In this document: positions 1 through 64,000 of the stretch, in pieces
Numbering within the stretch: position 1 is the stretch's first letter
Layout: every line of letters begins with the position of its first letter
Assembly: GCA_025093985.1 (NCBI GenBank)
Contig: JACAAK010000005.1
Span: 2,480,001 to 2,544,000, forward strand
Source of the DNA: Calvatia gigantea
Taxonomy: Eukaryota; Basidiomycota; Agaricomycetes; Agaricales; Lycoperdaceae
Direction of reading: 5' to 3'
DNA: 64,000 nucleotides
Position numbers and translations under genes: made by a program
The notes under the pieces: generated by a model
The model's input: only the letters and a program-made list of their open reading frames with translations
What the model was told of the DNA's origin: nothing
The model's database searches: none

Positions 1-606
1 AACCTGCCTTCTTCCTGTTTCTCAAAACACTCATATTTATGCAAGGGTGTCGCTGATCCCAATCCAGATGCTTATTTGACTCACGTTTGCAGTATGTCGA
101 ATGCTTCCACTTCCTGATATACTATTAATGCTGTTGAAGACCTCGACCGAATCCAGAACGATGCAGCAGTCGGTAATAGCCCGTTGTTCTTTGGAGGTAG
201 TATTGATTACCTACCTTCCCGCAATCACCTTGCTGAAGCGCCCACGCCTGTACAGAGTGGGGTCTTCCGACACAATTCCAAGCGACTGACGATTTCTTGT
301 TCAAATGGGCTGATGCTCAGAAATTCTCCTATAGCAAGGACGCCGGATGGATAGTGAGTCCCGCAGCTCTTCGTTCTACAGTCATTGAGTTATGTTCTTG
401 TAGTTCTGGAATTTCAAAATCGAGAAATCGGCGAGAGCAGGAGACTTAGCCAGGCAGTGGTAAGACGAAGTCTTTCGGTCTTGCGGAACGCGAGTGATCT
501 AAATCTTTTTAGGTCGTACATGGAAGGCGTTAGGCTTGGCTTCCTCACAAAAGACCCCTCTAAGTTGAATGATCCGGATGTCTGTGCTCCCTACATCAAA
601 GTCTAG
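1..606 (+). CDS. GH5 exo-beta-1,3-glucanase, 3' part only
   Basis: Secreted glucan 1,3-beta-glucosidase of glycoside hydrolase family 5, expected to trim beta-1,3-glucan of the cell wall from its ends. The gene runs off the left edge of the window. Exons 46-91, 140-196, 256-353, 404-459 and 513-606 splice into one open frame ending in TAG at 604-606. The frame matches the last five exons of the glucanase at 3914-6105, with the same intron positions and shared stretches such as DPNPDAYLTHVC, LDRIQNDAA, NSPLFFG, WADAQKFSYSK and GFLTKDPSKLNDP. I see no stop or frameshift in the part present, so this is a live tandem paralogue cut by the window, not a fragment. The first acceptor (AAG at 43-45) is weak but matches the paralogue's exon start. 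Confidence 0.85.
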
Positions 607-1335
607 TCACATACCAGCAGTTGATCCCCATCACTGTATCCACCTGTCTTTACACTACATCATGGATAAACGTAGTTTGTGATCAGTGCATTCCGCTTTG
701 GATGATTGGTACATTCCAACGCTTTGCACCCTGGAATATTCAGTCAGGTCTCCATGAACCTTAAGCTGACCGCCTACCCAGTCTTGTCCTTTTGGACTGT
801 AGGTCGCTTGTATGTCATAATGCCGCTAATAAGACTCTCACTGGTTCATAGTTCTGGGCATGCGGAAGTTTGAAGACGGCGTAGAAAGACCCCAGGCTCG
901 GGGATGCTTGAATCTTCCCGCCCGCTGAAACCCAGGGTCCCCCTGCCTAGAGGACGTGGTTCCAACTTCATATAACCGACATTCCTTGGCAGTTTGGTAG
1001 GTAACGCCGAGTTCTGGGAGCGTAACTTGCCAAACTAACCATTCTTGTCGTCCAGCGTCTGACTACAAAGTGATCGCCCGTGGGACCTCGCTCAGCACTT
1101 GACTTGGGTGGCTAGTGGCTGTGGTTGTTGCCACCACAGATAAAGAGCATTAAAATATCTGGGCGATTAGGAATCAGAACTCTCGTGTTGAGGGAGTCCC
1201 GCGACCCATTAAAAGCTTCCGGAACACCGTGGATTAAATTAGAGGATTAGGTAGTTTTTGCAAGTCGGGCCTGTCAAGTACATGTCTTAACGTGACACCC
1301 CAAACATAGTCCAAAAAGAGACACCGCTGCAACAA
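607..1335. other. intergenic, no gene seen
   Basis: Lies between the 3' ends of a glucanase (plus strand) and a lipase (minus strand), which converge. No coding pattern, repeat or RNA gene recognised. Confidence 0.5.
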
Positions 1336-2676
1336 TTATACACGGCATCCAATGGTGACATCAGCGTACGGTCCTAAAGCAAACTGTTTTCAGGGACCAC
1401 AATTGAGACAGCCAAGAATAAAAAATGGTACCATCGTGATCCGATACCTCAGCTTTCAAAATGTTCTTTGCATCGCCAACAGAACACCGTGCGTCTGTGT
1501 TGTCCTGTCCTGGGCACGAAACGAAGGAACCGTCACTTTGAATATGAATCTCACTGGCGGGGTGGTGAAAGCCGAGGAATCGGCCAGGGACGATCGGGAC
1601 AGGATCCTTTCTAATATCATAATTCAGCGGTCAGTTCTCCAGGAAAGGGGAAGGTAAGTGCTTACTTGTTGGTGATACGCGTAAGCTTGACGTTCGCATC
1701 TACGAAGTCGGCGAACTCCTGATTCCCAACCTAGAATTTTCGAGACTAAATAATTGTAATACAGAGAGCAAAATTTTACATACGCGAGGCATACCGTAGC
1801 CAACCATCTGAAGGTCGACGCCGGGAATTTGCAGTGGGAGGGAAACAGCGTCAAGGAGGCCGATTGCAGCCCCTAGAATGAGATAAGAATCCTACATAGA
1901 GACGGAGACGGCAGACAGCTGACCAAGAGAATGACCAGCAACAGTAATTTTGTTCGTACTGTGGTCCTGCATGGTTTGTTTGACGGCAGCAAGTACATCT
2001 TGAGCAGTTCTAAAGACCCCGGTAAGTCTGGCTTTCGTTTTGCGACAAGCAGAACATACTCTGCGTGGGCCTCGGCAAAACCATTATGAACTTTGATGTC
2101 GCTCGATATTCCAGGGAACAAATTAGTATCCAGGTTATCCGGGAAGAAATCGGCATCCGTCAGGAGTGGCATTCTGAAGGGAAGTCAGCGAAAGCACCAA
2201 TCCTCAGAAGACGACACAAACATCTTTGATGGATCCGTTCCCTGGTGGGCGACAACGACAGTCTGCAGAGCAGAATTAGGTGAAATAGCAAAGGGGACGT
2301 AAAGAGGTGGACGTACGTTGAGGTCAGGATCGAATCCCACGTACCAGAATTGCACGTCGTTGCCATCCCCTCCCGACGCAGTCGGTTGGAAGTTGGGATT
2401 TGCATCGCAATTAGCTGGACGAAGCATTCGGTCAGAGTGTGTTCATTAAATAATCTCTCGTTAGTAATTTATTGCACCTCCACAAGACCAATCTTTGGTG
2501 GTGGCAGCTGAGCAGTATGCTGCGCTGGCAAAGAAAGTAAGGGGCCGGAAGTTGTTAATATCAGCCGCGGCGAGTGTTGAGAATGTCCCCTGACGTGGCA
2601 CAAGAGAGATTGGTGAAGCGAGAGTCAGGCCGGCCCCAAGGAGAAGAACACAAGTTTGAAGGAGCGAACGCGCCAT
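1336..2676 (-). CDS. secreted class 3 lipase (lipase A)
   Basis: Fungal class 3 (Rhizomucor-type) alpha/beta-hydrolase lipase, expected to hydrolyse acyl esters outside the cell. I start at the ATG at 2674-2676, which opens directly on a signal peptide (MARSLLQTCVLLLGAGLTLA) followed by a kexin-like RQ; an upstream in-frame ATG at 2700 would add eight residues before it. Eight introns give nine exons. The nucleophile motif GHSLG is split by an intron after its first glycine base, at the same place as in the two lipases at 8001 and 10103. Downstream are MVGYGMPRV, NQEFADFV, DPVPIVPGR (likely catalytic Asp) and a C-terminal DHDGPY (likely His), ending in TAA at 1336-1338. No frame break was found. 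It sits between two tandem GH5 glucanases in the opposite orientation, so it probably entered or inverted within that pair. Confidence 0.9.
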
Positions 2677-3913
2677 CTGGTCAAGCGACTTTAACTTCAA
2701 TAGGAAAGTGAGAAATTAGGGCGTTTGGAAGGACGAAAGACGAAATAAATGGAAGCGCCTGCGGTGCGAAGACAAAAAGCTGATCCCAAAGAATTTGACA
2801 AGCTAGCCAGCCAGCGGTGAAAAGATAAGGTAGTCATCACCTCCCAGCAGTTTATAAACCGTTGAGCAGGCTTTGTGAGAATTGTTGCTGTTGGGATGCA
2901 AGTTGCTAGGCAGGTTGTTTTACGTGTACCTAGCCGATTGTTGTCAATCACGGAGCCGCCGAGAATGCATGATGCATTGATCATCAATGTTCAACGTTCA
3001 ATATTCGATCATCATTCTAACCAAGGTTACCGGAGCTTCATCACAAGATGGGATGTTCAACAATTCCAAGCTGGGAGTTGCCCTTGGCACGCTGGATGGT
3101 CGCAGGCCGATTGCAAGACAGACCCTATTCTAAAGGGAACTCAGAGCAAGACGTTGACATGGTCCGGATCTGAAACGTGGAAGGTGAGATATCCCAATCC
3201 CTAGGGATGAAGCTGAAGTCTGACGACTATCAAGCCTTTTTTCCAGGGTCGGAGCTGGGGATTATACCTTCGCAAAATGGAATTTGGGTTTGTGTCACCA
3301 TTATCAACGATGCTTTCACGGCTCGTACGCCGAGTATTTTGATTCACGGTCCGTAAGGCCACCCGAGCTATACAACGACATGTCGAACATGTAAGTGCGT
3401 GTGACAGCTTTCATATGGTTTTTACTTCGGGGTGCCCTGCTATGGTCCTTTTGCCACATGATACATTATGGACTGGTAAATCATCCCGAAACCCAACGGT
3501 CCATCTCTCTCATGACGTGCGATCTCCCATCCCACGATAAATTAACCTCACCGCCATGCACCACGAACAGTCCAGGACAACAGCCATACAAATCAGGCAC
3601 CCTCGGACTATTCTCAGGTCAGCGGGTTTGACCTCGGAACCAGAGCCTCACGTTTAGGAGTAATTCCCATATCACCATTTCTGTGAGTACGCTGGCTGTC
3701 CCAGCAAGCTTATGTATGGTCTGCTGACGGTCAATTTTCGCATTGTTCAGCGTGGTTCAGAAGGTCGGAAGTCCTGTTCTCATTTAGCCCGGTCTAGTCG
3801 TGATGTGACGTGGATAATTTTGCGTTCGTCAAAATCTTCGTTACGCCTGCCATTCCCCTCCTTTAAATTTGGGGGAATGTTGGACGAAGTTCCTCACCAG
3901 AATAGGCCCAGTA
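2677..3913. promoter_or_regulatory. divergent promoter region between lipase A and glucanase
   Basis: Shared upstream region of two divergent secreted-enzyme genes. A TTTATAAA box at 2851-2858 reads on both strands and lies about 175 bases from the lipase start. A TTTAAAT box at 3862-3868 lies about 46 bases before the glucanase ATG. No supported gene lies between them. Confidence 0.4.
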
Positions 3914-6105
3914 ATGCCCTCCGGTCTCTTCTACTTATCCGCGGCATTCGCTGCCCTCACTTCCGTCGCCGTCAAGGGTGCGTTCCCTCCCAAAATTTAT
4001 GGAGTTAACCTTGGCTCTTGGTATGGGTCATTTGTAAATTGTATTCCCTTAACTTATGGGCCCAAGGCTTCTTATTGAACCATGGATGCTCCCCGGAGGT
4101 GACCTTATGTCTGGCTCCCAGTATGTTTACTTTCTGAACCAACCTTCACCAGAATGGATCCAAATGGGTGGGCAGTCTTGTAGTGACTGCTCGAAATGTA
4201 TTGCCTCGGAGTTGTACGTCACACCTTATATTCTTCACTTTCAGCCCTCATTATCTGCCCTTCTCCAGTGAGTTCGCAAAGGCATTCCCTAACACTGTTG
4301 ATGCCACATTCAACGTTCACTGGTACGTCATTGGGTGTTGCCTCCCAAATATTCCCTTTTTTGGACTATACGGTTATAGGAATTCTTGGTTCAACCAAAC
4401 GGACGTCGACCAACTGGTCGATGTTGGGATCAACACTGTCAGGATTCCCGTGCGTGTAGATACCACCAGGCGACAGGCGGTCCCTACTGACACAGCAAGC
4501 CTATAGCTTGGTTATTGGATCGTCGAAGACTTAGTCGACCGCTCCACTGAATTTTTCCCCCGCGGCGGCCTGAACCAGCTAGTGCGCCATAAAATTTTGT
4601 CTTTAATTAGTCACCAAGCTCCTGACTCTTCTTAGCGCCGGGGACTCCAACAACTTAAAGCAGCGGGAATTGTTGCCATTCTTGACCACCACGCCTTGCC
4701 TGGTGTCCAAGTTCCTCAACAAATGTTCACTGGTAGATGTACTACCGATGTTCAGTTTTATGTGAGTTTATAACGGTCGTGATTATATATTCCCAACTCA
4801 CGGCAGCACAGACCCAGCACAATTATCACCGTGCTTTAATCTGGACGGCCGTTATGACAGTACTCTCCCATCTTGACTCTAATTTCGGATCAGTCACCGC
4901 CATTGAAGCTGTCAACGAGCCGATTATGGATGCGAACCAAACGCCAGGCTACGGAGATTGTGGGTTCGGGGGCCCATTCTTAAGAACTCCAACTGACGGT
5001 ATGGGACAGTCCAGAAGAACTTCGTTCAAGTCATTCGTGGAGCCGAGCTTGCCCTCGGCATCAATGTCCCCGGATTTGAGAACCAATTCAACAATCTGCC
5101 TGTCTCTGTTAACCTCTCAGCCGCCCTGGCGGCGATTGGGACCCACAACATTTTCAATGCAGAGGTTGCGTCGGCATTGACGGACTCGGCCCCCATCGTC
5201 TTGAAAATTGCTGCCCAGTTCAGTCTATCCTCCATTCTCAACTTCTCTCGCCAGCCCGTCACTACGAGTCTTCTCTTCACCAAGTGCGTGTAAATTTGCC
5301 CATCGCTACAGGGCCAACGTAATGCTTCTACAGTTTCATGGACATCAACTGGCAACACAACAATCCAAGCAATCCAGCTGATGCGGCAATCGGCCCTCAG
5401 GTCTACGACAACCATCTATACTATTCGTAAGTGAGTCGTGTTTGCCCTCAGATTCGCTCCTGATACCTTCATTTAGTTTCGGAGTGAATCAATCAGTCTG
5501 TTTTGCGCCTTGATATACTCACATTTACTCTAGGGCGTTGCTGATCCCAACCCAGATGCTTACTTGACTCACGTTTGCAGTACGTCAGACGCTTATCACT
5601 TTCCTGATATCCTCCTAATGCTATTGAAGACCTCGACCGGATCCAGAACGATGCAGCATTAGGCAATAGTCCCTTGTTCTTCGGAGGTAACTTTCGCAGT
5701 TCATGTTCTTTCCGGCCGCCTCGGGTGACTTATACACGTTTACCCAGAATGGGGCCTACCAACACAATTTCGGGCGACCGATCGATTCCTATTCCAATGG
5801 GCTGATGCTCAGAAGTTCTCCTACAGTAAGGGAGCAGGATGGATTGTGAGTCCCACCAAACAGTTGCATTACGCACTGAAGGAGCCATACTTACTTGTAG
5901 TTCTGGAACTTCAAGATCGAGAAATCAAAGACTGCGGGAGACTTAGCCAGGCAATGGTCAGATGGAATCACTGAAATTGTGAAACGTGCTGATTTGGTAA
6001 TTTGATCTCAGGTCGTACATGGAGGGAGTAAATCTCGGCTTCCTCACGAAAGACCCGTCCAAGTTGAACGATCCGAATGTCTGCGCCCCCTTTATCGCCT
6101 CTTAA
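3914..6105 (+). CDS. GH5 exo-beta-1,3-glucanase, complete
   Basis: Secreted glucan 1,3-beta-glucosidase of family GH5, acting on cell-wall or dietary beta-1,3-glucan. The ATG at 3914 opens a short signal peptide (MPSGLFYLSAAFAALTSVAV). Spliced motifs include YGVNLGSWLLIEPWM, GINTVRIP, GYWIVEDLVDRSTEF, the substrate-site HHALPG, and IEAVNEPIMD with the acid/base Glu of the NEP motif; the later GGVADPNPDAYLTHVC and FFGEWGLPT (likely nucleophile Glu in GEW) complete the active site. The gene ends in TAA at 6103-6105. It has about fifteen introns, one flanking a 7-base exon at 5477-5483. No frame break was found. It is paralogous to the gene at 1-606. The family assignment is firm; the exact substrate is inferred. 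Confidence 0.95.
5477..5483 (+). other. 7-nt micro-exon in the GH5 glucanase
   Basis: The preceding exon ends in YYS with phase 2 and the next starts with GVADP. Direct joining breaks the frame. Using the acceptor ATTTAG just before 5477 and the donor GTGAAT just after 5483 inserts seven bases that restore the frame and supply Ser-Phe-Gly, giving YYSFGGVADP, the form I expect in this family. Confidence 0.75.
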
Positions 6106-8000
6106 TTTTCCGCTCGATCCACCTTATGTCGTTAGCGACTGCCAGTAGCTGATTCAGGATAATTTCTCTTCTCTAAGTCTGAAATACTATGCCGACTCCG
6201 CGTGTTACAACAAGCCATTGAGGTATTAGTTCCGACCGCTCAAATATCCGAACCGGCAAAGGTCAAACTCGGAGGTGGGTAGTGATTAGTGGCTCAAACC
6301 CGGAACTTTTTTGGCCGTGAGTAGTCCTCTAGATTGTCCACGAAAATCGTAAGGGATTCCGTAGTTACAACCCACCACACTAGCGATTGTCGAGAATTGT
6401 AAATATGAAGGAGGTGAGCGGGTAGTTTGGGTGGTTGTCGCCAAGAATATGTGAGACCTTAGAAAGGTTCAGCCTCAAGGAGTCGAGTATTGCCAATACC
6501 TCAACGATGGACGTTGCCAAGAACTAGTCACGTTCCTTCACCAACCCAAGCCTGTATCGCACATCAAGCTTTCAAGCATCAATTCCAACCATACACGCGA
6601 TCAGCATACTGCTCAACGTCAACCAAAATTTCAACCGTCGCAACAACGCAGCTTCAAAAATGGCAAGGCCCTGAATTTCCAGCACAAAAAAGCCTTCGAC
6701 CGTTCGCCGGCACTACTGACCACCCCATGATCGCTAAATGAAACTGCTAGTAGATGGAAGGACAACCTTTCTGCTACCTACGGGCGACGCACGGAAGAAA
6801 TGGTCGTTATTCACCCGACTACTGAAGTGGGGAGGCGCAAATACGATGCCTAGTGGTCACTACTATTCATAACTTGCATAAAACAAACGACGGACGACCA
6901 GGGCGCCTTCTCATTCACCTCACACTCAAGAGGATGGGCCGTCAACAAGCCTGGGATCTATAACCCTACTGATTGCACTCACGCCCAGCCGAGCTCTTCC
7001 CTATTCCCTAACAGGTTCATCTCAATTTTCCCCACCACTCTCGCCGATTTCGACCCCCAGGTGTCCGTTTTAAAGCCAGAAACCTGGGTATCACCGAATT
7101 CAGCGAAAATTCCCCCAGAACCCGTTCTCCCCGTTCACAAACCCCGTACTCTGAAGGAAAAATACGGTCTAATGAATACCTTGTGCAAGTAAACAGACAT
7201 AATCACAACTGTTGCTAGCTGTTGGATTCCGCTCGGTTTCAAAGACGGAATCACACTGGTCTTCGGTCTACAGTGGGTGGGAGGGTGGGATCCTTTCTGC
7301 GTGGCGGTTGCTTGCGTTTGAAGGATACCCATTATGAGCAGGGACCCACGCTCCCCTTGCGTTTTTGGTGACGATATACCCTCACATTTCCGCGTATCGG
7401 CGGTCGCTGCCAACACTCCCACACGAGAATAGTCGTTCGGATCCAGCTACCAACATTTCCTCACATCACTGTTTCAAGCCACACAAGTTCCGGCATGTCC
7501 AGGGGCTTCTTGCCCGAAGATCATGCTGCTTGATCACACACAGTCAGTGACACGGTCTGCCTCCGTATCATGAGAATTGCGACCAGAATGGTGACAAAGA
7601 TCTGAGAGGTTGGCATCTCTCATTGATAGATAATTCACTTGAGGTCAGCATGTGCTCATTATTCTGTACTTCTGGTAGGAACAAGCATCATGGGTCCCAC
7701 CAGCCTGCACGCGGTACGAGAGAATGGATGTTCCCGAGATTGTTGCAACTTGACAACTGCGCGGCTGTACCAAAGTGCTGGCCTACATGAGAGCTCACGC
7801 GACATCCCATTGACGAAAAGATCTTTGCGAGATCATTGAGAATGAATTTCTAGAAGAATCACTAGCATGTTCATGTCGTATATTTTCTCAAAGGTTGCTT
7901 CCTTTGGGTGTCGGGTGGCCAGCAACAAGGTTTCTGGATATATAATACCAAAGCCAAGAGTTTCTTAGGCCTGATTCTCCTCGTGGACTGACTTGCCACC
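6106..8000. other. long intergenic region upstream of lipase B
   Basis: No convincing gene. Short open stretches (for example 6490-6741 and 7135-7422) have no recognisable domain or splice structure. The last 60 bases hold the lipase B core promoter. Confidence 0.45.
7939..7945 (+). promoter_or_regulatory. TATA box of lipase B
   Basis: TATATAA lies 56 bases before the ATG at 8001, a usual distance for a fungal core promoter with a short leader. Confidence 0.5.
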
Positions 8001-9375
8001 ATGACCAAGTTTAACGCTTTGTCCATTCTCTCGGCCGGACTCTTTGCCTGTAGTGCTTGGGCTGCTCCGGCGTTAGAGAAGAGGCAGTCTATCACGACCC
8101 TGACGGCCGCTCAGATCTCTGCGTTCAAGCCGTTCTCCTTTTTCGCTGCCTCCGCATATTGTAATCCTTCGGTGACTCGGACTTGGGCGTGTGGAAGTGA
8201 AGCCTTTTCGATTTTGATTTTGATTGATTTTTGCCTGATATCGGGTAGCAAACTGCAATGCGAACTCGGATTTCATTCCTGTTGCCTCAGGGGGAGACGG
8301 TGCCTCCGTTCAATTCTGTAAGTGCGCGGTGGGACCTAGGATAATACAAAAGCACTCATGTCCGGCCACAGGGTACGTTGGCTTTTCGCCATCACGAAAC
8401 ACCGTCATCGTGGCCCATCAAGGAACTGACACATCTCAAATGTAAGTCAAGCGCCCGAGTACTTTAGGTGTGGAAACTTCACCTCACTATTCAGCGAGGC
8501 CCTCGCTACGGATGCGGATATAATTAGAGAACAACTGGATCCGACGCTCTTCCCAGGAGTTGGCACATCTGTAACTGCTCATGCCGGCTTTGCTAACGAA
8601 CAAGCTAAGTGAGTAACCCGACCGCTCGTACGACCTCAATTCACACCCAAATATAGGACTGCTACCCAAGTCTTGGCTGCAGTGAGAACTGCGGTCTCTG
8701 CGCATAGCGCGACGCGGGTGACCATTGTAGGGCACTCCTTGGGTAAATGTCCTCTGGGATTCCATTATCTTGTCGAGCTGATCGCCCGCATAATAGGCGC
8801 TGCGATCTCTCTCATTGACGCGATATATCTCCCGCTTCATATAACCGGAGTCACCTTTCGCACCATCACATACGGGATGCCAAGGGTACGTTGTTCAACT
8901 CTATGCCCTACATGGCTATTCACATCCTGTACCTCAATCAAGGTCGGCAACCAGGCTTTCGCTGATTATGTGGACTCTCACATCGACCTTACTCACGTTA
9001 ACAACAGGCAGATGGTTCCTATCTCTTTTGAAAATTCGGGAACTAACCAGTGAAACCACAGGGAAGATGCGGTACCCATCGTGCCAGGTATGCTCTGAAT
9101 TCCTCTGATCCACATGGTTGATTGAACTGCCCGAAAGGCCGATTCCTTGGCTATCATCATCCATCTGGGGAAGTCCACATCCAAGATTCCGGCGCATGGC
9201 TTGCTTGCCCAGGTCCGTTCTCCATGTTCCATGCCTAATGCGAGCCAGACTGACAGTCAATCAAGGCCAAGACAATATTAATGATCTCTGCACCGTGGGA
9301 GACGTGGGCAATATCTTTGAAGGGGCATCAGGCGATCACGCTGGGCCTTATGACGGTGTCCGCATGGGTTGCTAG
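8001..9375 (+). CDS. secreted class 3 lipase (lipase B)
   Basis: Class 3 lipase paralogous to those at 1336 and 10103. It has a signal peptide (residues 1 to about 21, ending ACSAWA) and a dibasic LEKRQ site that suggests Kex2 trimming of a short pro-region. Nine introns; spliced landmarks are ACGTNCNANSDF, VQFWYVGFSP, VAHQGTD, FPGVGTSV, VTIVGHSLG (nucleophile Ser), TITYGMPRVGNQAFADYV, EDAVPIVPGRFLGYHH, WLACPGQ and GDHAGPYDGVRMGC. It ends in TAG at 9373-9375. The intron after NNR can only be removed with a GC donor at 9008-9009; every other donor is GT. Apart from that the frame is clean. Next gene downstream, same strand, is lipase C. Confidence 0.9.
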
Positions 9376-10102
9376 GTGTTGTTAATTTATTTGTGGAGAA
9401 CCTGATTTGTAAAGTTGTCGAGGTTAGAGATAGGCCCTCCCGTTTAGGAACGTGACTGAGGGGTTAAAATGAGCTACAATGGAAAACATAACGTTTCGCA
9501 AATGTCAAATGAAGTGGTTGTCAAGGACCCTCCCATGAAAGTGTTATGAAGGATTGTGTGGGTTGCATCATTGCATGCTATCTTCCTGAAATGTGCGCCG
9601 GTCCGGGGTACTTGGGAATGTGATTAATTACACAACGTGGATCAAAAGAGATCCGCACCTCACACAAACAAATAACAAAAAAGCCGAAGATTTAAACGGT
9701 CACGTTGGTCTTTGCTTCCCTTCCAGAATGACAAACCGCATGGGTCCTAAACTTCAATGTAGGCAGCACACATGGCATGGAAACCAATGTCTAGCCGGAA
9801 CTACATCAAGTAATTCTGCAAGAATGCACGATGTGGTCACTGACGCTGAAACTGTTGAACACTCCCAACTTAACATCACCCTATTTTCAATCCATCATCA
9901 AGAATATCTATCAACATTTCTTCTCTCCTAATTCGGTTACTTGTATGGCCGCAACTCCTGAGCTTGGCTATGTTGACAGATGAAGAAGCACTACTGAAAA
10001 TGAATATAACGGCCTTCAAGCTAGCGAGTGTTCAAGCGCTCAAGTTTCAGAGGCTTCTGGACTCTTAATTTCTTCCCCTCTCGGCAATCCGGGTTCATCA
10101 TA
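9376..10102. other. intergenic between lipases B and C
   Basis: No gene recognised. An open stretch at 9593-9931 has no domain and no match to the neighbouring lipases. Confidence 0.45.
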
Positions 10103-11334
10103 ATGTTTGCTTCACGTCTAGCAGCTCTTTTACTCTCTGTCGTCCTCGCCGCAGTCACTATCAATGCTGCGCCCGTGCAGGAGGACATCACAGCTGCTGA
10201 GGCGGTGACGCCAAACTTGACGACACTCGAGAAACGCGCCACGACACCTTTGACGGCTGCTCAGAGGGCTTCGTACAAGCCTTACACCTATTTCGCTGCC
10301 GTTGCTGCTTGTTCTCCATCCACTGTCATGGCATGGAGTTGTGGTGGTGAGCTCGATTTTCCATGAAAGCCGCCGCAACATGTTTTGTTGATATGTGTCT
10401 GCAGCTAAGTGCAATGCTAACCCAGGATTCACGCCTGTCGCTACTGGTGGTAATGGCGCTACCGTGCAGTTCTGGTATGTCGGTTACGACACCGGCCTTG
10501 CAAGCGTCGTCGTAGGCTTCCAAGGAACCGATGTCGACAAGATGTAAGTCGGCACGAAATCAGCTGGAAATATCATATTGAAAGTGCTTTAGCTTACCTG
10601 TTATTACTGATGCCAACTTCTTCCTCACTCCGCTCCGCCCTGCGCTCTTCCCAGGTGTGAGCAGCAGCATCGAGACCCACAACGGATTCGGCGATGCTCA
10701 AGCCGCGTACGCTTCTTCACTGTTTGTGTTCTTGTACGATGCTCAAGTCGCTTCAGGTCCGCTGCTCCTGTTCTCTCTGCTGTGAAGACCACCATGTCGA
10801 GGTTCGGCGCAACTCGCGTCACCATTGTCGGCCACTCTCTTGGTTAGTATTACCTCCCAAACGCGCATTCCTCCTCTGACAGCTATCCGCAGGCGGTGCT
10901 ATCGCCACCATCTCCGCCATTCACCTGAAGATCAACCTCCCATCAACTACGATCTTTAAGCTTGTCACCTACGGCTCTCCTCGTGTCGGAAATCAAGCAT
11001 TTCGTTGATTACATCAATTCCCACTTCCCCGGCGCCGTCGCGCGTATCACAAACCAGTCAGATTTCCTCCTCCTGCTTTGGTTAAAATCTTGATGGACTG
11101 ATGACATTATTGTACTTGTTCAGGGATGATATTGTTCCAATCGTTCCAGGTCGTTTCCTTGGGTTTGCCCACGTTATGGATGAAATTCATATCTTGAACG
11201 ATCTCTCTTGGGTCTCTTGCCCCGGTCAAGATAACACAGACGCTAAATGCTCCATTGGATATGTTCCCAATATCTTCTCTGGTGAGGGAGGTGACCACGG
11301 CGGTCCTTATGATGGCGTGATGATGGGCTGCTAA
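10103..11334 (+). CDS. secreted class 3 lipase (lipase C), one frame break
   Basis: Third class 3 lipase of the cluster. The ATG at 10103 starts a signal peptide (FASRLAALLLSVVLAAVTI), followed by an acidic pro-region and a KR site (LEKRAT). Five introns, fewer than in lipases A and B, at shared positions. Motifs: WSCGAKCNANPGF, VQFWYVGYD, GFQGTDVDK, VTIVGHSLGG, KLVTYGSPRVGNQAF, DDIVPIVPGRFLGF, VSCPGQDNTD and GDHGGPYDGVMMGC, with TAA at 11332-11334. One extra base near 11003 breaks the frame between NQAF and VDYINSHF; skipping it restores the rest of the gene. Either a mild recent lesion or, more likely, a sequence error, as similar single-base insertions occur in conserved genes of this window. 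Confidence 0.85.
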
Positions 11335-11588
11335 GTTATGACACAAAATGCACAACCTGTTAACGTCATCAGTAGTGCAGGGGCAGTGGAGGTGTAGTGT
11401 ATTTATGCTTGCTGGGTGAAGTTAAAAGCATTGTATTCATCCAGTGGAGTTCTTGTTGCGTGGTTGAAACTCAACTTTGGCGCTGAATGTCGAAGAGAGG
11501 ACAAAGAATGAAAGCATTAATCCGTGCAGTGAGGAGTATTGGATATAATCTATTGAATAATATGCCAAGGACAAAATGCTTTCTACGC
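11335..11588. other. short gap between convergent genes
   Basis: Shared 3' region of lipase C and ATP4. No further feature seen. Confidence 0.4.
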
Positions 11589-12585
11589 CTAGATAGTTTT
11601 GCTCTTGACGAGTTCTAGAGAGCAAATGAACTTTGAATGGACAGTAGAATATTAAAAAGCAGGGCTCACGCTCTATCTCAGCAACAGCACCTGACAGAAT
11701 CTCCTGTTGGGTCTTGGGATCCCGGATGTTGGCAAGGACTTTGTCGATAACAGACTTGGTGAGCTCAGCCTGCTCGCTCTCCTTGAGTTGCTGCTCATAG
11801 CGGACCCAGCTGTCGAGGACAGACTTCAACTCCGAGGCGACAGCAACTTTTTGTTTCTGGACAAAGGTCTCGGACTCGAGCTTGGCAGTATCCTAGATAT
11901 ACCTTAAGTAGGTTGGAACGAGTATAAGAACTTGAGGGCGTACCTTGGACAAGTCAAAGAGAGCCTTGGTGACGGAAACGACATCCTTCATCTGGCCAAC
12001 GGAATCAATGCGCCCCTTCACGGCTTGTGTATGCTCAGCACGGGCACCATCGAGAACCTTCTTGATGCGTTGGATATGACCTTCTGCCCATTGACTGTAT
12101 GGTTCACGTGCGATCTAAACCCCGGAAGGCAAACTGTCAAAACTCATTCTTTTAACTTGGGTTCGGGGGGTGAGACGCGTACCTTGCCAATGTAAGTAAA
12201 GACAATGATGGAGCCAATGAGTAGGATGGTTTCCTCGTTCACCACATAGAGCTCGTTCGAGATAGCAGCTGCAGCGAGACCTGTTCCGAGCAGGGCAGTA
12301 CCAGTCTTAGTGATCAGACCAGGCTTAGAAGGGAGTTTCTCGACAATTTCGTCAGCGCGTTGGGAAGGAGGAGGGGTTGCGAGGCCACGACTTTATAGGA
12401 TAGAATGGTAATGTTGAGGGCACTTTAACTCCAGTGTACCAGCAGAAACGTACGCATGAACCGCGGCGGCGACAGCACGGGGCCGGACTAAGATATTTTG
12501 TGAGGCTCTGCGACCAAAAGAACTGAAGAAAGGGCTTACTAGCCGCTCTGATTGAGCTCGTAGCAATCCTGGAAACGGAGGTCAT
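11589..12585 (-). CDS. ATP4: mitochondrial ATP synthase subunit 4 (subunit b)
   Basis: Subunit b of the F1Fo ATP synthase, the peripheral stalk of the inner mitochondrial membrane. The ATG at 12583-12585 starts a basic, serine-rich targeting peptide (MTSVSRIATSSIRA) that is read through two short exons into RGLATPPPSQRADEIVEKLP. Next come a hydrophobic pair of segments (GTALLGTGLAAAAISNELYV and ETILLIGSIIVFTYIGK) and a long charged helix (AREPYSQWAEGHIQRIKKVL through SVLDSWVRYEQQLKESEQAE) ending VLANIRDPKTQQEIL and LVKSKTI, with TAG at 11589-11591. Five introns, no frame break. Housekeeping gene next to the lipase cluster. Confidence 0.94.
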
Positions 12586-13767
12586 ACCAGAGAGATTTTT
12601 GGGAAGAAAAAAGAGAGAAGCTGGTGAGCTGGTCAACTTCGGGTTCCCCCTTCTTGCAGTACCGTGGGAACTTGTTCCCGACTTTTCACGACCGCGACAT
12701 AGGTTAGGGTTATCGCGTCTTCAACACGCCTTTCAGTTGATGCAGTGTGTACATAACAATGAATTAATGACCAATAGCCTCCGGAACACCTCAACCTTGG
12801 ATACTTGGCCATGACTGGAAAAAGACTAGGCTTCGTCGATCACCAGATAACTACCTTGGTCTCTGTCTCATCACAAGGTGTCTCTCCCTTGGACGCGTTT
12901 GATACTCACAATTCAATCTCTTGGGATTGGCGAGCTTGAGGTCGGGACCGCGCGGTGGGCAAACATCCCTTTGGTTTTGGATGACAAACACGAGATGAAG
13001 AGTTGGCCCCTCGGGCCTCGAGGGTTGATTGTTTGAACGTCGACCTCGAGGATGCGTTGGGATGTCTTCGAAGGCATGAGATTTTCGGCGGTTGGCACCA
13101 GCCCATCCAAGTGCCATCTTCAGAGTCAGCTCTAAACCAGACAGATTTGTTTGAAGTCACCAGTGTGCTGGTTGTAATACCGCCTAAAACAAAGACCATC
13201 ACTTGATCTTGTGCCGCTGCCAATACTTTGTACCTCTCCTGGTTGAACTGCACCAGAATGGAAATGCTGGACCCCTCGTTTTGACGAAGAACCTATCCCA
13301 ATTGACGCTCAAATTCACCAGCTACCCAAAGTGCAGGTAGTTCTTCGCCATTGTTTCCATCCATCGATCCCCTTTCACTTGAAGTCGTCATATCTTTGTG
13401 CGCACCCTTGACATCGCCATTGCAGCACGCTTTTCTTGAAACTTCTATACCCAGTGTTCTGGTATCAGTATCCGACCTTCTCTGACCCTGGTGGTATCCC
13501 GCATCGACTCCATCATCATAGAGTCGCTTCCCTATATACCGCTAATGCAAGTACCACCGTCCACAAAGCTCGCCACTCCGCTGAACATAAATGCCCCTGC
13601 AGGCTGTCTGCAAATGGTGCACCTGTCACGTCCACTCCTCTTTGGGCTTTGTGCGGTGGACATGCAATTCGGTGCGCCCCGAATTCACGTTATGCCTGGT
13701 TCTCCCCCCAGCACAAGGTCTATGTAATAAGACTGAAGCACAATTGAGGGGTTAACCCCATCATGCT
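12586..13767. other. divergent intergenic region
   Basis: Upstream of ATP4 (minus) and of membrane-protein gene P (plus). Overlapping open stretches at 12851-13253 and 13436-13747 show no domain, no start context and no paralogue match; I do not call them genes. Confidence 0.4.
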
Positions 13768-15789
13768 ATGCCCCTCTCACGCCCCATCCTGCTTCTCTGG
13801 CGAAAAATCGTCCTGCGCGTGCTTCCTCGCAAGCACAGTTGCCTGCTTCGTCACGGGAATTTCTTTGAATATCCAAGAGCGAAGCATGGGTATTTTCGCC
13901 CTACTCGTATATTACTTGCCGCTTTCTTGTATCGTCCCGCGCTACATCCTACAGTGAGGACCTTTACTTCAGCTCACATACACCGTCGAGGTGCAAATCG
14001 TGCTTAGGTTGTGGCCAAGAAGATATTGGAAGCTGATATGTGAACTGTTGTTTTCAGTGGTGGAATTCGCGGGTCGTATGTCGCCACTTGTCAAAAATCT
14101 GACCTCACTTAATGCCTGGAGAAGCTTTCTTCATACTTGGACTGGTGTCTCTTTCTCTTGTCAACCCTACCAATCTCGTGCATGTTATGCTCGGCGCGTC
14201 ATGGTTGTTTCTAGTCGCCTCTATCTTCATAGACCTTATCATTCGCCGTGGAAACAATACCTTACAACCGTATGATCTCTCAGCGGGCTTGTGCCCCAGT
14301 CTGCAAGAATATCGGTGGGGTTTCATATCTGGGAAATTTAGCATGAAGAAACGATTTAAGTATGCCCAAAATAGCTTTCCTTGGCGGGTACTAATTAGCC
14401 TGGGCGTTCTAGGGCAAACAACCGCATTATACGATTTATTAGCGGAGGGCTTGCCGTATTATGCCTACTTGCTCTCTCGTTCCTTTCGTTCTCTGCCCTT
14501 ACTGGCCAGCCGTCGCAACGGAGTGGCCAGATCACCACCAAATTTTCAAAGGTACTGGTACCGTATCTGGCCGACGAGGCCCTCGATAAGCTGGGCTTAG
14601 CAAAGCTCCCAGTGCGGGCCATTCTAGTGAGTACAAGAAGCCAGAAGTTTACTTCACGAATTGACAAACGATATTTCCCGATTTCAGGATGTGTCGAACG
14701 TGCTATTGTTTTATCAGGATATTCCAAGTTCAATCCTGGATGTTACTGTGACCATGATCCCGCGCAGTAATCAATGTGGGTCGCCGCTCGTTGATTTCTG
14801 CGGATGTGATTATGCAAATCTTTAACCCAGCGAACTTTTACCACCCATCCACATGCTATGATGCGAGCTTCGGAATGGAATCCTCCGTTGCGGCTGTTTG
14901 CGCACCTCCAATTTATCCCCAAGTTTTTGCCCATGGTGATTCCGAAGTCCTCATCGCTATTGATTTGTCCAGGCGCCTTTTCAAGTAGGAGTGTACCCTG
15001 GTGTGGCGAATTCGACAGATGATATCTTGGCCACTACGAACTCTGTCTATCTTGGTCTTGGTTCTCATCTCTATGGATTATCTCGGCTTTCACTCAAGGA
15101 AAAGATTTCAAACCAAGGAGTTGCTGCTCTTGGAATACCTCAGGTAAGTCATGGGCCTCAGTCAATATTGGGTGTTTACCCGTCTTCGAAAACAGACCCG
15201 CCGGCCTCTAGTTGTCAACGTGGGCTCCTTAGTCCCAGACTGGTCTTCATCCGTACCAAAGGGCACTAGTACGGCTACACTACGGCTCTTCATGCCATTC
15301 GCACGTGACGTGCAAATTGAGCAGGAATATTTCGACTCTCGAGAACTCAGTGCTCAATGGGTTCGCGCTGCTCGGAGGTGTTTGGACTTTTGTGAACGGT
15401 TTATTTGCTGCCATATTCGGAAGTACTTTGTTACTTGTCCTCTTCGGTTCGTTTTTATTTTCAATCCCCTGAAGCTCCTTTCATCTTCAACTTATACTAT
15501 AGGGATAAAGCCGCTGTCAATTTATGGCCTAGTCCATCTCCTTCAACGGGGGAGAAGCTCACTTGTGGATAGTGCCTACGTTCTCTCCCCAGAAGAGCGG
15601 GATCGTACCGTAACGGTCCTGAGGGAGCGTCTGTTGGATATCGATGACCCGGAGGCCAATCCAAGATCGCCGGACTCGAACCTGCGCGATCGGGACGCCT
15701 CGTATCGTAATGGAGGATCATGGGATGAGCCTCTGATGGAATCCGAGTCGCCTAAGACTGGTCGACAACGATGTTGCCCCAAGGACTGA
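13768..15789 (+). CDS. multi-pass membrane protein of unknown function (paralogue P)
   Basis: I do not recognise the family. The gene is defined by comparison with the minus-strand copy at 28843-30792. Matching blocks, in order, are RKIVLR near the start, WPRRYWKLICELLFSVVEFAG, a hydrophobic block starting PGEAFFILGL, KKRF, then GGLAVLCLLALSFLSF, GVAALGIPQ, a WTFVNGLFAAIFGSTLLLVL segment, and a soluble C-terminus GIKPLSIYGLVH..LVDSAYVLSPEE. Four or more membrane segments are likely. Two frame breaks, each an extra base (near 13825 and 15346), interrupt stretches that are conserved in the paralogue, so they lie in true coding sequence and not in introns. TGA stop at 15787-15789. Either a decaying gene or a draft sequence with errors. 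The start is the ATG at 13768, matching the paralogue's start. Confidence 0.6.
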
Positions 15790-16585
15790 ACAAAATTTTG
15801 TAGTTAGATAATGTCCACTGCGTCCGTTGTCTCATGTATGAGTAGATTATTGACATGGATAAGTCGACGGCAGTGAAGGAGCATGTAGGTCTGCTCTTCG
15901 GACTGGCTGTACATAGAATACCAGCATGAACCTCCCAAAGTTCTGACGCCACAAACACACCTCTGTGTATCTCTCTTGATATTTCTTCGCCAAACGCTGG
16001 CCATGGACAACTGGACAACACACTTTCGCACCAAATACAGCTTGTCATAACTCATTAAACAACCATACACCTCACCAATGAAAGTGGGGCAGCAGAACGC
16101 AAGGCCATCTAAGTGCTATCCTAGTTTCCGTGTGACATTGGCCAGTAATTCGCAAAGACGTCAAACTTTGGGTTTGAGTCCGGTGTAGTCACTGTAATGT
16201 CCTCTGGCCGCCCAGCCCCATTGCAGGGCCGCCTCCTGCTCTTTAATCATCCAACTGGCATGGGCCCACAATGCAATTCAATAGGCCCCCGGAATGAAAT
16301 GTATCGGTTCAATGGTTTACAGGGTTTAACCTCGGTCCATACAGTTACGGTATAAGCTTACTTTCCAACCTAGCTCAACCTGGAAAGGATCAAGGGACGA
16401 ACATTATTGGGGTCCAAGAATCGAGCTGATTATAAGTATATCATCGATTCATCTCTATCCCGGGTAGCATATAGAAAGATGTGTGATATAAGAGGATGCG
16501 TGCTTTCTAAGTCGCAGACCGCGACGTACAACCATCTCTTTCTCTCTCTAGCAAACTCATTGAGAACATCCACCACTTCTGCAAA
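15790..16585. other. intergenic upstream of the DJ-1-like gene
   Basis: No gene recognised. Open stretches on the minus strand (15752-16070) carry no domain. Confidence 0.4.
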
Positions 16586-17439
16586 ATGGCTACCCCACCC
16601 CCATTTTCTAAACCAGTCGGTAAGTCTCTCCAACCAGCTCACCATCTAATCCCACTTATTAATCTTATCTAATCTATCTCAACCTCACATCAGCCCAAGC
16701 CCCTGCCCACTTCGCACTCCTCCTTTTCCCCTCCTTCCAAGCCTTAGACGTCTTCGGGCCTCTCGACGCACTCAACACCATCAAACGCCAATACCCCTCC
16801 TTCCCCCTCCGCCTCTCCATCCTCTCCGTCTCCACCGACCCCATCTCAACCCTCCCAACAACCACAGACGAGGGGCCCACAATCCCCTTCGAACAAAAAA
16901 TCACCCCAACACACACCTTCGACTCTCCACCCACCGAGCCTATCGACGTCCTCTTCATCCCTGGCGGTCTCGGCACACGTCTCACAGCCGAACCTGGCTG
17001 GAAACCCCTTATAAACTACCTCAACTCGTTCTTCGCGAACGATGATGCTGTAAGGAGGTTAAAAGGCATATTCACCGTCTGTACCGGTTCAATGCTTTTC
17101 GCCCGGGCCCGTGTTGCAGGGGGGAAGGGCGTGCTTGATGGTGTTCGCGCAACGACTAATAAACGTAGTTTCAGGGTTGCTGTTGATGAATATCCGAAGG
17201 TATCTTGGGAACCTCGTGCACGTTGGGTCCGGACGGATTTGGTGATTCCTATGTGCAGCGGGGCTGAAAACCGCACGGTTAAATTGTGGACGACGTCGGG
17301 CGTTAGTGCGGGCACGGATGGAATTTTCGCACTCATAAGCGAAGAGTATGGTCCAGAAGTCGCTGATCTCATCTCCCTCGTCCTCGAATACCAGAGGGTC
17401 ACGGACCCCAACGATGATCCATTCACAGCCCAGATCTAA
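16586..17439 (+). CDS. DJ-1/PfpI family protein
   Basis: Class I glutamine amidotransferase-like protein of the DJ-1/PfpI (ThiJ) superfamily; members include glyoxalases, chaperones and isonitrile hydratases, so the substrate is not set by sequence alone. The start ATG at 16586 gives MATPPPFSKPV, followed by one intron (about 16620-16693) and a single long exon. The fold is visible as FALLLFPSFQALDVFGPLDA (residues about 17-36), IDVLFIPGG, then the nucleophile elbow FTVCTGS with the reactive Cys, and ARAGVL-like AGGKGVLDGVRATTNK. The late RWVRTDLVI and TSGVSAGTDG match the family's second half. TAA at 17437-17439. C-terminal to the domain is a short polar tail. It converges on HSF. Closest in style to fungal isonitrile-hydratase-like members (inference). 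Confidence 0.9.
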
Positions 17440-18034
17440 TCCCAGAAACAAACTATGGATATCATCAATTTGTCTGTTGGTTGTTGATATATAATGTCTA
17501 TATACATGAACATGCTGGAGAAGTGACATCTGTGATATCTGCTCACCAATAAAGGAAGGGAAGGGAAGGAGTGGCCCATCTATATACAATGCGACAAAGA
17601 CAAACCATAGTCTGTATGTCAGGAATCAAGCAGAAATAACACACAACGTGGAAGATGTTGATGGCACAAAAGACGGGTGTAGATGCATAGACAACAAAAC
17701 ACAAATGAATGTGACAGCTCTGTTGGTTTTGGATTTCAAATCCTGGATGCGAAGTGTCATCCAGGTTGCAGATGGCGTTCCGCCAGCGGGGTATAAATCA
17801 TAAGGGATGATGGGAGAGAAAGAGGGCAGGCGGACTGACAGCAGGGGAGTACTCGCAAATAAGCGGGAACGGAAAAGCAAATAGCACAATGAGATCTCGA
17901 GCGGGGAAAAAAAAAAAAAGAAAAGAAAAGAAGTCGGGGAATCTGTAGAACAGCTTTCCCCTTGTCTATAAACAAAAACCCAAATACCAGTGCATAAAAA
18001 TCCCAGCACCAGAAAAAGCAAACCTCGCAGTGAA
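17440..18034. other. 3' intergenic with A-rich tract
   Basis: Between the convergent DJ-1-like gene and HSF. Holds a run of 13 A at 17907-17919 followed by AAAAG repeats, read as poly-T on the HSF strand, probably in its 3' untranslated region. No gene seen. Confidence 0.4.
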
Positions 18035-20715
18035 TCACCGCCCGCTTCCGTCTATCGAGCCCATCCCAGCAACGCCAGGATTACCGGTCAATAACGAGTT
18101 CCCATTACCCACCGACGTCGTTTGAGGTGCACCAGGAGCTTGGCCTGGCATTCCACCCGTTTCTCCACCACCGGAACCCGCGTTCCCGTTTGCTCCAGGT
18201 TGTGGAGTACCTCCGGTAGCGGCGTTACTCGGCGGACCGCTAAGGTTTGCCAAACTGCTGAGGTTTCCTATATTCCTTCCGAGGCCCATTCCCATGCCGT
18301 TACCCGTACCAGGTCTGGAAACCGTTACCAACCCGCTTCCGCTCCGTGGACGGCCTCCTAACCAGCTCGAACCGACACCAAGAGCTCCTCCTGGAGATGA
18401 TGCCCCAGCACCCGAAGAACCATAGCTGTAAGGACCCATAGGGGCGCTATCACTTCTGGCCCGACTGTTCCGCTTAACTCCACCAACGCCGACATTACCG
18501 ATCCCTCCTACACCTCCAGCAACAGCAATTCCTGGCAGACCAAGAAGAGACGATGGCGGGGCAGTCGTACCCGGCGACGAAACCGTCGAAACATCACCTG
18601 CTAAATGATGAGGATGATGGGCATATTGCGGATGGGGATGACCATGTGCTTGTAGATGGTGATGGTATCCATTCATATTCACGTTCATGTTGACGCCTAA
18701 TCCCATGCCAGGTATCCCACCTTCGTCAATGGACAACCGTTGTCGTTTGATACCGCCGGTTCCTCGTTGTCCCGATCCGTTGATGCAGTTTGCGGAGCCC
18801 GTAGCGTTCTCGTCCTCATAGACGCCGTCCATTCCCGAGGGTGATGGGGGTGTCGTTGCTTCACCGGCCTCGTTAGCGCGTGATCCCGGACCGCCGGGGG
18901 TACCAGCTTGATTCGAGCCGAAACCAGTGTGTTGAAAGCTCTGTTGGCGTGAAAGCGACGGATGAGCGTGATGCTGATGTGAGTGGGGGAAGTCGGTGCT
19001 GGTAGGGCTCTCGCTTGGGCTCTGAATAGCATGCAAAGGTTGGTTAAAATTGATCGACAGCGGCGGTGGGTATCTTCCTGAGGACGCAGCGGGCGACGTG
19101 ATGTATATATTCGGGTTATCGTTGTTATTCGAACCGAGTTCAGGTAAGAGATCGGAAGGGAATGGTGGTACTGCATGATATTAAGTTGACCGGAAGACGT
19201 TATAAAAACACGAGTGTGACGCACCACTCCCAGGGAAACCCTTCTGGACGATATCCCATAGCCGGTTGACGACAGTGATAAGCTTGTCAACCTTTTTTCT
19301 TTCCATGCTAAGCTGCTCCCACACTCTTCTATTTTCATCCTTCATGGCTCCTAATTGTGCGGCGACCTGATTCAAAATACCGTCAATAACATAAAAGGCC
19401 AAACGTAATCGGAGCTTTACCTCTCCAGGTAGCTCTACACGGTGTTTAATAGTTGGGTCGGGTTCCAGCGCCTTTCGTTTAATCTCATCAAGCAAGTCCG
19501 GGCGACCACGGAGGAATTTGTGATGAGAGAACTCCCAAGTTTGAGCATCGGTGGAAGTCCGTTGGGCACGGGGCGTCTATTAAAGAGAAATGAGGTGAGT
19601 ATATGCGCTGCGGCGGGAGTGAGGGAAGGAGCGAAGACGTACTCGGTTGATTTTGTGAAAGCCGTACATATTGAGCTGACGTACGAAACTGGAGAACTGG
19701 GCGAGGTGAGAGGGGGGTATGGGGAAGGCAAGTGACCACGAGGCCTGTGCGCATACAACTCACATTGTTGTGCTTAAAGTGGGAGCCAAGGATGCTCCTA
19801 CTGAATTCGCCGACATTAGAGACGACGAATGAGGTACCGAGCTCCGTCCATGCAATAAAATGCGCAGACTTTGGGTCGTTTATCATTCTATGTGTGAAGA
19901 AGGTCAGGGTCGGAGTGAAGAGAAGCGGTTAACGTAAAAAAAAAAAGAAAACACCCGGCAGAAGAGGAAAAACGAAGGAAAAGTAAGTTGGCAGGAGATG
20001 TCACTCGCGGAGAAGCGAGAGAAGGTGGTGATCTGGAGAGTAGAACAGGGGCATTTTCCATGTAGAACTTAGAGACTCACTGGTAGAGTTTCGTGACGAA
20101 ATTATTGGTAGCCATGGGTTTGCCGAGAACATTCATGCTGCCTGCCATACCTAGAGGTAAGCCGCCTGAGCTAGTAGAGCCCCCTGCGCGGGAGTCTTGG
20201 AGGGCACTAGAGCTGCCGTAGTTGACGCTGTCCTCTGCGCCACTGGTACTGCCGCTGCCATCGACTGGGCTGCGCATCTCGTGGTCCTCTGAGGGTGTGG
20301 CAAGGTCAAGTGGAACTGAGTTCTGGCCCTGTGCAGTAGATGCAGCATCGTCGTACATAGACTCCTCGACCTGGACTAGCGTCGGAGCAGCCGAGGAGGA
20401 CGACCTTTTTCGAGGGAGAGGAAGGCTGAGGAGAGGAGCGGAGGCCGAAGAAGAGGTAGAGGGGGGTGGTTGAGGGCCGGCCGAAGTAGAAGGACGGGAA
20501 GAAGAGGGCGTGGACTGGGGAGGTGGCTGAGTATTGCGGTCGTCGAAAGCATTATTTTGCTGATCAAAATTGAACTGTTGAGAATGATGAAGCTGGTGAT
20601 GATACGGTGAAAGAGGTGTTGCAGGAGAGAGATTTGTTGGAGAGGTGACTGAGAGGGAGGAGAGATTGAGGTTGGGATAGGTGTCCCAAGAGTGCTGGTG
20701 GTGGTAAGAGTCCAT
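18035..20715 (-). CDS. HSF1: heat shock transcription factor
   Basis: Trimeric activator binding nGAAn heat shock elements in the nucleus. The ATG at 20713-20715 starts about 200 residues of disordered Ser/Pro/Gln-rich sequence, then the HSF winged-helix domain spread over four exons: NNFVTKLYQ, IAWTELGTSFVVSNVGEFSR, the recognition helix FSSFVRQLNMYGFHKINR, and WEFSHHKFLRGRPDLLDEIK. An HR-A/B coiled coil follows (AAQLGAMKDENRRVWEQLS, KKVDKLITVVNRLWDIV). The tail is long, Gly/His/Ser-rich, with a KRQRLS basic patch and YEDEN, ending at TGA 18035-18037. The intron between VELPGE and VAAQLG is 54 bases long and has no stop, so retention adds 18 residues just before the coiled coil. Skn7 is excluded because there is no receiver domain. 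No frame break. Confidence 0.95.
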
Positions 20716-23700
20716 ACTGACTGACTGCGCTGCGAGAAATTGCTTTTCGATTTCTTATCCCATCTCAGATCCACCCACGTAAACCCCGTCCACACCGCCA
20801 AACACTCCCCTCCCCCTCGGCCCGTGACCATCCATTCCGTGGAGCATCCCACGACACCCACTCCGCGCAATTCATCACATAAATTATCTATCCCTCTCAT
20901 CGTTGTAGTCGTTCAGTTTGTGAACAAGTTGTGCATTACCAAGCCCATCTTTTTCCTCATTTCCTCCCGATTTTCAAACAAACCCAACTCCTTGAGTAAT
21001 TATAGCACATCACACTCGGTGCTATCTATATTCCTCCGTTCGAGTCTCTTTCTCCACCCGCATTCACCCATATTCCGCGGTTTCAAAGCTTACGTGTGCT
21101 TCTAGTACACCTCTCGCTGCTACCTGTCAACGTCCATCTACCTATTGCCAGTAGTACCTTCGCAACGGGGGCTAAACAGGCATCCTTTCTCCATGGTTTC
21201 AACACTTTACCACTTGACTTCCATCACCCGTAGTCCTGTGTGATCTATCATCAATACCACAGGCACACAGCCCTCGGTTCCGCGTTGGGAATTGTGAGAC
21301 TCTTCCTCCCCAGTCCGCAGACTTGGAGCTGTGTCCATCCAGGCCACCTTCCACAAAATGACATTAAGAACCCCCGCCAAGTATTCGCCACTGCCGAGTG
21401 ATAATCACTGTACTGGCTATACACCTTTGGCTCTAATGCTTTCTTGTCAAAATGATATTTCGACATACTTCTCGACCCTCCGGGTAGTCTAGGGCAGTCC
21501 AGCCCCTAAAGCGGCTGTAGCCATCTCAATCTTCTCCTTCTTCGCCAACGATTCGGCCCCCCTATACCCGCAACTGCGATGATTTTCAGGTTAAGCATGA
21601 TAGCAGCAGGGCCACTCCTCCAATTACCGAGCGTTAAATTTCTCTTTCCTCAAGCGATTAAGTCATCTGACTTCCCCGAAGCTGACAGATCCTTGCAATA
21701 TCATACTATAAGTTTTAGGTGTATCACACACTCTTTGGAGAAAGCTGAGTTATTTTCGGGAACTCGGCAATAGATTACCTGTCAATGACATGCCACCGTT
21801 TGGGGTATCACCCAGAATACCTTACATACGACCCACAGGGCTCGTAATGAGCCTGAGAAAACCTGTTTGACAAACGCTCGACGTGAGACAGACAGGTTTA
21901 TAAGTAACATACCAAAGACACCTGGACTAGTACAGTGCATATACATACGATAGGGCGCCAGAAAAGTCCAACACCGCCCGTCCGTTTTTTTTTGATTCCG
22001 AGACCCTGGCCCAACGCTGGCGCTGATTGACCCGAAGTGCTCACCCAAGTCCTTGGTCATGCCACAACTCCGACACCACACACATACTCCACCTCTCCTT
22101 CACGCACTCTCTAACTCTAAACACCGCTGTCACTGATTTCGGACACAGCCATTCGCATCACTCCGGTTACATCGTACTCTGCCACTGCATAAATCCTTAC
22201 ACATTTAGATGTTGCACGTTTTCACAGACGCACGTCCATTCTCTGGCAATCACCTGTCCTTTTTGATCCACACGTTTATATGAATATATCCATATAGAAC
22301 CCAGCGACCCTCCCGCGCAGTTGCGCACAGTACATATTCTTAGGCCAACTAACTTGCTTGCTGCCGGTGATGATGGGTCCTTGATGGTCCCTTCCAGTCC
22401 CAAGCTTGTCCGGCTTCGGATAGCGCCCAGTGAGCCAAGCATTAACAAAACCCTCCAGAACACTGGTAAAGTACCACTGACTTGGGATGTGCGCCGCGCC
22501 TGCTCCAACCCCAGCTCCGTCCGCTGACGACTCTTCCTGTCCATATACATAATGATCTCCGCCAATGCTCATAATGACCCCATTTCAACCGCTCAATCAC
22601 ACCAGAGCACCGTCACCGCTCTGCCTCTCCTGAGTCCTGCCCAGGATGTGTAAGCACACAGTCAACCCCACGGTTTGTATGTACAACGTCGACCCTAAGT
22701 AGGTAACAACCCAATCCCAAAAATAACACTCTCGAGAAAGACTAAATTAGCAACGAACAGTATTGAAGTCGTTAGCTACATTTCCCCCTTTATCCAGAAA
22801 GAACGTTTGCGGGTGGGCTTCTCGGGGTGTACGCAACACCCCTCAACTGATCCCGCCCCATACCCTTGGGTTGATATCACACACCGTTTTCCGGCGCTGA
22901 GGATTGTGCGTAACCGCGACTTGATTCTTGGCTGCTTCTTACTGATTGCTCTCGCCTATCTGTACTCCCGATGTTCACCCCATTACTTCGGGCGGGAACC
23001 CACCTGATATTTTGTTTCACGAACTCCCCCCCATCCCCTTAGCCAGACGTACTTCCCACCCGACGTACATACTACTGTCGGGCACACCCGTCAGGGAGGA
23101 GGGGTTCTCGACTTTCCTACCTGATCGCATGCGCCCACACCTTCGGAGAGTGAAAGTTTATATTTATGTCAGGCCATCGCCGTTTTATTTTTATGTCTGT
23201 TTTTAATTGAAACAACCGCCGGTCGGCCAAACAGGTCGGACACGGGATGGGCCATGGCACCTCGGTTTTTTCGTTTCCTGACGGCATACAGTAATTACAT
23301 CATGCGAACACTATGATAGCGAACATCAAGGAGATTTCAAAGTATTAATTAGTTGCTTATTGATTTCGGGTACGGGGCGTGGTGCGCATTGGACATGTGC
23401 CAACATCCGCTAAGCCAATTAATCACAAGGTGTAAAGGATCTACGGGCATACATAAGCGAGGCTTCCCGATCTCGAATCATATATGTCGCCCGACATGTA
23501 ACCGCGTGGTTACAGTTTGTTCCAACGTGCCCCCGGCCGAACACTCACGAGGCTCAAAACCTTGCGAAACACGAGGCGTTGAGGATATCAAATGATACCC
23601 ATATAATATATGCACTGCCGTATGGATAGGGGGCGTATGACTGACAGGGGGATGTGCGATAAATGCGCTTTTGACGTGGGGAAGCGGGAGGCAAGTAATT

Positions 23701-24503
23701 TATCGGGAACAGGTTTATGATTTATGACATCACAACCCCGTGTAAAAGGGACTGTGTCCATCCTCGAAATTCATACAGGTGTCCTACGAACGTCATATAA
23801 TTAAGAAATTCCGGGATACTAGATGAGATATTGCCGACCATGGGTGGAATTGAGGGTGTAGTAAGTGTTCCTGAGTCGTAACTCACGCGCAGCTTGCTCG
23901 AGGATCTCGTCGTTAGAACAACTGAGCGATATCAACGCATAACCCATTTTTAAATGGCCAGGCATGGGCCCCGCTCGCAAGTCCATCACCTTAAACTTCT
24001 GACAATTTTTGGTGACCAGAAAATCAATGATCCTTCGGTGCGCAGCAAACGTAGATCATCCTGTGTGTACTTTCTTCCCATGAATTGAGCTCATTTAACA
24101 GTCAACTATGATTTGGAGTATCATATGTCCAATTTGACTCGTTTCCCGGGGAGCCAATATTGACATATTTATCCAACAATGCCATATACCTGCTGGCACA
24201 AACGGAATCTCAGCCATGTTCTTGCTTGTGGACGGCACGCCCCGGGATCATTTTCCTTCACGGAGACGTCATTCTCAAAGGCAACATTCGGCTGTCATCA
24301 CGTCCCTCGAGGCCTCGGGCGAAGTGCTCATAATTTCTCGGGTGCTTCAGAAGCAACTCAAACAATAGCAATGTACATTTCCCTCCGAGCGCTGTAATCA
24401 TACCCAGGAAAGGAGACCCCGAAAATAGTTGATGCTAAATGATGTGCTTCTTCATAGCATCATGATGGCACCTACTCGTTGTCATCTCGTCTGTCGTGCA
24501 CGA
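20716..24503. other. 3.8-kb gene-poor region
   Basis: The first 400 bases are the pyrimidine-rich HSF upstream region. Beyond that I see only short open stretches without domains, splice structure or paralogue match (for example 22276-22572, 22807-23206, 24179-24397). No repeat unit, RNA gene or transposon end recognised. Confidence 0.45.
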
Positions 24504-26081
24504 ATGCAGCAGAACACTTGTTCACAGTGTGGCTCTCAGGTGGAGACACCCTTACCTGGGCCACCTCACCAATCGAATCGAAGAAGAGATCGCATCCAGT
24601 CGCACAAGAATTGAAACGGGGCGACGACCCTATCTACCATCTCCACGAAAAGAGGGCTGCCCTTCGACGACGACTTAATGCCCTTCAATCGTCTTGTAGG
24701 GCATTACCACCAGAAATTCTAATATCCATTTTTCAACTTGCCTGCATTCCAACGTACAGTCTTTACTCCTCCGAGAACTTTCGTCAGGAACTCAATATTC
24801 AGTTCACTTATCCGTTTTGGTGCTGTTTGCTCTTTTTGGAGGCAAACCGCATGGTCAACGCCTGCGCTGTGGACGACGTTCATTGCGGACGTTCGTGCGC
24901 GAACCGCGGGGTCTACCACTGCAATTCTCGAGCTTTGTCTGCGCAACGCTGAAGGGGGAGAAATGCCTTTGTACCTTGACCTCCGTTTCTCCGAAGAAGA
25001 CTTTCGCCATTGGATCGAAACTTCCTGCGCTTCGCGCATCGAGGTCCTCGTTTTCAACAAAAAAACCGCCCTTAAAATCCAAGTGCTTCACCTGCGAGAT
25101 CCTCCCATCTCGTGGATAACCCAGCTTTCCACAGAATTTGAGAATCTCCAGGATCTCTTGTTGGACGGTGCTACATTAGGCCGAGGGTTTACGAGTGAAG
25201 GACCGAATATCACTTTACCCCATCTACCACGTCTTCATCAACTCTCCATAAGGGGTATGTGGCGCACCGTTATAATCCCCTTCGCCGACACCATAACAAA
25301 ACTCGAGCTCACTGGAACGACCATAGATACTTCTATCGGAATACTCATCCAGTGTCGCAATCTCTTCGAATGTCACTTCCGCAGCCGTGGCAACTTGAGG
25401 AGCGGATGGCCTGGGCTCAATATTGATTCACCTATCACTTTCCCTCGTCTAGTCCGCCTCTCGTGGCCGTGTGATGCTGTACCAAGCAATGATGCTTTCT
25501 TCCTCCATATGCGTTTTCCCGTTCTTCAACAATTTTGGATCTCCCGTTCCAAGATGGGTTATCTCCCAGACTCAGCCGAGACCTTGCAAGGCTTCCTCCG
25601 TTGTTTGCCACCGACGCTTACTGCGCTTGCACTGGAGGGATTTAAGCTGTACGATTGGCCGGTTGGCCAATTCCTCTCTTGCCTGCCGGCCCTTATCAAA
25701 GAGTTTACATTATTCGAATGCGGTTACAACAAATTCATTCCCCAGTTCTTGCAAGAGCTGACACTAAAGCAAAGATCGGGGGGGTTTCCGAAACTGGAGA
25801 AGTTGTGTATATTCCCTCTTATGCCCAAGGTGTGCTGGCCGTTAATCGAAAGAATGATAGAGATGAGAGATGGTATGGGCGCCCCTTTAAAGCTCTTGTT
25901 GCCGCAGCTCGGAGGTCCTGAGCTCAGGGTGGCGGCGAAAGAGCTGGAAACTTTGGCCCGGGTTCGGGGTGTTCCATTTGCTTTGGAATATCTTGATTCT
26001 CCCCGGGATCTTTCTCAGCCAACTCCCACCAAGCGATTACGCAGAAGTTGGTCGACTGAAACAGTTTATAAATTCCGTTGA
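24504..26081 (+). CDS. F-box-like protein with leucine-rich tail
   Basis: Probable substrate receptor of an SCF ubiquitin ligase, of the large F-box family of Agaricomycetes. The F-box core is RALPPEILISIFQLACIP, then a 49-base intron (24754-24802, GTACAG..TTCAG) and RFGAVCSFWRQTAWSTPALW; without that intron the frame is lost. The remaining 426 codons run open to TGA at 26079-26081 and contain loosely repeated LxxLxL units (LQDLLLDG, LPRLHQLSIRGM, ITKLELTGT, LTALALEG, FPKLEKLCIF) typical of these proteins. The N-terminus is uncertain: the CSQCGS start, a coiled stretch (NRIEEEIASSRTRIE) and the F-box lie in three different frames, switching near 24557 and in the G run at 24618-24621. Single-base insertions or an unrecognised small intron explain this. 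Start ATG 24504 is a guess. Confidence 0.75.
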
Positions 26082-27218
26082 CGTCATGTGAATGTATACT
26101 TGAGTTCCACAATTGATGTGAGTTGGTTCCCCCCGCAGTTCGTTTCGATATCGCGCGTCCAGTGTGACTTGGGTTTCCCGGCTAACGTTAGAATTACGGG
26201 CGCTATTTCTTGTAGATGTGCAAGGAGGAAACGAAGAGCATTGCTGCCATCTTTCGGTATTCAAAACTTTATTTGTTGAGGTATGGCATAGAAGACTTCG
26301 AGTGGAGGGGGCCGTTTGGCCGGCGCTGGGGCGGTGTCGAAAGGCTTCGTGTACTTCGGGTAGCAGGCAGATTTGCGCATAGAGTGAATCTGTCAATGAG
26401 ACCGACGGGCAGCTGGACCATGTAAACCAAAGCCGAAAACGAGAAACATTATACAGGCTGTGCACATCCTCAGAGATAGACAAAGCGACAGATTGGGGTG
26501 TAATCGAGATATCCCTAGGTCTGTGTTGTTTGAGCTTTTTTGTTTTTTACACCGATATGCGTTTGCGATTTCCATGGACTCTCCCGTTTTCTGCTTGGCT
26601 CGCATGGTTAGGCTGGCTTAAGCGAGGATTGCTATAACCTGGAAATATTTAATGTATCGCGGCCAAAAAAGAGATCGAATTTGTGAAGCTTTCAAACGTT
26701 CACCGAGCGCTTTTTAGTCGGAATTTGGGCACATGAAGTCGTCCGTTGATAGCCCCCAGTAGTCTACTAATTGGTCCTCCACTGGGACGCCGTCTTGTAA
26801 TCCCACTTGCGCAACCGGGAGGCTCTTATTACAGACATACCCATGCACTTTGCGAAGCTGTCGTCACCTCGGGCGCCGATCCATAACGTGAAGAAATAAT
26901 GACATTGTTGCACCAGGAGCCCCGCCGAAGGCCTGTATTTATGGGACACCAGAACGATCCCTCATACATTGACAGTGTTGGTGCGAAGGGGTAGATAGTG
27001 AAATATCTATTCACGTTCAATCGGGCACTATCGTCCTTAAAGCGGGGAACGCGACCTGGAGTCGACTAAGCCGTTGGTACACACAGTTGCAGTTTGGCCA
27101 GACCGCAATGCCAAGGAATCTCAGTCATTCTAGGGTATGCCGAGGGGTGAGTATGCAACATCAGTTTGCGAATCACGCTGTACCCAACGCACTAATCAAG
27201 GAATGGGCGGGCCAAACT
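26082..27218. other. intergenic
   Basis: Between the F-box gene and the minus-strand coiled-coil gene. An open stretch at 26216-26425 (IAAIFRYSKLYLLRYGIED) is not assignable. Nothing else seen. Confidence 0.4.
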
Positions 27219-28130
27219 TCAACTACGATAGCCTACGTCAGGTGGTAGTCCCCTCGACCTGCTACCAGAAATGCTGCCGGAGTAATGATGTCCTGATTCG
27301 GTTGTTGTCTCTCTTCCTTCAATCGCACCATATGAGGGGTACTGGTATGGCCTCGGAGGGTGGGAATGAGAGTAGTTGTGGTGGTGGGAAGGGTGGTCTG
27401 AGTGTTCTGACCTCGAAGGGTACTGATGCACGGCGGCAGGTGGAGGGAGGAGTCCGGGTGTGGACTGGTGCTGTGCTTGGTTTGGTATATACCCCTGTGA
27501 AGGGACCACGGGTTGGGGCGGGAAGGGAGATTGGTGGTGTTTATGGTTGGGGGCGACAGAATTCAAGGATGGTGGAGAATCTGCGAGCATCGCATCGAGG
27601 AGAAGGCTAAGGAACGGAGCGTGAATAAAGCGAAGCTGATAGTAAACACGGACTACCTACTCATTTTCCTCTTGAATTTTCCGGATTTTCTCGTTCGCGA
27701 GCTGCAGATCACGCTGGTACGCTTCCTTGGCCTGTTACCGGATTCAATAAACATACCACATTACACGGAAAGGGGCTAACGCACTGCATTAACCCTCTCA
27801 AATCGCTCTCGCATTGTTTGGTACCTTTGTCCGTGACAAAAGCCAATAATATATTTAGCACGAACTCGAGGTATGAAGGAGGTACGCGATGGAAGGGAAG
27901 GACGAGATGGCTAAATGCTCACTTCTCTTTGTATCGGGTGCTCCTATGCGTTGAGTGACCCTAGGGAATTGATAAGCTAACCACATATAAGAGAAATTCA
28001 AGCAAAAAGCAGAGCATTCTTTGGCTTGGGAGGTCAATGAACCTACTTTGCCTCTGTCCTCCTTTTCTCCTTTGTCCGCTCGGGTACCCCTCGGCTGAGT
28101 TGTGCGCGTCGCAGCAGGCGAGACATCCAT
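27219..28130 (-). CDS. small coiled-coil protein with Pro/His-rich tail
   Basis: Built from five short exons. The ATG at 28128-28130 opens MDVSPAATRTTQPRG and a basic, acidic patch (DKGEKEDRGK), then GHSTHRSTRYKEK, YQTMRERFERVNA, AKEAYQRDLQLANEKIRK and EENDLLLDAMLADSPPS, joined across canonical introns. The middle is a strong heptad-like coiled coil of about 50 residues. The last exon is low in complexity, rich in Pro, His, Tyr and Ser, and ends SRGLPPDVGYRS with a stop at 27219-27221. About 200 residues. A short charged leader plus N-terminal coiled coil is reminiscent of Ino80 subunit Iec3-type proteins, but this is only a resemblance and I do not assign a function. The consistency of the splice phases is the main evidence that the gene is real. 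Confidence 0.6.
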
Positions 28131-28842
28131 TGCTAAATCACAGAAGTGCTTAGGACAACGAGGAAACGAGTGAAGGCCAGACAAGTCCAGTTGCAAAGGC
28201 GAACCGCACGCGTCACGCGTCACACTGGGCTCGCTTGATTGAACGTACTTTCAAGGGCGGATGAACAGACAAAACACAAGATATCACCGTATTTTCTTTA
28301 AATTATATGTTGTCTATACTCCGGGAGGTAGCTTCAGAACACGTTTGTGCGGTCATACTCTGGCGCCAATGGGCCCAAAACCATCAGACTCCAAAAAAGG
28401 TGAGCCTTGTCGCTCTTCGTGACACCAGGCCTTTGAAAATCACTCTCTGCATAACCAGCATCAGGAAACGTATTTGAGTTCGATGCTCCTTCTCGGACGG
28501 AGGTGCGCAATCTCCGTTGGTGAGCAGGCCCCCCCATTGCGAAGAGAAGTCAAGTAAATAGATAACGGTTCGATCCTTGTACAGCGTATTGCAGTATAAG
28601 AGGAGCCAACTGAATATTAAACGGTCCATAGATGCCGTCCAACTAGGAAGCAGGGGTAGTGACATTTCAAATCTCACAAACGAGACGTCAACTCGCCCAC
28701 AGTCAACCACCATTTTCTCTGCCTTTCCCAACTACCATTTTATTTCCAGGTGTATCCACACTTTCGAGTCGGATGGTCCTCGAGATTGCTTTATTCTTGA
28801 GATTCTTTCTTCAGCAGGGTCTCTAAACCCGCACAAGTGCTT
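28131..28842. other. intergenic
   Basis: Between the start of the coiled-coil gene and the end of paralogue Q, both minus strand. No feature beyond a likely promoter. Confidence 0.4.
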
Positions 28843-30792
28843 TCATGATCCAATGGTGTGCCCGGCATTGCAATTTGAAGCTTCTGCTTTTGGGACTTGG
28901 TTGGCCTCTATGTCATCAACGTCAAACAAGTGCTCCTGAAGAATCCCCACAGTGTGATTCGACTCTTCAGCTGAAAGCATGTAACCGCGATCCACAAGCG
29001 AACCTCTCCGTCGCCGGAAAACGTGCACCATACCATAGATTGATAAGGGCTTTATACCTGTCCAGATAGCTATCAATCCGCACAGTTGTTGAGAGGATAA
29101 AAGACGACTGACCAAAAAGGACAAGCAGGAGGGTGCTACCAAATAAAGCAGCAAACAGACCATTTACAAAGGTCCATACACTGCCATGTAGGGCGAAACC
29201 GCGGATAACGGAACGTTCAGAATAGTCTCGCTCCACTCGGACATCAAGAGGTTGCAGCATGTTCGAAATCAGAGCCAAGTGTAGGGCAGCTGTGTTATTA
29301 CTACCGTGTGCCGCGGAGTGTGCATCCGGAATCAAGGAATGCACATTTACCATTGTGAAGTAGTGATACTATACAGCACTTCAGGACATGCACTGATCCG
29401 GGAGAGTATACCCAACCGACCTGCGGTATCCCTATAGCAGCCACAGAAGAAGATACAAATCGTTCCTTTATAGAAAATCCACCGATTTCATGTACGTGCC
29501 CCAGGAATGAGATGTACAGATGGGCATTTGTGGCAACGTCTTCAAATGAGTCGGAGGATCCCAGGGAGATCGCCACCCTAGGGCTCACTGGGACGTCATC
29601 CTTGAATTTGAGATTAAGAACGCTTGAAAATTTACAGATATCACGGCATCTATGTTTGGCTGGCCCTCAGACACATGAGTAGAGCAGTTGGCCACGAGTA
29701 AGTTTGGCCATTTCTGTGGCTCTGGAGATCTCGGAGTACGACAGCCATATTCCGACGGGATTACTCCTTCATAATATGATGCGGCTGGCGACCATTATGG
29801 CTTGAACATTTATATCCAGCTCCGAAAACCTCCCCAGCATGGCCACCGCTTGACTTACATCCTATACATCACTTCGGGATGACCGAAATAAATATAAGCA
29901 GTTGACAAACTCACTATGATGACCACAACCGAGTCTATCTTGTCAAATGAGTCTTGAGGCACCCTGAATTCCTTAACTGCCGAGCTCGCCCTTCCTTGCT
30001 GCAGTGGCTGACCAACCAGGGCAAGGAATGCAAGTAACACCATAATAAGCAGGCAAAGAACAGCAATCCCTCCCCGAATACACCGAAGGAAGACATGATC
30101 TGTGCTGCAGTAACGCAGAGGACATGTCACTCGTCGTTGGAGGCGGTAAAACACACACCTGAATCGCTTTCTCAGAGATACTCCAAATATGAGACTCCAT
30201 CGTTGAAAGGAGTGGGTGGAATAACCTGCGAAAAAGTCATATGGCAACCGGATACCAACTGCTGGGTAGTAGCCAACTTCCCGTAGCAAGCAGATAAAGG
30301 CGGTAGCACAAGATGTTGCAAGAGCGAGCGAGAATCCAAAGAGTAGGGTGAAACTAATGGATGGTTGCGCTAGCAAATAAGCGGAACCCGGCGCCATGTA
30401 TACGACCATGACACCAACTTTGTCCGAGCAACGTTAATGTGAACTCTTTCCTCGGAGGGAATATATAACTTACGTCCAGCAAGTTCAACGGTTGAATATA
30501 TCAGTTCAAAAATTGTCAACCAGTATCTTCGTTGCCACATCCTGCGAGTTTCTTAATGTTTAGCACCTGTATCATTCAGGTAGTGTGCCCCCTACCGTGA
30601 TATATGATGTAGCATGACCACAAAAGGGGGTACGCAGTAGATTACGAAGATGCGGTACCGATTCCGTTTAGTAGTGGCAGATTGAGCGAGAGACAACATG
30701 GCGAAAACTACACAGAAGAGTGCATTAGCAAGGATTAATCGGAGAACTATCTTTCGGAATGACAACGGGACTGGGCACTGTTCCACAGACAT
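28843..30792 (-). CDS. multi-pass membrane protein of unknown function (paralogue Q)
   Basis: Inverted paralogue of the gene at 13768-15789. The ATG at 30790-30792 opens MSVEQCPVPLSFRKIVLRLI, then a segment of about 20 hydrophobic residues, WQRRYWLTIFELIYSTVELAG after an intron, and the hydrophobic blocks SAYLLAQPSISFTLLFGFSL and GGIAVLCLLIMVLLAFLALV. Next come ERFVSSSVAAIGIPQ and WTFVNGLFAALFGSTLLLVL, and the C-terminal GIKPLSIYGMVH with LVDRGYMLSAEES, ending at TGA 28843-28845. Similarity to P spans the whole length, with the same intron positions. A single extra base near 29778 appears to break the exon between AIMVASRI and YYEGVIPSEYG. A Tc1/mariner element lies about 165 bases upstream of the start. 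Function unknown; the fold is not recognised. Confidence 0.6.
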
Positions 30793-30956
30793 TGAAGAAC
30801 GAAGCTGCGTTCATCGCGCAGAACCCGCTGCGAATAATTTATAACCTTGCAGTAGGAAGGCAGTTCACCCAAAATTGAAATAGTGATACTATCTCCGCAG
30901 CTCGAAGGTAACAGATTGATGCACCATTCGGGTCCGGAGGGAGACCGTTTCTATGG

Positions 30957-30958
30957 TA
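30957..30958. repeat. TA target-site duplication, left copy
   Basis: TA immediately before the element's CAGTAAGG end; the matching TA is at 32564-32565. TA duplication is the mark of Tc1/mariner integration. Confidence 0.85.
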
Positions 30959-31169
30959 CAGTAAGGGACAAAACCCTTCCAATGATTTTGACTTTTTCAT
31001 GAAATCTCAAATAACTCAGCAACCACTAAGCCAATTCATTTCAAATTTTAAATGAAGGTAGTCATGCTTCTTATCTACAAATATGTTTAAGCATTTAATA
31101 TTATACTTTGTTTCTATGGAGATATGAATTATTGAATATTATGAGTGCATTGGAAGGGTTTTGTCCCTC
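30959..31169 (+). repeat. left terminal inverted repeat
   Basis: Aligns along its whole length to the reverse complement of 32352-32563. It contains the 20-base motif at both its outer and inner ends, in opposite orientations. Confidence 0.9.
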
Positions 31170-31307
31170 ATCTTCTCCAGGCACATAACTCTGTTTACTG
31201 CTCTCAAACAAATTCAAATAAAATCATATGATGAGAGTAGATTGTGTATAAAGATGAAAGCTTACTTCTCCAGGCCAAAGTAACCCAATAACTTATCTTC
31301 TGTTGAC

Positions 31308-32324
31308 ATGAAACCTCTCTCTTCTTCTCAGATTGATCATATCCTCTTTCTCCTTGACAAAGGACATACTGCTACCCAAATTGCTTCCACTACTGGTTAT
31401 TCCCTCAGTACTATCTCTAGAGTTTGCTCTAAACATAGGCCAATAATTTCCAAATCCACTGGTGGCCATCCAAGCAAGCTTTCCCCCTCTGATACCAAAT
31501 ATGCCATTCGACTTCTCACCTCTTGCAAGGCCGATAATGCCTCTCAGGTCACAAAGGCCCTCCAAAATGTTACCAACCAACCTGTTTCATCCAAAACAAT
31601 TCGAAGGACACTCAAAAGGGCAGGGATGAAGGCTGTAGTGAAGAGAAAATGGCCTTTACTCACTAGGGTTCACAAGCAGAAGAGGCTGGTGTTTGCAAAA
31701 ACATATGCAAACTGGACTGTGGAGGACTGGAAGCAGGTAGTTTGGACAGATGAGACTAAAATCAATTGGATGGGGTCAGATGGAAGGCATTGGGTGTGGA
31801 AAACAGCAGGAGAGGGGCTTAGTGACAGGCTGGTGAATGGAACTGTCAAGTTTGGAGGAGGTTCTTGCATGATATGGGGGTGCATGCTATGGCAGGGGCC
31901 TGGCCATATACACCACATTGAAGGTACCATGGATGGTGACCTTTATGTTTGCATTTTGGATGACAAACTTTACCAAAGTCTCAAGAAATACAGGAAGAAG
32001 AAGTGGCAAGTCCTTTTCCAACAGGACAATGACCCCAAACACACAAGCAAAAAAGCAAAAAAGTGGCTTGAAAACAGTGGTTTAAAGGTTATGGAGTGGC
32101 CACCACAGTCCCCAGACCTTAATCCCATTGAACAGCTCTGAACTTATGTCAAAAACAGGCTAGAAGAGTATGAAAACTACCCTTCCAGCATAACTGAACT
32201 CAGAGAAAGGGTGGATATAGAATGGGGCAAAATTCCTGCATCAGTGTGTCAGAATTTGATAGAGAGTATGCCTAGGAGGGTTCAGGCTGTTTTACAGGCC
32301 AAAGGGGGCTATACAAAGTACTAG
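31308..32324 (+). pseudogene. Tc1/mariner DD34E transposase with one nonsense codon
   Basis: Cut-and-paste transposase of 338 codons, the normal length of the family, without introns. An N-terminal paired-like helix-turn-helix pair is visible (DHILFLLDKGHTATQIASTT, then SSKTIRRTLKRAGMKAVVKR). The catalytic triad is present: WTDETKINW (first Asp), FQQDNDPKHTS (second Asp) and PDLNPIE (Glu), with 34 residues between the last two, hence DD34E. The frame is open from 31308 except for TGA at 32139-32141, directly after NPIEQL, where the family has a conserved Trp; TGG to TGA is a single-base change. The frame then continues through a normal C-terminus (YVKNRLEEYE, KIPASVCQNLIESMPRR, AKGGYTKY) to TAG at 32322-32324. 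The loss removes about 60 residues after the catalytic Glu. Confidence 0.93.
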
Positions 32325-32351
32325 AGAACTGATTTTGTGTAGTTTCAGACA

Positions 32352-32563
32352 GAGGGACAAAACCCTTCCAATGGACTCATAATGTTGATTAATTCATATC
32401 ACCACAGGAACTTAATATTACATAATGCTGTTTATACCTATTTGTAGATAAGATACAAGACTACCTACATTTAAATTCTGAAGTGGATACCTTTACTGGT
32501 TGCTGAGTTATTTGAGATTTCATGAAAAAGTCAAAATCATTGGAAGGGTTTTGTCCCTTACTG
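32352..32563 (-). repeat. right terminal inverted repeat
   Basis: Inverted counterpart of 30959-31169; the outer 67 bases are identical to the left end. Confidence 0.9.
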
Positions 32564-34501
32564 TATATCCTTGCTACAGCCCCCAGATACTGATCAGACA
32601 AACGAAATGGAACTGAGCAATTGATGCCACAAGCATCACAGGTGCATCCCTCACCGCGTCTCGTGACTATATTCCGTGACACATGATGCGAGACGTGTAG
32701 CCTTGTTGTGCTATGTCTGGCTTATGCAAGGATGAAGTCCAACAGTTAAGCTTAACACGAGGGTTAATTCGAGCGTTCACCGCGCCTGTACAAGACCCTT
32801 ACCGAAGGATCACGCATCGTGGTACAGGTAGTTTGTCATAATCACACTAGTAGGCTCTCGAACAAGGGGCGGTGGGACCTCTGGATCGTGAATGATGGGG
32901 AGTTGACATCCCACTACTTGAGACAGCCCGGGACATGGATACATCGGTGGTTTGCCTAAGTTCTTTGGTCCTTCCGTTCAAAATGGACACGCGTACTCAC
33001 ACGGTGTAGATTGACATGTTGCGAGGGATTATATTTGGTTTCGCATTATATGAGGAACCCGGTTAGGGCCGAGGTTCGACGGATCTATCGGACACGCCAT
33101 ATCTCGTCTTTAATCTGAGGGAGCATTACTGTTCAAAGTGTTTGCCGGAGAGTGCGTTCATGGGAGGCGGCGCATTTTCCGTAGACGAACTCAAGCATGT
33201 CCTTCCCAAACCCGATCCTTGCTTGTGGGCTCCCATCTATCCCAGAGTTCGTGCTTAAACTTCCTCGATAAGTTCTTGGTTGGGGATCTCCGTAGGAGAT
33301 CGGGCTACGCCTGGCACTGCATGGCGCTACGCACCATTCCAGTTAGCCGATAACACCATCGATATCAAGCAGGGCTAACAACCGTCAACTCGATTGCACC
33401 CCGCTCGCAATGCCCACGAAGGGTCGGATCAAGTACAAATACTACCTGCCAAAACCGGAACGACGCATATCATTCTGGACCTCGGTTGTACCGCCCCTTC
33501 AGCTACCCTAACAGCTACTACATCGGGGTGAACACAACGTGGACACTCGGAGTGGTACCAGTAATTGTGGGGATAGAGCGACAGCGAAGAAAAAAAGGAA
33601 CGTCTCCTCTGGCGAACGTTCGGCCATCACATTTTGATCCTTTATTACCTGCATGCTCATACTTGGCTGTTGATCAAAGGTCGAAACTGGATGGACGAGT
33701 TTGGGTGTGATTTTTTCAGAAGTAAAGGATTCGGACTTGGGTCGTGAAAGACCCTAGCGCAGTAGATACCACCTACGCCGCTCCCGATTTCTCTGGTCGT
33801 CTCCTTCGTAGTACTGGTGTCCTACTGTTGCGATGCTGCTCAAGCTCCAACCAGACCAGTAGTTGCACTTGGTCAAGTCGTGGCACATTGAACCAAGAAA
33901 AAAAAGGTTGAATTTGGTAAAACTACTTCCACCAAAAAAAATCTCACGTTACCAAGAAATGCATCAAATGCAGACTGCATGGGGTAGTCGTAGAAGTGGG
34001 GGTATATAGCACTCCGCGACGGGAAATGAAAATAAGGCAGAAGAGAAAAAAGAAAAACCAAGAGAACGACAAGACAACAACACCAGATACAACATTCCGA
34101 TCATCAGCGTATCCCCTGTAAGAGGTACACGTCCTTCCACCCAAAAAGAAATGAAGTAAAAAGTAAACACCAATTGGATACAACATCCACAACTTCAGAG
34201 TTGACTAACTGAACCTACGCAGCTGCCCCAGCTCGAACTTCTATCAAAACATAAAGATATACACAAATATATGCAATAAACGCAAGCAAGTGATAAAACG
34301 ACCTTCAAGACATATTTTAAGGGGGGTATTCACAATTGAGAATCTTGAGATCCTGTCCCAGAAGAGACAAGAATTTACTTTTAGACAAGCGGATCACAGA
34401 CCGCATACCGCGTCTCGCGCAGCAAGAATTCCGTTAACACAAGATAGAGGATATCGAGAGAAAGGGGAGGAAAGAGGAAGGGAAACCGGTTTTATGCCGG
34501 T
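32564..34501. other. intergenic, begins with right TA duplication
   Basis: The TA at 32564-32565 closes the transposon insertion. The rest, up to the end of gene R, has no recognisable gene; short open stretches at 33138-33353 and 33486-33710 have no domain. Confidence 0.45.
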
Positions 34502-36950
34502 TTAGATCCCGCCATAAGCATCTTCAGGATCATAAACAGTGTTCGGTCTCTTGTCATTCGTGCCCTTTGAATCAGCAATAGACGACCCAGCAGACTGTGC
34601 ACCCTTAGCAACGGCAGCGGATGCAGTCGCAGTCACGGTGCCTTCCTTCAAAACTTTCTCCTGAGCCTGGGAGAATTCGCCTTCAGGTTCTCTATGTGGG
34701 GTCGCGACACCAAAACTGCTCGCAAGAGGACTCGGCACGGGAACGAACTTGCCATCGGGCCTAGCACTAAAGGGCTGCAATCCCAGAGAACTCGTACCAC
34801 TAATATCGGTCATCCCGCTAATATACCCAGTCCCAATCATGGGGCTCCTCGGGATGTAAGATGACACCGAGGAGCGTTCCTGAACGTGGATCTCCGGAAG
34901 GGTGGGAGGGAGAGAATCAACACGGTAACGGGAGGAGTACGAGATTGCCGGAGATGGTGGTGGGATTGGGAATTCAAGCTCTTCATGGGAGGCTGAGTCA
35001 ACTGAGGAGGCGGGGAAATGTAAGGTTTGGACGCTGAGTGTAGAGGGAGTCTGGGGCGGAGGTGTTGCTGACCGTAATACTTCAATTTTGGCTGCTGCTG
35101 GGGGAGGTGTAGGTACGACGACGGGAGCCGGGGCTGGAACTGGTTCAGGCGCTGGCACTGACTCTAGCTGGATCAGTACATCTTTGGGGGTAGCTGGAGC
35201 GGACTGAGCAACTGGGGTGGAAGGCTCTGGATCAGCGAAAGGCGAGACTGCGGGAGACACAAAGGGAGCAGGTCCGTTGAGAGTCAGAGGGGGTGGGACC
35301 GGGGGCAAGTCTTTCTGTTGAGTGGCATAAAGTTGAGCCGGGGAAGCCGAATCAGGTGAGGCGGGTACCGCGCCAGCAGTCGGCAATGGCGGTGGTTCCA
35401 CATTCAAACGGCGAGAAATTTCCATGTACTGCACGGCCTGGTAAGGAGAAACACTAGCACGGTCCAAGTCGACATAGTCATCAACAGGGATGTTCGCACT
35501 CCTCGTGCTGGGTTGACGTGTGAGTGTGGGGTAAGGAGCGACTGCAGCTTGACGTATCATCTCCGGAGATTCAGTAGCGTACTGCTGCTGGACAGAGTTA
35601 TTTGAAGTCTGTCTTGCCAATACAGGAGCAACAACTGATTGTTCATATGGACTTGAGATGGAGGCAACAGGGGAGAAAGGGTTCTGTCCATAAGGCGCGT
35701 TGTTGGCAGTGATGAATGGTTGAGCCGAAGTGGCAGTTACCGGTGGCGAGGCGGAATTGAAGGTCTGGGCAGATGGCATCGAGGGGTAGTGCTGTGCTTG
35801 ATATTGGTACTGATTGTAAGCACCATGTCCTGCTGTGTTTTCTGTATAAAGAGACTGTGAGTATCCCCAGGCCGGTGCAGATGCAGGATCATGTTGATGC
35901 TTTTCCATCATCGATGGTGGCGGTGGCGGGTTATATCCACGAGCAACAGTGTCCTCGTGTGTAGGAGGATCATTGAGTATTATCGCAGAGCGACGGAATT
36001 CGCTGGCATCGAATCCTGCTGCTTCGTCCATTTTTCGCTTACGTATACGACGCTGATTATGATAAGTTAAACCTGCTTAAAAAAGGAAACGATAAGAGGT
36101 ACTCACGATAAAGTATGCGACAGCGAAGCCAACGGCTGCGATCGCAACAATGCCCGCACCAACCCCGCCAACAACCGCACCTACGCTGACTCCAGAGCTG
36201 GAACTGGCGGCACTGGCTGACGGACTAGGAATAGTGGATGAAAGTGAGCGACTCGCAGCTACTGGAACAACAACTGTAGTAGGTTGAACACTGCTCGAAC
36301 TTGTAATTGGACGCGTCGTTAAAACCTAGATACCGTACTCTCAGAATTTTATTCCATCAGCACGCGAAGAACTTACCACCGAGGAGGACGTGGTAGGAGC
36401 CACGACAACGATAGGTGTGCTTGTGGTCGAGGTGGTCACCGGAATAGGTGTAACAATTGGGATGGATGTCGTTGGAGTGATAGCAGTGGGAGATGGAGTT
36501 GATATTACAGGAGGTTCTAGGATCTCAGTGGTTTCATGGTGTCCATGCCCATGCCTAGGACCATCAGGGACTGGATTACGGCAAAATAAGCATCAGCAAA
36601 TGCGAAATCTTGGATCAAAACCAGAAACAGAGCGTACAGAGAACGGTGAGAGGGTCTGGAAAGTCTTGCGGGTCCGTCATGCCAGGAAAAATGGCGGTGG
36701 GACTGAACCTCTCTTCGAGGACCTGGACATTGGTTGGCTTACGGCGAACTAGGGCCCTGGCCGCCCGTCGGTGATGAAGGGAACCATGAGCGGACATGAG
36801 TGTTGCGACAAACGAAAGTGATGAACAAAAGAATGTGAGGGTCCTGAGGGGGCGCAGAGTGCGCAGAACGAGTGCGCTCGTTGTCGGTGGTGGGGACAAA
36901 GACAAAGAACCAGAAAAAAGGAAAAGCGGGTGAGAATTGTTCGTTGCCAT
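34502..36950 (-). CDS. single-pass membrane protein with Ser/Thr-rich ectodomain and long cytosolic tail (R)
   Basis: Paralogous to the gene at 42105-43892. Reading from the ATG at 36948-36950: a long N-terminus with a hydrophobic stretch (LTFFCSSLSFVATLMSAHGS) that looks like a late signal sequence or anchor, MTDPQDFPDPLTVLFPDG, HGHGHHE, an ectodomain of PTS/V repeats, a membrane helix of about 25 residues (VGAVVGGVGAGIVAIAAVGF onward), a stop-transfer RRIRKRK, and a disordered cytosolic tail of about 500 residues rich in Pro, Ser and Gln that ends TVYDPEDAYGGI. Four introns by splice phase, including donor GTACGC after TVL. TAA at 34502-34504. The layout resembles fungal cell-wall sensor proteins of the Mid2/WSC kind, without their Cys domains, so the role is only a suggestion. 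Confidence 0.72.
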
Positions 36951-38297
36951 CACGTCTGCCACATCAACGAATATTAACCAATCTTGTCTAATCTCCCACG
37001 GTTAAACTCAGCGAGCTCGTTGTTCAAACGTTCATCACACCTACACGGCAACGAAATTGGCTCAACTGTTAATACTCAACGCTTAATCGTGCAGAGAAAA
37101 ATCAGCAACACAAATCTCAAATCGCCTTGTTTGAGGCCACACTCGATTCCGCAAAACCCGACAATCATCAAAATCCAACCATCAAGATATGGGGTTGCAG
37201 AGTTACCAGTTGTTGATGATTCAGAGTCATGCATCTGCTCTCTTCTCGCACTGCCGGAGTTGGGACTGAAACCCTGAATTGCAGTGGGAGCTTCATTGCA
37301 GACCAGTCAACAACCTATTGATCTCCCAGTCGGCCAGTTCGCCCTGATTGGCGGGAACATCCCACCCGCCTGGTGGAACAAACGGTCAGCATAGCCACTA
37401 CCCGAGGTTACTATATCACATTTTCGTTCCCGTTCCCGCCCTCCTTGTCGCTTGGTCCCCGGTTGATTTAAATGGAGTCCACAGAGCGACCCCTGTTCAT
37501 GACCTGTTTGGAACGCTGGTTACCCTTTACTGTTCCTTATTGACAGTGACTGCGAGATCCTGGACGCAACGTCGTAGAGGAGTTCTGAGTCACAGACCCA
37601 CCATACCTTATGTCGCCACTCGTGCGTCCATTTTGATCGGTCAAGGATCAAGCGTTCTTGCGGAAAATGAGCGATAGGGCTTGTGATTAAAGAATGGTAG
37701 GATCTGGTATCATTCGTTGGGAAACTCGAACCTTGACGCCAGGCATATGAAAGATCCTACGCCTCTCTGACGACACCCCTCGCCATTTCTCAGGGAAAAG
37801 AGTTTCCGGGACATCGCGCTACCAACACAGAAGCTCCCTTATTTTGCTGGGAAAACTAATCATATAACGTAAGCGCACGCAAGTGGGTCGTGCATTCGAA
37901 CTCGGGCTCGATGTTGTGACGTCCCCCCCCCGACGGTGAACAACATGCCTGCATTTTCTTGTTGCTGGCCCCAATCGTGGTTTACGGTAACCTTCCCAAT
38001 TTCTCAACGACCATCATTTTAGATCTGTACGAGATTACGGCAGTCCTTGCCTATCATAGCCTTCATCGCAGCTGGAAATCTAGTTCGTTCCCGCTAGGAA
38101 ATGGACCCAGCAACCCGCTTATGCTTATGGACTTGTGGCTCATTGCCCAACCACTCCCTCACGTTTCGTACAATACGTACACCCAAACTACAATCGTTTT
38201 TCTTTCTGATTCCCTTCAGAAGTAACCATCGACTTCTGACTTGCCATGGACTATTGTCCTTAATCAGCTCAGTGTTTATTTATATCGTAGACCCTAC
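36951..38297. other. intergenic upstream of R
   Basis: No gene recognised. A run of nine C lies at about 37923-37931. Open stretches at 37348-37677 and 37959-38301 are not supported by domain or splicing. Confidence 0.4.
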
Positions 38298-38738
38298 CTA
38301 GCCGAGAGGGCATAGATACCTAGCCAGTTCTAGATTACGTCCACCGCGTCTTAGCAGCGGGTTTGCTTCTTGCGGGATAGAAATGCAGAGTTTATTATCA
38401 TCAACCTTAACCAGCTGATATCCCCCCCAGGAGCGCCACAGCGTAGTGGAACCGGTGCATGGTGTCCACCCCTTTTTATCTTTAAGAAATTGCACTGTCA
38501 GGTAATCAACGTCGGCCCCAGGCAACCTGGGGTTTGTGAGCACCCACGCATAGCCATATGACAGGTCACGACGCCGCCCGAAAAAGAGAGAGAGAGAAAG
38601 AAGAGAAAAAGAACTGACCCACAGATCCTGATAGCAAACTTTTAAATCATCTGCCAACTTCATGCATGATGCAATTGTCGACCGACAGCCGTACTCCTGA
38701 GATATTCGTTCTGCAGCCTTTATGCCTTCCAAGCTCAA
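38298..38738 (-). CDS. hypothetical small protein, weak
   Basis: Open frame without an ATG at its upstream end, possibly with an internal intron after CYQDLW (donor GTCAGT) and a second exon ADVDYLTVQFLKDKKGW..CISIPQEANP to TAG at 38298-38300. Six Cys in a short polar protein hint at a small structured or secreted protein, but no signal peptide is visible. I do not recognise it; it could be chance coding-like sequence. Confidence 0.25.
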   Translation of the reverse strand: MSLEGIKAAERISQEYGCRSTIASCMKLADDLKVCYQDLWVSSFSLLSLSLFFGRRRDLSYGYAWVLTNPRLPGADVDYLTVQFLKDKKGWTPCTGSTTLWRSWGGYQLVKVDDNKLCISIPQEANPLLRRGGRNLELARYLCPLG

Positions 38739-39703
38739 TCAGTACCGATGTACGTACGCCTTGACTGCTATTGGACGCTGAGGAGGCTGGGTTGTTCCGT
38801 GTAACCCCAATTGCAAGACCTTCTATTTGTGTTGGATTCCGTTGAATCGGGGGAGACTCGTTGATTACCTATTAGAATTGCTGATGTCATTGTTCAAGCG
38901 CTCATTATCTCCTTTTCCTGTCATTTCCGCTCTCGTCGGGGTCAATCTGCTCTGCTCTGCTTTTATTCTGTGCATGCTCGGGTGTCAAAGCGCATATGCC
39001 ATCAAGCGAAAGAAAAAAACACTCCAATAGCGCAAACCATCCAGGTACGGATGGGCCGTTGGTCCCCTCTGGTCGGCACAAAATTTGTGGTTTTGCTTTA
39101 AGGACACTTGACATCCAAGAGCAGAACAACGTACACGGGGACTCACACCCTACCAGCGGCAAAGTTTCCCAGAAGTGCCAAGGACAGCTTGGACAGGGTT
39201 CAGGCATCCATCAAATGTGCGTGAAGATTAGGAAATGCGCGAAGCCGTTTGAACATTGGGTCGATGTATCATGTATGTCGGAACCGTGGGTGGGTTTAAT
39301 GTCAAGGCTTCCGCTGCGAGATAATCTGAATGTGGTGGAGCTAGTATGTATATAAATATGTGTGTCTTTTTTCTTGCTTCCTCTCGGTGACTATTGGTCA
39401 ACAACTTCATATGCCTCGATTTATCCAACCTCAGGCGTAGGATGTTTCCCATCCCTGACCTGGTGTTGGGTTGATGTCGGCAGAGGGTGTCTTCGAATGA
39501 TTCACAGGTGGTTTGACACCCGGCGTCCCCACACCCGGCAAACGGCAGGGCGGGTGAGGGCATATATTGTCCAGGTTTTTGCTCTGCTGTCATTCTGCTC
39601 TCCTTGCATCCGACCATTGACCACTCCTTTCTTACCAACGTGCTCCTTTCGGAGCTGCTGCATCTTCTCTAAGCACGCAAGTTCGACACCTCTTGCGTAG
39701 GCC
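38739..39703. other. intergenic upstream of the DUF6533-like gene
   Basis: No gene supported. A (GA) microsatellite lies just downstream at about 38583-38602 inside the preceding weak call. Confidence 0.4.
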
Positions 39704-41218
39704 ATGTCATTGCTCGACTTAGTGAACCAATATCACGACTTACTGGAGGAGCTATTCGAGGATCTTCAGAGTATAGTCGACGCCCGGTACGCCATGGCTG
39801 CGATGTGTCCCTTGCAACTTTACGAGTGGTTTGCATCGTAAGTTCTGAATTTGAGATACACTTGAACTCCTTAAAAACTATGATAAGGCTCGACAGAGAG
39901 ATCCAACTGGTACGCATCCAACGTAATATTGCCGTTCGTTGATCAACTTCGACTTCTTTGCAGATCCATAAATCGCGCTTTTCGATGATCAATGTCACCT
40001 ACCTTCTATGTAGATATTATCCTGCAGCGCTTTGGGTCCTGATTATGTGGGGTATTGTCGCGGACCATACACCAGAACTATGTATGCGAGTTGTGAAGCC
40101 GATTAATGCTTTGCTGGCTCCTTGTGTAGGTGTTCACTTCATACCAGCATCGGATCTTCAACTAACATTTTCCCTTTTCTCCAAGCAATTCTTCTCACAA
40201 GGTAGGCCTTATTTTTTGCCCACGTCCCCAACTATGTTTCTGAATTTATTCCAGGAGTTATGTTGATGCGTGCATACGCTTTCACCTCTCGCAATCGTCG
40301 TGTTCTCATCCTGCTAAGCACATGTTATGCTATTCTCGTTTGCATCAATATTTGGGTGTTTTGCATACGCATAGACATCCCAGTGGAACTGTATGCCATC
40401 TTGAAGCATACGGGTTGCTTCCCAAACTACGGCAAGGGAGTCATGGGTATGAGGATAGGAGTGGGTCTGTTCCCATGCCTTGTATCTGTATGGCGCTGAT
40501 TTTCCCATAGTATACAATCGTTCGAGCATTTCGTTCAATCATATATTGTCGTCAAGCTCATCTATGGCCTAGCTCGCTTCGACCTTGATGGACCTCGTCT
40601 CCCTGATCGTCGTCCTTGTGGTGAGTGATTCGGTCACAGCTCTTTCACCATTCTCACATCAATGGGCGCATAGTATTGTTACAAGTATCGTATACGAGAA
40701 ATTTCTCTTGGCCGCTATTTTGTAAGACAGGGTGTGGATATGCTTCACGATCTAAAAATGAAACATGGGAATTTAACTAACTTTTCCAGGTCTAGTGGCT
40801 TTTGCTCTCGTGTGTGCCATCAATATTGTTTGCGTTGTCTTATACTTTCGGTAGGTTCTATAGTGCCTCGAATGTCATGAACGACAACATAACTGACGCG
40901 GTCACATGATGCAGACCACCAAGTTACAAGATTGGGATAGGACTACCTGCCATGGTTATACTACCGAACCTTGTGGTGAGTTCTTCCCGTGGCCCCCGCG
41001 AACCCCCCAGCCTGACAGCAGCCATCTTTCCAGGCGTGCCGAGTGTCAGCATCCGTGTCGCTGCTCTAGTCATCGTTACTAACAATCATATTAACAGAAT
41101 ACTCCAGCTACGGCAGCGCTGCCAGCCACCCTCCGACGATGAACTCTCAGAAGACACTTCTAGAATTGTGCGCGCAGCCCTAAACTACCGGAATTCAGAT
41201 GCGTGGACAATAGACTAG
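39704..41218 (+). CDS. multi-pass membrane protein, DUF6533-like
   Basis: Member of a seven-helix membrane family common in Agaricomycetes and of unknown function (DUF6533 by resemblance). The ATG at 39704 gives MSLLDLVNQYHDLLEEL, then a short exon LDREIQL, and KSRFSMINVTYLLCRYYP, the diagnostic aromatic/basic stretch of the family, leading to the first helices (AALWVLIMWGIVADH). Later exons give VMLMRAYAFTSRNRRVLILL and STCYAILVCINIWVFC, LVAFALVCAINIVCVVLYF and PPSYKIGIGLPAMVILPNLV. Small introns, some of whose borders I could not settle, lie between. The 3' end is uncertain: after ACR the gene may stop at 41069, or splice (donor GTGTCA, branch TACTAAC) and end between 41146 and 41218. Confidence 0.6.
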
Positions 41219-42104
41219 GACCTTGCGACCGGGTTTTCACCCGTACGGTCTACATTGCATTTCCAAGCTGCGGGACGACCCCTTTCAGTAAGCTGTTGAA
41301 TACTTGTACTTTTACCTTCACGCAAAAGGGGACGTGCCCTACTACACACTAAGTCGCGATAGCTACAGTACTATAGATCGTAGTGGGCCTCCCTATCGGC
41401 CGTCCCACCAACTTCCAGGCATACGCCGCATGTTTCTTACGCCGTCTCGGATTTTGGCATTCCGCCGAAATTCCATTTTGTGCGGGGTATCGTGGGGACC
41501 TGCTTGGCGACACATGCTTTGTCGATAATTTTGGCCCGGTTCCTGTGGTGAACCAATTGGGGAGTCTTGATTAATTAATCCTGCTTATGTTTATTTAGGC
41601 GATAGGACATATGACACTCTTTAATCATAAATTGTGTGAACATTTGTCGGAGAATCTTAGTCCCATGTGCCATCCGAATTCTCGTAATGGATGTATTTGA
41701 TTTTGGTCACCAATTAAACTCAGAAGGGGAAGCAAATCTAAGTCGTATCCTTGGGGATTAGGAACTTAAGGTTGTGCTCTGCGCTGGGGCGCAAGAAAAG
41801 ATCCGCTCGGAATTGAGTGGTCAAACATTGTTAACGCACCACCTTCCACATGAGGGAGAGGAGTTCCAGATGATGTTCTTGCCAGCAGATCTGCTTAAAA
41901 AAGGTACCTTACTCCTCCTACATTAATAAAAGGGGTATAGGCCAAAGGGGTAAATAAATGTGCGCTAAGCATGATGCGAAGAATCAATGGTATCGGGGGA
42001 GAAAAGAGGACTTAATGAATGTTACAAATGAACGGGATGACAACAACAGATGGAAATACAACTCAATCAATGAGGTGGGTGTAGGCATTTCCTCCCTTTT
42101 GTAT
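41219..42104. other. intergenic
   Basis: 3' regions of the DUF6533-like gene and gene S face each other here. No other feature recognised. Confidence 0.4.
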
Positions 42105-43892
42105 TCACATGCCGCCGTAAGCGTCTCTTATGTCATAAACAGTTGTTAATGCGCTGGTGGAAGACAGAGGGCGCGAAGGAAGAGTCTTCTTTCCCGCCAC
42201 CGGTGCTGATAGTGCGCCAGTTGTAGTCCGCATCGTAGATGCGGCTGATGTTGCTGGGGCAGAGGAAGCGGAGGAGATAGCGGCGGCCGTGCTACTCGTG
42301 CCGCTGGTCGCATTCGTCGTCGATAAGATTGGTTTGACTTTAATGTCGGGCTTGTATCCCGCGAACTTTCCGGCGGCTTCGTACGCTGGCGGCGCATCGC
42401 CATCGCCAGTCGAATTTGGGACAATATTGTTACTAGCAGATTGTGTGTGATCGGGTGTTGTTACAAACGAACGTTGGGTCGGCCCGCCTGCATCGGAAAC
42501 GGGTGAAGGTGAAGAAGCGAAAGGATTTGGTAGAGTCATATCGTCCCTTTCGGAAATCGAGCCGTCCGGTATCTGTAGTGAGGGAGGCACTGGGTGAGGG
42601 TATACACCGTGTTGAAGGTTGTAATGAGGTTGGGGAGGATAGTGGGGCTGTGGTGGGTATGCGTGGGGGTGTCCATAAGCATAGGTACTCGATGGCAGCG
42701 GATATTGACCGTAAGGAGTTTGGGGGTTATAGGAACCGGGATACGCCGCATTGTAAGGGCCTTGGCCAGAATATGGAGTTCCCTGTCGCCCTTGTTCCTC
42801 ATGGCGTCCACTATCTGGGGGGACATATTGGTTTGACCGCGGAGCTGGAGTGTTCCGAACGTGCTGTTGGATCATGGTCGGTGGTCGAGGTCTCCTGTGT
42901 TTTTCCGCGGGGTCTTCCAATGTGACCGCGGACTGACGGAATTTGGCTGCATCGAATGTGTCGGCGTTCCTTTTTTTTTTCTCCCGTGCGCGCCGCTGCA
43001 ACGAAAATTTCAGGAGATATGGCGTCTAGGAGACCATGGACCGTACCAGGAATAAAAATAGTGCGGCTCCGATCAGGCCAAGGACGGCGAAGCCACCGAT
43101 GATTCCTCCAACAACTGCTCCAGTACTGACACCGCCGGAAGGTTGTGGTGGCGCGGTTGGTGTTAAGCTGGCAGAAGTTGTTGATGTGGTACTTAATTTA
43201 GACGAAGTTGTTGGCGTTACGATGCTGGAGGTGGTTGGGACTGGAAGAAGGGAGCTCGTCTAGGAGATATCAGATGTTTAAATATTGAGATAATATACGA
43301 GAAAACAAACCACAACGCTCGATGATGAGATTATGGGTGCTACACTGGTTACTGGAGTGCTGAGAACCGGCGGTATTACAGGAGGAGGGAGAGCGGTGGT
43401 TAATGGTGGGGTAATAGGAGGTTTTGCAGGTAGTGTCGTTTGAGTGACCGTAGGCTTTACGACAGGAGGTCGGACTGGTGTCGTAACGGTGGGGCGGACG
43501 GCGGTGGGGATTGCTACAAAAATCTGTGAATAATCTATTGGGCGGTGCTCATAAAATCGGTCGTACGGCGTACAGGGACCTTCCGGGTTGTCGTGGTTGG
43601 GCGGGCAACCTGCCTGATCAGCTTCCAATGGCGTCGAGCAGCGTGATGATCGTTTTGGACGGTCATGGATAATGCACTTTGATATGTCGGCCAAATATAC
43701 ATTCAGGGGTCTGAAAACCCAGAGGAAAATGGTCAAAGAAAAGGAAAGGAAAGTATATAAAAGGAGTGGAAGTGGCAAGTTTGCCTGGGACGAGAGGACC
43801 ACTAGAGGGGGGAGATGGTGGAGCGTGGGTTTGGAGGAAAAAAGGATTGGGCCGTGTAGGGGCAGCGACCATGTCCGGAAAACAATGATCAC
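42105..43892 (-). CDS. single-pass membrane protein with Ser/Thr-rich ectodomain (S)
   Basis: Paralogue of R at 34502-36950, with the same order of parts. The ectodomain is made of PTV/PTT repeats (IPTAVRPTVTTPVRPPVV onward) and ends LPVPTTSSIVTP and PPQPSGGVSTG. The membrane helix starts GAVVGGIIGGFAVLGLIGAA and is followed by VR or, after splicing, RRAREKKKR. The tail begins ADTFDAAKFRQSAVTLEDP (compare FDASEFRRSAIILNDP in R), continues with Tyr/Pro/Gln-rich YGQYPLPSS and PPQPHYPPQPHY, and ends TVYDIRDAYGGM with TGA at 42105-42107. A Cys-bearing N-terminal region (CIIHDRP, GCPPNHDNPEGP) precedes the repeats. The start (ATG 43892) and first exon are uncertain. Probably an outward-facing, heavily O-glycosylated protein (inference). 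Confidence 0.68.
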
Positions 43893-44553
43893 GAGTGGTC
43901 GCCATCATTTCCATTTTCTGCCGGTCTGGTCAGGACCTGTCTGATGTCAAAACCTGAGCATGGTTACCAATTGGAATCAAGGTAGATCGCCAGATAATAT
44001 TATTTACCTGAGGTTGAATATTTGAATGATGATGGGAAAGAACCCAAACGGGTTCGCCGGCCTCGTAAGCACCTCGAACACGTTTAGGATGATGATGCGA
44101 GGTAGGTTTTAACATGGACTCGAACTCCCCTGCTGCCAAACCTGCACCGTTTAAATTACAGGGGTACAAACAATCCATGGAGGTCATTGTTGATCCGCCC
44201 ACAACTTGGAGGTATGGTATCTGTGTGCGTCGTGGTTCGAGGAAAAAATGGTCTGACATCGTGATCTACCCTCTGTGGGCGATGACCGAAAGATCAGTTG
44301 TAAAGTACATACCAATTCCCCGTTTCCGCAACGTGTGGGGAGAGTTGCCTGCGGAACTTGTGCTCCTAAGATTGAGAGGTTATCGACACCAAAGTTGCAC
44401 CGTTGAGTGTTGTACTCAACCACTGGGAGTAGATTTGCCAACTTACCGCCCGGAGCTGAGCGGCCCGGTGGCTGGTCAACACCTTGTGTGTTCCAGCCAA
44501 CAGGATAAGGCGCCTAATATTTTGTCAGCTTGCCTTGTCGTCTCCCTTGGAAA
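43893..44553. other. unassigned region before the thioesterase
   Basis: A minus-strand open frame (43930-44259, containing YPCNLNGAGLAAGEFESML and EPVWVLSHHH) and plus-strand 44114-44590 overlap. Neither shows a domain I know, and the antisense overlap means at most one can be real. I do not call a gene. Confidence 0.35.
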
Positions 44554-45550
44554 ATGTTTCCTCCAAGACGGCTCCCTATACCTATCCTGACATTTCGGGG
44601 TGCGAAGAGCGTCCAACGTCGTTCTAAAACAACGTCGATCAGCGTGCGCAACATCTTTCATGACAACGAGTTTCTACTAACGAGACTGCGCAACACAGGA
44701 GCTCCAAGCGGCGTTTCGCGACCCATCTTCACCGTACTATATACCCCCTGGGACACAAGGTCCAGAAGGAGCAGATTCGCCGTCGCACACGTATGGCTTT
44801 AATCAAGCAGCAATTAATCCTGTCGATAGACTTGGTAAGGCGCACCAAAAGTTAATTGAGGAGGGATTTGATCCTCAATCACTCTGGGAACAACAAATCG
44901 TTTGGGGAGATTATGATGCATTTCAGTGAGATTCCTCCGTTATTCCTCTGCCACCCCGTAACTGACACGTTCCAGACACGTTAACAACGTTCGTTATGGT
45001 ACGTATTTGTTACCTCAGGAGGAAGGCCCTAGCCTGATGGGCATCTCCTAATCTCCTATGAAAGTACGGTTCTTTGAGTCGGTAAGTTCACATTCTTCCA
45101 GCTGGTAGCCCCAGATGCCTAACGACGCCACTTCCAAAGGCCCGCATCAAATGGATGTGTTCCATAGGCCGCGAATTAGGAGGTCCTGAAAAGGCAGATG
45201 CCATGCTCAAAGGCAAAGGGGTGTCGCTCATCTTGAAGTCTATTGAAGTGAAGTTTCGACGGCCGGTGACTTACCCAGACACGGTATGGCCTTAGCTCAT
45301 CGTTCTTGGGGAGGAGCACTTATTACCTAGCCAACAGCTTGTAATTGGTCACAAGCCCCGGCCTCCCCCAGAGGGCAATCCAGATAATTCTGCGTTTGAG
45401 CTCATTGCGTCTGCTTATTCCGTTGCACAAGAGGCTTTCGTTGCACATTCTCGCGAGTCTTTGGTCTGGTATGATTACGATCGTCTTAAGAAGTGCGACC
45501 CAGGTGAACGAGCGAGAGGGGTGGTATTCGGAAGGTCTAAAGCAAGATAA
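44554..45550 (+). CDS. hotdog-fold thioesterase (4HBT-type), probably mitochondrial
   Basis: Acyl-CoA thioesterase-like protein of the single-hotdog 4HBT class. The ATG at 44554 opens a basic, acid-free leader (MFPPRRLPIPILTFRGAKSV) typical of mitochondrial import. The first intron carries a perfect TACTAAC branch site. The hotdog core starts WGDYDAFQHVNNVRYVRFFE, with the D..HVNN signature of the active site, then ARIKWMCSIGRELGG, VSLILKSIEVKFRRPVTYPD, LVIGHKP, and the closing strands FELIASAYSVAQEA, SRESLVWYDYDRLKK. TAA at 45548-45550. Five introns, no frame break. The substrate cannot be told from sequence. Confidence 0.85.
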
Positions 45551-47365
45551 GATCTCTTCTGTTCCCGAATACCCGGCGATCGTTGGAATAGACATACGAT
45601 TTGCCCGCTTTATTAAAAGGACTCGGAAGATCTTTTGGCTATCCGGAGGGACTCGCTAGCTCTTTTGCGGCAGGTCTGCATGCTGTGACATGACGGTGCA
45701 GTCTTGTCCCCGTAACCAAACCTGGGATGTGTTACTCCACTAAATTCAAAGACGACTCCTGGCTCCACTTAAGACCTCCTAGTTTTGTTGTGAACCGGGT
45801 CTGGGTACAACTACGGAGTCTTCTAAACTCTTCGTAGAGAAAAATCAGAAATTTCAACACTGACCATCGACAACAAGAAGAGGGAGGTAGAGCCGGAGAT
45901 AAGAAAGCCTCAAGCGTCTCCTAAAGCATGGCAATTTACTAATTCATATGGAGCTGGGTGGGCGGCGGCAGGTGTGGGAGGTGTTGTGGCTGAGCGAACC
46001 GCTACTGAAAGAAGTCTAAGATCACCGCCATATATCTTATCTAGTCCTATCCGTCTTCAAACTGGAGCGGCTGAGACCGACAACAGATGTGGAACCCACA
46101 AGGTATAATCCTCGTTCACAACCTAGAAGCATGCTCCCGGGCGCAGGAGGATACGGAATTAAAGCGGGTTTCCACACAAGACGTTAAGAAAATGAGTACG
46201 CGGAACGGAGTCTCGATGGTATTGGAGAAATAGTCGAGAAGTGTCTCCACTTCAGCTGGAGCGAATAGGAATAACGAAGATGCAATACAGTAACGGTCCG
46301 TAGTCCTGCTTAGAAACCGATATTCGACTTGAGTTTTGGAGTATTAAAAACACTCCCTCCATTGGATATCGTGAAATAAATTGGAACAATTACGGTCTGC
46401 ACGCGGCCTGGAATGACGATTGAGGGAGGTTTGGATGACTGCCAAGCGCTAAGCTATGAGATCGCGAGAGTTTCTTGTTGGTAGTTATGGGTCGGTTATG
46501 GATTGTTTGAACCAGAAGCTGTTGGCCCGGCGGTTACTAGACGCCGATGTCTGGCCCTGTAATTTCGACTTGTCCTCTCCTCGGGACACCGACCCCTTCA
46601 CGCCTCTGCCTGTCTCAACTGCGCAGTGGCCTACTGCGGTCCGTAATCTAGATGACTTCAATTCGATACCAATGCAAACTCTTCAAGCTGGCCCCTCCGG
46701 ACAAGGGTGCGCATTAGGTCGTCTTGACCGCAATGATTCCTTGAATAGCAAGGCTGAAAAGGCTTCAGGTTAACAGCTGACACTTAGCACCAGCTCAATG
46801 TTCAGTACTTTGGCCACGAATATCAACCAAGGAACAAACCGCGCGGGACACTTTGTATCAGGTATTTTTAAAGTGGCCACATGGTTTTTAACAGTTTTGA
46901 GGAGCATCCGGGGTCTGTCAGCCGAGCTCTGCCAGCGATTGCCACCTCTGGCACTTACCACTCTGCCATTCTGCCAGCAGAACTGACCCAAATCGGTTCT
47001 GCCTCGGTCATTATCTATATATAATCACAGGGTCCCGTATGCTTGAGCGCTATTTTTGTCCACTAGAAGGCCTCCTTTCACTCCATCGTAACCGTAATCA
47101 TCGCTCAAACACACTACCGTTGACGTGAAGTCATCTACTTAGGGTCTCAAATTCGGCTTCGCTGTGTCGGTCATCGATCGTGTCGTCAACTTAGACAAAC
47201 ATCTCAGATCTCACTTTCCAAACCAGAACATGTCCTCGGTCCCTCTTATTCTGGCGCAAATACGACACGCGTTAATTTGCCTTCTGGTTGGGCTTGCCCT
47301 CTGATCCTTATACTTCCCCCTCCTCTTAAGATAAAAGACCAGATCTCGCAACCATCTCTATACCC
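45551..47365. other. intergenic upstream of the NRPS-like gene
   Basis: No gene supported between the thioesterase and the NRPS-like gene. A TATATATAAT stretch lies at 47016-47025, 340 bases before the ATG, and a CT-rich tract with ATAAAAG at about 47311-47337 lies nearer and is the better core-promoter candidate. Short open stretches (46456-46773) carry no domain. Confidence 0.4.
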
Positions 47366-50300
47366 ATGTCGCTTTTTCGTCCACCAGCTCCTCCAAAGGG
47401 TGTCGCGTTGGGTCAATGGATAGCTAAGCGGCTGACAGAATCACCAAGTACCACTTCACTCTTGGATTGCCTGTGTTCCACCCCCAGTCCAGCCATCATC
47501 CCCCCAGATCCCTCGCAGCGAGCTCTCACACACAGGGATTTACGCGAATTCATCTCGACCTTTGCCTTGCCCCATTCCCCGACGCATGCACCCGCCGACA
47601 GAAACGATCGCGTCCTCGTCGCTCTCCCTAACGGACCAGTCAATGCCCTCGCCTTGCTTTCGGTGGCGTCCTATCACACTTGTGCTCCTATCAATGCCTC
47701 ATGTACAGCGAGCGAGCTTCGTGATGATGCAAAGCGGTTGGGAACGAAGGTAATTCTGGCAACGAAGGACTCGATGGAACGCCTTGGATTGGAAGCCCTG
47801 CAAGAGGAGCTCGGATGTGAAGTCATCCTTGTTGAGCCCCGCCCGGACGGTCTGGCTGGATTATTTGACATGACCTGCTTGAATAGGCCTACCATTTCTC
47901 CAAGTCGACCCTCGCAACTTCAGGAGCTGGACGACCAGTCATTAATTCTCCAGACCTCTGGAACGAGCGGGAAAAAGAAGATTGTTCCATACACCCTTCG
48001 GACGCTGGTCGTAGGAGCATGGGCTGTCATCCACTCGTGGTCCTTACAAGAAAACGACGTCAATCGTAGGTCGCATTTACATTAGATGCTATTTTCATGC
48101 TTAAAGGCATTCAGTGAACATGATGCCTCTCTTCCACGTTGGAGGTTTTGTGCGAAGTTTATGCGCCCCAGTCCTTTCCGGGGGAAGCACTATCATGTGT
48201 GCTGGTTTTGATTCGGTTGCATTCTGGAGTGTGGCTGTCCGGTTCCGGGCTACATGGTAAGAAGTCGCGATCACTAAGGGGCTAGGCGGGAATTCTTAAC
48301 ATGATCAGGTATTACGGAGCACCGACCATTCATCATGCCATTCTATCATCTCGCCCCAACACTATCGACATCCCCAGAGACTTACATATTCGCATGATTT
48401 GCAATGCAGCGGGCGGCCTCTTGCCATCTCTGGCGCTGGAAATGAAACAAACTTTCGGGAATGCGGTCATCCTTCCGTCGTACGGCATGACAGAGTACGT
48501 CAAGGATCCTAATTTGCGTGTATCCCCGCCGTGGACTTAGAGCGCTGAATTCTTTCCAGATGCATGCCAATAGCTTCTCCGCCGCAAGACTACAAACTTG
48601 AGCGTCCTGGCTGTTCGGGTGTTGCTTGTGGTCCAGAAGTCACTATACGTGATCCATCTAGCTTGGAGCGCGAGGTGCCAAGGGGAAAAACAGGTGTCAT
48701 CGCCATCCGGGGATTCCCTATGTTTTCCGGCTATGAAGTTTCTTCGGATAGGAACGCACCATTAGACAAGTCTTGCTTTTCAGCGGATGGGTGGTTTGAT
48801 ACTGGAGACATGGGCTACATGGATATGGACGGGTACGTTCTATTTTGGGACACCGATCGAATCTAAACAATAACCACTATTAGTTACTTGTACATAACGG
48901 GAAGATCGAAGGAGATCATCAACAAGGGTGGAGAAGTGATATCCCCGTTTGAGATCGAAGAGGCTATTGCAACTGCTGCCAAGGATCGCGTCAAGGTTCG
49001 TCGATTGGAGCGTACTTATCGAAAGTCACTGATTATATGGATAGAACGCCATGGCCTTTACGGTCGAACATGACATCTTACAAGAGGCAATCGGCGTCGT
49101 GATCGTTTCCGCACCTGGCAAACCGAGAATTGGGCTCCACCAGCTCCATGATGGCCTTCGGTGAGTTGGTCGTTCTCAAACGCAAGTAGTAACTAAATTC
49201 TATCTTTAGTAACTACCTCCACCCATCGAAATGGCCCTCGGTCATCGTTTACATGAATGACCTTCCAAAGAATAGGTAAGACCTTATTCCCGCGTTCCGT
49301 GCAAACCGTTGATCTGTTTTGGTTAGCACCGGCAAGGCGCTTCGCACCAATTTAGCGAAGCGGCTCGGTCTCCCTCAATTCCATGATGGTCTTCCCGCGA
49401 ACCAGCGCCATTTTGAGGCCAGCGCACCATCACCTCGCGCGTCACTTTCTGAGTCCATTCCATGCTCGCGCGTTACGGTCTCCCCCCAGAAACTGGAGCC
49501 GCTTCTGAAACATATGGACGAGGATCAAAGACTTTGCTTTAAACATCTGCGCCGATGGGTCCACGGAATTGTACCTCAGCGTCGACCCCAAGTGTCTCTT
49601 GAACTCCAAAGCGCTCAAGGATATAATCGCACAAGAAGTCGACGGATACTTAGTTCCTGAGACTATTTACTTACTCCATGGTTCCTTATCCCACCTCAAA
49701 TCCGGCGAAGCGAACTTCGAAGTGGCTCGGAGGGACTCCGCTCAATTCACCTCCTCTTCTATGTCGAAAACAGAATTACGCATACGCAATTTCGTAGCCG
49801 AAATGCTGTCGGTGGATCATGCCAACATCACCGCTCAGTCCGACTTCTTCCTCCTCGGCGGGACCTCTCTGCTTCTCGGGAAACTGGCCTATCAAATCCG
49901 GAAAGAAACCGGCGCACAAATAAACGTTTCAGCCCTCTTTAATAACTGCACGATCGCAGGCATGGCGATTCTGGTGGATGCCGAGACGCTAAAGGGTTCG
50001 TTCATATCGGTGGATGAGAAAGATGACCGGAATCGTCACTCCGCAGCAACGTCTATGACCGCATTTGGCTTTGAATATGACTACGACCAAGAGTACCAAG
50101 TCTTTGAGAAGTCGAAGGCGCGCGGCCAAAACCATCCTATCTGTTTGATCGTTCAAGCGATTCCAGTCTTATTCTTTTACCCATTGAAAGCTGCATTGAC
50201 TTGTGAGCAAGAATGCTTCCTCTGGGCTCCAGTCCTGACGGTATTCCTTTTAGGGTCACTCCTTCTCTTCACTCTTTCCTACATCGCACAGTTTTTCAAA

Positions 50301-53075
50301 GGTGGTTTTTGGGTTAAGCTAGCCGCGCTCTTGGCGGCTATCGTGGCTTCAAGAGCTGTTGTCAGAATTATTGCCCCGATTACTGCTATCGTGTTCAAAT
50401 GGGCCGTGGTTGGGCGATATAGACAGGGAACGTATCGCATGTAAGTTCCTTGATCCGAGTTACCGATCACCACTAACGGCTATTAGGTGGTCGACATATT
50501 ACCTTCGTTGTTGGATCGTGGACCAAAGTATTAGGTTTGCCTTTCTGGCCTATAGGCATCCGACTTTCGTCTGAAGATTCTTAGGTCCTCTGGAAAAGGT
50601 CTCTTCGCCCTCCACCCGTCCTTGACAATTCTCTATTACCGATTGCTGGGAGCCAAAATCGGCAAGAACGTATTCATCGATCCTAAAGCGAAGCTAGGAG
50701 AGTATGATCTTCTGGAACTTCATGATGGGTGCCGCATAGACAAGTCGCATGTTCGAGGTTTCTGCGTCGAACGAGATGGGTACTTCCGCCTGGACAACAT
50801 CGTTATTGGAAGGTGTGCTGTGATCAACACCTATACATGCATATCCCCCGGTGCCGCTATCCCGGACAGTGCTGTCTATGGACCCCATGCCTCGTCCCAC
50901 GATCCTCCCTCGTCCAAATCCTATGCCGCATATAACCGTACTCTGTGCCCGGGACCCAATTGGGCCCTTCAAACATTTGTGGGCTGGCCCCTTGTTTTTC
51001 TTGTCGTAGTGATATCCTGTATGTATCTGCCTAGCCCGGAGGGATTTAAAAACTCACCTATGATTAGATATCCCCTGGGTATTCTGCCTCTGGCTCATGA
51101 TTAAGGAAGTACAGATCACCACTGCTGGTTTAAACGCTCTGGAAGCAATCATTTGGTGGTTTGCAGATCCCAGACGCGTTGCTTACCACGCACTGTCCCG
51201 TGTTGTTCGGGCGACTTTCACTCCTGTCCTTCGATTAATTCTAGGGATCGCTTTGAAACGTCTCATGGGATTCAACCCGGAATGTTCGGCGGAGCACTAT
51301 ACTCAAGCTATGTTACTCCGGCGCTTTATTAACACGAGTATCCTTTCCCAAGATGCACTACACAGAGCGCTTTCCGTCCTCGGCATACACTATGAGATCG
51401 TTTCCGTGAGTGTTAGCCTTGTTTTCACCGTCGAACAAACGACTAAACCGCCAGGACCACAGATTGTGTATCGTGCTATGGGAGCAAAAATAGGAAAGCG
51501 CATATACTGGCCCGGCTCTGGGATCTACTGCGCAGATCCTGAGCTCCTCGAGATTGGGGACGATGTAGTGTTCGGATCGCGCTCAGAGATCTTCACGAAT
51601 GATAGGTTGGGTGCCAAAAAAGTGGCCATTGGTAGTGGAGGTAAATGTCAACTTCGCGAAAATTCATTCGTACGTCTAATATTGTTGTAGCAATGATTGC
51701 AGATCGTGTCGTTTTACTACCCGGGTCCCATGTTGGTCGACGGACAGTGATGGGTTCTGGTGCACTTGGAAAACGCGATACTGTCTACGAGGACGGTTCG
51801 ACTTGGATGGGATGTGGTGAGTTGCCTCTTTCCGCCACAAAATGACCATTTCTGATACTTGCCCCAAGACAACGGTGACGCAATCTGCTTCGGGAGACCC
51901 GACAAGGAGCTTGACGAGAAAGAAGTCACTAGTAGTCCGTTTGGCCGGGCATTTTATGAAGGGCAGGCAAGTTATTGGGTGTACCCATATTGGCTCATCC
52001 TTGCCAGCAACATAGTCATTGTTGCCGTTTCCGCCGCATACTGGTCAATCAGCCCTGTGGCTGCCGCCCAGTTCCTTCGACACGTCCATGTGCAACTTGG
52101 AAATACTGAACTCTTCAAGCCGACTTGGTACCGATTGGCGGTCCTCTACATCCTAATCGTGTTTTGCTTCATCATTGTACTTAACCTGCAGGCCACCATC
52201 GCCCTCCTTTGGGTTATCGTGACTAAGTGGATCGTCATCGGTGAACGTCGCGAGGGCCGGTACGAATGGGACAAGAGCGACTACTGCCAGCGGTGGCAAT
52301 TGCACCTCTCATTGTCTCGCCTCTTGTACAAAGGTTACGGCACGGGCGGTATTCTCGGCCACCTTAACGGTTCAGTATACGTCGTCTGGTTTTACCGTGC
52401 TCTCGGCGCAAAGATTGGAAAGAATTGTGCACTGTTCGCCGGAGGAATCAGCGGACTGATGACGGAACCTGACCTTGTTGAGGTAGGTCAAGCGACTGTT
52501 GCCATAACAATCCTTACTCATTGCTACTGTTCAGATTGGGGATGATGTTAGCTTGGACGATTGTTCAGTCGTATCACATATCAATTCTAGGGGAGTATTC
52601 GCATTGAACAAACTCAAAATTGGGAATGCGTGCGCGCTGCGCTCTGGCTCACGACTGCTTTCTGGAGCGTCCATGGAAGACAAGAGTATGCTTTGCGAAC
52701 ACACCCTCCTCGTCTCTGGTGACATTGCCGAATCCGGTTATGTCTACTCTGGTTGGCCTGCACAACGGCAAAAACAGGATGGCATAGACGATCGAGCTGA
52801 GTCACCTGGTGCCCAGCTTATTTGCCCCATTTGTCGTCAATTCCCACATCAAGGTGTGGCGACCGCCTGCGGACACCTCTTCTGTGAGAGGTAAGTTGCC
52901 CATACACCAAATTCTATCCACATGTTAAATTTGGCCACGTAATTATAGGTGTATCGACCGGGTTCTCACTAGTCAGCGTCGTTGTCCTGTTTGCCGCGTT
53001 CCCGCCTCTCGTGCCCAATTGCGCCACGTTCGTCCCTCATTCGCAATCAGTGATCGCAGCCATGAGAGCCACTAG
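47366..53075 (+). CDS. NRPS-like poly(amino acid) synthetase with C-terminal RING finger
   Basis: Large membrane enzyme with the order of epsilon-poly-lysine synthetase (Pls): A - carrier - three (membrane pair + left-handed beta-helix) repeats. Sixteen exons, 4930 coding bases (about 1642 residues once one extra base at 49527-49529 is skipped). The adenylation domain (residues about 1-650) shows LQTSGTSGKKKIVPYT, MMPLFHVGG, YYGAPTIHHAIL, NAAGGLLPS, PSYGMTECMP, GWFDTGDMGY, YITGRSKEIINKGGEVISP and STGKALR. The carrier domain has DFFLLGGTSLLLG with the Ser for phosphopantetheine. Three repeats start YRLLGAKIGKN, YRAMGAKIGKR and YRALGAKIGKN, each with beta-helix sequence and preceded by hydrophobic pairs. 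The last exons run into a C3HC4 RING (CPIC, CGHLFC, ERC, CPVC) and end at TAG 53073-53075. Such enzymes form amide-linked homopolymers; the monomer here is unknown. No gene cluster is evident. Confidence 0.93.
52823..52994 (+). other. RING-finger (C3HC4) domain at the C-terminus of the NRPS-like protein
   Basis: Ligand pattern read from the sequence: CPIC, eleven residues, then CGH, LFC, ERC across an intron, and CPVC, matching C-x2-C-x11-C-x-H-x2-C-x2-C-x(n)-C-x2-C. It is in the same frame and the same exon (52535-52890) as the last beta-helix repeat, separated by a polar linker (QKQDGIDDRAESPGAQL). RING fingers usually recruit E2 enzymes in ubiquitin ligases; whether this one does is not shown here. 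Confidence 0.85.
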
Positions 53076-53696
53076 AAACCATGTACATTCCAAGCCGCTT
53101 TCGGACGGTTAGCGTATGTTGCTGTATTTCCGCCATTGTATCAACAAACACATTCTACCAAGCTTATTTTACCACTCGCATTATTTTTTTCTTAGTTTTT
53201 TTTCTAGGCTCCTCCTTCTTGACCAGATGCGAAGCAGAGGGTTTCACTATCTATAGATTAGATTGCCTAGATATTTTCTTTCCTTACGCTCCGCTCGCTT
53301 CATATCAGATTGGACCTTTCCTTTACAGACCTTTAATTAAGCACCATTTCATGTATTCTATCCGGTTACCTCGTAGAGTAGAAGACATCAAAATTTACAT
53401 CTTTCTGGCATGCTCCAATCCTCGCGTATAGCCCCATTAATTAGCGCCTCGTGCCCATCAACGATTAACGGAACGTACGTCTTTCTTTTGGATAGTCTAC
53501 GGAGTTGAATAAAAATAGAATTATGAATGTAGGATGTAATTTATGGAAACCTTGGTTCCACAACTCAACTAATCGAACGCCGACAGGTGCGAGGCGCCGA
53601 ATTTAAAACGGGCAACTGGTGGGCTGTGCAGTTCATACTTCCGAGCGGAGTGCAAGTCTGCGAAACGAAATACTGAATATAATAATAATAATAAAT
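53076..53696. other. 3' intergenic between convergent genes
   Basis: Shared downstream region of the NRPS-like gene and DGAT2. No gene. T-rich tract around 53165-53210. The end next to DGAT2 holds an (AAT) microsatellite at 53678-53695. Confidence 0.5.
53678..53695. repeat. (AAT) microsatellite
   Basis: About six AAT units at the 3' end of DGAT2, read as ATT repeats in its 3' untranslated region. Confidence 0.8.
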
Positions 53697-55731
53697 TTAT
53701 TCAATGATTTCCAATTCTCGTAGACGAGCTTTGGCAAACTCGTCTTTGTAGGTATCCCAGATACTGGAAACTCAGCGTCAGTAAAAACCGATTGATTAGA
53801 GATGAAACGGTGATGATGTACCGAGTAAGCTCAGCGATATACTTTTCTTGCACTGCTCTTACTTCTTCTGTGGTTGGCTTGTCGTGTTGCTTAACTGAGA
53901 TAGGCCTTCCAACTAAGGAAGAAGTTGAGTTCTCAGGAGAGAGATCGTGAAAACGTAATGTGTCAAATACTCACTAACAACGACGATACGGCGTCGATAA
54001 GGCATGAGACCGAGATTATCTGTCCAAGAAAGTTGAGGAGCGTCACCCTTTGCGTCACCAGGAGGGGGAGCGTACAATTTAGGAGTCCGCGCCCATGGAA
54101 CAACGGTAAAGTAAAACCAAAGATAGACTGGAAGTGTTTCTGGAGCGTATGTATCGTTGTGCCTTTCTCGTTTGGCATCTGTTGATAGATCTGGAAAGAA
54201 TAAAGTTCAGCAAATACTCGCGTTCGGGGTCCTTGCGGCCATACATCATTCTCGCCAAAAGAAAACACGGGTACTAAATCTGCTCTGTTGGAACGCATTT
54301 CAGTATACCGTCAAGAGACGATGAATTCGATTGGTATCCACCCATGTTGGATCGCAACCTTGATGAAGCCCAGCCTGTTCATGCACAATTCACTTAGAAA
54401 TCCACAGGTGGTGGAATTAAAAGGCAGCCACTCACCGCTTCCGCAGGGTCAAATCCACAGTCCCTGGACGCGCACTCAGACTTTCTGCCGCACCTCCAAC
54501 AACGATCGTAATCGCGGATCCGGGCCCTGATTTCAATATATTGGAACAAGACGCCTTGCTGACGCTGTAGATGCCCAGTGCCATAAGGATGTCGCGATAG
54601 AATGGCACTTTGAAGTTGCTTGCGAGCGTTAAGAGGTGTGGTGTTATTCCGGGGAATGCCTCTGAGAATCCTGTGGCTGTAGCAGGGGGTTTAATATTAG
54701 GGGTAGTTGTGACTTTGAGCGTAGGGCGCACCTTCTGTCGCAAAGGTCACCAGGGCTCCCCTTTAGTTGTTCCAAGTTAGCTAGTACTCATAAGATGGGA
54801 GAGAGACAGGTGAACAACGTACATGCCAATGATTCCTGGGACACCACATATATTAGAATATTCTTTCGTTAGAAGCATCCAAAAGGGACACACCGTGGGG
54901 ATGATACCCAAACACATACGGCCGATCTGCAGGCAAATCCACCTCCTACGACACGCCCATTTAACATCACACAAGACCCACCAGCCGACAAGTACGAACC
55001 TTCATGAATCTAGCCGAAGCGGCGCCACCATAATATCATATAAGTTACACCAAGCAAGAAAAGGAGAAATCAAAGGGGGGACTCACGAAACAGGATAATA
55101 ATCCGCAAAGTACCTCCAATATACACTCTTCCTCGCCCATTGATTAATCCTGTTCCCCCTCTCCGGTGCTTTGTCGATATAATTTATCCAGATCCAATAC
55201 ATTGCGAGGAAGGGCCATAATGGAGGGAAGGAGCTAATAAACCAGACACCCATATTAGACCGTTACGATTCTTGAGTTGACAGGCAAGGGGCGTGATAGG
55301 AGAAATGCCATGGGGGTGTCCCGGCCGAGTTGAAAGACACACACCAAAGGTAAAAGAATAGGCAACACATAATGCCGAGCAACGACGACCAGATTGCAAC
55401 TGCCAAAGTCTGCAACCTCCTCTTCCTCGGGATCTTCGCCGGCACAAACCTGTCTCAAACGGGGTCAGTAAAAACTTCTCGTAAGAATCACCAACTCCAC
55501 GCCATGTGATACAGCCCCAGAAACGCACTCGATACCAGTATTCAGGGACGGCGCCTGTGCAAGCTTCGACAATCGGGCCTTCAAAGAACTTGCAGACAGT
55601 TCTCGCGTGCCCTTTGTGAGCATGTTCGCGTTCTCCTTGGTCTTAGTTCCCGACCGGAGTGAAGTCTGTGTCATTGAGGATGAGAGGAGAAGTGAAGAAG
55701 ATAAGGAGGTAAGTAGTGGATCATTTGACAT
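53697..55731 (-). CDS. DGA1: diacylglycerol O-acyltransferase 2 (DGAT2)
   Basis: Acyl-CoA:diacylglycerol acyltransferase of the DGAT2 family, making triacylglycerol at the ER and lipid droplets. The ATG at 55729-55731 starts a Ser/Leu-rich leader, then a basic KIPRKRRLQ and two membrane segments (LAVAIWSSLLGIMCCLFFYL; FPPLWPFLAMYWIWI). Landmarks: YWRYFADYYPV, the family's FGYHPHG, EAFPGITPHLLTLASNF, GIYSVSKASC, GPGSAITIVVGGAAESL, ADLVPVFSFGENDIYQQMPN, LFHGRGLLN, GLMPYRRRIVVVIGRPI and the terminal IWDTYKDEFAKARLREL. The stop is TAA at 53697-53699. All exons join in frame across small introns. On the coding strand AATAAA overlaps the stop codon. Next gene on the same strand is CDC48. Confidence 0.96.
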
Positions 55732-55941
55732 TAAAGGAAGCACCCCTCGACCTTTGGTGCACGTGCCGGTTTTAAGTTAAAAGGGCAGTGACTCTTTCCG
55801 AGTTCCGGCAAGTAGAAACTTTCAGGTGTTTAATCTAGGTCGTTGTTCAAACACAAAACAAAACCATGTACAATGCTATGATATCATACTACAGAAAATG
55901 AAAAGTAGAAGTAAAAAGACTACGAAAGACAAGTGTCCTCA

Positions 55942-59015
<3,074 letters not shown>

Positions 59016-59227
59016 TTGGGTTGATTTGGAGGAAGTAGACGAAAGACGTTTGTTTTAGAGTGAGCGTCTGGCCCAGTTATGGAAACAAGAAAAAAGAGGA
59101 GGGGACACGCGTCCTGATAGGCCAATTTGTCACAACATAGCCAAAGTCATCATCCACCACGTGCATTTTTCTCTGGCCTTCGACACTATTCTAGTCACTC
59201 CAGAATTTTATTCCACACTGCAACTGT

Positions 59228-60165
59228 TTACATTTCCTCGTCATCGTCTAGGTTGATCTCCTCAACGGGGTAGTCCCCAACTCTGACTTTGTCAGGTCGC
59301 ACGAAGACCCCATAATTTTGTCGGCACTCAAAATACCGCTCCCCTTGCACTCTATTTAACAAGTCACCATCTGAACCACCGAAAAATAGGCAATAATAGA
59401 GCTCACGATCCGTCGTTCTTTCCGAAGGGCTCGTCATACTCGATTCCAACCCACGTCCCTTTGCCAAACTTGGTCTGACCAACAAATCGTACCGCCCCAC
59501 GTTTGTGCAGACCAGGCTCCGCCGATTCGACTTCGCACCGCGCCCCGATTGGTATGTTGACCACCGTCGGTACTTCCTCGGTGGTTTCTTTATTCGCCTC
59601 TGCAAATCGTCCAACTTTGTGGGCCTTTTTGTATGCTAATACGCTATCTATTTCCAACTCAGCGATCTATGTTTTATGGCTTCTTATTTGGAGATTTACC
59701 TTCTCGCTGAGCATATTCTGTGTTACTCAGCTCGAACTTGTCCACTTGAGACACATCAGACAGCTGCCCAGTAAATGACACCGACGGATTGGTGTCCTCG
59801 ACCTACGCAACCAGATCAGCATTTTAAACAGCCAAAAAATGTTCATGCGATCACTCGCCTTGAGAACTTGCCAGTCACGTAATCCATACTCCAGCAGCTG
59901 TTTTGAGCTGTCAGAGAGTTGCGCTACGACTGTCGGATCGCTTTCAGATTCGAGAAGAACAATCCGTTGATTCGATGATGGAATGCCAGTGATAACTTCA
60001 AGTTTGTCCTTTGAGAAAGAACATGTCAATCGATCTGTCCCTCCCTAGCTCTCACATCTGTCTTGTAAATCACACCTTTAGCTGTTGAACTGTCCAGTGC
60101 GGCTCAATCCGTCTTTCCGCGCGTATGTCTGGAGAAACGACAAAGACGTTCAGTGTCCCTAACAT
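59228..60165 (-). CDS. tubulin-folding cofactor B
   Basis: Cofactor B binds newly folded alpha-tubulin and passes it on to cofactor E. The ATG at 60163-60165 gives [20 protein letters not shown], the start of an N-terminal ubiquitin-like domain ([34 protein letters not shown]), then linker [16 protein letters not shown], a central acidic/basic helix ([16 protein letters not shown]) and a C-terminal CAP-Gly domain: [60 protein letters not shown]. The tail [11 protein letters not shown] is acidic, as in the family. TAA at 59228-59230. One intron lies inside the CAP-Gly GKNDGS stretch. No frame break. Confidence 0.94.
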
Positions 60166-61414
60166 CGTAGACCTTGTTGAAGAGAGAGTGTACTTAACTA
60201 ATTTACACGTGCAAGGGTGGCACGCATCTTATCTTATCAAGAAGGAACGCAGAAAAAAATTTTCAGTAAAACTTTTTTTTTTCTTACCGCAGTCCTCGAA
60301 GCCAACTCGATTCCGTCTGTCAATCTCACACGCTGTTCCGTATACCACGGCTAAATTCAGGCTCATAAAGCTTAAACTTGCTCACCCAAATGCTGGTGCA
60401 GTCCTGGATGTGTCAGCCTCCAGTTGTCGCGGAACCAATAGATTGTATCCAAGTGTTAGTGGTGCCCGGCTCCAACACCATCACTTTGAGAAACAATCTC
60501 TAACCAGGCCTATATGTCGCTGCTGTTTTAGCCTTATACGCGTGGATACGCAGGACCAGACCACGACTGTGTATTTTCGAAAACGTCACTCAAATGACAG
60601 CAAGTCTGGTGGTTAAAGGCTGTCCTCGCTTCCAAGGCAAACAGACATCTCGACGGTTGCTTAAAAATATGCCAGCGCACCTCGGTATTCCCTCTGGCTT
60701 TGAGAAAAAACAGAACGTGGCTGATAATTCACTCTTTTTCTCCCACACATAAGTTAGCTTCTCTCTTCCATCACCGACCCCCGGGAAAAAATTTCACAAG
60801 TCGTCCGCCGATCAGAGGACGGCTGCGTGTCTGACATCATTACTTATGTGCTTTATGTGTAAACATCACCATCGAACCAGACAGATGGACCTTCTTAAGT
60901 AACATGTGCAACAGGTATCAAATGCCTTTGACTGAACGTCCAATAAAAAAAGTCCCGTGGATGGACCCAAAGCGGCTTTCATCCCTTGGAAACGACTTCC
61001 CTATTCCGTTAATCGACCTTCATGCGATCAGCCATTCAAGCTCATTTAAAGGCTCGACATGCCAAATCCACGCCCTACTCTTCGACTTCTAATTACTCCC
61101 TCGCTCCTTTTGTTATCTTCTCTTCTACCTGGAAGCTCGTGAATATTATCTGCGCAGGCCGTTCATTTGTGCTGCTACAACCCTTTCCTCTCCCACCGCG
61201 GCTCATCCACTGTGGGTACCCTGGCGACACTGACTTAGTTCCCTCTCGGAACTTCACGCCAACGCAATTTCCCGCCTGCGCCCTGGTTGCTATCCAATTT
61301 CTCGTTACCTTGTCCCACCCGCTCCTTGACAAGCTGGATTCTGGAGTTTTCACCCGTCGTGCACCACATTTGCATGTCGTGCTGAGTTCTCCCTCATCAT
61401 CACCATCATCGTGA
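60166..61414. other. intergenic upstream of cofactor B and gene W
   Basis: Divergent promoter region. Open stretches (60125-60616, 61022-61414) show no domain. A T run of 10 lies at about 60274-60283. Confidence 0.4.
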
Positions 61415-62910
61415 ATGTCACCACCCCGCTATCATTTTCTCGCCGATTCGCCCAAACTGGTACAATATGTTCTTCTATTCTCATTCTTGCTCCTGTTTCT
61501 CCCGACACGAACGCTCGCGCAATCTTCAAGAGGCGCACGAAACTTAACGATACCCATAGACTCGCCCCAAATCATCTACACTCCTTTCATCTGTGACAGA
61601 AATATGACAACTTCTACTCCCAACGCATGCAATGGTGGATGGTGCGTGGTACTACTCCCATGTTTTCTGATACTTCCTAAGCACGTTGAACACATGTCAT
61701 TTTTAGGGTGACTAAACCTGTGAATGGACAACCGTCGATCTCAACGACAGGTCCAGATTCAGCTACTGGCCAGATTATACCCCAAATGTTTTTCCAATTT
61801 CGTGGTGAGCGTCTATTTTTTGCTCAACCCCTTGTTCTTTTTTTTTTCATCATTACGTCTTCACATATCGCGCTGCGTGGATACATCATTCATTCATTTC
61901 TGGGCATGCGCAGCTCGATGATCAGTTTTACGGACAAGACTCTGTTATCATCCTCACCCTCATCATTACCATCATCATCACCAACATCATTTAGACCGAC
62001 TTCTCGAAGGCACGATGCTGTGATGACCAGCAGCTTTCACTGTCACTATTTTAATATCATGTTCGAAGCTTCTGACAATGAAGCGTGCTAATTTCTGATA
62101 TTCACACACATCCCTTCTCTTCTCTCTCTCTCTAGCCTCGGCCCTGTACATGTTCACATCACGCACATCCAACGCACTCGCCAACATCACAATAACATTC
62201 AACCAAACCACGATCTCCGCAACGTTCGACTCTAGCCTCGGTTTCGCATCAATACTCAATCTCAGTCCATCACTCATCACCACTTTTGCTTTGACGTTTC
62301 TACCGAACTGATACACCTCGTGAGTTTGTGCTCACAGCATTGAATGTCACTATCCCGGATGGCGGGTACGTACTATCCCTCTTCGTCAAGTTAACTTGAA
62401 TACCATATATCTAATCCATAACTTTTTATTTTTCCCCCTTGCATTTCGCTCGATATTGGACGTTACATCTACGTATCACATTTCCATGTTCCCCGACACG
62501 GACCGAATTCCTACTACACCCATCCCCCCCCCCCCCCACAACCAACTAACAGTCTAACAACAACCCTCCCAATTCTGCCCACAATGACACTCCCATCCTC
62601 GTCCTCCCAACCAATTCTATCTCCAACATTCTCAAGACCACGGCCCTACCCAACCGTCGCAACAACCGCAACCGCCGAACCTATTTCGGCATCCTCGGCG
62701 AGACACGCGAACATTGCACTCGCGGTTGGTGTTACACTCGGTCTTGGATTGGGGTTGACGAGCGTTACGGCAGCTGGGTATTGGTGGTATAAACGACGAC
62801 TAAGACCGAGGTGGACCCGGTCTTTGGTAGATGGTTCTAGATATCTGAATAATGGTGCTAGCAATGGTGGTACTGGTACTGGTGCGTGGAAGAACCGCTT
62901 TGCACGCTGA
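61415..62910 (+). CDS. type I membrane protein of unknown function (W)
   Basis: The ATG at 61415 opens a signal-anchor-like stretch (LVQYVLLFSFLLLFLPT) and a short Cys-bearing lumenal/extracellular region (FICDRNMTTSTPNACNGGW). After introns come ALYMFTSRTSNALANI with an all-beta look (TITFNQTTISATFDSSLGF), EFVLTALNVTIPDGG, a Pro/Ser/Thr-rich stretch and a membrane helix (ANIALAVGVTLGLGLG onward), then RRLRPRW and a short Gly-rich tail, TGA at 62908-62910. A run of 14 C at 62524-62537 falls in the Pro-rich coding exon. One extra base near 62300 breaks the frame between FALTF and YRTDTPREF. Exon borders after 61798 are only partly settled. Confidence 0.55.
62524..62537. repeat. poly-C run
   Basis: Fourteen consecutive C, in a Pro-rich exon of gene W; such a run is prone to length change and to sequencing error. 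Confidence 0.85.
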
Positions 62911-63574
62911 TGGGACGAAAAAAGTGGTGAAAAGGCGAAAGAGTTAGGTTTAATGTACCAGGGCTCAAGCGTAGGGTGAAAGGATTTGGAGAGGTGGGGT
63001 GATTTTGGAGGGTAAAAGAGTGGTGCGGTGGTGGTTCGCTGGTCTTGGGACGTCGACAGCTAAAAACGAAGAAGGCTATCGGTCTGGTGGTCGATTTCCT
63101 TGCCTGACCCCGGTGCATGAGGTCCCGATCCCCTGTATTTTCTCTGATGATGTTTCATACCCTCTTTTATCACTGTTTCCCCCCCCCCTTCAATGTCCAA
63201 TGGGACTTGTGCGTTCAGTTATTCGGGTCATTCTTTGGGACATTTTGTGTCAGTTCGCTATCACTTGTTTGCTTTTGGGAAATGATTTATTTGTTGGTCT
63301 TTAATTTTGTTTTAGCCTTATACTGGAGCACTTGGGGATGAGGTGACCACTCTAAAGGTATCGTTGCTCTTACGTCCGAGAAATTAGTGCTTCAGCGCTC
63401 AGCTCCGGGGGAAAATCTCAGCCCTTCCCAAAACCAAGAAATTAAAAGAATCTGGTAGAATGATCCAATCACGTATACAGATTCCTGAACAGACTCCATA
63501 CCAAGCACGAACGTTCTCAGTTAAGGGATACGTTGTCGTTTCCCCTCTTATCCCAAACCATCTCTTCCTTCAGA
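62911..63574. other. intergenic before the right-end F-box gene
   Basis: No gene recognised. A run of ten C lies at 63179-63188. Confidence 0.4.
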
Positions 63575-64000
63575 ATGCCACCCACAGTTTGCAAGCGGCT
63601 GCGGTCAAATACAACCACGTTCGATAAAATCACGTATCGAGGATCCAACCACCGAACCCTCTTACTTCGACGAAGAATCTATTCGTGTCGGTGTTCAAAT
63701 CAGCCAGCTCACTCAGCTACAAGCAGGTCTCTTGGGTCGTCGTAACCAACACCGCTCACCTATCTACGCTCTTCCAGCTGAACTCCTTTCTGCCATATTT
63801 CTGTGCACTTGCACTTCATCTCCGGGGAGTGGGGGCTGGCAACCATATACCAAATTCAATCGCCAAGCCATTGTTTTGAGTTCTGTCTCGTCCCACTGGC
63901 GGCAGATAGTCTTTCAAACACCGAAGCTTTGGGATACAGTGGCTTTGGAGATCGACGAGGACACAGTCGAATCCAGTGCTGGCCTCCTCCAGCACTGTCT
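63575..64000 (+). CDS. F-box protein, 5' part
   Basis: Second F-box gene of the window, cut by the right edge. The F-box core PIYALPAELLSAIFLCTCTS is followed by the usual WR motif SSVSSHWRQIVFQTPKLWDT, and the open frame runs to the last base. Upstream are a coiled leader (VGVQISQLTQLQAGLLGR) and an acidic patch (EPSYFDEESIR). The most likely ATG (63575) lies in another frame than the F-box, so either an intron or one extra base near 63640 intervenes; I could not decide. Confidence 0.65.

What the first reader, a model, noticed from the sequence alone, without database searches (positions are those of the whole stretch)
47366..53075. Poly-lysine-synthetase-like NRPS fused to a RING finger
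The protein has the A - carrier - three (membrane/beta-helix) plan of epsilon-poly-lysine synthetase, followed in the same reading frame and exon by a C3HC4 RING finger. Known enzymes of this plan (bacterial Pls; Epichloe VibA) end after the third beta-helix repeat as far as I know. A fusion to a ubiquitin-ligase type module would link polymer synthesis to ubiquitin signalling, for example self-degradation or control of the enzyme, or tagging of a polymer-bound target. The sixteen-exon structure argues for long residence in the fungus.
Basis: partly seen in the sequence, partly recalled or inferred. Interest (0 to 1): 0.85.

Follow-up and report, generated by a model that had tools for sequence, protein, structure and literature searches.

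The report
Mushroom acyl-polymerase-like enzyme with RING
A mushroom gene joins a membrane enzyme that resembles bacterial polymer makers to a ubiquitin-ligase-type RING finger, and the same fusion is found in many other mushrooms, so it is probably real and old; what the enzyme makes and what the RING does have not been tested.

Summary
The fusion is real. A + strand gene at 47366-53075 encodes an adenylation (A) domain, a carrier, a three-repeat membrane/beta-helix domain and a C3HC4 RING (Pfam E 6e-9). Of 140 relatives held, 64 have a full RING, 17 a partial or altered one and 59 none by pattern. Eight of the 17 models stop where the window's RING-splitting intron begins.

Three corrections. 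(1) The A domain is not lysine-type: its closest solved relatives are oxalyl-CoA synthetases, and it lacks the Asp that binds alpha-amino groups, kept in 6 of 6 bacterial Pls/PosA proteins aligned. (2) The C-terminal domain is a true but distant Pls/PosA homologue (23% identity; 173 bits, cut-off 423) with one histidine (H1470) shared by all 23 rows aligned. (3) This copy has a frame break near 49517-49530 that relatives lack: assembly error or broken allele.

Best reading: a membrane acyl-thioester transferase or polymerase carrying its own RING E3, most likely to ubiquitinate itself. E3 activity, target and product are inferred. Eight searches of the held papers found no description of the fusion.

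The parts
47366..53075 (+). Whole gene, sixteen exons: 47366-48065, 48115-48256, 48309-48494, 48560-48832, 48884-48995, 49045-49160, 49210-49275, 49327-50440 (frame break inside), 50487-50534, 50585-51018, 51068-51405, 51463-51640, 51691-51816, 51869-52482, 52535-52890, 52949-53075
   Evidence: Dynamic-programming gene model, edited by hand and checked against relatives
47519..49366 (+). Adenylation (AMP-binding) domain, aa 52-545, acyl-CoA-synthetase type; FHVGG where bacterial Pls/PosA have FD[MLF][SA]
   Evidence: Pfam PF00501 E 8e-41; best PDB match oxalyl-CoA synthetase 6qjz E 2.3e-54; alignment with six bacterial proteins
49517..49530 (+). Frame break between the A domain and the carrier
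   Evidence: Three-frame translations; relatives P0001, P0003, P0004, P0005 continuous here, P0002 lacks part of the stretch
49779..49967 (+). Carrier (PP-binding) domain, aa 656-718; attachment Ser685 at 49866-49868
   Evidence: Pfam PF00550 E 4.5e-10; Ser685 identical in all 23 rows
50130..52774 (+). Pls/PosA-type C-terminal membrane domain, aa 773-1535: three hydrophobic blocks (about 773-868, 1015-1105, 1283-1377), each followed by a repeat of hexapeptide/beta-helix type
   Evidence: TIGR02353 173 bits in three stretches, below the 423 cut-off; hydropathy; tblastn E 1e-19 to a Sphingomonas Pls/PosA protein
52577..52579 (+). His1470 in the third repeat, the only His identical in the 17 fungal and 6 bacterial rows aligned; candidate catalytic base
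   Evidence: 121 of 121 fungal rows
52766..52822 (+). Linker between the third repeat and the RING; variable among relatives by eye
   Evidence: Tails listed; coordinates
52823..52994 (+). C3HC4 RING finger (Cys1552 to Cys1589), split by phase-2 intron 52891-52948 between zinc ligands 5 and 6
   Evidence: Pfam zf-C3HC4_2 E 6e-9; split, coordinates
52995..53072 (+). C-terminal tail after the RING; contains HVRPSF here, where the family has mostly [RK][IV]..SF
   Evidence: Column counts over 58 RINGs

Best explanation
This is a conserved membrane enzyme of mushrooms. Its A domain activates a carboxylic acid that is not an alpha-amino acid and loads it on the carrier. The Pls/PosA-type membrane domain then passes the acyl group from the carrier to an acceptor, perhaps repeatedly, with His1470 of the third repeat as the likely base. 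The RING at the end, taken to lie on the cytosolic side like the A domain and carrier, most likely recruits an E2~ubiquitin and ubiquitinates the enzyme itself or its dimer partner, tying its lifetime or sorting to cell state. Shown here: the architecture, its conservation, the A-domain type, the invariant His. Inferred: acyl transfer, topology, E3 activity, the enzyme as its own target.
For: RING over five Pfam cut-offs. A profile of 16 of the 58 full RINGs matches known E3 RINGs: BRE1 E 1.7e-13, RNF4 single domains 5.7e-10 and 1e-9. In 58 full RINGs: M, I, L, V or F two after ligand 1 in 54, Pro after ligand 7 in 54, tail Phe1605 in 52; the ligands themselves were required by the search pattern, so they are no independent test. 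The linker before the RING varies while the RING and tail do not, by eye. 64 full RINGs among 140 relatives. Eight models stop at one and the same point inside the RING, which suggests a shared intron and one old fusion. A-domain type. C-terminal homology and His1470.
Against: No transcript, protein or activity data. No trace of a RING in 45 of 121 rows, so the catalytic core does not need it; 24 of these may be cut-off models. With equal costs the tree does not favour one gain: 12 changes if the root lacked the RING, 13 if it had it. The Arg right after the last zinc ligand, which helps many RINGs (recalled), is present here but in only 4 of 58. RNF4's tail Tyr aligns with residue 1602, Arg here. 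Hydropathy does not settle the number of membrane segments: the first block (773-868) has three to four peaks, so the side of the RING is assumed by analogy with Pls. This copy has a frame break. Nothing identifies the target.
Confidence: 0.45

Rival explanations
1. The RING is an active E3 whose main targets are other proteins near the membrane. The synthetase serves as anchor and sensor.
For: Membrane-anchored RINGs often act on other proteins (recalled). Same RING conservation evidence.
Against: Pfam finds no further domain beside the RING. Nothing in the window points to a partner.
Confidence: 0.2
2. The RING and its tail mainly hold two enzyme chains together; ubiquitin transfer is secondary or absent.
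For: RNF4 is a dimeric RING E3 (PMC6349121) and BRE1 is recalled as one; both are among the best matches. In the RING-less polypore clade 15 of 19 rows have a charged tail of 75-92 residues in the same place, which might do the same job. The Arg after ligand 8 is absent in 54 of 58.
Against: Positions that face the E2 in other RINGs are conserved. The coiled-coil look of the polypore tail was judged by eye, not tested.
Confidence: 0.15
3. This particular copy is a broken gene: the frame break at about 49517-49530 separates the A domain from everything downstream.
For: No good intron joins the frames; the one the gene model chose (49441-49522) has weak sites and removes sequence that P0001, P0003, P0004 and P0005 encode. 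No second copy found in the genome.
Against: The rest of the gene, about 4.8 kb of coding sequence, is open with usable splice sites. A small assembly error would look the same.
Confidence: 0.35
4. The RING belongs to a separate downstream gene that was joined by reading the frame through.
For: 59 of 140 annotated relatives show no RING and 17 a partial or altered one.
Against: The first half of the RING is in the same exon and frame as the third repeat. 64 of 140 records carry a full RING at the same place.
Confidence: 0.02

Closest known systems
Pls/PosA homopolymer synthetases (TIGR02353; Streptomyces epsilon-Pls, Acinetobacter PosA, Epichloe Epls)
   Same: A - carrier - membrane domain with three repeats; 23% identity over most of the C-terminal domain; H1470 and E1450 identical in six bacterial rows.
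   Different: A domain of acyl-CoA-synthetase type without the alpha-amino Asp; TIGR02353 score below cut-off; C-terminal RING. The six bacterial proteins end 2 to 31 residues after the third repeat and show no RING pattern. Epls itself was not fetched; that it has an A, T, C1-C3 plan is from PMC7179176.
Oxalyl-CoA synthetase / Pcs60 acyl-activating enzymes
   Same: Closest solved relatives of the A domain (6qjz, 8aff, 5ie0).
   Different: HVHG is HVGG and RSCSAS is CNAAGG near the acyl site, so oxalate is not predicted (residue roles recalled). The best NCBIfam model is another acyl-CoA ligase, FadD7 family, 204 bits, below its cut-off of 650.
BRE1- and RNF4-type RING E3 ligases
   Same: Among the best RING profile matches, including the segment after the last zinc ligand.
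   Different: Here the RING is the tail of a biosynthetic membrane enzyme; RNF4's tail Tyr aligns with Arg1602 in this copy.

Membership tests
Pls/PosA family (TIGR02353) | C-terminal domain over the curated cut-off of 423.1 bits | tested here: not met
   173.4 bits for this protein; P0001 183.3, P0087 174.5, a bona fide member (L010) 772.6 bits
Pls/PosA family (TIGR02353) | Amino-acid-type adenylation domain with the alpha-amino-binding Asp | tested here: not met
   FD[MLF][SA] in 6 of 6 bacterial proteins, FHVGG here. 133 of 140 relatives match FH[VI]GG; in the other 7 the place was not found. TIGR01733 is not among the 25 best of 111 families listed for this protein but scores 418.8 bits for L010
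Pls/PosA family (TIGR02353) | A - carrier - membrane domain with three repeats | tested here: met
   Pfam, three TIGR02353 stretches, BLASTP along the carrier and C-terminal domain
Pls/PosA family (TIGR02353) | Six membrane segments in three pairs | tested here: inconclusive
   Three hydrophobic blocks by hydropathy; the first has three to four peaks
Pls/PosA family (TIGR02353) | Makes a cationic homopolymer | not testable with these tools
   Needs biochemistry
RING-type E3 ligase | C3HC4 zinc ligands with RING spacing | tested here: met
   Five Pfam RING models over cut-off; PDB profile matches
RING-type E3 ligase | E2-contact positions kept | tested here: inconclusive
   Hydrophobic residue two after ligand 1 in 54 of 58, Pro after ligand 7 in 54 of 58; Arg after ligand 8 in 4 of 58, this copy included. 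Roles of these positions recalled
RING-type E3 ligase | E2-dependent ubiquitin transfer | not testable with these tools
   Needs biochemistry
Oxalyl-CoA synthetase / Pcs60 | Acyl-site residues of the solved enzymes | tested here: inconclusive
   Closest solved sequences, but motifs near the acyl site differ; residue roles recalled, not read in a paper

The most novel reading that the evidence does not exclude
The two halves work in one chemical pathway: the membrane transferase and the RING cooperate so that the carrier-bound acyl chain or the membrane-bound product is joined to ubiquitin, that is, ubiquitination of a non-protein natural product by the enzyme that makes it.
Probability: 0.04. 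Interest if true: 0.95.

Novelty: new variant of a known kind. Interest (0 to 1): 0.6.

Why it matters
It is a widespread mushroom enzyme class that looks like a lysine-polymer maker but probably uses another kind of acid, so its product is an open and testable question. It also places a ubiquitin-ligase-type module on a biosynthetic membrane enzyme, which, if active, would couple product formation directly to protein turnover. RING-less relatives are natural controls. Gene models often lose the second RING exon (in the window, reading past the splice site meets a stop at once), which may be why the fusion has drawn no notice.

Tried and rejected
Considered and rejected: that the RING is a separate gene; that the A domain is lysine- or ornithine-type; that the 82-nt intron 49441-49522 is real (weak donor, GAG acceptor, removes sequence that four close relatives encode). 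I thought that the odd tails of P0004 and P0005 were the second RING exon read in another frame: 3 of 300 shuffles scored as high for P0004 and 90 of 300 for P0005, so I do not claim it. I looked for the RING's donor in the same genome: the best other match (L014, 36% identity, E 1e-6) looks PEX12-like from memory; no donor found. Of the 27 open frames of 150 aa or more outside the gene, 23 were checked with Pfam, with 7 shorter ones; no clear gene cluster. Rfam (gathering threshold) and tRNA scans of the window were empty. The tree is an unrooted FastTree; gain against loss is not settled. The third protein search and the genome-contig scan were not used, so relatives outside the best-scoring mushrooms were not surveyed.
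Full report
Gene model. A dynamic-programming model, edited by hand and compared with relatives, gives sixteen exons joined by fifteen GT-AG introns from 47366 to 53075. Exon 49327-50440 contains a frame break: one frame carries ...LEPLLKHMDE and, from about 49517-49530 on, another carries IKDFALNICADGSTELYLSVDPKC. Relatives P0001, P0003, P0004 and P0005 encode continuous protein here; P0002 lacks part of the stretch. I listed every GT/GC-AG pair joining the frames; none is convincing. The protein used in the searches (1615 residues) was read through with one of them, 49441-49522. Assembly error or broken allele cannot be told apart here.

Domains. Pfam finds AMP-binding at residues 52-401 (E 8e-41), carrier at 656-718 (4.5e-10), hexapeptide at 1205-1233 (1e-9) and a RING at 1552-1589 (best E 6e-9; five RING models over their cut-off). 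Hydropathy shows three hydrophobic blocks at about 773-868, 1015-1105 and 1283-1377. Pls has six segments in three pairs (PMC10522769); here the first block shows three to four peaks, so the exact number is open. NCBIfam TIGR02353, the Pls/PosA C-terminal domain, matches in three stretches with 173 bits, below its cut-off of 423.

The A domain. The best solved matches are oxalyl-CoA synthetases (6qjz E 2.3e-54, then 8aff and 5ie0); the best NCBIfam model is a FadD7-type acyl-CoA ligase, 204 bits, below its cut-off. [quoted passage not shown] I aligned 6 bacterial proteins out of 59 plasmid records with a match, five annotated as Pls/PosA and one unannotated Streptomyces frame: the motif is FD, then M, L or F, then S or A in 6 of 6; here it is FHVGG. 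Of 140 fungal relatives 133 read FH[VI]GG; in the other 7 the place was not found. In a BLASTP of the Sphingomonas protein with P0001 the A domains do not align significantly (E 0.057). The substrate is therefore probably a carboxylic acid without an alpha-amino group. Oxalate itself is not predicted, because motifs near the acyl site differ (residue roles recalled).

The C-terminal domain. tblastn against plasmids finds 59 records, best E 1e-19 at 23% identity over 87% of the query. BLASTP of P0001 with the Sphingomonas protein gives E 2e-31 over the carrier and C-terminal domain. In an alignment of 17 fungal and 6 bacterial proteins the only invariant histidine is H1470 in the third repeat; E1450 is invariant too. 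H1470 is present in 121 of 121 fungal rows. I propose it as the catalytic base. According to the PosA paper (2023) no experimental structure of this domain existed.

The RING. Fifty-eight proteins (57 relatives and the window) match a full RING pattern. Two residues after ligand 1 stands M, I, L, V or F in 54 of 58; Pro follows ligand 7 in 54 of 58; Arg follows ligand 8 in 4 of 58, this copy among them; in the tail residue 1600 is Arg or Lys in 50, 1601 Ile or Val in 54, 1604 Ser in 49 and 1605 Phe in 52 of 58. A profile of 16 of these RINGs finds 189 PDB sequences at E up to 0.001, among the best 60 an RNF4 tandem (4.4e-22; its two RINGs singly 5.7e-10 and 1e-9), a RING2-BMI1 chimera, BRE1 (1.7e-13), TRIM21 and COP1. 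In dimeric RING E3s such as cIAP1, BIRC7, RNF4 and MDM2-MDMX a tail Phe or Tyr packs on the donor ubiquitin (PMC6349121, passages). Whether the tail here does so is inference: RNF4's Tyr aligns with residue 1602, which is Tyr in 31 and His in 13 of 58 but Arg in this copy.

Conservation. The first search scored the 7988 candidates sharing most words, 1015 passed, and the best 120 were listed; a second, on the C-end of P0053, passed 542, listed 120 and brought the proteins held to 140. By pattern 64 have a full RING, 17 a partial or altered one and 59 none. Eight of the 17 end exactly two residues after zinc ligand 5 (P0002, P0003, P0028, P0075, P0078, P0084, P0103, P0129) and P0052 one residue after. 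In the window the exon ends at this point (52890, phase 2), and reading on into the intron completes one codon and meets a stop (frame 52508-52894 ending in CGHLFCER). P0066 has about 17 extra residues at the same place, as a retained intron would give. So the intron inside the RING looks shared and the fusion old; intron positions in the relatives are inferred from proteins, not seen. The nearest relative, Macrolepiota fuliginosa (Agaricales), has the full RING at 78% overall identity. P0004 and P0005 keep the first zinc pair and then diverge, by gene model or in truth.

Evolution. In a FastTree of 121 rows the window groups with P0001-P0005 (support 100). RINGs occur in many Agaricales (orders mostly recalled), in three Athelia rows (Atheliales) and in Taiwanofungus (Polyporales), which groups with Plicaturopsis (Amylocorticiales) rather than with the other polypores. 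One clade of 19 rows, mostly Polyporales and Gloeophyllales (recalled), has no RING in 19 of 19; 15 of them end in a tail of 75-92 residues. Counting any RING trace as present (four rows, P0004, P0005, P0036 and P0037, set by hand), 76 rows have it, 45 do not, and at least 12 changes are needed. Of the 45, 24 stop within 36 residues of the last GWP motif and may be cut-off models. Rooted on the 19-row clade, a RING-less root costs 12 and a RING-bearing root 13 at equal costs, so the tree alone does not show a single gain.

Setting. The window lies in a 45.95-Mb genome in 77 contigs. Searches by TIGR02353, by the A domain and by the third repeat with half the RING found no second copy; four other A-domain matches are weak (25-37% identity). 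Just downstream on the other strand is a DGAT2-type acyltransferase, further on a CDC48-type ATPase; upstream there is a weak thioesterase-like match. No clear gene cluster.

Literature. Searches of the held library listed no paper that I recognised as describing this fusion. That is no proof: only open-licence papers are held, titles and starts of abstracts were seen for most, and the protein databases already list RING domains for many of these proteins. PMC7179176: part 1 of 5 of the text read. Passages seen: PMC10522769, PMC6349121, PMC10989895, PMC2823734, PMC9893682, PMC7466969, PMC8070225.

Verdict. The fusion is real as sequence, conserved in many mushrooms and not described in the papers searched. 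It is a new variant of the Pls plan with a different kind of A domain. That the RING works as an E3 is likely but untested.

Noticed in passing
window 49517-49530: Frame break between the A domain and the carrier that four close relatives lack.
   Followed up: partly
window 53963-54743, - strand: Diacylglycerol acyltransferase (DGAT2, PF03982) gene just downstream, convergent.
   Followed up: no
window 56249-57350, - strand: CDC48/p97-type AAA ATPase gene; CDC48 handles ubiquitinated proteins (recalled), but the neighbourhood may be chance.
   Followed up: no
window 45086-45292, + strand: Weak thioesterase-like match (4HBT_2, E 5e-4, below cut-off) upstream of the gene.
   Followed up: no
window 31284-32138, + strand: Transposase-like frame with HTH_Tnp_Tc3_2 and DDE_3 domains.
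   Followed up: no
P0087, P0091, P0105 and other rows of the RING-less 19-row clade, C-terminus: A charged, heptad-like tail of 75-92 residues stands where others have the RING (15 of 19 rows).
   Followed up: partly
P0053 (Taiwanofungus): RING-bearing polypore protein that groups with Plicaturopsis, not with other polypores: transfer, old paralogue or mislabelled record.
   Followed up: no
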